Program-made: the position numbers and the translations under genes | Shown: in pieces, positions 1 through 37,090 of the stretch | Layout: every line of letters begins with the position of its first letter | How positions within the stretch are numbered: position 1 is the stretch's first letter | The notes under the pieces: generated by a model | Told to the model about the DNA's origin: nothing | The model's database searches: none | Seen by the model: the letters and a program-made list of their open reading frames with translations, nothing else | Assembly (NCBI GenBank): GCA_024684535.1 | Contig: JAIKWQ010000083.1 | Coordinates: 1-37,090 of the forward strand | DNA: 37,090 nt | Reading direction: 5' to 3' | From: Eubacterium sp. | Lineage (GTDB): Bacteria; Bacillota; Clostridia; Lachnospirales; Lachnospiraceae

Positions 1-6
1 TATAAT

Positions 7-828
7 TCAAAGTCTTGCAAGCTGCGAAAGCGCTTTATCCTTGATTATCACAACAAAATGTTCATTGAAATAATCCTGTGTGGCGTAGGTAAACGGTTCC
101 TCAAGACCGAACTCCGAGATAGTCGAGCACGCCGAATTGAATGCATGCTTACCGTTTCCACGATTCATCAGAAGATAATATTTATTCGATTTTGCATCTT
201 TCCAAATCGTATTTTTCCCTGTATACGAAGCAGTTACTTTGTGCGCTGCCTCGATAATCGGTTTGATCGATACAAACGAATACAGCTTCGTGCGCTCGTG
301 AATACCATCATTATTCTTATTTTTCTGAGATTTTTTGCTCGTTTTGCCGTTCGCAAGAGCTTCTGACAGGGGTATGAATTTGTCATCCTCTTCAGAACCA
401 TTTGTATTCTCAGTGTAGTTTTCTATGATATCCTGAAGCTGCTCAAAGCAGGATGTGAGTTCCTCGGTTAGGTTTGATTCCTGATCTACCACATCGCTGT
501 CGTTGTCGTAATCATCGTAATCCTCTTCATACTCATCATCTTCAATGTTGAAGTTGGGGAATCTCTCATCAAATTCCTGAGGATTGTCAACCTTGGTAAT
601 CATCAAAACAAGCGAGTCTCTCGAAGTCGGTATGGCTTCTATCATCAAAGGGATATCTTCTGCATCGAAGCCGAAATCTATGTTAGCCTGCTCCATCATA
701 TCACGAAAAAGCTCCTTTGCACGCTCTGATCCGTATGCCAGCTCGCTGATCTTGATATGTCTTTCAAGCAAATCATGCTTTGAAAGTGTACATTTGATCT
801 GGTTATCACTGATTCGTTCTATACGCAT
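7..828 (-). CDS. mecA: MecA-family adaptor protein for ClpC
   Basis: The protein is about 273 aa and begins MRIERISDNQ, the typical MecA N-terminal substrate-binding domain. A very acidic linker (Asp/Glu/Tyr-rich, about residues 95-150) leads to a C-terminal domain (about 185-273) of the type that docks on ClpC. In this family the adaptor hands substrates to the ClpC AAA+ unfoldase and promotes its hexamer assembly; in Bacillus it controls competence through ComK. An in-frame ATG at 846 is less likely to be the start: AAGGGGG lies just upstream of the ATG at 828, between the two. The gene stands alone behind its own promoter (881-909). clpC, the expected partner, is also in the window at 25534-28002. 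The family call is firm; the substrates are not known. Confidence 0.9.
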   Translation of the reverse strand: MRIERISDNQIKCTLSKHDLLERHIKISELAYGSERAKELFRDMMEQANIDFGFDAEDIPLMIEAIPTSRDSLVLMITKVDNPQEFDERFPNFNIEDDEYEEDYDDYDNDSDVVDQESNLTEELTSCFEQLQDIIENYTENTNGSEEDDKFIPLSEALANGKTSKKSQKNKNNDGIHERTKLYSFVSIKPIIEAAHKVTASYTGKNTIWKDAKSNKYYLLMNRGNGKHAFNSACSTISEFGLEEPFTYATQDYFNEHFVVIIKDKALSQLARL

Positions 829-880
829 AGATAAGCCCCCTTTCATACTGTATTATCAACTCTGCAAATTGATTACAGAA

Positions 881-909
881 AGTATATATTATATCGACGC
901 ATAAGTCAA
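881..909 (-). promoter_or_regulatory. Promoter for mecA
   Basis: On the minus strand, TTGACT (904-909) and TATACT (881-886) are separated by exactly 17 bases, about 55 bases before the mecA start. The -35 box begins just after the stop of the neighbouring secreted-protein gene, so mecA can be transcribed separately. The spacer contains GTCGATATA, which recurs in the promoter region at 2430-2458. Confidence 0.7.
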
Positions 910-911
910 TA

Positions 912-2387
912 CTAAAACTTTTCAATTGTCACCCACTGTCCCTCTGTTGCAGGAAAAGCAGTATACAAAAAGGCCGTAGATTCAGAAAAATCTTTATTAA
1001 ACGTCCCCAAAATCGGCATACTCAATGTCCCACTATAATTATTTTCATTTTTGGTAAAAAAGTATAATTCATCCGAACTATAAAGTGCTAAACATCCAGC
1101 CATCCACATTTTCGGTGTTTCACTGTTATTCATTGAGTATGTTTGCGAAAGCGGTTTAATATTATGAACAATATTACGTCCAAGAATCGGCTGCATAGTC
1201 AACCTCAACGGAAGCGAATTATAAAACTCCATTGCCGTTGCATTATAGGGATCAACATTCAATCTAAAACTATGTCCTGATTCAGTAGTAACAAGCATCG
1301 TTGGTCCCGAATAAACCGGCTTCGGTGTTGCCGTAGGAATCGGTGTCTCTGTAGGCGCTGCAGTAGGCGTTGCCGTCGGAGTCGCCGTAGCTCCCGTAGG
1401 CGTTGGCGTCGGCGTCCATCCCTGAGGTGTCGCAGTCGGCGTCGGTGTAGGAGTCCAATCGGCCGGCGTAGGCGATGGTGTCCATCCATCAGGTGTTGCC
1501 GTAGGTGTAGCTGTCGGCGTAGGCGAAACTGTCGGTGTAGCGGTTGGTGTAGCGGTAGGCGCTGCCGTCGGCAGGACATTTTTCACGATCGTTATCGATA
1601 CTCCTGTCGCGCCAAGCGCATCCTTAAGCTCCGAAGCATTGCTCACCTTTCCGAGCATCGTGTATGCATATCCGGTGTTGTATGTCTCGTAGCAAAGCTC
1701 ATATCTATTCATGCCGTACAGCATGAGGTCTCCGCTTTCCAAGGTTCCCGGTCTGTATTCATCCGGATCAAATATAATCTCTGAATCACTGACGGTTTTT
1801 GAATGTCCGTCAAGGTCCGTCATCGTAAGTGTCTTCGGAAGCGCATCATAGAGTTGCTTTCCACTCTCATTGTCAACGATAGTCAGATCGAACCTTCTTG
1901 CAGGTTCCGCCGTCGATGTTCCGATAGTAGTTCCGGTCATAGTTCCGTTGACTATCAGATACGCTTTCATAACTCCCGACTTAGGAGTAGGCGAAGGCGT
2001 TGGCGTCGTCGTATCACCGGGCACTTTTATCTTTACCCAGCTTTTGAGTTTCGTTGTTTTTTTATTTTTCTTTATCTTTACGGTTACATTTATCTTGGTA
2101 GTGCCTTTTCTCTTTGCCTTGATATATCCGTATTTTGATACCGTAGCTACTTTGGTTTTCGACGATTTAAACGTAGTCGTAATCGTTCCGGACGCTTTTG
2201 ATATACGAACATTTAACTGTCTGTTCTTGCCTTTTTTCAGTGTATATGTTTTTTTTGTATAATCCTTGTTCGTTATGATAAGCTTTACCTTCGGCTTGGT
2301 CGCGGTAAATCCCGATGAGGTCGAAACCAGTCCCATAATCAGACTGACCACAAGCAGCATTGCCAGTTTTCTGTATTTGTATCTCAT
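912..2387 (-). CDS. Secreted protein with Big2-like domain and two cyclophilin-like domains
   Basis: The 491-aa protein has an N-terminal signal peptide (basic start, hydrophobic residues about 8-28). A Lys/Thr-rich Big2-like beta domain follows (about 33-122; motif KVATVSKYGYIKA). Residues about 139-270 resemble the cyclophilin-like fold family (signature LPKTLTMTDLDG, then ESGDLMLYG and MLGKVSN). A Thr-Pro-Ala linker (about 271-358) leads to a second, more diverged copy of that fold (about 361-490; SLPLRLTM, LALYSS, ILGTF). No LPXTG or transmembrane anchor is visible, so it is probably released or held through the Lys-rich region. AGGAGG lies 9 bases before the ATG. The gene is monocistronic, with a promoter at 2430-2458. 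No enzymatic activity can be assigned, because these cyclophilin-like domains usually lack proven isomerase function. Confidence 0.75.
   Translation of the reverse strand: MRYKYRKLAMLLVVSLIMGLVSTSSGFTATKPKVKLIITNKDYTKKTYTLKKGKNRQLNVRISKASGTITTTFKSSKTKVATVSKYGYIKAKRKGTTKINVTVKIKKNKKTTKLKSWVKIKVPGDTTTPTPSPTPKSGVMKAYLIVNGTMTGTTIGTSTAEPARRFDLTIVDNESGKQLYDALPKTLTMTDLDGHSKTVSDSEIIFDPDEYRPGTLESGDLMLYGMNRYELCYETYNTGYAYTMLGKVSNASELKDALGATGVSITIVKNVLPTAAPTATPTATPTVSPTPTATPTATPDGWTPSPTPADWTPTPTPTATPQGWTPTPTPTGATATPTATPTAAPTETPIPTATPKPVYSGPTMLVTTESGHSFRLNVDPYNATAMEFYNSLPLRLTMQPILGRNIVHNIKPLSQTYSMNNSETPKMWMAGCLALYSSDELYFFTKNENNYSGTLSMPILGTFNKDFSESTAFLYTAFPATEGQWVTIEKF
1314..1577 (-). repeat. Thr-Pro-Ala codon repeat (low-complexity linker)
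   Basis: This stretch encodes about 88 residues made mainly of PTATPT, PTPTPT and GWTP units between the two cyclophilin-like domains. At DNA level it is an irregular tandem array of GTAGGCGTTGGC-like units. It is an extended, probably glycosylatable spacer and a site where slippage could change length between strains. Confidence 0.85.
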
Positions 2388-2429
2388 ATATCACAACCTC
2401 CTGCAATGCAGTGGAATAATTTATACTAT

Positions 2430-2458
2430 AATATAATTATATATCGACCTTATGTCAT
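2430..2458 (-). promoter_or_regulatory. Probable promoter for the secreted cyclophilin-like protein
   Basis: The minus strand carries ATGACA (2453-2458), a 17-base spacer and TATATT (2430-2435) in an AT-rich stretch with several alternative -10 boxes. The spacer holds GGTCGATATA, which matches the spacer of the mecA promoter. The exact -10 is uncertain. Confidence 0.4.
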
Positions 2459-2499
2459 AATTGTTTTAGTCGAAGACAATTTACATTTACAGAAAAATA

Positions 2500-4428
2500 T
2501 CATACCGCTGATTTGTCAAACCAGTACACAAGCTCTTCTATGGGAATCGGCTTCGAATACTTGAATCCCTGAAGGTAGTTTGCGTTCATTTTTATACATT
2601 TTTCTTCATCTTCATCCGTCTCAATTCCCTCGTAGAGCACTGCATAATTCATAGCCGAGAACATACGTGCAAGGTAAGTGATCATTTTTTCCGATTTCTG
2701 ATCCTCGCCACTGGCTATCACGAGTGAACGGTCAAATTTGATCGTATCAAACGGAAGCTCGAGTATTCTCTCAAAGTTTGAGTACCCAGTTCCGAAATCA
2801 TCCAGATAAAACTTAATTCCGTTGTCTCTGAGCAAATCAATAGTGTTTTTCACTATGTTGAAGTCTTTTTCATTCTGACTCTCTGTAATCTCAATGGCAA
2901 CCTTTTCATGCGGAATTCCGACATCATCTATAACCTTGTTTATATCACTTATGAAGTTCGGATCACGCACTTCCTTTACGGCAAAATTCACCGATATTCT
3001 CTGCACTACATAACCTTCTTCAAGCATTCTTTTTATCTGAACACAGGTTTTGTGAAGGATGATCAGACTCAATCTGTGTATGAAGCCGTACTCCTCAGCA
3101 AGGGGGATGAATTTATACGGCAAAACCCTTCCAATCTTCGGTAGTGAAAGCCTCATCAGCGCTTCTGCTGTATCGTATTTTTTTGTAGTTATATTCAAAA
3201 CCGGCTGTGTATACACTTCTACTCTCGGATCATCCAGAAAATCGCTTTTTGCGATATCCTTCAACTGCAGGAGAATATAATTCATCTCCCTGAAATTCTC
3301 CAAATCTTTTTCGTCAATGAAATGAATGCTGTTTTCATGCATCCCCTCCTCAACGAACCTCATCAGTCTCACATAGTCGTGATTCTCAGTCACATCGGAA
3401 ACCGTCTCCAGACACACTATTTTGCAATCATACGAAACCGAAGAATAATGAGCGTCGAAATCTGCTTCAATACTCTGAATAGCCTTCTCATAATTCGGAT
3501 TTTTCTTCGGGTTAAGAGACAGCGCAATTCGTCCGTTTGAAAGTTGGAACAACGTCGCCCCTTTGAAACTGGCATATGAAAAATCCCGAAGCATCTCTAT
3601 CATCTCTCTGGGATAGTTTTTGCTCTCGCTCTCAAACTCATGCATAAACAGGCTGATGATAACTCTTTTTTCATTTTTATGGTTTTCCAAAAATGTAACG
3701 AGATCTTCAAAAGCGCCCACGCCCACAGCGCCGAGCTCTATATCGTACGGATTTGAATGGATAAGATAAAACAGTGTGATAGCAGGGAACAAAAATGCTG
3801 CTGATGTAAACGAAGTCTGACCGTGCATTCCCTGTATGGAAATCAGCAAAAAAGAAACGACATAAGTTCCGATTATTCCAAACAGAATCTGTTTTGCAAG
3901 CCGAGCTCTGTATCTGATCAGCAGAAACAGTATGATTCCGACGAAAAATACATAGCCGACGGAAAAAATATTGAAACCTTCGTATACCTTTCCGCTGTCT
4001 TCAATTCTGAAACCGAATCCTAATACCGTACCCAAAACATCGTAGACTGTTCCGCCGATAAATCCCGCAGCAGCAATCACTACATATCTTTTGTCCGTTT
4101 TCGGATTCAGATTGAGCGGCTCCATGACGTAAATGATATACAAAAACAGGTTTGAGAAAAGGAAAAAATGATACAGTGCTCTGAGCACATAGGTATAGAT
4201 ATTTACCGAATCATCAATATTATTGAGGAGAATATGGTATCCCATATCGGTTACTGCAGCAAGTATGAGTGACAAAATCATCAACTGGAAAATCCTGAAG
4301 TTCTTCGTTCTGACAATATAAGCCGCCTGCATAAGCACAACTATAACCAGACACAAGCCCATAACAAGAACATCGCCTACAGGCGTATAGTTGTGATAAT
4401 AAGTTATTGCTGACTCTACGTTATCCAT
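2500..4428 (-). CDS. Membrane-bound cyclic-di-GMP phosphodiesterase (EAL), with degenerate GGDEF-like middle domain
   Basis: The protein is 642 aa from the ATG at 4428, chosen because AGGAGGGG lies directly before it; a longer frame to 4473 would overlap the upstream gene. About seven hydrophobic segments fill residues 15-225. A region at about 245-385 looks like a GGDEF fold that has lost its signature (LSNGRIALSL in its place). The EAL domain (about 400-640) keeps its key residues: EAL at 422-424, ITES, DDFGTGYSNF (543-552), DTIKFD (561-566), the Glu of YEGIE (E600) and LQGF. It should therefore hydrolyse c-di-GMP to pGpG at the membrane, with the degenerate domain possibly binding GTP. It is the last gene of the yaaR-holB-ricT-trmN6 run, 41 bases after trmN6. 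The ligand of the membrane sensor is unknown. Confidence 0.88.
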   Translation of the reverse strand: MDNVESAITYYHNYTPVGDVLVMGLCLVIVVLMQAAYIVRTKNFRIFQLMILSLILAAVTDMGYHILLNNIDDSVNIYTYVLRALYHFFLFSNLFLYIIYVMEPLNLNPKTDKRYVVIAAAGFIGGTVYDVLGTVLGFGFRIEDSGKVYEGFNIFSVGYVFFVGIILFLLIRYRARLAKQILFGIIGTYVVSFLLISIQGMHGQTSFTSAAFLFPAITLFYLIHSNPYDIELGAVGVGAFEDLVTFLENHKNEKRVIISLFMHEFESESKNYPREMIEMLRDFSYASFKGATLFQLSNGRIALSLNPKKNPNYEKAIQSIEADFDAHYSSVSYDCKIVCLETVSDVTENHDYVRLMRFVEEGMHENSIHFIDEKDLENFREMNYILLQLKDIAKSDFLDDPRVEVYTQPVLNITTKKYDTAEALMRLSLPKIGRVLPYKFIPLAEEYGFIHRLSLIILHKTCVQIKRMLEEGYVVQRISVNFAVKEVRDPNFISDINKVIDDVGIPHEKVAIEITESQNEKDFNIVKNTIDLLRDNGIKFYLDDFGTGYSNFERILELPFDTIKFDRSLVIASGEDQKSEKMITYLARMFSAMNYAVLYEGIETDEDEEKCIKMNANYLQGFKYSKPIPIEELVYWFDKSAV

Positions 4429-4469
4429 AATTCCCCTCCTGCTGTCTAACCGGTTGTCAAAAAGCGGAT

Positions 4470-5207
4470 TCACCCCTCATACATGACTCGAACCTCTTCA
4501 GTATACTCCCCTTTTTCATCATACACTATCAATGGTCTTTCAACCGTCATCCCGGGTTTTCCATCATATATCCCGCAGATATATACCAGATTCGGCTCAC
4601 TGTTCGCGTTCGGACATACAAGCCTCATCCTTTTTGGTTCCAAACGGTATTTATGCATTTTTTCTATGATTTCCGCAAGTCTGAACGGTCTGTGTACCAA
4701 ATAAAACCGTTTTCCCGGGCGGATCAGTTTTGATGCTGTTTCTATCACATCCTCAAGTGAACAGTAAACCTCATGTCTTGCTATCGCTTTTTGATCGGTC
4801 GGATTTATCAATCCGCCTTCTTCACTTAAGTAGGGCGGATTGCAGGTAATCACATCTGCGCACCTGGCCCCGTATATCTGCACTGCATTTTTCACATCAC
4901 CACAGGTTATGTCGACTCTGTCTTCGAGATGATTGTAGGCAACACTTCTTTTTGCCAAATCAGCAACATCTTCCTGTATTTCAAGTCCTTTGAAAAATTT
5001 TCCTTCCGTTCTGGCCTGCATAAGTATCGGTATAACTCCGTTACCTGTACACAAATCTATGCATTCGTCATTTTCTCTGACTTCAGCAAATGCGCTGAGC
5101 AACACCGCGTCTATCCCGAAACAAAACCAGTCAGGGCGCTGAATCAGCATCAAACCATCTCTTTGAAGATCGTCAAGTCTTTCGCCCTCTCTCAAAATAT
5201 CAGTCAT
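4470..5207 (-). CDS. trmN6: tRNA1(Val) adenine-37 N6-methyltransferase-like protein (TrmN6/YabB)
   Basis: This 245-aa Rossmann methyltransferase has a SAM-binding motif DLCTGNGVIP (51-60) and the NPPY catalytic motif (123-126) of N6-adenine methyltransferases. Its length and position match YabB of Bacillus, which follows yaaT in the same order. The start at 5207 overlaps the ricT stop as ATGACTGA, suggesting translational coupling; an in-frame upstream start at 5297 would overlap ricT by 98 bases and looks less likely. The family predicts methylation of A37 in tRNA, but the exact tRNA target here is inferred. Confidence 0.85.
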   Translation of the reverse strand: MTDILREGERLDDLQRDGLMLIQRPDWFCFGIDAVLLSAFAEVRENDECIDLCTGNGVIPILMQARTEGKFFKGLEIQEDVADLAKRSVAYNHLEDRVDITCGDVKNAVQIYGARCADVITCNPPYLSEEGGLINPTDQKAIARHEVYCSLEDVIETASKLIRPGKRFYLVHRPFRLAEIIEKMHKYRLEPKRMRLVCPNANSEPNLVYICGIYDGKPGMTVERPLIVYDEKGEYTEEVRVMYEG

Positions 5208-6111
5208 TAAGCTTGGATTTTCCCTCTTTTTTGTCCATTTCCTCAAGCTTTTTGATTTCGTTCTCGTGTTTGTCATTAATTCTCTCGGCAGGTCCACGTT
5301 TTTTGAACTTGATTTCAGCTACATCATACTCGCGAACTTCTTTGTCATCATCTCCGAGATCAACAACCACACGAACTTTCTGCTTGAGCACACCGACGCT
5401 GATAACCTCTCCGCGAAGTCCATCCGGCGTATCCACATACGCGCCCACATTCGGCAAATGTGAGTTCAGTTCCTCATAAGCTTCTTCCTCATTTTTCAGA
5501 CAGCACATCAGCCTTCCGCACACACCTGAAATCTTGCTCGGATTCAGCGACAGACTCTGCTCTTTGGCCATTTTTATGGAAACCGGCGCAAACTCGGAAA
5601 GATAGCTGTGGCAGCACAACGTCCTTCCGCAGATTCCGATTCCTCCGCATATTTTTGTCTCGTCCCTGACTCCTATCTGCCTGAGTTCTATCCTCGTTCT
5701 GAACACTCCCGCAAGATCTTTAACCAGTTCACGAAAGTCTACTCTGCCATCCGCAGTGAAATAGAACAGAAGCTTGTTTCTGTCAAATGTATACTCTGCA
5801 GCAATAAGTTTCATTTCGAGCTCGTGCTTTGCAATTTTCTGTTTGCAGATACCGAACGCTTCTTTTTCCTTTTCTCGGTTTGACGCTTCGGTCTTCTCGT
5901 CATCTTCGGTTGCTATACGGATAATTCCCTCTATTTCATCCGGAAGCTTTTCCTCTTTCATTTCGGTGTTCGGCAGGATTACCGTTCCCATTTCCATGCC
6001 CTTTGCAGTATTTACAATCACGTGCTGGCCTCTGACCAGGTTAAGTTTGCCCGGTTTATAGTAGTGCACCCTTCCGGCCTGACGGAATCTGACTCCGACT
6101 ACAATTTTCAT
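5200..6111 (-). CDS. ricT: RicT/YaaT, PSP1-domain iron-sulphur protein
   Basis: The 303-aa protein has the PSP1 domain and the cysteine set of RicT: C155, C161, C166, C167, then C198, C203 and C204 in CGGIGICGRTLCC and GVCGRLMCC. In Bacillus, RicT forms the Ric complex (RicA, RicF, RicT) that binds 4Fe-4S clusters and directs RNase Y maturation of transcripts, affecting sporulation, competence and biofilm. RicA and RicF are not in this window, as expected because they lie elsewhere in other genomes. The C-terminus is highly charged (Lys/Glu). AGGAGA lies 9 bases before the ATG. It sits between holB and trmN6 as in Bacillus. Confidence 0.92.
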   Translation of the reverse strand: MKIVVGVRFRQAGRVHYYKPGKLNLVRGQHVIVNTAKGMEMGTVILPNTEMKEEKLPDEIEGIIRIATEDDEKTEASNREKEKEAFGICKQKIAKHELEMKLIAAEYTFDRNKLLFYFTADGRVDFRELVKDLAGVFRTRIELRQIGVRDETKICGGIGICGRTLCCHSYLSEFAPVSIKMAKEQSLSLNPSKISGVCGRLMCCLKNEEEAYEELNSHLPNVGAYVDTPDGLRGEVISVGVLKQKVRVVVDLGDDDKEVREYDVAEIKFKKRGPAERINDKHENEIKKLEEMDKKEGKSKLND

Positions 6112-6142
6112 TATCTTGTTTCTCCTAAAAATATTTTCTTTT

Positions 6143-7135
6143 TCAGTCCTTCATAGCCATAAACATCAGCTCAAGCGTGATATCTATGTCAACATTTGCC
6201 TTTATCCTGACTTTCGCCTTGTCAAAAGAACCTATGATTTCCTCGATTTTCTCATAGCTTCTCCTGCTCGCCTCTATCGATATTGCCTGAGATTCTCCCT
6301 GAAAAATGAGCTGATTCAGGTTTTTGGTCGCTTTGAAGATGAGTACATCCCTAAACCAGAGCATCATCAAGTCAATATAATCCCTGAGTTCTTCTTTTTT
6401 GGTTCCCAACGAATGAATCAAGTCAACCATATCCGAAACTTCGTATCTGTCACAGTTTTTCAATATCTCGAGTATTTTGTTCTTTCTGTTGACAAAATCA
6501 TCCGACGCATCAGAATACCTGATGGCTTTTCCTATATTTCCCTGCGCAAACGCGGCGCTCTCTTTCGCGATATAATCCGGAACTCCGCACTGCGTCACCA
6601 AAAATTCTTCGATAGTTACAGAGCTGAGCGGATGAAACTCCAACGTCAGACATCTGGACTGAACAGTCGGAAGGAGCTCTGAAATATTGCTTGTCAGCAT
6701 TATGATAACTCCGTACTCCGGCGGTTCTTCTATGGTCTTGAGCAGAGCATTTTGAGTTTCCTCGTTCATCCTCTCCGCGTCCTGAATGATATAGACCTTG
6801 AACGGTGATGAATACGGTTTGATATCCATCGTACCGATAACCTGTTCTCTGATCTCATCAATTCCATAGTCAGGCTTCGCGTGCTGAACCCAGATAACAT
6901 CCGGCTGTGTGCCCGCTTCAACCTGCCTGCATGAGATACACTCTTTACAAGGCTTCTCGTGTCCTCTGTCATCCTGGCAATTCAGCGCTGCAGCAAATGT
7001 TTTCGCAAACGTTTCCTTGCCTACGCCGACATCACCATCAAAAATATAGGCATGAAAGGGCTGCTTTTTTTTGACAGCCTCAGTCAGATGTTCTTTTATC
7101 TGTTCATGTCCTACAATCTCCGAAAATGCAAACAT
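6143..7135 (-). CDS. holB: DNA polymerase III delta-prime subunit
   Basis: This 330-aa AAA+ clamp-loader subunit has a Walker-A-like loop GDVGVGKET (34-42), a zinc module with Cys53, Cys63, Cys66 and Cys69 (KPCKECISC), the sensor-1 region and the clamp-loader VQSRC motif. It works with the tau/gamma and delta subunits to load the beta clamp. AGGAGG lies 6 bases before the ATG. It follows yaaR by 10 bases and precedes ricT, the conserved Firmicutes order. Confidence 0.93.
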   Translation of the reverse strand: MFAFSEIVGHEQIKEHLTEAVKKKQPFHAYIFDGDVGVGKETFAKTFAAALNCQDDRGHEKPCKECISCRQVEAGTQPDVIWVQHAKPDYGIDEIREQVIGTMDIKPYSSPFKVYIIQDAERMNEETQNALLKTIEEPPEYGVIIMLTSNISELLPTVQSRCLTLEFHPLSSVTIEEFLVTQCGVPDYIAKESAAFAQGNIGKAIRYSDASDDFVNRKNKILEILKNCDRYEVSDMVDLIHSLGTKKEELRDYIDLMMLWFRDVLIFKATKNLNQLIFQGESQAISIEASRRSYEKIEEIIGSFDKAKVRIKANVDIDITLELMFMAMKD

Positions 7136-7145
7136 ACATATCCTC

Positions 7146-7589
7146 CTATGTCACTATATCAAGCAACAACCCTCTGATCTCATCAACCTTGTCAAGTATA
7201 GCTATCGCATCTTTTTCGTCTTTTATCAGTTCTCCCGCAAGCTCGTCGAGCGCGGCATCAACTTTTTTTATCATTCCGTATACTCTGTGCCTTCCCCTGC
7301 GATCGAGGAAGTTCTCTCTGGAGAATTTATGAGAACGGTTTACTACTTCATTCAGGAATTCCTTGATGAGCGTGCGATAATGCTTCATATCGCGGATGTC
7401 CATTTTTTTGCCCAAAGCTTTTCCCTGCATGGTAATCTCTTTCATCAGACCATCAAGTCTTTCGGCAAGTCCGTCTTCTTCGATTTTGCTCATAAGCGTG
7501 AACTTGAAATCCTCGCCCGAAGACTCGGCCTGTTTGGTCTCAGCTGTCTGAGTTACCTGCTGGATCTGGTCGACCCTTATGCCATCCAC
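7146..7589 (-). CDS. yaaR: YaaR-family (DUF327) protein
   Basis: This is a small, charged, mostly helical protein of about 147 aa. Its C-terminal half ([14 protein letters not shown], then [15 protein letters not shown]) matches the DUF327/YaaR family found next to holB in Firmicutes. Its biochemical role is unknown. The frame opens at a GTG at 7598, but GGAGG overlaps that codon and sits 8 bases before a second GTG at 7589, so I prefer 7589. No ATG start is available in frame, so this gene seems to use GTG. A promoter candidate (7639-7667) precedes it. Confidence 0.85.
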
Positions 7590-7638
7590 CTCACTCACCT
7601 CCGTATCCTAATCCAAAACCACAGAATACATCTATAAT

Positions 7639-7667
7639 AGTATACCATGTCTAAACATTTTTCGCAA
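7639..7667 (-). promoter_or_regulatory. Probable promoter for yaaR-holB-ricT-trmN6-EAL
   Basis: On the minus strand TTGCGA (7662-7667), a 17-base spacer and TATACT (7639-7644) lie just before yaaR. The -35 half is inside the last codons of the guanylate-kinase-like gene. The 52-base gap before yaaR is otherwise empty. The -35 is weak, so read-through from upstream is also possible. Confidence 0.45.
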
Positions 7668-8235
7668 GTATCTTGTCTATTTCCGCAAGCGCAGTTTCCA
7701 TATCAAGATTTATAATTTCTTCAGCGACTCCGGCTTCTTTCAACTTCTCTTCCGAAAAATCGTCTTCATCTGCCAGATATCTGCGACAAACCTCAGCAAC
7801 ACAGGGCGTTTCCTCTTTCTTCTCACGATTCAGTGACCTCTCCAGCCGCACAACATCAGGAACTGTGACATACACAGGAACCACTATCTCATCGCCGTAG
7901 TACTCCCTGATCTTGTTGTATCCCTCAAGAGTCGTTATCATAGCATAGGGTTCGGTACTGTTTTTCATTTCCTCATCTTCAGCCGTAAAATAATACCAAG
8001 GCCCTTTCACAGTTAGATAACACCTGGTTTCGATAACCATTCCGGCTGCTTCCATTTTTTTCTTGTTCTCTTCATCCGTAAAATGATATTCGTCTCCGTC
8101 TTTTTCCCCTTCACGAATCGGTCTGGTGGTGTATGTTACCACTGTTTTCAATTCAGGATGTCGCTCAAGCGTTTTCGCAAACAGAGTATCCTTGCCAACT
8201 GCGCTCTTTCCCATAAAAATAAACAGCTTTTTCAT
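7651..8235 (-). CDS. Guanylate kinase-like nucleoside monophosphate kinase
   Basis: The 194-aa protein has a P-loop GKSAVGKDT (9-17) and the guanylate-kinase nucleotide-binding signature YTTRPIREGEKDGDEYHF. The P-loop differs from the usual GPSGVGKGT, so this is probably a second, divergent Gmk-type protein and not the housekeeping enzyme. It occupies the place that thymidylate kinase (tmk) has in the Bacillus yaaO-tmk-yaaQ-yaaR-holB order. Its start abuts the decarboxylase stop (TAGATG), with GGAG 6 bases before, so the two are co-translated. The acceptor nucleotide (GMP or another) cannot be decided from sequence alone. Confidence 0.75.
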   Translation of the reverse strand: MKKLFIFMGKSAVGKDTLFAKTLERHPELKTVVTYTTRPIREGEKDGDEYHFTDEENKKKMEAAGMVIETRCYLTVKGPWYYFTAEDEEMKNSTEPYAMITTLEGYNKIREYYGDEIVVPVYVTVPDVVRLERSLNREKKEETPCVAEVCRRYLADEDDFSEEKLKEAGVAEEIINLDMETALAEIDKILAKNV

Positions 8236-9378
8236 CTATTTCTCCATTCCTTTGAGTATATTTTTCAGTCTCATCAGATTTTCCTCACCGTCTGCCGGCG
8301 AAGTCATCAAAACCACATAATCATCCTTGACAAGTTCGGGCTCGCATCCCTTTTCTCTGAGTTTTCCTGCTATCTCATCACCCAAATCACCGTACTTGCC
8401 CGCTTCAAGAACGATCTTCGACGGGTCTCTGTCTTTCGTCCCGACCAGATCGCACTCCGCGTAGATTTCTGCGAGTTTACAGTCGTATGCGTCAAAGGTT
8501 GAAATCCCTTTGGTTTTCTGCCACTCCATGCATATATCAATCGAGCTCATAAGCACATATGACGGTGAACTTGTCGTAAAAATATCATGACAGTGCGCAA
8601 GTTTTTCATCTGATACTCTGTCAGAGCACCTGTGTAAAAGCGCCGTCTGCGTAAGCGACGGCAAAGTCTTGTGCAGGCTCTCTATCACCAGGTCAGCGCC
8701 CTGTTTCGTCGCAGGCTCCGGCCAATCAAGTTTACATTTTTCTGAAGTTTTTGACATTTTTTCAGCGCAGGTCTTTTGCGCCAATGTCAGATGCGCCCCA
8801 TGCGCTTCATCAACAATAAGCGGAATGTCATATGCGTGAACTATATCGGCTATACCTCTGATATCACTTACAACTCCCTCGTATGTTGGCGATGTGATAA
8901 ACACTGCCGACGGCTTTTCATTTTTGTCTGACAGTTCTTTTAATAGTCGCTCAACTTCATTCGGATTAACCTGTCCCGGCATCTGCACATTTTTCTCATC
9001 GTCGTATGAGTTCCGTTTCAGCAAGTGGCGACGTAACCCCAAAAGCTCCACCGCGTGGTCAACAGATCTGTGGCAGGTATCATCCGTAAGTATATGTGCT
9101 CCGTAATCGCAGGTCGCAGCTATCGATGACAGATTCCCTGATGTTGAACCGTTCACCAGAAGATATGTTTTTTTTGTTCCATAGTAATCCGCACAATCAT
9201 CCATCAGGTCTTTTATGATCCCCTGTGGTTTGAACAGATCATCCATACCTCTGATTTCGGTGATATCAAACGAATACGGGTTCTCCATACGAAACCCCCG
9301 GTTCCTTTTGTGGCCCGGCATATGCATAGGCAGGATATCCTCGCCTGAATATTTGATAAGCTTATCGTATAATCTCAT
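8236..9378 (-). CDS. Short Orn/Lys/Arg decarboxylase-family PLP protein (YaaO-like)
   Basis: This 380-aa fold-type I PLP enzyme keeps the family signatures: MPGHKRN (20-26), IVDEAHGAH (188-196, Asp190 to the PLP ring nitrogen) and SLHKTLPSLTQ, with Lys237 as the Schiff-base lysine. Family members with the full C-terminal domain have about 470-490 aa, so that domain is much reduced here. There is also an insertion of about 15 residues between AHGAH and the lysine motif. It heads a two-gene unit with the guanylate-kinase-like gene, as yaaO does with tmk. A terminator hairpin lies only 12 bases before its start. Activity on lysine, arginine or another basic amino acid is not established. Confidence 0.82.
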   Translation of the reverse strand: MRLYDKLIKYSGEDILPMHMPGHKRNRGFRMENPYSFDITEIRGMDDLFKPQGIIKDLMDDCADYYGTKKTYLLVNGSTSGNLSSIAATCDYGAHILTDDTCHRSVDHAVELLGLRRHLLKRNSYDDEKNVQMPGQVNPNEVERLLKELSDKNEKPSAVFITSPTYEGVVSDIRGIADIVHAYDIPLIVDEAHGAHLTLAQKTCAEKMSKTSEKCKLDWPEPATKQGADLVIESLHKTLPSLTQTALLHRCSDRVSDEKLAHCHDIFTTSSPSYVLMSSIDICMEWQKTKGISTFDAYDCKLAEIYAECDLVGTKDRDPSKIVLEAGKYGDLGDEIAGKLREKGCEPELVKDDYVVLMTSPADGEENLMRLKNILKGMEK

Positions 9379-9390
9379 ACTTTGTATCCT

Positions 9391-9425
9391 TAAAAAACAA
9401 GCTGCCCGGCTAACCCGGACAGCTT
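9391..9425 (-). terminator. Rho-independent terminator after the zinc-ribbon gene, directly before the decarboxylase start
   Basis: On the minus strand an 11-bp stem (arms 9399-9409 and 9415-9425, one G-U pair, 5-base loop) is followed by TTGTTTTTT. It lies 56 bases after the zinc-ribbon stop and only 12 bases before the decarboxylase ATG, so it also controls any transcript entering the decarboxylase gene. Confidence 0.85.
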
Positions 9426-9440
9426 ATGTTCTCGCTTTAT

Positions 9441-9479
9441 TTAATAAAACTCTATAATCAGCGCATCCTTAACACTCAT
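9441..9479 (-). CDS. Possible 12-codon leader peptide MSVKDALIIEFY
   Basis: An ATG one base after the zinc-ribbon stop (TGATATG) opens a 12-codon frame ending in TAA 15 bases before the terminator stem. It could be translated by re-initiation and affect the hairpin, but it has no clear ribosome site of its own and no run of one regulatory codon. It may be chance. Confidence 0.2.
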   Translation of the reverse strand: MSVKDALIIEFY

Positions 9480-9517
9480 ATCATCTGAAACGATAGATTC
9501 TCTCATATGATCTGAAA
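9475..9517 (-). repeat. 16-base direct repeat spanning the zinc-ribbon stop codon
   Basis: Positions 9475-9490 and 9502-9517 match at 15 of 16 bases and are 27 bases apart, a whole number of codons. In the gene the first copy reads F-R-S-Y-E and the second F-R-stop-Y-E: a TCA serine codon in one copy is the TGA stop in the other. Confidence 0.75.
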
Positions 9518-9981
9518 AGATCATCGATATCTCCACGACTGAGCCCCTCGATAGTTGCGGTGAATGCTCCTGTCACAAGTCCCATGATAAGTCCGATAAG
9601 ACCAAGCGACGCTCCGACTATACCAAGTATAAAGGCTGCAGTTGTAAGTCCGGTACCAACGCCCTTTTTCTTGTCATTGAGCGCCATGATAAACGCTGCA
9701 ATACCAAGTCCTATGGAAATCAGTGAAGTACATCCGCAACAGCATACGCAGGATACAATACCCATTACAAATGCTGCGATAGTAACTCCTGTGCTCTTCT
9801 GTCCCTGTGGCTGCGGCTGTCCATACTGCGCATTCATCTGAGGCGCAGGCTGAATCGTAGGCTGAGGTGCAGGTGCAGGTTCCGGTGTCGGCGCTGCCTG
9901 AGCTGCCTCTATCGGCTCACCACATCCGCGACAGAACTTAGCTCCGTCTTCGTTCTCTGTTCCACATTTTTTACAAAACAT
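9481..9981 (-). CDS. Zinc-ribbon membrane protein of unknown function
   Basis: This 166-aa protein starts with a zinc ribbon (Cys3, Cys6, Cys17, Cys20 in CKKCG and CRGCG). A Pro/Ala/Gln-rich linker (about 28-62) leads to two or three hydrophobic segments (about 67-130), the first containing CVCCCGC. The layout matches the many clostridial zinc-ribbon plus DUF4190-like membrane proteins, whose function is unknown. The ribosome site is GAGAGAGGG. It has its own promoter (10031-10058) and terminator (9391-9425), so it appears to be a single-gene unit. Confidence 0.8.
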   Translation of the reverse strand: MFCKKCGTENEDGAKFCRGCGEPIEAAQAAPTPEPAPAPQPTIQPAPQMNAQYGQPQPQGQKSTGVTIAAFVMGIVSCVCCCGCTSLISIGLGIAAFIMALNDKKKGVGTGLTTAAFILGIVGASLGLIGLIMGLVTGAFTATIEGLSRGDIDDLFRSYERIYRFR

Positions 9982-10030
9982 ATATAAACCCTCTCTCTTT
10001 TTTTATATGAAAATTTACGGTTACTTTTCT

Positions 10031-10058
10031 ATTTTATCATAAATTCACGATTTGTCAA
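10031..10058 (-). promoter_or_regulatory. Promoter for the zinc-ribbon membrane protein
   Basis: The minus strand shows a perfect TTGACA (10053-10058), a 16-base spacer and TAAAAT (10031-10036) with an extended -10 TG one base before it. The start codon is about 50 bases downstream. A 5-bp hairpin next to the radA stop is too weak to be a terminator. Confidence 0.75.
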
Positions 10059-10075
10059 TGCTGTCATTGTTTTTT

Positions 10076-11473
10076 TCAAGCCAGTCCACCCAAATCTCTC
10101 ACGTGCTTAATTCCCACCAGTTTCACACCGTCAAGTTTCAAATTGCCTCCTTTTATCACAGCCTCTTTGTTGCTCTCAGGCAAAACCACCGTTTTATAGC
10201 CTGTTTTCACAGCTTCAGCAACTCTTCTTTCTGCCTGTGAAACCGCTCGAACCTCGCCCACAAGACCTACCTCGCCGAAAAATATGGTATCTGACGCAAA
10301 TGCTTTTCCGGTGTGACTTGAGATCAATGCTGCTACCAACGCAAGATCAAGCGCAGGTTCAGAAACCTTCATCCCTCCGGCGACATTTACATAAGCATCA
10401 CAATCACCGAGCGGGAGGCCTATACGTTTTTCAAGCACGGCCATAAGCAGGTTCACTCGATTATGATCTGTACCAACCGCCGTTCTTCTGGGAACCGGAA
10501 AACTCGTTCTGCACACAAGCGCCTGGACCTCTATCAGAAATCCCCTCGTGCCCTCCATAGCACAAACCACTACGGATCCCGCTTCGTCTTCAAGCCTCCC
10601 CTGCATCATATACGCAGAAGGATCGGGAACCTCAACAAGTCCACAGTTTTGCATCTCGAAAACTCCGACTTCGTTGGTCGAGCCGAAACGATTTTTCACC
10701 CCACGCAGCAGACGGTACATCGCTGTTTTGTCACCCTCGAAATACAAAACCACATCCACCATATGCTCAAGCATTCTCGGTCCTGCCACATTTCCTTCTT
10801 TTGTCACGTGACCTACTATAAAAATGGTTATATTCCTGCTCTTTGCCAGCTGAAGGAGCGTACCTGTAACTTCCTTTACCTGACTTATGGAGCCCGGAGC
10901 AGCATCAACGCTTTCCTCGTAGACCGTCTGTATGGAATCAACTACCAACACTACAGGCTGAACTTCCTCAACCGCCCTGATAATCTCTCCCATCGCAGTC
11001 TCAGAAAAAAGCAGCATTTCATCGCCGAAATCTCCGATTCTGTCCGCGCGCATTTTTATCTGACGCTCCGATTCCTCACCGGATACGTACAATGTCCTGA
11101 TTCCTTTTTTCGAAAGAAGTCTGACTGTCTGCAAAAGAAGTGTAGATTTACCGATTCCCGGATCTCCTCCGACCAGAACAAGCGACCCCGGAACCAAGCC
11201 GCCGCCCAAAACCCTGTCAAACTCATCAAGTCCTACCGGGATTCTCTCATCATCAGATGTTTTTACATCAGATATATTGAGCGGTTTTTTCGCCTGCTGA
11301 ACGCCTGCCGCCTTCAGTCTTGAGTACGTAACCGCCTTTGATTTAAGCTTTGCCGCCTGTCCTGCCGGCGCCTCAACAAGTGTATTCCACGCTTTGCATC
11401 CGGGACACTGCCCCTGCCATTTTGTAACTTCAGTCCCACATTCCCTGCAAAAAAACAGCTGTTTTTCCTTCAT
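10076..11473 (-). CDS. radA: DNA repair protein RadA (Sms)
   Basis: This full-length 465-aa RadA has an N-terminal zinc finger (Cys9, Cys12, Cys23, Cys26), a RecA-like ATPase core with Walker A GDPGIGKST (103-111), the RadA-specific KNRFG motif (about 261-265), and a C-terminal Lon-protease-like domain. RadA is a hexameric branch-migration helicase that helps RecA-mediated recombination and repair. Its ATG overlaps the stop of the HK-DegV gene as ATGA, and AGGTGA is within that gene, so translation is coupled. It is the last gene of the signalling block that starts at the promoter 18255-18283. Confidence 0.95.
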   Translation of the reverse strand: MKEKQLFFCRECGTEVTKWQGQCPGCKAWNTLVEAPAGQAAKLKSKAVTYSRLKAAGVQQAKKPLNISDVKTSDDERIPVGLDEFDRVLGGGLVPGSLVLVGGDPGIGKSTLLLQTVRLLSKKGIRTLYVSGEESERQIKMRADRIGDFGDEMLLFSETAMGEIIRAVEEVQPVVLVVDSIQTVYEESVDAAPGSISQVKEVTGTLLQLAKSRNITIFIVGHVTKEGNVAGPRMLEHMVDVVLYFEGDKTAMYRLLRGVKNRFGSTNEVGVFEMQNCGLVEVPDPSAYMMQGRLEDEAGSVVVCAMEGTRGFLIEVQALVCRTSFPVPRRTAVGTDHNRVNLLMAVLEKRIGLPLGDCDAYVNVAGGMKVSEPALDLALVAALISSHTGKAFASDTIFFGEVGLVGEVRAVSQAERRVAEAVKTGYKTVVLPESNKEAVIKGGNLKLDGVKLVGIKHVRDLGGLA

Positions 11474-14169
11474 CGGCCATCACCTATAATATCTTTCTCT
11501 ACAAATACAAGGCTGAAAGAATTCAAACCGCAGTTAATAGCAACAGCAGTTGATGCTTCCTGAAAAATAACCCGATCGAATCCACCCCTGTCATCAATTC
11601 TATCCTGTATCCACTGCATATCTTCCGGATTCAATCCGACGTGATTAACTATCAAAAGTTTCCTGTCAATCGACGACAAATCTCTGAGCGCGGACTTGAT
11701 ATATTTTTTCCATGCTCTTCTCTTGCTTCCGATATAAAGCTTGTGAATCCTCATTTTATTTTTTCTTAATTCCACAACAGGCCTGAGGCTTAAGGATTTG
11801 ACGACATTATATGTACTCTTTCTGATTTGGCCCGCTACAGCCAGCTGCTCAAGCGAACCGACCAAATACTGAGATTTAATCTTCTTTTTCAGATTATCAA
11901 GTTCCTGAATGATTTTTTCAGGCCCGTCACCGGCACTCGCCATCTCACATGCTTTGATAACCAAAAGTCCTGCTGCACCGCCAAAGTGTTCACTGTCATA
12001 TACAGTTACGTTCTCAAACGTCTTTGACGCCTCTACCGCTGCAGGATAACTGGACTTTTTGACTCCGGATGCCAGCGAAATATGAATGATATTTCTCGTA
12101 TCACGAAGATTATCCGCGAAAAATGACTCAAACCTCTCCGGCTCTATAGGTCTTACCGTTGTGGGTTTATTCAATTCAAACATGTAATCAAGAATTCCAT
12201 ATGAGTTTATATCTATCATATCGCGGAAAAGACCGTCTTTTGTGTCGATTCTTACAGGAATGATAGGAATATTGTATTTTCTTTCAAATTCTTTCGGGAT
12301 CGATGATACACTATCTGTTGTAATAGTAACCACTGATCGCATCCTGTGCTCATCTCTCCATAGTTTACTCTTATCTTTTATATCCTCTTTCTCATCTGCA
12401 ATAGTGACAATATTTCTCGGGAGCTGCTTCAACAGTTCTTCCTCAAGCGCTCTTCCGCTAACAGGCTTAACCACATATCCGTCAAAGCCCTCTCTCGCAT
12501 ACAGAGCCGCATTGTCACCTCCGGCATTTGCAGTCAGAACAACCACTTTTGAATCTTTGCACATTCCACCTGTCTGAGTCCTGATTCTGTGGAAGCACTC
12601 GATTCCGTCCATTCCCGGCATCTTGTGGTCCATAAATATCACATGAAACTCATTTTCAAGCGTTTTTTCAAGCGCTTCTTCTCCGTTCGATACCGTAGTC
12701 ACCTGGACTCTGGTTTCCCTGAGAAGTTTTGCTACAACCATAAGGTTTGCCGGTGTATCATCTACCACCAACACCTTCGCTTCAGGCGCTGTGAAGCTTG
12801 ACCTGTAACGGGTCTGTGAAACGCTGACATGTTTTTCATCAAGATCTATCTCTCCAACCTTCTCTTCACCTGATTTTTTCTGAGGTATCTCGATAATGAA
12901 AGTTGAACCCTTCGTGTAAACACTGTTTACAGTTATTTTTCCTCCCATCATATCCACAAACTGCTTAACTATGGACAGTCCGAGACCGGTACCCTCTATC
13001 ATATTATTCTTATCTTCGTCTATTCGCTTAAACGCATCAAAAAGCACCGGGATACTCTCTTTATGTATTCCTATTCCGGTATCCGTTACGGTAAATATAG
13101 TATTTACCGTATCTGCATCCAGCTCCTCACAATGAACGGTAAGTGTGACAGACCCCTGTTTGGTATACTTAACAGCGTTGTTCAGGACGTTGATAAGAAT
13201 CTGCTCCATTCTCATCTGATCTCCTATCATTTCTCTGGGAAGCTCAGGTGATATATCCACTATAAACTTCAGATTCTTTTCTTTTGCACGAACAAGAATC
13301 ATCCTTGCAACATCCGCAACCATATCCTTTGTAAAATAAGGACTGTTCACAAGCTCCATCTGCCCGGACTGGAATTTGGACATATCCAGAATATCATTGA
13401 TCAGATGCAAAAGCATCTTGCCCGCAGCCTGTATGTTTTCAGCATCTTCATTGATTTCATCCGAAGCATTTTCACGAAGAATCATCTCATTCAGACCGAT
13501 TATAGTATTAATCGGTGTTCTGATTTCATGGCTCATGCTTGAGAAAAATCTGTTTTGCGCCTTGTTCAGTTCATCGATTTCATTTTTCTGATTTTTGGCC
13601 GTTTCATTCTCTTTGCGGTACAAAACAGTCTGAAGAGTGATCATCAGAATCAATATGAAGCAAACCAGGAAAAATGAAGCGAGCGAATCCTGAAATGCTG
13701 TCTCCTCCGTATGCGGAAGCGTAAGCGCAGGATAGTTTGCGTAGAGATAGTATATTACACCAACCACAACAGCCTCGCAAGAAAGGAAAATAATTCTTGG
13801 CTTTCCTCTCAAACACAAACTGATATACATGGCATCAAATACATTCCAGATAGCAGCGCCTCCATGTATCGCGCCGCTGGTGAAAAAATTGACCGGCAAA
13901 AATATAAAAACAAGAATAAATGCGACAACATACGAAACGGCAATGATATGATTCGTCTTGAACCCTATGATTGTGAGGGCGAGAAAAACAACAAAGGAAA
14001 TGCCGCAAACCACAACCGACTCGAGATTTTCTCCGATAATCGGTCCACAGATTCCGGCCAGAAAAATGCCGAAAAGAGCGATTACCGCAAGGAACATAAA
14101 CAATCTTTCCCTGATATCGATATCGCTGTTTCCCAGATATCTTCTGATTTTTCTGTATGTTTCCTTCAT
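11470..14169 (-). CDS. Hybrid histidine kinase with receiver and C-terminal DegV domain
   Basis: The 899-aa protein begins with about five or six membrane segments (residues 23-184). HisKA follows (phospho-His214 in SHEIRTP), then HATPase_c (N-box 327-336, DTGIGI 363-368, GTGLGL 393-398) and a receiver domain (Asp470/471, phospho-Asp514, Thr546, Lys568). Residues about 612-892 form a DegV domain: the TDS motif at 618-620, KPTTVRP, VYDSEHFGGAAGLLV, then SLEQLAVAGQI. DegV/FakB proteins bind a fatty acid and present it to a fatty-acid kinase. Here some usual ligand residues differ: by eye, the His of HxGPG is Asn879 and the SGT serine is Lys704. There is no HPt domain; the upstream kinase supplies one. 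AGAGGAG precedes the start. The domain calls are firm; the signal and the ligand are inferred. Confidence 0.88.
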   Translation of the reverse strand: MKETYRKIRRYLGNSDIDIRERLFMFLAVIALFGIFLAGICGPIIGENLESVVVCGISFVVFLALTIIGFKTNHIIAVSYVVAFILVFIFLPVNFFTSGAIHGGAAIWNVFDAMYISLCLRGKPRIIFLSCEAVVVGVIYYLYANYPALTLPHTEETAFQDSLASFFLVCFILILMITLQTVLYRKENETAKNQKNEIDELNKAQNRFFSSMSHEIRTPINTIIGLNEMILRENASDEINEDAENIQAAGKMLLHLINDILDMSKFQSGQMELVNSPYFTKDMVADVARMILVRAKEKNLKFIVDISPELPREMIGDQMRMEQILINVLNNAVKYTKQGSVTLTVHCEELDADTVNTIFTVTDTGIGIHKESIPVLFDAFKRIDEDKNNMIEGTGLGLSIVKQFVDMMGGKITVNSVYTKGSTFIIEIPQKKSGEEKVGEIDLDEKHVSVSQTRYRSSFTAPEAKVLVVDDTPANLMVVAKLLRETRVQVTTVSNGEEALEKTLENEFHVIFMDHKMPGMDGIECFHRIRTQTGGMCKDSKVVVLTANAGGDNAALYAREGFDGYVVKPVSGRALEEELLKQLPRNIVTIADEKEDIKDKSKLWRDEHRMRSVVTITTDSVSSIPKEFERKYNIPIIPVRIDTKDGLFRDMIDINSYGILDYMFELNKPTTVRPIEPERFESFFADNLRDTRNIIHISLASGVKKSSYPAAVEASKTFENVTVYDSEHFGGAAGLLVIKACEMASAGDGPEKIIQELDNLKKKIKSQYLVGSLEQLAVAGQIRKSTYNVVKSLSLRPVVELRKNKMRIHKLYIGSKRRAWKKYIKSALRDLSSIDRKLLIVNHVGLNPEDMQWIQDRIDDRGGFDRVIFQEASTAVAINCGLNSFSLVFVEKDIIGDGR

Positions 14170-14184
14170 ATGTGCTCCTCTCTG

Positions 14185-16734
14185 TTACTTAAGCACGCTT
14201 CTTATCGCTCCGGTAACAAAAGCAAACTTCTCCATGACAGAATCATGTTTTCTCTTTATCTCGTCAATCCTACCTTCTTTTGCATCACCCTCAAGTTCGA
14301 GCGCAAGATCAGAAAGCTCATTTGCGCCTATCATTCTTGATGTGCCTTTAAGCGCATGGATTTTTATTTCATACGCTGCTAAATCTTCGTCTTTCAGCGC
14401 ATTTTCAAGAATTTCCGTCGACTTGGACGCATCCTCCATATAATCACCCAGAATCGCTTTGTAGAGTTCCTCGTCACCCTGACAATACTCAAGTCCCTGA
14501 TCAATATCGATTCCGTAGCGCAAAAGCCTGGTAAATGAATTAGCCTGTTTTATTGAGTTGGTGTTTTCAGTCTCCTCCGGATCATTTTTCCTGATATCGG
14601 CAAGTATGCTGTCGACAGACTTCCCGGAATTCACATCTGTTTTTTCATATTTTTTCCATTCAATATTCTTGTCTTCTTTCGGTAACTCATAAGCTATCAT
14701 TGTCGGTGACAGAAGGTCTCTCAACACTCTCTCGAGCACAAACGCCTCTATCGGCTTTCCGATAAACGCATCAAATCCCTCTTTCATAAACATCTCACGC
14801 GCCGTACTGATAGTGTTCGCAGTAAGCGCAACTATCGGGGTATCGCCGTTTCTGCCCGAGAGATCCTCACGGATTTTTTTCATAGCTTCGACACCGTCCA
14901 TAACAGGCATCATGTGGTCCATAAATACTATGTCATATCTCTCTCTGCGACACATATCTATGGCTGTATGACCGGAATCAGCGGTCTGTGTCTCGATCCC
15001 GTATCTGGAGAGAATTCCTTTCGCCACAACAAGGTTAAGCGGCTCATCATCAACAACCAGCACCTTGACACCCCAGCAGTACATACGCCTTCCGGCCGCC
15101 ATCTGGTCTCCGCTTGAATTTATTGCCGATATGATCGGGAAGCAGTAGAGTGGTTTCTCGAAGAACCTGACGTGCGAATTCGGTGGAAGCTTGTATCCCC
15201 TGTCCGCGGTTATGTATACAGGAATCTTTTTCGCAACTTCTTCCATGTACTCTATATCTGTTTCATACTCTTTCATTCCTATGAAGATATGAGATATATA
15301 TGTAGTATCTATAACCTTTTTCAAGTTCTCCATACTGTCGACACCATGAAGCGCAACACCCATTCCCTTCACGACATTGGTAATCATAGAATTGTAGAAT
15401 TCGCGCACTTCCGGAACAGGATACTTTCCAAAGTAGAAAAATGCCCCGAGACTGACTTTCTCACGATTCTTGACTGACATACAGCTTGAGGCATCAACAA
15501 CTTTTTGCGGTAAACAAACGTGAACATTTGTACCTTTGCCGGGTTCTGATTCCATAGTTAAAAATCCGTTCAACGCAAGCACGAAACCTTTCACGATAAA
15601 CAGACCGAGTCCGAGTCCCCCATGCTCTCTGTTTCTGCCGGAATTGGTCTGATAGAAACCGTAGAATATATCTCGCTTTTCCTTATCATTGAGTCCCATT
15701 CCGGTATCATTTACATCTATGCACAAGTTCACTCCGTACTTGGTTTCCTGAGACGTAATCCGCACATACACGCCACCTTCATCAGTGTACTTGAGACCGT
15801 TGATTATCAGATGGCGGATAATCCTTTTCAATTTGTAAACATCTGAATTCATAACAGCCGGAATCGACGGATCCACATCCAGAACAAGCTCAAGTCTCGG
15901 TGTGATAAATGGCCTGAGCTCAGCCACCACATCGCTTAAGAGCGAAGAAATCATATAGTTTTCGGGAGTCAGAGCCATGACATCTCTGTCAAGTTCGGTG
16001 AAGTTTAGGATATCGCTCATCTGATCTGCAACTCTTCGTCCCGCATCCTGGACAGCCAGCAGATCCTGGCGGTTTTTCTCATTTGTTTCCCTATCAAGAC
16101 AAACCTCCGTCAATCCGATAACAGCATTAACCGGGGTGCGTATCTCGTGAGAGGCATTTGCCAGAAAGTCATCAAGGCGTCTGGTCACACCGTAAAGATC
16201 TTCAATCTCAGAAGATGTTTCTTTGACTATTCTATCCCATTTTCTGATGATAGCGCAAGAGGTTCCACCTATAACAATAATCATTACCGAATGCAGAATG
16301 ACGCGAGCTACGGTTTCACTATTTATCGCACCATTTTCGATAATATACATAGTTATGGAATACCCTGCGGTAACAAAATATGTGGTCATAGCGACGTAAA
16401 TAACGCCTCTCATCGCCGTCACTGCCGAAACCGCTATGATAACTGCCATAATTACAGCCAGATCAACATAACTTGACTTGTGAATTCCGTAGAAGAAAAA
16501 TTCCAACATAGTAACTGCCGTACATATCCAGATTCTTCCCTTCGGTGGGATTTTCCCCTGAATATGCAAGCCCCATGAAACAGCGACTCCCAACACAATA
16601 GGCACCAAAACCCAGAGCTCCCACGACTGCGTGAACGCAGCAACAATCGTGATAGCTGAGAAAATTGTGTATCCGATAAGAATTATCAGATGTGCGTGTT
16701 GAAAGAATCTGTTTTCTTTTTTGGTATTTTTCAT
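14185..16734 (-). CDS. Hybrid histidine kinase with degenerate receiver, receiver and HPt domains
   Basis: This 849-aa protein has a membrane region of about five or six segments (residues 13-163). HisKA follows (phospho-His196 in SHEIRTP), then HATPase_c (Asn312, DTGMGL 343-348, GLGLG 373-377). A region at about 425-540 looks like a receiver fold without its phospho-Asp (HIFIGMKEYE where the Asp strand should be, yet FFEKP near the end). A full receiver comes next (Asp562/563, phospho-Asp606, Thr638, Lys660), and a C-terminal HPt domain (His793 in IHALKGTSRMIGA). All steps of a His-Asp-His relay are therefore in one chain. No output regulator is encoded nearby, so the HPt may pass phosphate to the receiver of the next gene or to an unlinked regulator. 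The gene lies 18 bases after the GGDEF gene and 15 before the HK-DegV gene. Confidence 0.9.
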   Translation of the reverse strand: MKNTKKENRFFQHAHLIILIGYTIFSAITIVAAFTQSWELWVLVPIVLGVAVSWGLHIQGKIPPKGRIWICTAVTMLEFFFYGIHKSSYVDLAVIMAVIIAVSAVTAMRGVIYVAMTTYFVTAGYSITMYIIENGAINSETVARVILHSVMIIVIGGTSCAIIRKWDRIVKETSSEIEDLYGVTRRLDDFLANASHEIRTPVNAVIGLTEVCLDRETNEKNRQDLLAVQDAGRRVADQMSDILNFTELDRDVMALTPENYMISSLLSDVVAELRPFITPRLELVLDVDPSIPAVMNSDVYKLKRIIRHLIINGLKYTDEGGVYVRITSQETKYGVNLCIDVNDTGMGLNDKEKRDIFYGFYQTNSGRNREHGGLGLGLFIVKGFVLALNGFLTMESEPGKGTNVHVCLPQKVVDASSCMSVKNREKVSLGAFFYFGKYPVPEVREFYNSMITNVVKGMGVALHGVDSMENLKKVIDTTYISHIFIGMKEYETDIEYMEEVAKKIPVYITADRGYKLPPNSHVRFFEKPLYCFPIISAINSSGDQMAAGRRMYCWGVKVLVVDDEPLNLVVAKGILSRYGIETQTADSGHTAIDMCRRERYDIVFMDHMMPVMDGVEAMKKIREDLSGRNGDTPIVALTANTISTAREMFMKEGFDAFIGKPIEAFVLERVLRDLLSPTMIAYELPKEDKNIEWKKYEKTDVNSGKSVDSILADIRKNDPEETENTNSIKQANSFTRLLRYGIDIDQGLEYCQGDEELYKAILGDYMEDASKSTEILENALKDEDLAAYEIKIHALKGTSRMIGANELSDLALELEGDAKEGRIDEIKRKHDSVMEKFAFVTGAIRSVLK

Positions 16735-16752
16735 ATGTCTCCTCTGAAAAAA

Positions 16753-18219
16753 TCACTGACCGTTTTTTTGTCTGAATTCTTCTTTCATTTTTTTCTTGTT
16801 TTCATACATCTTTGCATCTGCTCTCTTGAATACATCCTCAACTGTAGCATCATTATTTTTGTCATATAGAGCAAATCCCAACGCCGCAGACACCTTTTCC
16901 CATGGTTCATAAACCTGACTTTCCTGTCTGTGCTCAATTGATTCGGCAAACTTGCGAGATATAAGATTTATATTTCTGTAATCAGTGTTCTCAAGAATCA
17001 CCGCAAACTCATCTCCGCCCACCCTGTAAACAGGCGAATGCTTGAAATGGTTGCATATGATAGAAGCAATAGTGTTAATAGAAACATCACCCTTGTCGTG
17101 ACCATAGGTATCATTGATACGCTTCAGATCATTTAAATCTATAATAACAATTCCAAATTGCGCAAGATTTTTGGTGATACTATCCGAAAGCCTGATAGTA
17201 TCCCGCTCATACGCACGTTTGTTGCGCAATCCTGTCTGCGGATCTTTCGTAGCCATCTGAGTCATTTCCTGAGCTTCTTCTCTGGATTGCATCAACTGTT
17301 CTCTGGTCTTCACAAGGTTTGTTATGTATCTGTTCAAATCCTTCTCCATCTGTTTCATGGAGTCTGATAGTTCTCTGATCTCATCTCTTGATGACACAAC
17401 AACATCCGAGAACCTGGTGTTCTCAGCTTTATTTTCAGCATTGCAATACTCTTCAGCAGCGCTTGAAAGTCTTTTGATAGGTTTAACGATAAATCTGTTT
17501 ACAAGAAGGAATCCGATGATGCATATGACAACAGTCAGTGCCAGGAATGAGATAAGCGTCAGGTAAAAATAACTCTTCTGCTCACCTCTGACATCATTCA
17601 TCGATATGTCTAAACACGCATAACATATAACTTCGTCATTTTCTCCATACACAGGAACACCGGCCGTCAAAAGCCAGCCATACTCTTCTGTGTCCGTAAT
17701 ATACGGAGGATAGCCTCTTGCAGGATTTGTGAGAGACTCCTTGTTGACATCATATACCGGATCAAAACATCCCGGCGGACACGCATCTTCCACTGCAGCA
17801 TCCACCAGATAAATGGCATTTTTAGTCGGTACATCTATATAAACCAAATACATACAATCAACGTCTGTTTCATTCTGAACAGGCGTCAGGGTATCCAAGA
17901 TCTGCGTAAACTCAGGCATTTTTTTGACTTCGTCAAATCTTTCTATATACTCGTCAAATTCGGGACTACCCCACTCCTCGCTTCCTACCTTTTCATCTGT
18001 AGTACTGTATATGAGTTTGATCTTATCACGTACAGCTTTCGCAGCTACAGGATCCACCATATGTGATATGGCAGTTGCCAACTGTCTGGCATTATCCTTG
18101 TAGTTATTATCTATGGTATCATTAATTATACGGCTGCTCACAAAAAGACCCATGCTGCTCATAAGCAGCGCGAAAACAACGATCATTATGATTGCTTTTG
18201 TGCGTAGCGAAAATCTCAT
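16753..18219 (-). CDS. Membrane diguanylate cyclase with extracytoplasmic sensor and HAMP domain
   Basis: The 488-aa protein has a membrane segment (8-28), an extracytoplasmic sensor domain (about 30-215, Cache-like in layout), a second membrane segment (218-242), HAMP (243-295), a short coiled coil and a GGDEF domain (about 325-480) with intact VGGDEF (400-405) and IIDLNDLKRIND. It should make c-di-GMP from two GTP. The RxxD product-inhibition site expected shortly before GGDEF is absent, so feedback by that route is unlikely. The sensor has three cysteines close to one another (122, 147, 151). This is the first gene of the block, and GGAGG precedes its start. Confidence 0.9.
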   Translation of the reverse strand: MRFSLRTKAIIMIVVFALLMSSMGLFVSSRIINDTIDNNYKDNARQLATAISHMVDPVAAKAVRDKIKLIYSTTDEKVGSEEWGSPEFDEYIERFDEVKKMPEFTQILDTLTPVQNETDVDCMYLVYIDVPTKNAIYLVDAAVEDACPPGCFDPVYDVNKESLTNPARGYPPYITDTEEYGWLLTAGVPVYGENDEVICYACLDISMNDVRGEQKSYFYLTLISFLALTVVICIIGFLLVNRFIVKPIKRLSSAAEEYCNAENKAENTRFSDVVVSSRDEIRELSDSMKQMEKDLNRYITNLVKTREQLMQSREEAQEMTQMATKDPQTGLRNKRAYERDTIRLSDSITKNLAQFGIVIIDLNDLKRINDTYGHDKGDVSINTIASIICNHFKHSPVYRVGGDEFAVILENTDYRNINLISRKFAESIEHRQESQVYEPWEKVSAALGFALYDKNNDATVEDVFKRADAKMYENKKKMKEEFRQKNGQ

Positions 18220-18254
18220 ATAACTACCTCCGAAAGGTATTTGACGTACATTTT

Positions 18255-18283
18255 ATTATATCATTTTTTACTGAAGAATACAA
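18255..18283 (-). promoter_or_regulatory. Promoter for the GGDEF-kinase-kinase-radA block
   Basis: On the minus strand TTGTAT (18278-18283), a 17-base spacer and TATAAT (18255-18260) with an extended TGA before it lie about 35 bases before the GGDEF start codon. No terminator hairpin separates the lipase-like gene from this promoter. Confidence 0.75.
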
Positions 18284-18286
18284 CAA

Positions 18287-20362
18287 TTATTTGTTCCTGC
18301 GCGTCATCAAGCTTCCAAGAATAAATCCTATGACAAGCGTCACGATACCGACAATAATCATACCGCCATAGTTGTTTCCTCCGAAAACCGTCCCTAAGAA
18401 CGAAGCCTTTTTCCCGTCATTAAACACCGGTTGAATTACCGAGTTTCTCGAACCTGCTTTTTCAGTAAACTCCGTTGATGACCCAAGTGACTTGCCTGAT
18501 TTGGACTGCCATTCGACGAAGTCACTTTTATTTTCATCCGGTATAATAAGTTTGATTTCGTAACCATCGGGCGCAAAAATAACCCTGACATCATCGTTGG
18601 TCGCGTGATACATAATCGTGTTTTTTTCATCCATTTCAAGAGTAAATAGATATATCTGACTCTGTCCGTAGCTGACTTCCGGATCAGAACAGTATGTCAT
18701 GCTTTTTCCTTTAAACTTCGCAACTATCTCGCCATTTTTATTTTTGACCTCACCGGCCACGCGGTCAGGATTTCCTACGGTAACACCTGTATCAAGTCTG
18801 CTATCCGTAATTTTTGATGCTCCTTCATAGAAACTGTCACTCTTTTTTATAAGTTCAAAAAGACTGTCTCCCACGTGCGGCGCAACAAGTGTTTTGATGT
18901 TTAACATGATTGTTCCGAGCGCGCGTAAACACATATTATCATCTTTATCTGTAGAATAATCCGCATGCAATATATCAAGCGCAAGATGCACGATTGTTTT
19001 TTTATTTGCTTTGAGCGTTTCATAACTTGTTGCAGTGAGCGTATCCTTGAGCGGCTTGTCCACCAGACTCCAAAGGCTGTCATAAAAATCATCTATTTCT
19101 TTCTGCTTACTGAAGTGTTTGTTTATCCCATCTTTCAAACACATCAAAAGATTAAATGCAATTGATACAACTTCTTTATTCTCCTTCAAGCTCTTTTTCA
19201 GTTTGGTTTCAAGAGTTTTTATCTGTTCTTTTGAAAGAGACGTTACAATTCCAACAACATTTGCAATAGCATTCTGCGCGGTAGTCTCCTCTATCTTCTT
19301 CTCCGCGTAGGATGCTCTGTCCGGGAATACCTTTTTAAATAATGTCTCAAAATACCCAAGGAAATCCTTTGTTTCATCGGATGCTCCCTCCACTTTCTTA
19401 TACGCGAGGATTGGATTCTTTTTCAACAGTGCATTCTCAACCGTCGCAGAAAGGTTTAAATATTTCTGATCAATTTTGTATGAATCTTTGATTGTCTCAA
19501 CCACTCCATAGTGTCCAAACCCGAGATAAGAAGGCACAAACCATGGAATAGGATCAGATGAGCTCTCCACACAATGAATATTATTATACTTTCCAAAAAG
19601 CTTTTCTGTTCCACAAATTCTTGGTGCCTCAAAACAGTATGCAAAAACCTTTGACTCCGTCATAGCCAAACCACTGACATCCTTTGCTACAAGCTCAGCA
19701 ACAGCTGCGCTCCTGGAGTAACCCGTAACCCAAAAGACAATATTTTTCTCATCTCTAAGATATGTTTGCACATAGTTCCCCGCAGTCGAAAGCACCTTGT
19801 TTGCGCTTGATTTGAAACCTTCCGCATCACCTGAGCTTCCTACCAGGAAGTTGTTTTCCCACTCTGCTTCGTATCCCAAACCGCGTATAGCTATGGGGAC
19901 GATAACCTTGTCACCGACCTTTTTGTGCGCGATTGCAAAAGCAATTGAATCTGATGTCGGCCTGCTCATATAATCCTTATTTACCGAAATATCAGTGTAA
20001 CCGGTATCCGTAAGTAGTTGTCTCACTCCAAGCGATTTTTCCGTATAATCCTTATCTCCGCCTCTATGAAGATTGCCTGCCGACAAAGCAAGACACAAAG
20101 ACATCGACGCCAGATGTTCATCATACTTTCCCGGATCTCCGTCAAAATATCCGTCACTGTAGAAAAATTGATCATATATGTCCTTGTTTTTATTATACGA
20201 AGGATACAAAAATTTTCCCGTAATTACAGACGAGTTTCCAACCTTTGTTTCCTCCGTGATCGCAGCATTTGCCGTACCGGCTATAAATCCCACCGGCATA
20301 GATAATGCGATAACAAGAAGCATAAAAATGCTCCATAACCTTTTAAATAATCTATTTTTCAT
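18287..20362 (-). CDS. Secreted, tail-anchored lipase-like alpha/beta hydrolase
   Basis: The 691-aa protein has a signal peptide (cleavage likely near ANA-A, about residue 33) and an alpha/beta-hydrolase region of the class-3-lipase type. The nucleophile elbow is VTGYSRSAA (Ser216), an acid candidate is Asp270 (SSSDPIPWF) and a histidine candidate is His284 (GFGHYG). The elbow has Ser where the usual GxSxG has its last Gly. A helical, Lys-rich insert (about 290-500) and a C-terminal beta region (about 530-660, INLAC-repeat-like) follow. A single membrane segment (about 665-685) ends in the basic tail RRNK, so the enzyme should sit on the outer face of the membrane. AGGAGG lies 8 bases before the start. 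It follows the dehydrogenase gene by 40 bases. The substrate is unknown. Confidence 0.72.
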   Translation of the reverse strand: MKNRLFKRLWSIFMLLVIALSMPVGFIAGTANAAITEETKVGNSSVITGKFLYPSYNKNKDIYDQFFYSDGYFDGDPGKYDEHLASMSLCLALSAGNLHRGGDKDYTEKSLGVRQLLTDTGYTDISVNKDYMSRPTSDSIAFAIAHKKVGDKVIVPIAIRGLGYEAEWENNFLVGSSGDAEGFKSSANKVLSTAGNYVQTYLRDEKNIVFWVTGYSRSAAVAELVAKDVSGLAMTESKVFAYCFEAPRICGTEKLFGKYNNIHCVESSSDPIPWFVPSYLGFGHYGVVETIKDSYKIDQKYLNLSATVENALLKKNPILAYKKVEGASDETKDFLGYFETLFKKVFPDRASYAEKKIEETTAQNAIANVVGIVTSLSKEQIKTLETKLKKSLKENKEVVSIAFNLLMCLKDGINKHFSKQKEIDDFYDSLWSLVDKPLKDTLTATSYETLKANKKTIVHLALDILHADYSTDKDDNMCLRALGTIMLNIKTLVAPHVGDSLFELIKKSDSFYEGASKITDSRLDTGVTVGNPDRVAGEVKNKNGEIVAKFKGKSMTYCSDPEVSYGQSQIYLFTLEMDEKNTIMYHATNDDVRVIFAPDGYEIKLIIPDENKSDFVEWQSKSGKSLGSSTEFTEKAGSRNSVIQPVFNDGKKASFLGTVFGGNNYGGMIIVGIVTLVIGFILGSLMTRRNK

Positions 20363-20402
20363 CCCCTAAGCCTCCTTCATCTGAATAGTTGTCGTTTTCC
20401 AA

Positions 20403-21824
20403 TCATTGCGTAACAACCGATCTCGGCTGACCGTCAAGCCACGCTCTGATACTTTCTGCCACGTCACTTACGAGCCTTTTCCTGGCTTCAAGCGGAGCCC
20501 ACGCCATATGCGGTGTGAGTACAAGTTTTTCCTTTCCGTCATCTCCACTATGATTTTCCATATATTTCATAAGCGGACTGTCTGCGGGAAGCGGTTCTTT
20601 TTCATAGACATCCAATGCCGCACCTGCAATAAGTCCGTCTTCAATCGCCCTTACCAAATCCCCTTCCACAACGATCGGACCTCTACCGAGATTCAAAAAT
20701 ACACCGCCGGGCTTACATTTTTTAAATGCTTTATAATTCATAAGCCCACGCGTTTTTTCGTTCAAAGGCGCGTGACAGGAAATCACATCGCTTGTTGCCA
20801 AAAGTCTCTCGAAATCCAACTGTTTGTACGGCACATCATATGTGGAACCACTTGCGGAATAATAAACTACATCCATACCGAAAGCTGTTGCGACTTCCGC
20901 CACCCGACGCCCTATGGCACCGAGTCCTATGATTCCGAATCTTTTTCCGTTTAATTCGTGAAACTCTCTCCCCATATGCGTAAATGATTCCTGCGAAGAG
21001 TATTCGCCTGAATTTACATAGTTACTGTAATATCCAATCTTTTCCCAGAGGGACAAAAGCAATGCAAACGTATGCTGAACCACCGCTTCCGTCGAATACC
21101 CTCTTGAATTGGTAACTGTTATTCCTCGCGAAGTACAGTAATCTATATCGATATTGTTGTATCCCGTTGCAGCCTCGCAAATAAGTTTGATATTCTGCGC
21201 ATCTTTCATCACGCTCTCATCGATGATGCATTTGTTCGGCACAACTATAGTAGCATTTTTAATCCTCTCCGCAACTTTATCCTGCGGAGTATGGTCATAT
21301 GTTTTCAAATCTCCGAATTCGGAAAGCTCTTCAAAACTTACTCCGGCTGCATCCGCTTCCAAAACGACTATGGACATTTTTCCGACGGATGACGTATGTT
21401 TTTTCAGCTCACGACACAGATACTCATATCTGAGTTTTTTCTCTTCCTTGCTGAAATGGACCTCCCTGAACTGTTCAGGATTGTCCTCATACGACAGGAC
21501 TTCGTCTCCAAACTGTTCACTGGTCAGATCAAACACGTGACCGTCGACACAGTTGTAGCAATGATAATTCCCACCGGGTCTTAAGACTCCGTAAACTTCA
21601 CCGCCAAATATATCCTGTACCAGAAAAGCTGTCACTGAGCACTGGCCCAGCGTGATGTTTTCCTCACTCCACTCGGATCTGAGTCTCGGTGCGCATGAAT
21701 ACTCACACCAGATATTCAAAAGCACATCATATAGATCCTGCGGGGTAGCTATACCGGGATATTCATCGGAAACAGGAGGAACTGTCGCATCCTCCCATCC
21801 ATAAAACTTGTAAGTCTTTGACAT
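20403..21824 (-). CDS. Fusion of a YunG-like domain and a D-2-hydroxyacid dehydrogenase
   Basis: Residues 1-147 resemble YunG-family proteins (LGQCSVTAFLVQDIFGGE, then an HCYN...DGHVFDLTSEQF region). Residues about 150-470 form an NAD-dependent D-isomer-specific 2-hydroxyacid dehydrogenase: GLGAIG (300-305), Arg381 in LGRGPIV, Glu410 in YEKEP and His439 in LTPHMAW, the usual catalytic Arg-Glu-His set. A normal dehydrogenase of this family is about 320 aa, which fits the C-terminal part alone. The N-terminal Cys62, His88 and Asp99 could be a papain- or transglutaminase-like site, but that is speculation. The start follows a terminator by about 33 bases, with AAAGGA as the ribosome site. The substrate is unknown. 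Confidence 0.82.
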   Translation of the reverse strand: MSKTYKFYGWEDATVPPVSDEYPGIATPQDLYDVLLNIWCEYSCAPRLRSEWSEENITLGQCSVTAFLVQDIFGGEVYGVLRPGGNYHCYNCVDGHVFDLTSEQFGDEVLSYEDNPEQFREVHFSKEEKKLRYEYLCRELKKHTSSVGKMSIVVLEADAAGVSFEELSEFGDLKTYDHTPQDKVAERIKNATIVVPNKCIIDESVMKDAQNIKLICEAATGYNNIDIDYCTSRGITVTNSRGYSTEAVVQHTFALLLSLWEKIGYYSNYVNSGEYSSQESFTHMGREFHELNGKRFGIIGLGAIGRRVAEVATAFGMDVVYYSASGSTYDVPYKQLDFERLLATSDVISCHAPLNEKTRGLMNYKAFKKCKPGGVFLNLGRGPIVVEGDLVRAIEDGLIAGAALDVYEKEPLPADSPLMKYMENHSGDDGKEKLVLTPHMAWAPLEARKRLVSDVAESIRAWLDGQPRSVVTQ

Positions 21825-21856
21825 TTTTTGTAGTCCTTTGTATGATTCCTTTGGTC

Positions 21857-21890
21857 AAAAAATCACCGGCGTGGTGAACCGGTGATTTTT
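21857..21890 (-). terminator. Strong terminator after the 137-aa conserved gene
   Basis: A 12-bp perfect stem (arms 21858-21869 and 21879-21890) with a 9-base loop is flanked by A and T runs on both sides. It is 20 bases past the stop at 21910, and the minus-strand transcript ends in TTTTTT. It may also work in the other direction. Confidence 0.9.
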
Positions 21891-21909
21891 ATTTGTTGTT
21901 TGAAAAACA

Positions 21910-22323
21910 TCAGAGCTTCGAGATGTGTACTGACGACTTCACTCCTGAATCAAGCTCTATACTTGCGCTGAGCTTTCCTCCGAGATTAGTCTTGATACTT
22001 CCGGCAGACTTACCGTCCACCTCGAGCTCGTAGAGGGTGTCCTCATCCAATTCAACTGTAAATGACAGATCTCCGGGCGCCTCAACATCGAATGAAAGAT
22101 CATTTTTGTCACCTTTGAAATTTGTTACTGCAGACCCCGGTACTGATTCATACACCATAGAGCCATTGCGCTCAAGTCTGGTAATTTCTTTGAAGGTTTT
22201 GATCTTGTAAGTTGCGCCATCGTACGGAAAATCAGACTTTTTTGTCTTACTGTCCAATTCGTAGTTACCGAAGCTCAGAGAGCCGTCACCTTCCTCGCGG
22301 ATGAGTTCTTCTACTACACTCAT
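21910..22323 (-). CDS. Small conserved clostridial protein of unknown function
   Basis: The 137-aa protein has no signal peptide or membrane segment. It is acidic at the N-terminus (SVVEELIREEGDG, SFGNYELD) and all-beta in character, with an ending GGKLSASIELDSG. I recognise this as a family common in clostridia that databases sometimes label endosialidase; nothing in it resembles a sialidase active site, so I would not use that name. AAGGAGG lies 6 bases before the ATG. It has its own promoter and terminator, and a small hairpin in the leader. The function is unknown. Confidence 0.75.
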   Translation of the reverse strand: MSVVEELIREEGDGSLSFGNYELDSKTKKSDFPYDGATYKIKTFKEITRLERNGSMVYESVPGSAVTNFKGDKNDLSFDVEAPGDLSFTVELDEDTLYELEVDGKSAGSIKTNLGGKLSASIELDSGVKSSVHISKL

Positions 22324-22344
22324 ATGTGTCCTCCTTAAATATGC

Positions 22345-22361
22345 GGCGATAAATCACCGCC
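22345..22361 (-). promoter_or_regulatory. Small hairpin in the leader of the 137-aa gene
   Basis: The transcribed leader can fold GGCGGT against ATCGCC (6 bp with one G-U pair, 5-base loop) about 14 bases before the ribosome site. There is no U run, so it is not a terminator. It may stabilise the mRNA 5' end or have no function. Confidence 0.35.
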
Positions 22362-22381
22362 ACGATAAATGTCCTGGTATC

Positions 22382-22410
22382 ATTATACAACATCCTTTTC
22401 GATTTATCAA
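22382..22410 (-). promoter_or_regulatory. Promoter for the 137-aa conserved gene
   Basis: On the minus strand TTGATA (22405-22410), a 17-base spacer and a perfect TATAAT (22382-22387) lie about 60 bases before the start codon, between mntP and the small gene. Confidence 0.8.
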
Positions 22411-22417
22411 ATGATTT

Positions 22418-22990
22418 TCAAAAAAATGTGATAGTAATTATCCCAAGGTGCTCAAGTAGAATTTTCAGACCAATCAGAATCAGAATTATCCCTCCTGCCA
22501 TCTCCGCTTTCGACTTAAACTTGGCGCCAAATATGCTTCCGACCCATATGCCTATTCCGGACAGAACAAAGGTTATGATTGCTATAAGTCCTGCAGACGG
22601 CAGGATGCTCACTTCCAAAAACGCAAAGGTCACTCCAACGGCCAACGCGTCTATGCTGGTTGCTATGGCAAGCAGCAGCATAGTTTTGAATCCGAAATCG
22701 TCATTTTGTTCCTCGTCTTTTCCATACGCTTCGTGAATCATACTGATTCCTATCAACAGAAGTAGAACAAACGCTATCCAGTGATCTATGCTTTCTATCA
22801 ATGATTTGAAATTCACGCCGAGCAGCCAACCTATGATTGGCATCAATCCCTGAAACCCTCCGAAGTAGATTCCTGCAAGGAGCACATGCTTTAGTTTTAT
22901 TTTTTCGACGCTCAATCCTTTGCATATGGATACCGCAAAGGCATCCATGCTGAGACCCACAGCTATCAAGCATAGCTCTAAAACAGACAT
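22418..22990 (-). CDS. mntP: Manganese efflux pump MntP
   Basis: This 190-aa membrane protein has six hydrophobic helices in two related halves, each carrying a conserved Asp motif: [10 protein letters not shown] near residue 16 and [10 protein letters not shown] near residue 113. This is the MntP (YebN) family that exports Mn(II). A charged loop (KDEEQNDDF) joins the halves. The gene lies 29 bases after the S1-protein gene; that gap holds only an AAGGA-type ribosome site and has no room for the Mn-sensing yybP-ykoY riboswitch often found before mntP. Expression probably depends on the upstream operon. Confidence 0.92.
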
Positions 22991-23019
22991 TGTTTTCCCA
23001 ATCCTTTTTCAAAATAGTT

Positions 23020-23937
23020 TCAATCAAGTTTGATTCCGGCAAATGCGCTTGCGATTGTTCCTCCGTCATCTTCGTCGTGGTACTCAAGCGAATCATCTTC
23101 TTCATCATCAAGTTCCGGCGCCGCCATCTCGACAGCCTGCTTCATACTGAGCTTGATTTTCCCTTCTTCTACTGAAAGGATTTTCACTTTCACTCTGTCA
23201 CCGTACTTGACAACTTCTTTCGGTGATTTCAAAAATTTATCCGTTATTTCTGAAATATGCACAAGCCCGGTCAACTCGTCGCCTATGTCGACAAAACAAC
23301 CGTAAGGCTCTATTCTTACAACTTCGCCTTCGGTGATATAGCCTTTTTGCAAAGCGTTTATTTTTTTATCGTGTCTGGCAGCAGCAAGTTCTCTTTCAAC
23401 TTCCTTTGCCGAGAGAACAAGTTTATTTTTTTCTTCATCACATGTGATCACAACCACGTGAAGCTTCCTTCCGACGTACGGTTCCACGTCTTCGACATAT
23501 TCAAGCGCGAGTTGAGAGGCAGGAATGAACGCGCGCTGTCCTTCCACGTATGCTATCACGCCTCCGTTTACCGACGATTGCACTTTAACACTAAACACCT
23601 CGTGGTTATCCATAGCTTCTTTGAGCTTTTTCCATGCATCCTCCCTGACCGCTTCTTTTCGGGACAAAAGCACTCGCCCCTGACCGTCATCACTATCTAG
23701 AACTACGGCTGTTATGGCATCTCCGGTTCTAAGCTCATCCATTGCGTGAAAACTCGGATCATCACTGTATTCATCAGGGTAGATGACACCTTGCGAAAAA
23801 GTGTGAAGGTCCACCATGACTTCTTCTTCCTCGACGCTGATTATGGTTCCATGTATGATGTCACCTTCCTTGAATTTTCTCAATGAGGCATTTATTTCAT
23901 CCTCAAAATCTGCCATTGTTTCCATAGTTTCGCTCAT
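23020..23937 (-). CDS. S1-domain RNA-binding protein (short ribosomal protein S1 homologue)
   Basis: The protein is 305 aa from the ATG at 23937, preceded by GGAGGGGG. It has three S1 domains (about 24-94, 112-178 and 199-266) and a very acidic tail (about 275-292). The third domain is the canonical one (EGEVVRIEPYGCFVDIGDELTGLVHISEI region, split by strands). Proteobacterial S1 has six domains and Bacillus YpfD about four, so this is the short clostridial type. It probably binds mRNA on or near the ribosome. It precedes mntP in an operon. Confidence 0.85.
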   Translation of the reverse strand: MSETMETMADFEDEINASLRKFKEGDIIHGTIISVEEEEVMVDLHTFSQGVIYPDEYSDDPSFHAMDELRTGDAITAVVLDSDDGQGRVLLSRKEAVREDAWKKLKEAMDNHEVFSVKVQSSVNGGVIAYVEGQRAFIPASQLALEYVEDVEPYVGRKLHVVVITCDEEKNKLVLSAKEVERELAAARHDKKINALQKGYITEGEVVRIEPYGCFVDIGDELTGLVHISEITDKFLKSPKEVVKYGDRVKVKILSVEEGKIKLSMKQAVEMAAPELDDEEDDSLEYHDEDDGGTIASAFAGIKLD

Positions 23938-23959
23938 AACCCCCTCCAATTATTTCAGA

Positions 23960-24430
23960 TTATATTTCAGCCTCCATCGCATAATAATAAGGCTTCATTC
24001 CGCATTTTTCATAGAATCTTTTTGCGCTTTGATTGCACTCCCATACGTGAAGTGTAACTCTGTCAAATGCATTTACTTTCGCATAATGTATCACTTCGTC
24101 ATACAATTCTTTTGCAAGTCCTTGCCCGCGCAAACTCTCATCCAGACAGATATCATCGATATACAATTCCGTATTATCTACGAGATTATTTTTGCCGAGA
24201 ATTCTTTTTATACAGCAAAACGCGTATCCCTGAACAACATCAGAGTCGTCCGTTCCGACAAAAACAGGCGTCGTCGGATCACATAGTATTTCCTCAAGCT
24301 GTTCTTCATTATACTTTGTTTTATCGTGTATAAATAAATCCGGCCGCCCATCGGCATGGACATTATTTACCTGCTTTAATAATTCAAGAATTCTCGGAAT
24401 ATCTTTTGCTTCTCCTCTTCTGATAATCAT
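23960..24430 (-). CDS. GNAT-family N-acetyltransferase
   Basis: The 156-aa protein has the GNAT fold: an N-terminal strand MIIRRGEAKDIPRI, an acceptor-side region with IDDICLDESLRGQGLAKELYD (split here: IDDICLDE, then RGQGLAKEL as the acetyl-CoA loop), and a C-terminal NQSAKRFYEKCGM motif typical of the family. The acceptor substrate is unknown. The ATG overlaps the NUDIX stop by one base (TAATG), with GGAGGAG directly before it, so translation is coupled. Confidence 0.88.
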   Translation of the reverse strand: MIIRRGEAKDIPRILELLKQVNNVHADGRPDLFIHDKTKYNEEQLEEILCDPTTPVFVGTDDSDVVQGYAFCCIKRILGKNNLVDNTELYIDDICLDESLRGQGLAKELYDEVIHYAKVNAFDRVTLHVWECNQSAKRFYEKCGMKPYYYAMEAEI

Positions 24431-24888
24431 TACTCCTCCACCGATGAAACAAGCTTGTTTCCCTCATATACTAATTTTAGAGAAAAGAACTCTTTTCCCT
24501 CAAGAAGCCACTTTAAAAAAATGCGATCTCCCTCCCAGAGATTTAGTTCCATAAGTTTATCTTTATCAACCCACTTCAGTTCTCCCTCATCACACTCAGA
24601 AAGCTCTCCTGTGAAGTCATCTGCTGTATACAAAAACATGTATTCAGTTTCCCACTCGTCTGAAATAAACGTGATGATTCCCCTCATTTTGTAGGATGTC
24701 AGGGTAAGCCCTGTTTCTTCTTTCACCTCCCTGAGCAGGCACTCTTCAGGCGATTCATTTTTCAAAAAATGTCCCCCCACGCCTATCCACTTTCCATGAT
24801 TTATATCCACGTCTTTTTTTACGCGGTGGAGCATGAGATATTTGTTATCTTTCTCGATATAACACAGTGTAGTTAATGATGATTTCAT
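24430..24888 (-). CDS. NUDIX hydrolase (MutT-like)
   Basis: The 152-aa protein carries a complete NUDIX box: the conserved Gly begins GHFLKNE, and REVKEETGL completes it. The N-terminus (TTLCYIEKDNKYLMLHR) and the tail resemble MutT/8-oxo-dGTP diphosphatase-type proteins that clean the nucleotide pool, but substrate cannot be fixed from the box alone. It starts two bases after the SGNH-hydrolase stop and overlaps the GNAT gene by one base. Confidence 0.9.
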   Translation of the reverse strand: MKSSLTTLCYIEKDNKYLMLHRVKKDVDINHGKWIGVGGHFLKNESPEECLLREVKEETGLTLTSYKMRGIITFISDEWETEYMFLYTADDFTGELSECDEGELKWVDKDKLMELNLWEGDRIFLKWLLEGKEFFSLKLVYEGNKLVSSVEE

Positions 24889-24890
24889 AA

Positions 24891-25550
24891 TTATTTTTTC
24901 TCTATTTCTAATACCAGTTCACTCAGTTTTTTCGCCAGCACTTCATGCGCCTCAGGATCAAGATGAAGCGAATCAGTTTCTGAAGGTTTTATGTACTTGG
25001 CCGCATCAAAAAAAATGCGCCCATACTCATCTGCTACTCTGCGATACTCCGTTGGGAATTGCCTTGATCTTTCTATGGCATTTTCCAGAAAGCATCCATA
25101 GAAAACAGAGTGAGTTATTCCCTCGCCAATCTCAGGCGGTGAAACAAGGATAATCTCGGGTACATACCCCTGCTTTTCTCTTGTGAACTCAATGATTGTT
25201 TTTGCAAGCACTCCGGTCCTGTCAGCAATTTCAGCTGCACTCGCATGAAATACCTCTTTTAAATCATTGCTGCCCAGCATAAGTATCACGACATCAACCG
25301 GTTTATGCGAATTCAGACAAGGTTTCAGATAATCAAGGCCGTTTTTCCAACCCTCCAGCGGGTCGTCATAAATAGTGGTTCTTCCGTTGCAGCCTTCCTC
25401 TATCACACGATAGTTATCCCCCAAAAGCATCGCAAGACGTGAAGTCCACCTGACACCCTCAGGATATCTAAGTCCCGTTCTCGGGTCAAATCCATAGGTG
25501 TTGGAATCGCCATAGCATAGAACGTTAATTATTTCATTTTTTTGAGACAT
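24891..25550 (-). CDS. SGNH/GDSL-type hydrolase
   Basis: The protein is about 219 aa from the second of two adjacent ATGs (25550), which has the better spacing to GGAGAGG; the frame is open back to 25625. Block I is YGDSN with Ser16 as nucleophile, block III is LGSND, and block V is DSLHLD with the Asp and His of the triad. No signal peptide is seen, so it is probably a cytoplasmic esterase acting on acyl or acetyl esters. It overlaps the end of clpC by 17 bases. Confidence 0.87.
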   Translation of the reverse strand: MSQKNEIINVLCYGDSNTYGFDPRTGLRYPEGVRWTSRLAMLLGDNYRVIEEGCNGRTTIYDDPLEGWKNGLDYLKPCLNSHKPVDVVILMLGSNDLKEVFHASAAEIADRTGVLAKTIIEFTREKQGYVPEIILVSPPEIGEGITHSVFYGCFLENAIERSRQFPTEYRRVADEYGRIFFDAAKYIKPSETDSLHLDPEAHEVLAKKLSELVLEIEKK

Positions 25551-28002
25551 CATTCCTCTCCAGTTCAACCTTCTTCCCAACAACCTTGGTAAATATCGCC
25601 TCGCCCCGGTGGATTTCGCCCGCAATCATACTCTCTGCAATCACGTCTTCCACCTCTCGCTGCAATGCGCGTCTGATAGGTCTTGCGCCGTAGTCTTTGT
25701 CAAAGCCTTTTTTCGCAACGAAATCTATCACATCGTCTGTGACAGTGAGAGAAATATCCGTCTGGTCTTTGACTCTGGTCTCAAGATTCTTCGCAAGTAT
25801 TCCTGTGATATCGTGGATATTTTCCTCCGAAAGCATATGAAATACTATCATCTCATCCACGCGGTTTATAAACTCAGGTTTGAAGATATGACGAACTTCT
25901 TCCATCACACCCTCTTTCATTTTTTTGTGGTCTTCTTCAGGCGTTGACGACGCTCCGAAGCCAAGATTTTTCGGAGAAATAATTCTGTTTGCTCCGGCAT
26001 TTGAAGTCATAATTATAATAGTATTTTTGAAGTCTACTTTTCTGCCATGTGAATCCGTAATATGTCCGTCTTCAAGCACCTGCAAAAGCATGTTGAACAC
26101 ATCCGGATGCGCTTTTTCTATCTCATCAAATAGTATTACTGAGTACGGTTTGTTTCTGACTTTCTCACTCAGCTGACCGCCCTCATCATATCCGACATAT
26201 CCAGGCGGCGATCCGATCATTTTTGATACACTTGCTTTTTCCATATATTCGGACATATCAATTCTGATCATATCCTTTTCCGAACCGAATACAGCCTCCG
26301 CAAGAGCCTTCGTAAGCTCTGTCTTTCCAACTCCCGTCGGACCCAAGAATAAAAATGAACCGATAGGTCTTTTCGGGTCTTTCATCCCCACGCGTCCTCT
26401 TCTGATTGCACGCGAAACAGCACTCACTGCCTCGTCCTGTCCAACCACGCGTTCATGAAGTATGCTCTCAAGTTTTTTCAGTCTTTCAAGCTCTGCTTCT
26501 TCAAGCTGCGAAACAGGTATATGGGTTCTTCTTGATACTACTTCAGCAACCTGTTTTTCGTATATCACTCGCTCTGCTTTTTTTGATTTTTTCTTAAGCT
26601 TATTTCTCTCTTTTTCAAGTTTTTCATCGTTTTCTTTTTCATGCTCACCGATTTCTATGGCAAGTTCTATATCGCCGTCTATCAGTGCCTGTTCCTTCTG
26701 CGCGTAGAGTTCAGCTTCTTTTTCCTCAAGCCCTTTCAGTTCATCGCTTTTTTTGATCACAGCCTGAAGATGAAATCTGGCCGCTGCCTCATCAAGCAGA
26801 TCTATCGCCTTGTCAGGTTGATATCTGTCATTGATATATCTGGTTGAAAATCTCACTGCGGCATCTATAGCTTCATCACTTATAGTTACCTCATGATAGT
26901 CTTCATAGAGTTTTCTCAGACCTTTCAGAATCTCTATGGTGTGCGCCTGCGTGGGTTCCTCTACCATAACTGACTGGAACCTTCTCTCGAGCGCAGCATC
27001 TTTCTCTATATGTTTTCTGTACTCCTCGGTTGTAGTAGCACCGATAACCTTGATCTCACCTCTTGCAAGAACAGGCTTCAGAATATTGGCAGCATCAAGT
27101 GATCCCTCTGCTCCACCTGCTCCTATCACCGTATGTAGCTCATCGATAAACAGAAGCACATTTCCGTCTTCTTTTGCTTCACTCAACGCTCTTTTAATCC
27201 TCTCCTCAAACTCGCCCCTGTACTTTGTCCCCGCAACCATTGCAGACAAATCAAGCGCAAGCACCTTTTTGCCCATCAAGCTTTCAGGTACTTCCTCTCC
27301 TACAATCCTTGTTGCAAGTTCCTCAGCTATAGCTGTTTTTCCAACTCCGGGTTCACCAATCAGACATGGGTTATTTTTGGTACGACGACTGAGGATTTCT
27401 ATCACGCTCTCAACCTCATCTTCGCGCCCTATAACGGGGTCTATTTTTCCTTCTCTCGCAAGTTGATTTAAGTCTCTCGCAAACTGGTCAAGCACCGGTG
27501 TCTGTGTGCTTTTCTTTTTGTACTTGGTACGTGTGGCAATCAGCTCATTTTTCGCCTGCGCGGGATCCATACCAAGCGTTGTCACGATATCCATATAGAT
27601 TTTTTGGATATTTGCGCCTGAGCTCAAAAGAATTTTGTATGCAACAGTGTTTATGTCCTTGAGAACTGCCATCAGCAGATGCTCGGTTCCGACTTCTTTC
27701 TCACCGAGCGCCTCCGCCTGCTTTCCTGCCGCAAGTATCGTCTCTTCGAGCTTCGGCGAAAGCGTGCTCTCCGCAGTGTCCATAAGCGCTGTATCAGCTC
27801 TGCCTATATAAGTCTCTATCTCATACCGGATGTCCTCTTTCTGAAGTTTATTCTCCTTCAGGATGGTCTGTGCCATCCCCGGCGCCGCACAGAGTCCGTA
27901 AAGCAGGTGCTCAGTCCCAATAACGGGATTCCCCATCTTCGCCGCGAATTTCGCCGCTTTCGTAATCACCTTCTCCGCTTCCGGTGTCATCTTTTTCCTC
28001 AT
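25534..28002 (-). CDS. clpC: ClpC AAA+ unfoldase of the ClpCP protease
   Basis: The protein is 822 aa from the ATG at 28002 (GGAGG, 6-base spacing); an ATG at 27990 is possible too. It has an N-domain with two repeats ([18 protein letters not shown]), a first AAA+ module (Walker A GEPGVGKT), a short UVR-type coiled-coil middle domain (about 405-465) and a second AAA+ module (GPTGVGKT). An LGF loop after TSNAG is the expected ClpP-docking site. The short middle domain separates it from ClpB. The usual Bacillus neighbours ctsR, mcsA and mcsB are missing here; instead the gene sits in a surface-protein cluster. Its first 92 bases lie inside the upstream gene. MecA at 7-828 is a likely adaptor. 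Confidence 0.95.
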
Positions 28003-29047
28003 ACAAGTCCTCCATCTCCTCGTAAGATTCAAGTTCTTTTCTCATTCTTCTCACGAGAACTACTAATGATATACAAAAAATACTGAGTATTACTATCAAA
28101 ATATATAATAAGATACTGTAACCACTTTTGCCGTCTTTGTCAAGGTTTTTATTCACGTCGACAGCCGTAGGACTTACGGCAATTGTCTCGATTTCATCCT
28201 GCGTTCCTTCCTGATTTCTGACAACATAGAATTTATATGTTCTTTTGTCTCCATTTTCTGCTGTGACGGTGAGCTTAACAACATTCTCACCAAAACTCAA
28301 ATCTCTGTTTCCGCTTATGCTTGCTCGCGCCTTCTTGCTCGCGAGAATATAATCTATAAAAAATGTTTCTGTATCGGGCGATACGGTTACTTCGTATTCC
28401 TTGATTCCGGAATTAAATTCAGGTGTCATGCTTATTGCATTTGTACGTATATCTTTGACTTTATTACTCTTGCTTAATTCTTTTTTTTCACCCGGCTCAA
28501 TTCCCGTCTGCTGATCCGATGGAACCACATCTCCTCCATCAGCACTTTTCTTTCCAATCTCAACTTCTATCTTGTCTGTGCTTAGTGATATTGGCTGTCC
28601 GTCGGGAGTAAGCACGTTTGCACCCTGCCTGATAAAAATGCTTCCTGTTCCCTCTTTTTTTGCAAAAAACTGCAAAGAGTATGTCCTAGTCATCGGCGAA
28701 TCAGTTGTGCCTGCTGAGTTAATATGCACTCCTCCGGTTTCTTTTGCAGCCTTCGTCCCGCCTTCCATAAACTTAAAAATATCCGTATTGAAGTCCACAT
28801 AGAAATCTGTATCACCAACACCCGAACCTGATGAGACGCGACATACGACCGTGAAAAAATCCCCCTTCGCATATATTGTCTCACTGGTTTCAAGCGCAAT
28901 CCTTCCGCCTGCGGCCTGTGCTTTTTTCACCGGGCCGACCGCAACCACAGACAGTGTTGAAATTATAAGTGCAAGTGCAAAAACAAGGACCGCGAACGAT
29001 CCCCGTTTTTTATTATTTATTATACTGTTTTTCTTCATAACAATCAT
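27911..29047 (-). CDS. Membrane-anchored cohesin-like/cadherin-like surface protein
   Basis: The 378-aa protein has a signal peptide or anchor (about 15-46), a cohesin-like beta domain (about 48-165; start GGRIALETSETIYAKGD) and a linker. A cadherin-like beta-sandwich domain follows (about 195-278; SMTPEFNSGIKEYEVTV and NGDKRTYKFYV). A C-terminal membrane helix (310-333) then gives way to a basic stop and an acidic Glu/Asp/Gly tail. The tail from about residue 349 is encoded inside clpC in another frame. The start is ambiguous: GGGGAGG lies 26 bases before the first ATG (29047), and a second ATG is at 29038. It probably presents the beta domains outside the cell; no dockerin partner is visible in the window. 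Confidence 0.75.
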   Translation of the reverse strand: MIVMKKNSIINNKKRGSFAVLVFALALIISTLSVVAVGPVKKAQAAGGRIALETSETIYAKGDFFTVVCRVSSGSGVGDTDFYVDFNTDIFKFMEGGTKAAKETGGVHINSAGTTDSPMTRTYSLQFFAKKEGTGSIFIRQGANVLTPDGQPISLSTDKIEVEIGKKSADGGDVVPSDQQTGIEPGEKKELSKSNKVKDIRTNAISMTPEFNSGIKEYEVTVSPDTETFFIDYILASKKARASISGNRDLSFGENVVKLTVTAENGDKRTYKFYVVRNQEGTQDEIETIAVSPTAVDVNKNLDKDGKSGYSILLYILIVILSIFCISLVVLVRRMRKELESYEEMEDLYEEKDDTGSGEGDYESGEIRGEDGESRYWD

Positions 29048-29080
29048 AAATCCCGACGTTTATACGACGGTTTCCTCCCC

Positions 29081-30700
29081 TTATTTTGGCGCCTTACAGT
29101 TTGATTTCGGCATACTTTTGTAAACAGGTATGGAAAATACCAATGGTGTTTTTTTGAGAAGTCCGGCTTCTTCATATGCTTTTTTAACCTTCTGTGCCTC
29201 AGATGTTGCACCTTCAACATTTGTCATATATTGATGATCATATGTCTGATACGGAGTCACATCAAACTTCTCAAGGTATATGGTATTTTGTCCATTTTTT
29301 ATATATCCTTTGGCAATATAAGTTGCTCCGCCTATTATCGATCTGTACGGATCAGTCCAAGGTCTCATATATGTTTTTTCGGTACTTGATGCCCACTTCA
29401 AACCGTTTTCCATAGGGTTCTTTCCACTGTAGGCTCCTATATTGTAAAAATTATATATTCCCGGATAGTTTTTATTTTTCCCTGTTACTGCTCCGCTTGT
29501 TGTGGTCGCGCTGGTTACGACTTCCTGTTTAACTCTTGATGCCAGGTGAAGCGGACTAACCCCTGACTCTTTTGCTGCCTCCATAAAAGCTTTTGAATAT
29601 TTCATTTTTGAAGTCTTTTTCGTGGATGGGTTCACATACTTGAACTTTTTGTTTGCAAATGGGGTGTTCGATAATATCTTCGCCACCGTGTCTTCTTTCT
29701 GATATTCTTTTTTGTATTCCAAAAGCTCAAACTGGAATATAGTCCTCTCGTTTAAGAAATTTCGCGGATCCATATAGTACGCAACCGCTTTTTCCGAAGC
29801 AGCAACCCAGTTTGTTCCGTCAAGGATTTTCCAAGTTTTGGTTTTCGAATCATAGGCTCCTTTTTCTTTTGACTTCCACGCAGCTGACTTACCCTTGGAA
29901 ACCATGTTTACACCTACTTTGCTTTCTGCTTTCAACGCGGTTTTCCACTTGATTCCTGTGTTGTATATCTTGAATTCCCAGAACGGGTAATCCTTGTGCA
30001 ATACCCTCAGATACGGTTTATAGCTGTCAGGCACCCCTTCTTTTGTCATCGCCTCCTCAAACTCAGCTTCAGTGAGAGGATACACTTTTACTTTTCTTGC
30101 TTTTTTTGCAAGCTTAACATACTTCGGAGATATATATCCCTGAGTAGCTTTTTTGTTGAATTTAAAACTTATCAGATACCACTTGACAGTACCGACATAT
30201 TTTTCTGCGATTATATTTACTTTTGTTCCGTTTTTTACTGTAACTTTTGTTTTGCCCTGTTTAACCTTGGTGGCTGCTTCCGCTTCCACGCGAAGCGTTT
30301 TTGTTGTAGAAACATTGAAAATCTTTGCTGTAGTCGAGGTTTCAAGTTTGAAATCAACAACAGAACTTTTCACATAAGCCTTGACTGTTTTTTTATTGTT
30401 TAAAAATGAAATCTTGAACCATTTTTTATTATCTTTTGTTTTCTCACCTATAACAGTTATTTCAGTTGCTTTTGCCAATGTTATTTTTTTCTTTGATACT
30501 TCTTTTTCAGTGGTGAGATCCGAATTATAAATCTTAGTTTTTTTGCATAAAACAGCAGGAACGGATATGGGGTCATACACTGTTTCAGTACGATATGTTT
30601 TTGAAGCAGCTTCGGATTTCGGAGCAGATACAGCAGGTGTGAGATTAACAGCCATGGCAAAAACCATCATAATAGTAATCGCTTTTCTGACTCTTCTCAT
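29081..30700 (-). CDS. Secreted SH3-like and glucosaminidase-domain wall hydrolase
   Basis: The protein is about 539 aa from the ATG at 30700 (AGGAAAGGA upstream; two further ATGs lie at 30706 and 30709). A signal peptide is followed by two Lys/Thr-rich SH3-like domains (about 50-125 and 125-200). The catalytic region (about 305-505) has YYMDPRNFLNE, IFQFE, HLASRVKQEV and YNFYNIGAYSG, which are typical of endo-beta-N-acetylglucosaminidase domains that cut peptidoglycan glycan chains; the Glu in VKQEV is the likely acid. It lies 37 bases after addA and 33 before the cohesin-like gene. Confidence 0.85.
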   Translation of the reverse strand: MRRVRKAITIMMVFAMAVNLTPAVSAPKSEAASKTYRTETVYDPISVPAVLCKKTKIYNSDLTTEKEVSKKKITLAKATEITVIGEKTKDNKKWFKISFLNNKKTVKAYVKSSVVDFKLETSTTAKIFNVSTTKTLRVEAEAATKVKQGKTKVTVKNGTKVNIIAEKYVGTVKWYLISFKFNKKATQGYISPKYVKLAKKARKVKVYPLTEAEFEEAMTKEGVPDSYKPYLRVLHKDYPFWEFKIYNTGIKWKTALKAESKVGVNMVSKGKSAAWKSKEKGAYDSKTKTWKILDGTNWVAASEKAVAYYMDPRNFLNERTIFQFELLEYKKEYQKEDTVAKILSNTPFANKKFKYVNPSTKKTSKMKYSKAFMEAAKESGVSPLHLASRVKQEVVTSATTTSGAVTGKNKNYPGIYNFYNIGAYSGKNPMENGLKWASSTEKTYMRPWTDPYRSIIGGATYIAKGYIKNGQNTIYLEKFDVTPYQTYDHQYMTNVEGATSEAQKVKKAYEEAGLLKKTPLVFSIPVYKSMPKSNCKAPK

Positions 30701-30737
30701 AACCATCATCCTTTCCTAAAAATGTTGAAACCCGTAA

Positions 30738-33700
30738 CTACAATTCAACTTCTTTGCCGATTGAAAATGAATATAGTTTACTGCTTATGACAGGTTTTTT
30801 CAGCGACTTTTCAAGCACTTCTTTGTATAATTTCATCTGGACCGCATAGTGCTCTCGAAGTTTATCCTCCTCACCGACATCAATCCTGTCGGTTTTGTAA
30901 TCCATCAAAACGACACCGTCATCAGTCTCAAAATATCCATCAATAATCCCCTGAATAAGTATCGGTTTTTCATCATCCGTATCAGGATATATCTCTGATG
31001 CAGGCTTATACATCGTAAACGCCTGCTCTCTGTGCAACTTACCTTCGGTATACGCCTGCTTCATATCCTGACCGAGTTCGGAACAAAAAAATGTCAACAA
31101 CCTGTCGGTGCGAAGGTATTTTTTTTCTTCTTCCAAAAGCTTTCCCTGACTCACCAGATCATCTATGCATTTTTCTATATCCTCTTTCGTGTCCGTATGC
31201 TCAAAATCTATATAGGCCATCACCTGATGCCAAACCGTTCCATATGCCGCGCCGGATACTTCCGCCTCTTCCTGTTTCACGAATCGTGGAACCGGAATCT
31301 CATCAGGCTCTATTGCCTTGACAAAATCCATACCTTCCTCAGTCTCTGCTAAGGCCGCTCTCTTCACCTCAGATACGGATATCTTGGCAGGCAGAGTGTC
31401 CCGAACTTCAGCCTTCGCCGAAGCCATCTTCTTCAAAAGCTCCACGACAGTTTCATTATAAGGAGCAGATGTGTCAAAAATGTTGTTTTTTTCTATAGAA
31501 GTAGAACTGTTTTGTTTCGAGGTTCTTCCTGCTTCTGCATAGTGTTTTTCATTCCATTTGAATCCACGCTCATACTGCACCGCATTATTCAACATATCAA
31601 AATACGTTTTCACCGAGTATCTCGAATAATAATCGATATTTCTGTCGGCCGGAAACTCTTTGAAACTTCCCGATATGATAATTTTTTCCTCTGCCCTCGT
31701 AAGCGCCACATACAGAAGCCTGAGTGCCTCTCCCTTGTCCTCAAGCGCCAGTCTGTCTTTGATCAGATTCATAAATATGGTTTTCTTTTTGATTCCGTTT
31801 TCCGTATCATCCGCAAATGTCGCTATACCAAGCTCCGGATCAGTCACAAATCTGTCTCCGTCATCTTTGAACGCTTCCCCCGTCGTTCCTACGAGCACTA
31901 TGACAGGGAACTCGAGGCCTTTGCTTTTGTGTATGGTCATCAGCTGAACAACGTCATCGTTTTCAGACAGCGTCGAGACCTCACCCAAATCAAAATCAAT
32001 CTCTTTTATCTTTTCGAATGATCTCACGAATTCGTGAATTCCCATATGCCCGGCCCTGTCAAAGCTTATCGCCTGTTGCATCAGGTAATCAAGATTCGCA
32101 CACCTTCTGTCACCGTCCTTTGCGAGCGCAAAATAATTCCTGATTCCGGTTTTTTCATATATTGCCTCCAGGAGCTCGGTTGCAGATGAAGCTCCTTCCA
32201 TCTCTCGAAAGTCATCAATCATTTCCAAGAGATTTCCAATCTCCGGTTCTTCTCTGCCTGCTATCAACGCATCATACAAATCGCCTTTTTTGTGATTTGC
32301 TCTGACCGATGAAAGCTTCTCCTCCGATATACCAAACATCGGACCAAGCGCAACTGCGGCAAGCGGTATGTCCTGTCTGGGGTTATCTATTACCGAAAGT
32401 ATATCTGTCATAAGACTTATCTCTCTCGATGTATAGAATCCCTGTGACAGCACCGTATGAAAAGGAACTCCCTCGTTTCTGAAAGCCTCCGCGTATATAT
32501 CTGCCTTGTTTTTTACGCTCCTTGCAAGAATCACTATATCCGAATACTTAACGCGCCTTTTTTCGCCTTTTTCAAGAAAAAATGGTTCGTCGCCCTCAAC
32601 CATATTTTTTATCTTCTTTGCTATATGCGACGCTTCGAGATAAGTCTTGTCGCTTCCTGTTATATCGGATATGACAAATTCAACATCCACATCATCTCTT
32701 TTGTCTATATAAGTATCTTCAAAAGGATCGTCGTATTTTTCATAGTCACCACCGGGATTTAAGCAGGCATCTTCATCGTATTCTATGCCACCGATATCAG
32801 CATGCATAATTTCCTCAAAAATGTCATTTACGTGCATAAGCACCGCCGGTCTGCTTCGGAAGTTTTTATTCAAATCTATTCTTCTGTGTTTCGCATCCTC
32901 TCCCGTTCCGAATGTTTCCATCTTGTGCTCAAAAAGTTCAGGACAGGCACCTCTGAACCTGTAAATACTCTGCTTGACATCTCCAACCATAAATCTGTTT
33001 TTGGAACCGCAAAACCAAGGATAATCCGCATCATCTTCAGCATCGGAAACAGCCCACAATATAGTATCCTGAACTCTGTTTGAATCCTGATACTCATCTA
33101 TCATTATCTCATCAAATTGATGTGACAACTCTATCGCAGCTTCAGATCTGATTTTTCGACCTGTTTCCTCATCCGTATCAAAAAGAATTTTCAGCGCGAA
33201 CTGTTCCAGGTCATTGTAGTCCATAATCCCGGCTTCAGACTTGGCCTGACTGAATTCTTCCATAAATCTTTTCGTGAGTCTGAGAAGTGTATGACAGCTG
33301 CGTGCCATAACCTGTCGGTCTTTTTCGCTTTCCTCCAACTCCTGGAAGAAGAACAGGTCTTTGTCAGTGGTAAATCTTTCCACCAGCGGATGAATGTCTT
33401 TCCAATACTCAAGCATATCTTCATTTTTCGGGGGAGTTTTCTGTATTCCCGACAAATCGACATTATCTAATTTATTTTTTATGCTGTTATATGCTTCGAT
33501 ATAACCTGTTGCTTTGCCAGATGCATTCATATATGTATCAGAAATCGTCACGCATAAATACTCCAGATTATCCAAAACAGCTATATATTTTTCAGGCATA
33601 TTTTTTAACTCACGTTTTTTCAATTCGCGAATCTGTTCAAGCATACCCTGTGCCATATCTGCCTCTCGTTTTACAATCAAACGAATATACATCGAGTCCT

Positions 33701-34328
33701 CTGACAGAGGCGTATCAAGCATACTCTCCCAGCTGTCAAAAACAAGCTCTGAAAAAGGTTCTGCTATAATTTTTTTGTATATTTTTAATATCCAGTCTTC
33801 CAGCGCCGCATCGTTTTTTATCAGTGCTCGCATAGAAGCAATTCCGGTAAATCCTTCCTCGGCTTTCGCGTACTCATCCTCCAACATTTTTTCCATGACC
33901 TGATTTTTCAACATCGTGAGTTCATAGTCGTCCCCAAGCTTCAGCGACGGATCTATGCCTATTCTGTGAAAATATTGTCCGATGATAAAACTGCAAAAAC
34001 TATGCACCGTAGATATATTTGCCGATGTCAGATACTTAAGTTGCTCTCTCAATCTATCACATTTTTCTTTTGAATAATCTCCACTGTTTATCGCATTTTC
34101 TATTCTCTCTCTGATCTTTCCCTTCATATGCTCTGCAGCAGCTTTTGTAAAAGTTACAACTACAAATCGGTCTATATCTATGGGATTTTTTTCATCAATC
34201 ATTCTCTGAAAAATGCGCTCGACCAAAACAGCTGTTTTTCCGGAACCCGCAGCAGCAGACACCAGGATTTCACAGTCTCTGGAGTTGATTATTTTCTTCT
34301 GATCATCTGACCATTTTATCTCAGCCAT
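30738..34328 (-). CDS. addA: ATP-dependent helicase/nuclease subunit A
   Basis: The protein is 1196 aa from the ATG at 34328 (GGAGG, 6 bases). This full-length UvrD/Rep-type helicase has Walker A SAAAGSGKT (24-32), a Walker B IDEYQDSN region, late helicase motifs (MTIHKSKGLEFP, LYVALTRAEE) and a C-terminal RecB-type nuclease with LMDYKTDRI. With AddB it processes double-strand breaks and loads RecA after a Chi-like signal. It overlaps the end of addB by 8 bases, so the two are translated together. The length matches other AddA proteins (about 1200 aa). Confidence 0.96.
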   Translation of the reverse strand: MAEIKWSDDQKKIINSRDCEILVSAAAGSGKTAVLVERIFQRMIDEKNPIDIDRFVVVTFTKAAAEHMKGKIRERIENAINSGDYSKEKCDRLREQLKYLTSANISTVHSFCSFIIGQYFHRIGIDPSLKLGDDYELTMLKNQVMEKMLEDEYAKAEEGFTGIASMRALIKNDAALEDWILKIYKKIIAEPFSELVFDSWESMLDTPLSEDSMYIRLIVKREADMAQGMLEQIRELKKRELKNMPEKYIAVLDNLEYLCVTISDTYMNASGKATGYIEAYNSIKNKLDNVDLSGIQKTPPKNEDMLEYWKDIHPLVERFTTDKDLFFFQELEESEKDRQVMARSCHTLLRLTKRFMEEFSQAKSEAGIMDYNDLEQFALKILFDTDEETGRKIRSEAAIELSHQFDEIMIDEYQDSNRVQDTILWAVSDAEDDADYPWFCGSKNRFMVGDVKQSIYRFRGACPELFEHKMETFGTGEDAKHRRIDLNKNFRSRPAVLMHVNDIFEEIMHADIGGIEYDEDACLNPGGDYEKYDDPFEDTYIDKRDDVDVEFVISDITGSDKTYLEASHIAKKIKNMVEGDEPFFLEKGEKRRVKYSDIVILARSVKNKADIYAEAFRNEGVPFHTVLSQGFYTSREISLMTDILSVIDNPRQDIPLAAVALGPMFGISEEKLSSVRANHKKGDLYDALIAGREEPEIGNLLEMIDDFREMEGASSATELLEAIYEKTGIRNYFALAKDGDRRCANLDYLMQQAISFDRAGHMGIHEFVRSFEKIKEIDFDLGEVSTLSENDDVVQLMTIHKSKGLEFPVIVLVGTTGEAFKDDGDRFVTDPELGIATFADDTENGIKKKTIFMNLIKDRLALEDKGEALRLLYVALTRAEEKIIISGSFKEFPADRNIDYYSRYSVKTYFDMLNNAVQYERGFKWNEKHYAEAGRTSKQNSSTSIEKNNIFDTSAPYNETVVELLKKMASAKAEVRDTLPAKISVSEVKRAALAETEEGMDFVKAIEPDEIPVPRFVKQEEAEVSGAAYGTVWHQVMAYIDFEHTDTKEDIEKCIDDLVSQGKLLEEEKKYLRTDRLLTFFCSELGQDMKQAYTEGKLHREQAFTMYKPASEIYPDTDDEKPILIQGIIDGYFETDDGVVLMDYKTDRIDVGEEDKLREHYAVQMKLYKEVLEKSLKKPVISSKLYSFSIGKEVEL

Positions 34329-37090
34329 TTTCATCCTCCAGTCTTTCCAAAACCTTTTTGTCGTTCAAGCTCTCTGTATATACCGACGCCTCAGCACAAG
34401 CACGTTTATCAATTCCACACACTCCGGCGAAAACACAGTACTTACAATGTGCATCCCCTCTTCCGTAGATAGAAGGCCTTGCACATATTTTTCCTGCATA
34501 AATCTGTTCTCCGTCTTTTTTTAAATTCGCTTCCGTACGGTCCATCAACATTTCAAACTGCTTTGTTGTGATTGCGCTTGACCATCCTGCGTGAAGATTA
34601 CCGTTTTTTGTTTTCACCGCAGGAATAACAACTGATTTCGGGTTGTCTACGCTCAAATCTTTGTCCAGTTTTTCTACTATATGAACATCGGAATTTATAT
34701 ACCCTGTCTGCTTGAATCCTTCGCTTTCCTTTCTTTGCAAAATCCCCGGTTCGTCTATTCCCGGAGCCCAGGTTGTCTCATTTTCATCAACCGCAAAATA
34801 CAGCATCGCAGCAGGAACACTTTCTTTGCCTGCCATCTTCAAAGCTGCTTTCATATATGTTATCAACTGCAGCCTGAATCCCTGATATATTTCTCCCAAT
34901 GAAACCTTTTTTTCACTGCTTTTATAGTCAATTATTTTGATATATTTTTCATCCGCTTCACATATATCAACCCTGTCAATACGGCCATGAATTTTCATTT
35001 TTTTGTCGCCGGCTAAGTTTATAACCATATCATCTTTTTCGTCATCACCCGGAAAAGCAAGTTCCGAGTACTTCTGATCAAACTCTCCGGCAATCATCTG
35101 TTTTTGCAAATATTTAAGTGAATCACCGTATATTTTTTTCATTTTTTTGATCATATACGATGTTCGTTTGTCTTTGTGATATATTTCGTTTTTGTAACCT
35201 GATATAACCTCGTCCATCGTCTCGTCAGCAAGCTTATCCATAGATTCTTTGTCTATGTCCTGCCACCTTAGTTTTCTTTCAGCCAGCTTATCCGTAAATA
35301 TCTCCAGACAGTTATGAAAAATAGTCCCCCTGTCCCTCGTATCGGGAGTATATTTTTCTCTTTCCGACAGCTTAAGTCCATACTCCAAATAATGTGCGTA
35401 CGGGCACGCCACAAACCTCTCAAACCTCGATACGCTCGCATACAAAAGATCACCGTACAAAACGCTTGCCGCTTTCGAACTGATACTTGAATCCCTCTTG
35501 TCAAGCGCCGGATAAGAGTTTATTTTTTCGAAAAGAACAGGATTTGATTCACTATAATATTTTGCAATACCATTTCGCATTTCATCTGTTTCTTTCAAAG
35601 CAATGCCACGCAAAAGAGTGTTTATACCCATATCGGTTCCGAGTACAGCCTCGATACTGTCATCCGCATCATCATCTGTTATTATTATATCTTTGAACAT
35701 ATGTCTGATTCGGTTTATCAAATAGGACTCTCTGGCTGCATTCAGGTCAGAATCTGTTTTTGAAAAAGTCAGATGAAGTTTTATCTCGGGTTTTGTTATA
35801 AGCATATAAATATAGAATTGTTCTCTGGTATACAACTCATCTGCAGACGGTGCAAGCACCGTTCCTGTCTGCTCTATTTCTTTTCTCTCACGAAGTGTAA
35901 GTATGCCTTTGCTTCCTGTTGTTTTCGGAAAAATATTATCATTGTTTCCAAGCAGGAACAAATGCCTGATTTTGCTCAATCTGCTCCTTTGCAAATCACC
36001 TACCAAAACAGCATCGTCAGACGGCGGAACAAATCCCATAACTCCCTCTGACATACCCGCCTTCAAAACCTGGGCATACTCTCTGATTGACATTGTTTCA
36101 TCTCCGATCAGACTTACCAGGTCATCAAACACATTGATTATCGAGGGATATAATTTTTTATATTCTTTTGCAAATAGTATCTTGCCATCCGATTCATATT
36201 TTTCAGATATATCCAGAAGCTTTTCATAAGCGTTTTCGGAGGCTAAAAAATCGTATAGAATTCTTGTGTATTCTTCCGCAGTTTTTCTGCTTTCCAAAAG
36301 TTTTGCAGCCGTACCTGAAACTGCATCGTAAAACTTCTCACGATATGAATTAATTTCTTCCAACGGCAGCCTGAAATCATCGATATTATATGTCCATTCT
36401 TCAGCAAATGCAGTCAGACCTCTTCTACCGCTTCCCAACATATAGTTTTCCAAAAGGTCAACCTCCGCCGGCATAAGCGGCGATAATACACACCGAAGAA
36501 ATCTGATACAACTATCCATATCAAATCCGCTTATACACATATCCAAAAACGCCCTGATGTACTCAGAAAGCGGGTTCGCGCCGAGACTTTTTTTATGATC
36601 CGGAAAATACCTGATCCCCATATCCTCAAAACTTCTGATGATATACGGCTCATAAGTTTCCACGTCTCCAAGCACAACCGCTATATCACCGTAGTTTTCA
36701 CCATTTCTGACAAGTCTTGCAATCTCACGCGCCACGTACTGAGCTTCTTTTTTCGGCGAAGCACACATCCTGATTTCTATTGCTTCATCCACATTCCCTT
36801 CATAGGTTTTTGCATCATAATCAAAAATGTTCCGCTCGAGATAATCAAGAACCTTGTTATCCGTCAATCTGTAGGAACATTTTTCTTCACCGGATCCGAC
36901 AAATACAGGTTCCGATGCATCCACTCCGGCTTCATCAGCACAGTCAAAAAGCTTTTTCAATGTAGTATTGCTGAGTTCAAAAACATCTTTTCTTCTGCCG
37001 TTATTTCCTACATCATCCCGGTCGGTTGTCACCGTCACATATACATCATCGCAAGTCTTCATCATCTCTTTCAAGAGTTCGTACTGCGCA
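34321..37090 (-). CDS. addB: ATP-dependent helicase/nuclease subunit B (N-terminus outside the window)
   Basis: The frame is open to the window edge; the last codons in the window (AQYEL, before LKEMMKTCDDVYVTV) fit the middle of AddB's N-terminal helicase-like domain, so the start is not present. About 922 of an expected 1100-1200 residues are seen. The C-terminal nuclease has IIDYKSS. The iron-sulphur staple of AddB is visible: one Cys in RFVACPYAHYL and three in CKYCVFAGVC. A TTG at 37074 is not a real start. It is the first gene of the rightmost run and is followed by addA. Confidence 0.93.
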   Translation of the reverse strand, partial: AQYELLKEMMKTCDDVYVTVTTDRDDVGNNGRRKDVFELSNTTLKKLFDCADEAGVDASEPVFVGSGEEKCSYRLTDNKVLDYLERNIFDYDAKTYEGNVDEAIEIRMCASPKKEAQYVAREIARLVRNGENYGDIAVVLGDVETYEPYIIRSFEDMGIRYFPDHKKSLGANPLSEYIRAFLDMCISGFDMDSCIRFLRCVLSPLMPAEVDLLENYMLGSGRRGLTAFAEEWTYNIDDFRLPLEEINSYREKFYDAVSGTAAKLLESRKTAEEYTRILYDFLASENAYEKLLDISEKYESDGKILFAKEYKKLYPSIINVFDDLVSLIGDETMSIREYAQVLKAGMSEGVMGFVPPSDDAVLVGDLQRSRLSKIRHLFLLGNNDNIFPKTTGSKGILTLRERKEIEQTGTVLAPSADELYTREQFYIYMLITKPEIKLHLTFSKTDSDLNAARESYLINRIRHMFKDIIITDDDADDSIEAVLGTDMGINTLLRGIALKETDEMRNGIAKYYSESNPVLFEKINSYPALDKRDSSISSKAASVLYGDLLYASVSRFERFVACPYAHYLEYGLKLSEREKYTPDTRDRGTIFHNCLEIFTDKLAERKLRWQDIDKESMDKLADETMDEVISGYKNEIYHKDKRTSYMIKKMKKIYGDSLKYLQKQMIAGEFDQKYSELAFPGDDEKDDMVINLAGDKKMKIHGRIDRVDICEADEKYIKIIDYKSSEKKVSLGEIYQGFRLQLITYMKAALKMAGKESVPAAMLYFAVDENETTWAPGIDEPGILQRKESEGFKQTGYINSDVHIVEKLDKDLSVDNPKSVVIPAVKTKNGNLHAGWSSAITTKQFEMLMDRTEANLKKDGEQIYAGKICARPSIYGRGDAHCKYCVFAGVCGIDKRACAEASVYTESLNDKKVLERLEDENG

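Follow-up and report, generated by a model that had tools for sequence, protein, structure and literature searches.

A DegV domain, known so far from the lipid carriers of phospholipid synthesis (DegV/FakB), is joined in a Eubacterium sp. to a membrane hybrid histidine kinase, and this DegV kinase is paired with a second kinase in a conserved module that has a response regulator next to it. The architecture of the chain, its partner, the neighboring genes, the fold of the DegV domain and its residue changes were all established by computation, beginning with one contig of 37,090 nucleotides (JAIKWQ010000083.1 of assembly GCA_024684535.1; hereafter, the window). Our preferred interpretation, toward which we lean with considerable caution, is that the DegV domain regulates, by binding a ligand in the cytosol, a phosphorelay comprised of two kinases and one HPt domain, a relay that would often set c-di-GMP.

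Architecture of the DegV Kinase and Its Neighbors

The features of the module in the window are as follows (coordinates, strand, description).

11470..14169 (-), hybrid histidine kinase with a C-terminal DegV domain, 899 aa (TM region, HisKA, HATPase_c, REC, DegV)
13600..14169 (-), its N-terminal membrane region, residues 1-190, from a Kyte-Doolittle scan only
13363..13560 (-), its HisKA domain, residues 204-269 (Pfam, 65 bits)
12877..13224 (-), its HATPase_c domain, residues 316-431 (Pfam, 99 bits)
12436..12774 (-), its receiver domain, residues 466-578 (Pfam Response_reg, 82 bits)
11494..12330 (-), its DegV domain, residues 614-892 (Pfam, complete profile)
14185..16734 (-), partner hybrid kinase, 849 aa (HisKA, HATPase_c, candidate pseudo-receiver, REC, HPt)
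15067..15501 (-), candidate pseudo-receiver ("mid") domain of the partner, residues 412-556, receiver-like by model
14734..15063 (-), receiver domain of the partner, residues 558-667 (Pfam)
14281..14454 (-), HPt domain of the partner, residues 761-818, phospho-His793 (Pfam)
16753..18219 (-), membrane HAMP-GGDEF protein, 488 aa, 18 nt upstream of the partner

An earlier note on this DNA, made from the letters alone, had read a membrane region, HisKA, HATPase_c, a receiver and a full-length DegV domain in a single chain, and this reading is borne out: Pfam matches all four families, the frame 11470..14169 (-) contains no internal stops, and the DegV position then given (11494-12336) is correct to two codons. 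The same note had considered that a profile search might fail to recognize DegV in this stretch; the match is in fact strong and complete, with 128.7 bits vs. a cut-off of 27 for Pfam PF02645 (E 3.6e-37, profile positions 2-280 of 280) and 137.9 bits vs. a cut-off of 99.7 for NCBIfam TIGR00762. Five hydrophobic segments are found by a Kyte-Doolittle scan within residues 17-183. Among 62 aligned full-length relatives, His214 of HisKA, Asn327, Asp363, Gly365 and Gly367 of HATPase_c, and the phospho-acceptor Asp514 together with Lys568 of the receiver are invariant; with the HisKA His, the N and G boxes and the receiver Asp/Lys all kept, the chain is, to judge by its sequence, an active-looking hybrid kinase. 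A promoter and terminator scan of the module operon gave promoter-like sites not above those of shuffled sequences, and Rfam and tRNA scans found nothing.

Recurrence of the Fusion

The window genome (1.9 Mb in 191 contigs) contains four DegV matches, one in a separate gene at a contig end and three in frames of 892-914 aa; the two long frames outside the window, when read out, also proved to be kinase-receiver-DegV chains. Searching GTDB genomes with a profile of these three DegV domains yielded 210 confirmed relatives, and the best 80 loci were kept. In 80/80 of these best loci, DegV forms the C-terminal part of a longer frame (11 of the 80 frames being cut by a contig end), and all four Pfam families are matched by 48/48 full-length members scanned (DegV at E 0.001). 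The fusion is thus not an artefact, since it is found in every kept locus, in independent assemblies, as well as in three copies in its own genome; a frameshift or chimeric assembly, which the earlier note had allowed for, is thereby ruled out.

The architecture search proposed at that time revealed a recurrent chain, with record titles of the kept loci mostly from Lachnospiraceae, and also from Oscillospiraceae, Ruminococcus and other Clostridia; a single locus (L143) has a Treponema record title, possibly due to contamination. Most of the kept loci come from metagenome assemblies, but the module is testable in cultured species that also carry it, namely Schaedlerella arabinosiphila, Acetatifactor muris and Sporofaciens musculi. 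Long DegV frames were found in the order sample in the window genome's own family and in one further family (f17), and in the phylum sample, among the matches listed, DegV frames of at least 700 aa were found in own-family genomes only; these breadth figures, obtained with five candidates scored per genome, are lower bounds. Several shorter DegV frames, of 395-624 aa, had suggested further architectures; the four inspected (L214, L215, L216 and L219) are all cut by a contig end.

A Conserved Partner Kinase and a Single HPt Domain

The partner hybrid kinase, whose gene in the window precedes that of the DegV kinase by 15 nt, has four N-terminal hydrophobic segments (Kyte-Doolittle scan). Its conservation was assessed over 102 DegV-bearing frames from 102 loci (L195 and L197 excluded as duplicates of L087 and L068, and one contig-cut frame of L145 with DegV alone also excluded), with 88 DegV genes being evaluable, i.e., having a complete 5' end preceded by 300 nt or more of DNA. 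A partner kinase frame lies immediately upstream in 84/88 of the evaluable genes, at an open-frame distance of -89 to +66 nt; for three of the other loci (L107, L139 and L198) tblastn located the partner domains upstream, but in frames that are broken or displaced, while at L122, the remaining one, the contig provides only 578 nt. Nearly all of the 86 partners keep their catalytic residues, the counts being as follows: the kinase His (85/86) and Asn (86/86), the receiver Asp606 (82/86, with 4 gaps) and the phospho-His of HPt (73/86, with 12 gaps and 1 Arg).

The mid domain of the partner has no Pfam match. Its predicted structure (pLDDT 85.4), composed of alternating strands and helices, resembles receiver structures with VIA Z values up to 12.2; yet the best Foldseek row is a lysine decarboxylase (E 4.4e-4), and the comparison of mid and REC sequence profiles is not significant (hhalign probability 0.9%). 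With this reservation, the model points to a pseudo-receiver. Across 39 genomes of the genus, the DegV clade and the mid domain occur together in 26 and are both absent from 12, with a weak mid match alone in 1 (Fisher p 3e-9, kinship among genomes being ignored); in this mid-only genome (G018) the domain belongs to an HK-REC-HPt chain, and DegV was not found nearby. For 10/51 DegV matches there is no mid domain within 5 kb on the same contig, a number that includes contig-end cases. On a broader scale, the mid domain is present in 9/391 genomes of the class, three of those being from another family, and 8/8 of the carriers besides the window genome also have a long-frame DegV.

Each kinase pair has one HPt, sited on either chain. 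The partner carries it in 74/84 pairs; in 9/84 pairs the partner lacks an HPt and the DegV chain bears one after DegV, with a HALKS motif present in 9/9; in the one other pair (L127) an HPt was not seen and the partner frame is broken. The placement of DegV is variable as well, with a usual site after the receiver and a less usual site between the receiver and HPt. Four loci show other layouts. In L175, a separate DegV of 288 aa is flanked by genes for HK-mid-REC-HPt and REC-GGDEF (this pair is counted among the 74 with HPt on the partner, its DegV as a frame of its own). In L236, HK-REC and DegV are split into two frames that overlap, located behind the partner and a gene for HD-GYP, and L217 consists of overlapping genes for HK-REC, then DegV-HPt, then REC-GGDEF. 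L234 has an N-terminal DegV on a chain with Cache domains (dCache), HK, REC and HPt, with a partner of the type HK-mid-REC and a gene for REC-REC-HD-GYP alongside. We treat the DegV-HPt protein of L217 as a single case because, among 397 genomes of the family (with at most four candidates scored per genome), only its source genome carries such a stand-alone, full-length-matching chain.

Neighboring Regulators and c-di-GMP Genes

Neighboring genes (same strand, within 150 nt) were scored for 73 modules flanked on either side by 1500 nt or more. Of these, 58/73 adjoin a gene for a receiver, GGDEF or HD-GYP, with Pfam-confirmed examples; the adjoining gene includes GGDEF or HD-GYP in 34/73, in 31 of them alongside a receiver, and many of the remaining adjoined modules have a stand-alone receiver of ~120-165 aa. 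No such gene is present within 150 nt in 15/73 modules. By comparison, free-standing DegV genes, used as a control, have such a neighbor in 0/15 cases within 150 nt and in 1 within 1500 nt, and receiver, GGDEF or HD-GYP domains are carried by 10/308 background ORFs. Clustering of the neighboring ORFs yielded the partner at 86 loci and a receiver-bearing regulator at 70, the next cluster comprising 9 loci; no recurring lipid gene is present among these clustered ORFs.

In the window genome, a c-di-GMP gene lies immediately upstream of all three modules: REC-HD-GYP in one (L035), a contig-cut GGDEF in another (L036), and the HAMP-GGDEF gene in the window. The protein encoded by the latter is a probable diguanylate cyclase (its HAMP match, at 21.5 bits, is below the cut-off of 25), and its gene likely belongs to the same operon as the kinase pair. 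This particular neighbor has no receiver, which counts against our reading in that it offers the relay no evident direct target in the window.

Fold, Residues and Phylogeny of the Fused DegV Domain

Structure prediction, another check proposed in the earlier note, yielded an AlphaFold2 model of the window DegV domain (mean pLDDT 94.6, pTM 0.91) according to which the fused DegV keeps the FakB-type fold. The best Foldseek match of the model is FakB2 (4x9x, E 1.3e-23, TM 0.82/0.90), and a comparison with 29 DegV/FakB entries gave Z values of 28-33 with 256-280 residues aligned at 2.2-2.8 A.

The residues tell a different part of the story. As described in the excerpts of PMC8892158 available to us, Arg205 is a key FakA-binding residue, completely conserved in FakB, Arg173 of FakB1 is required in catalysis, His270 takes part in the carboxylate hydrogen-bond network, and Thr62 and Ser95 of FakB1 bind the carboxylate. 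We aligned 100 fused DegVs (two long rows of the 102 being omitted) with 36 free-standing ones, using FakB1 numbering. The Arg205 position is Arg in 0/100 fused domains (free-standing: Arg 19/36, Lys 16/36), and the His270 position is Asn in 95/100 and His in 1/100 (free-standing: His 34/36). At the Arg173 position, the fused domains have Arg in 36, Gln in 51 and Lys in 8 of 100 (free-standing: Arg 35/36). The carboxylate-binding positions are Ser/Thr in 83/100 fused and 36/36 free-standing domains for Thr62, and Ser/Thr in 58/100 fused vs. Ser in 36/36 free-standing domains for Ser95. Other positions have characteristic residues in the fused set, namely Tyr/His at 28 (87/100), Cys at 271 (88/100) and Leu at 121 (86/100), along with a changed but conserved motif, NCGPG in its commonest form (54/100). 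The alignment portrays a fused clade that has lost the fatty-acid-kinase contacts and gained conserved residues of its own. FakB membership is not claimed since three defining residues fail, and with the FakB pocket remodeled (positions 270, 28 and 271), something other than a fatty acid may be the ligand.

The window copy is divergent even among these, with Val62 (a position that the alignment leaves uncertain by one residue), Lys95, Ala171, Gln173, Ile205 and Asn270, i.e., 0/6 of the FakB1 residues, and with NCGLN instead of NCGPG; it may bind another ligand or none and would represent the clade poorly in a lipid test. In a quick tree of 83 rows, with the nine HPt-bearing DegV chains left out, it shares a long branch (length 1.09) with a single relative. 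The fused DegVs form one clade in this tree (SH-aLRT 100), apart from FakB1, FakB2 and ordinary free-standing DegVs. A free-standing DegV, L063 (the same gene as in L175), falls inside the fused clade and is possibly a secondary split from the fused form.

Proposed Mechanism and Alternatives

The direction of phosphate flow, the formation of a complex, ligand binding and the regulatory role are what we infer from these data. Two co-encoded membrane hybrid kinases, both with intact kinase and receiver residues, would share the single HPt, and the phosphate would pass from it to the neighboring response regulator, most recognizably REC-GGDEF or REC-HD-GYP and elsewhere a stand-alone receiver. 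With REC-GGDEF and REC-HD-GYP regulators as the phosphate target, such a system would often set c-di-GMP. The DegV domain would probably bind a candidate acyl or other lipid-like ligand in the cytosol and would tune the kinases or the phosphotransfer to HPt.

Three roles for the DegV had been left open in the earlier note. One was that of an output, taken here as an effector of the receiver, whose phosphorylation would open or close DegV to load, release or pass on a lipid; indeed, the common form has DegV directly after the receiver, the usual site of an output domain, and the FakB fold is kept. However, this option is weakened because DegV is elsewhere a separate gene (L175, L236), placed on HPt without a receiver (L217) or N-terminal beyond Cache domains (L234), layouts hard to square with DegV simply as the output of a preceding receiver, and because other outputs, i.e., response regulators, adjoin most modules. 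Adding to this the loss of Arg205 (0/100) and the limited retention of the catalytic Arg173 (36/100), we find an output role rather improbable. The same two arginines, for FakA docking and for catalysis, disfavor the phosphorylation-gated fatty-acid carrier of the earlier note. A simpler version, in which the kinase would anchor an ordinary fatty-acid carrier at the membrane while DegV still fed FakA and phospholipid synthesis, could invoke a 580-aa Dak2-domain protein of the window genome, probably FakA, as well as the action of FakB at the membrane (PMC8892158, in excerpt). Against it, not one of the 100 fused domains has Arg205, and the window genome encodes DegV with the usual GGR motif in a separate gene. 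The loss of Arg205 and the replacement of His270 by Asn (95/100) make a carrier fed by FakA unlikely, and on these two positions we rejected FakA coupling, leaving an ordinary carrier with a very slight chance of being the right answer.

Quite a different explanation would dispense with ligand binding, DegV being a structural, protein-protein module that holds the two kinases and HPt together. A precedent exists in FakA_C, which is related to FakB, has no fatty-acid tunnel and serves as the FakB-binding part of FakA (PMC9136124, in excerpt); the altered pocket residues, more so in the window copy, and the shifting of DegV between chains of the module are also consistent with such a role. On the other hand, the full FakB length is kept (256-280 residues at 2.2-2.8 A to the 29 entries), so that the stretches missing from FakA_C are probably present in the fused DegV; moreover, Ser/Thr is retained at the carboxylate-binding Thr62 position (83/100) and the changed NCGPG motif is itself conserved (54/100). 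We consider a purely structural DegV unlikely, if worth keeping in mind. The remaining role, a lipid-sensing input, is the best of the three proposed in the earlier note and comes closest to the ligand-binding regulatory domain that we favor, with the caveat that the pocket of the window copy looks altered.

If a ligand-binding DegV is indeed at work here, the relay-joined clade would give the fold a role not seen before and add a new sensor class, intracellular in its site of action, to gut and rumen Firmicutes. To our knowledge, the signals that set c-di-GMP in these bacteria are poorly known. The varied sites of DegV and HPt would, in addition, amount to a natural experiment on the re-wiring of domains within one relay.

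Comparison With Known Systems

Phosphorelays and DegV proteins are known; new, within the open-licence literature, are their combination, the movable DegV and HPt domains, and the tie to c-di-GMP genes. No description of the DegV-kinase fusion or of the module was found in the portions of the open-licence literature accessible to us (domain databases may already list the architecture), and the fusion is absent from the excerpts of PMC9136124, PMC7773995, PMC8892158, PMC3146951 and PMC12688256. The earlier suggestion of an undescribed signaling design holds to this extent, but not as a design of a single protein, since the chain is half of a two-kinase module.

The fused DegV is similar to FakB1 and FakB2 of S. 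aureus (DegV/EDD family) in fold, full length and the Ser/Thr at the Thr62 position (83/100). Unlike FakB, it has lost Arg205 in 100/100 cases, has Asn for His270 in 95 and keeps Arg173 in 36, and it is part of a kinase module rather than a soluble partner of FakA. The HK-REC-HPt layout is shared with BarA-type phosphorelays. RcsC and RcsD are two kinase-type proteins arranged around one HPt, as are the kinases of our module; in contrast to both BarA and RcsC/RcsD, both of these kinases keep the His, Asn and Gly boxes, DegV is present on one chain, and HPt switches chains. A candidate pseudo-receiver in the partner chain, as modeled, recalls the Caulobacter hybrid kinase ShkA, where a pseudo-receiver in the chain binds c-di-GMP (PMC7010744, in excerpt).

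The closest parallel may be RpfC/RpfG. RpfC has an HPt domain, and RpfG is a REC-HD-GYP c-di-GMP phosphodiesterase; likewise, in many of the modules a kinase pair bearing HPt adjoins REC-HD-GYP or REC-GGDEF genes, but the window departs from this type of layout in that its own neighbor is a GGDEF protein without a receiver. RpfC of Xanthomonas is a membrane hybrid kinase that senses the fatty acid DSF via a 22-residue N-terminal sensor region (PMC5391125, in excerpt), whereas the candidate ligand domain here is DegV and there are two kinases; homology is not claimed. A fuller version of our interpretation, plausible enough to pursue and still short of an even chance, would make the DegV-fold receptor a movable sensory subunit of an obligate kinase pair with one HPt, conveying an intracellular lipid-like ligand to c-di-GMP by gating the kinases or the HPt phosphotransfer, and thus a convergent counterpart of RpfC/RpfG that Clostridia would have assembled from FakB-type parts. 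Overall, by analogy, the best reading is that the module would work like RpfC/RpfG, built from other parts.

Genomic surroundings of the DegV modules

In the window, three further genes were recorded on the same strand as the DegV-bearing hybrid kinase:

2500-4473, minus strand: EAL-domain protein of 657 aa
10076-11473, minus strand: radA/sms (589 bits), directly after the DegV kinase gene
20403-21824, minus strand: single chain with a YunG domain at the N-terminal end of a D-2-hydroxyacid dehydrogenase

The two reading frames share the four bases ATGA, radA/sms starting before the DegV kinase gene has ended, and therefore translation of the two genes may be coupled in this genome. The EAL-domain gene shares the window with the HAMP-GGDEF gene found upstream of the partner kinase, and the assembly as a whole contains 19 GGDEF matches.

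Near another DegV module of the same assembly (locus L035, contig C188) lies a further composite kinase:

L035 14432-17608, minus strand: 1059-aa chain

In this chain Pfam finds an iron-only hydrogenase large-subunit domain and ferredoxin clusters fused to HisKA-HATPase_c-REC. The C-terminal part of the protein carries an HPt-like HALKS motif; it is possibly a redox or hydrogen sensor kinase.

DegV-bearing frames and neighbours at other loci

A Treponema-titled MAG contig (L143) is the sole locus with a complete module titled outside Clostridia (titles taken for the best 80 of 210 relatives), which may reflect contamination or transfer. Ordinary-type DegV matches also occur in frames of 605-612 aa (G032:C196, G021:C32 and G028:C72), each with an extra half besides the match.

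Further neighbouring proteins were observed:

L183 4583-6631, minus strand, and L184 8626-10686, plus strand: ~685-aa proteins directly downstream of DegV kinases that bear HPt on their own chain
L185 2596-3381, minus strand, with counterparts at L187, L188, L190 and L194: ~260-aa proteins with a C-terminal receiver

The N-terminal half of the latter five (~140 aa) has no assigned domain, and, with the receiver placed last, the usual domain order is reversed.
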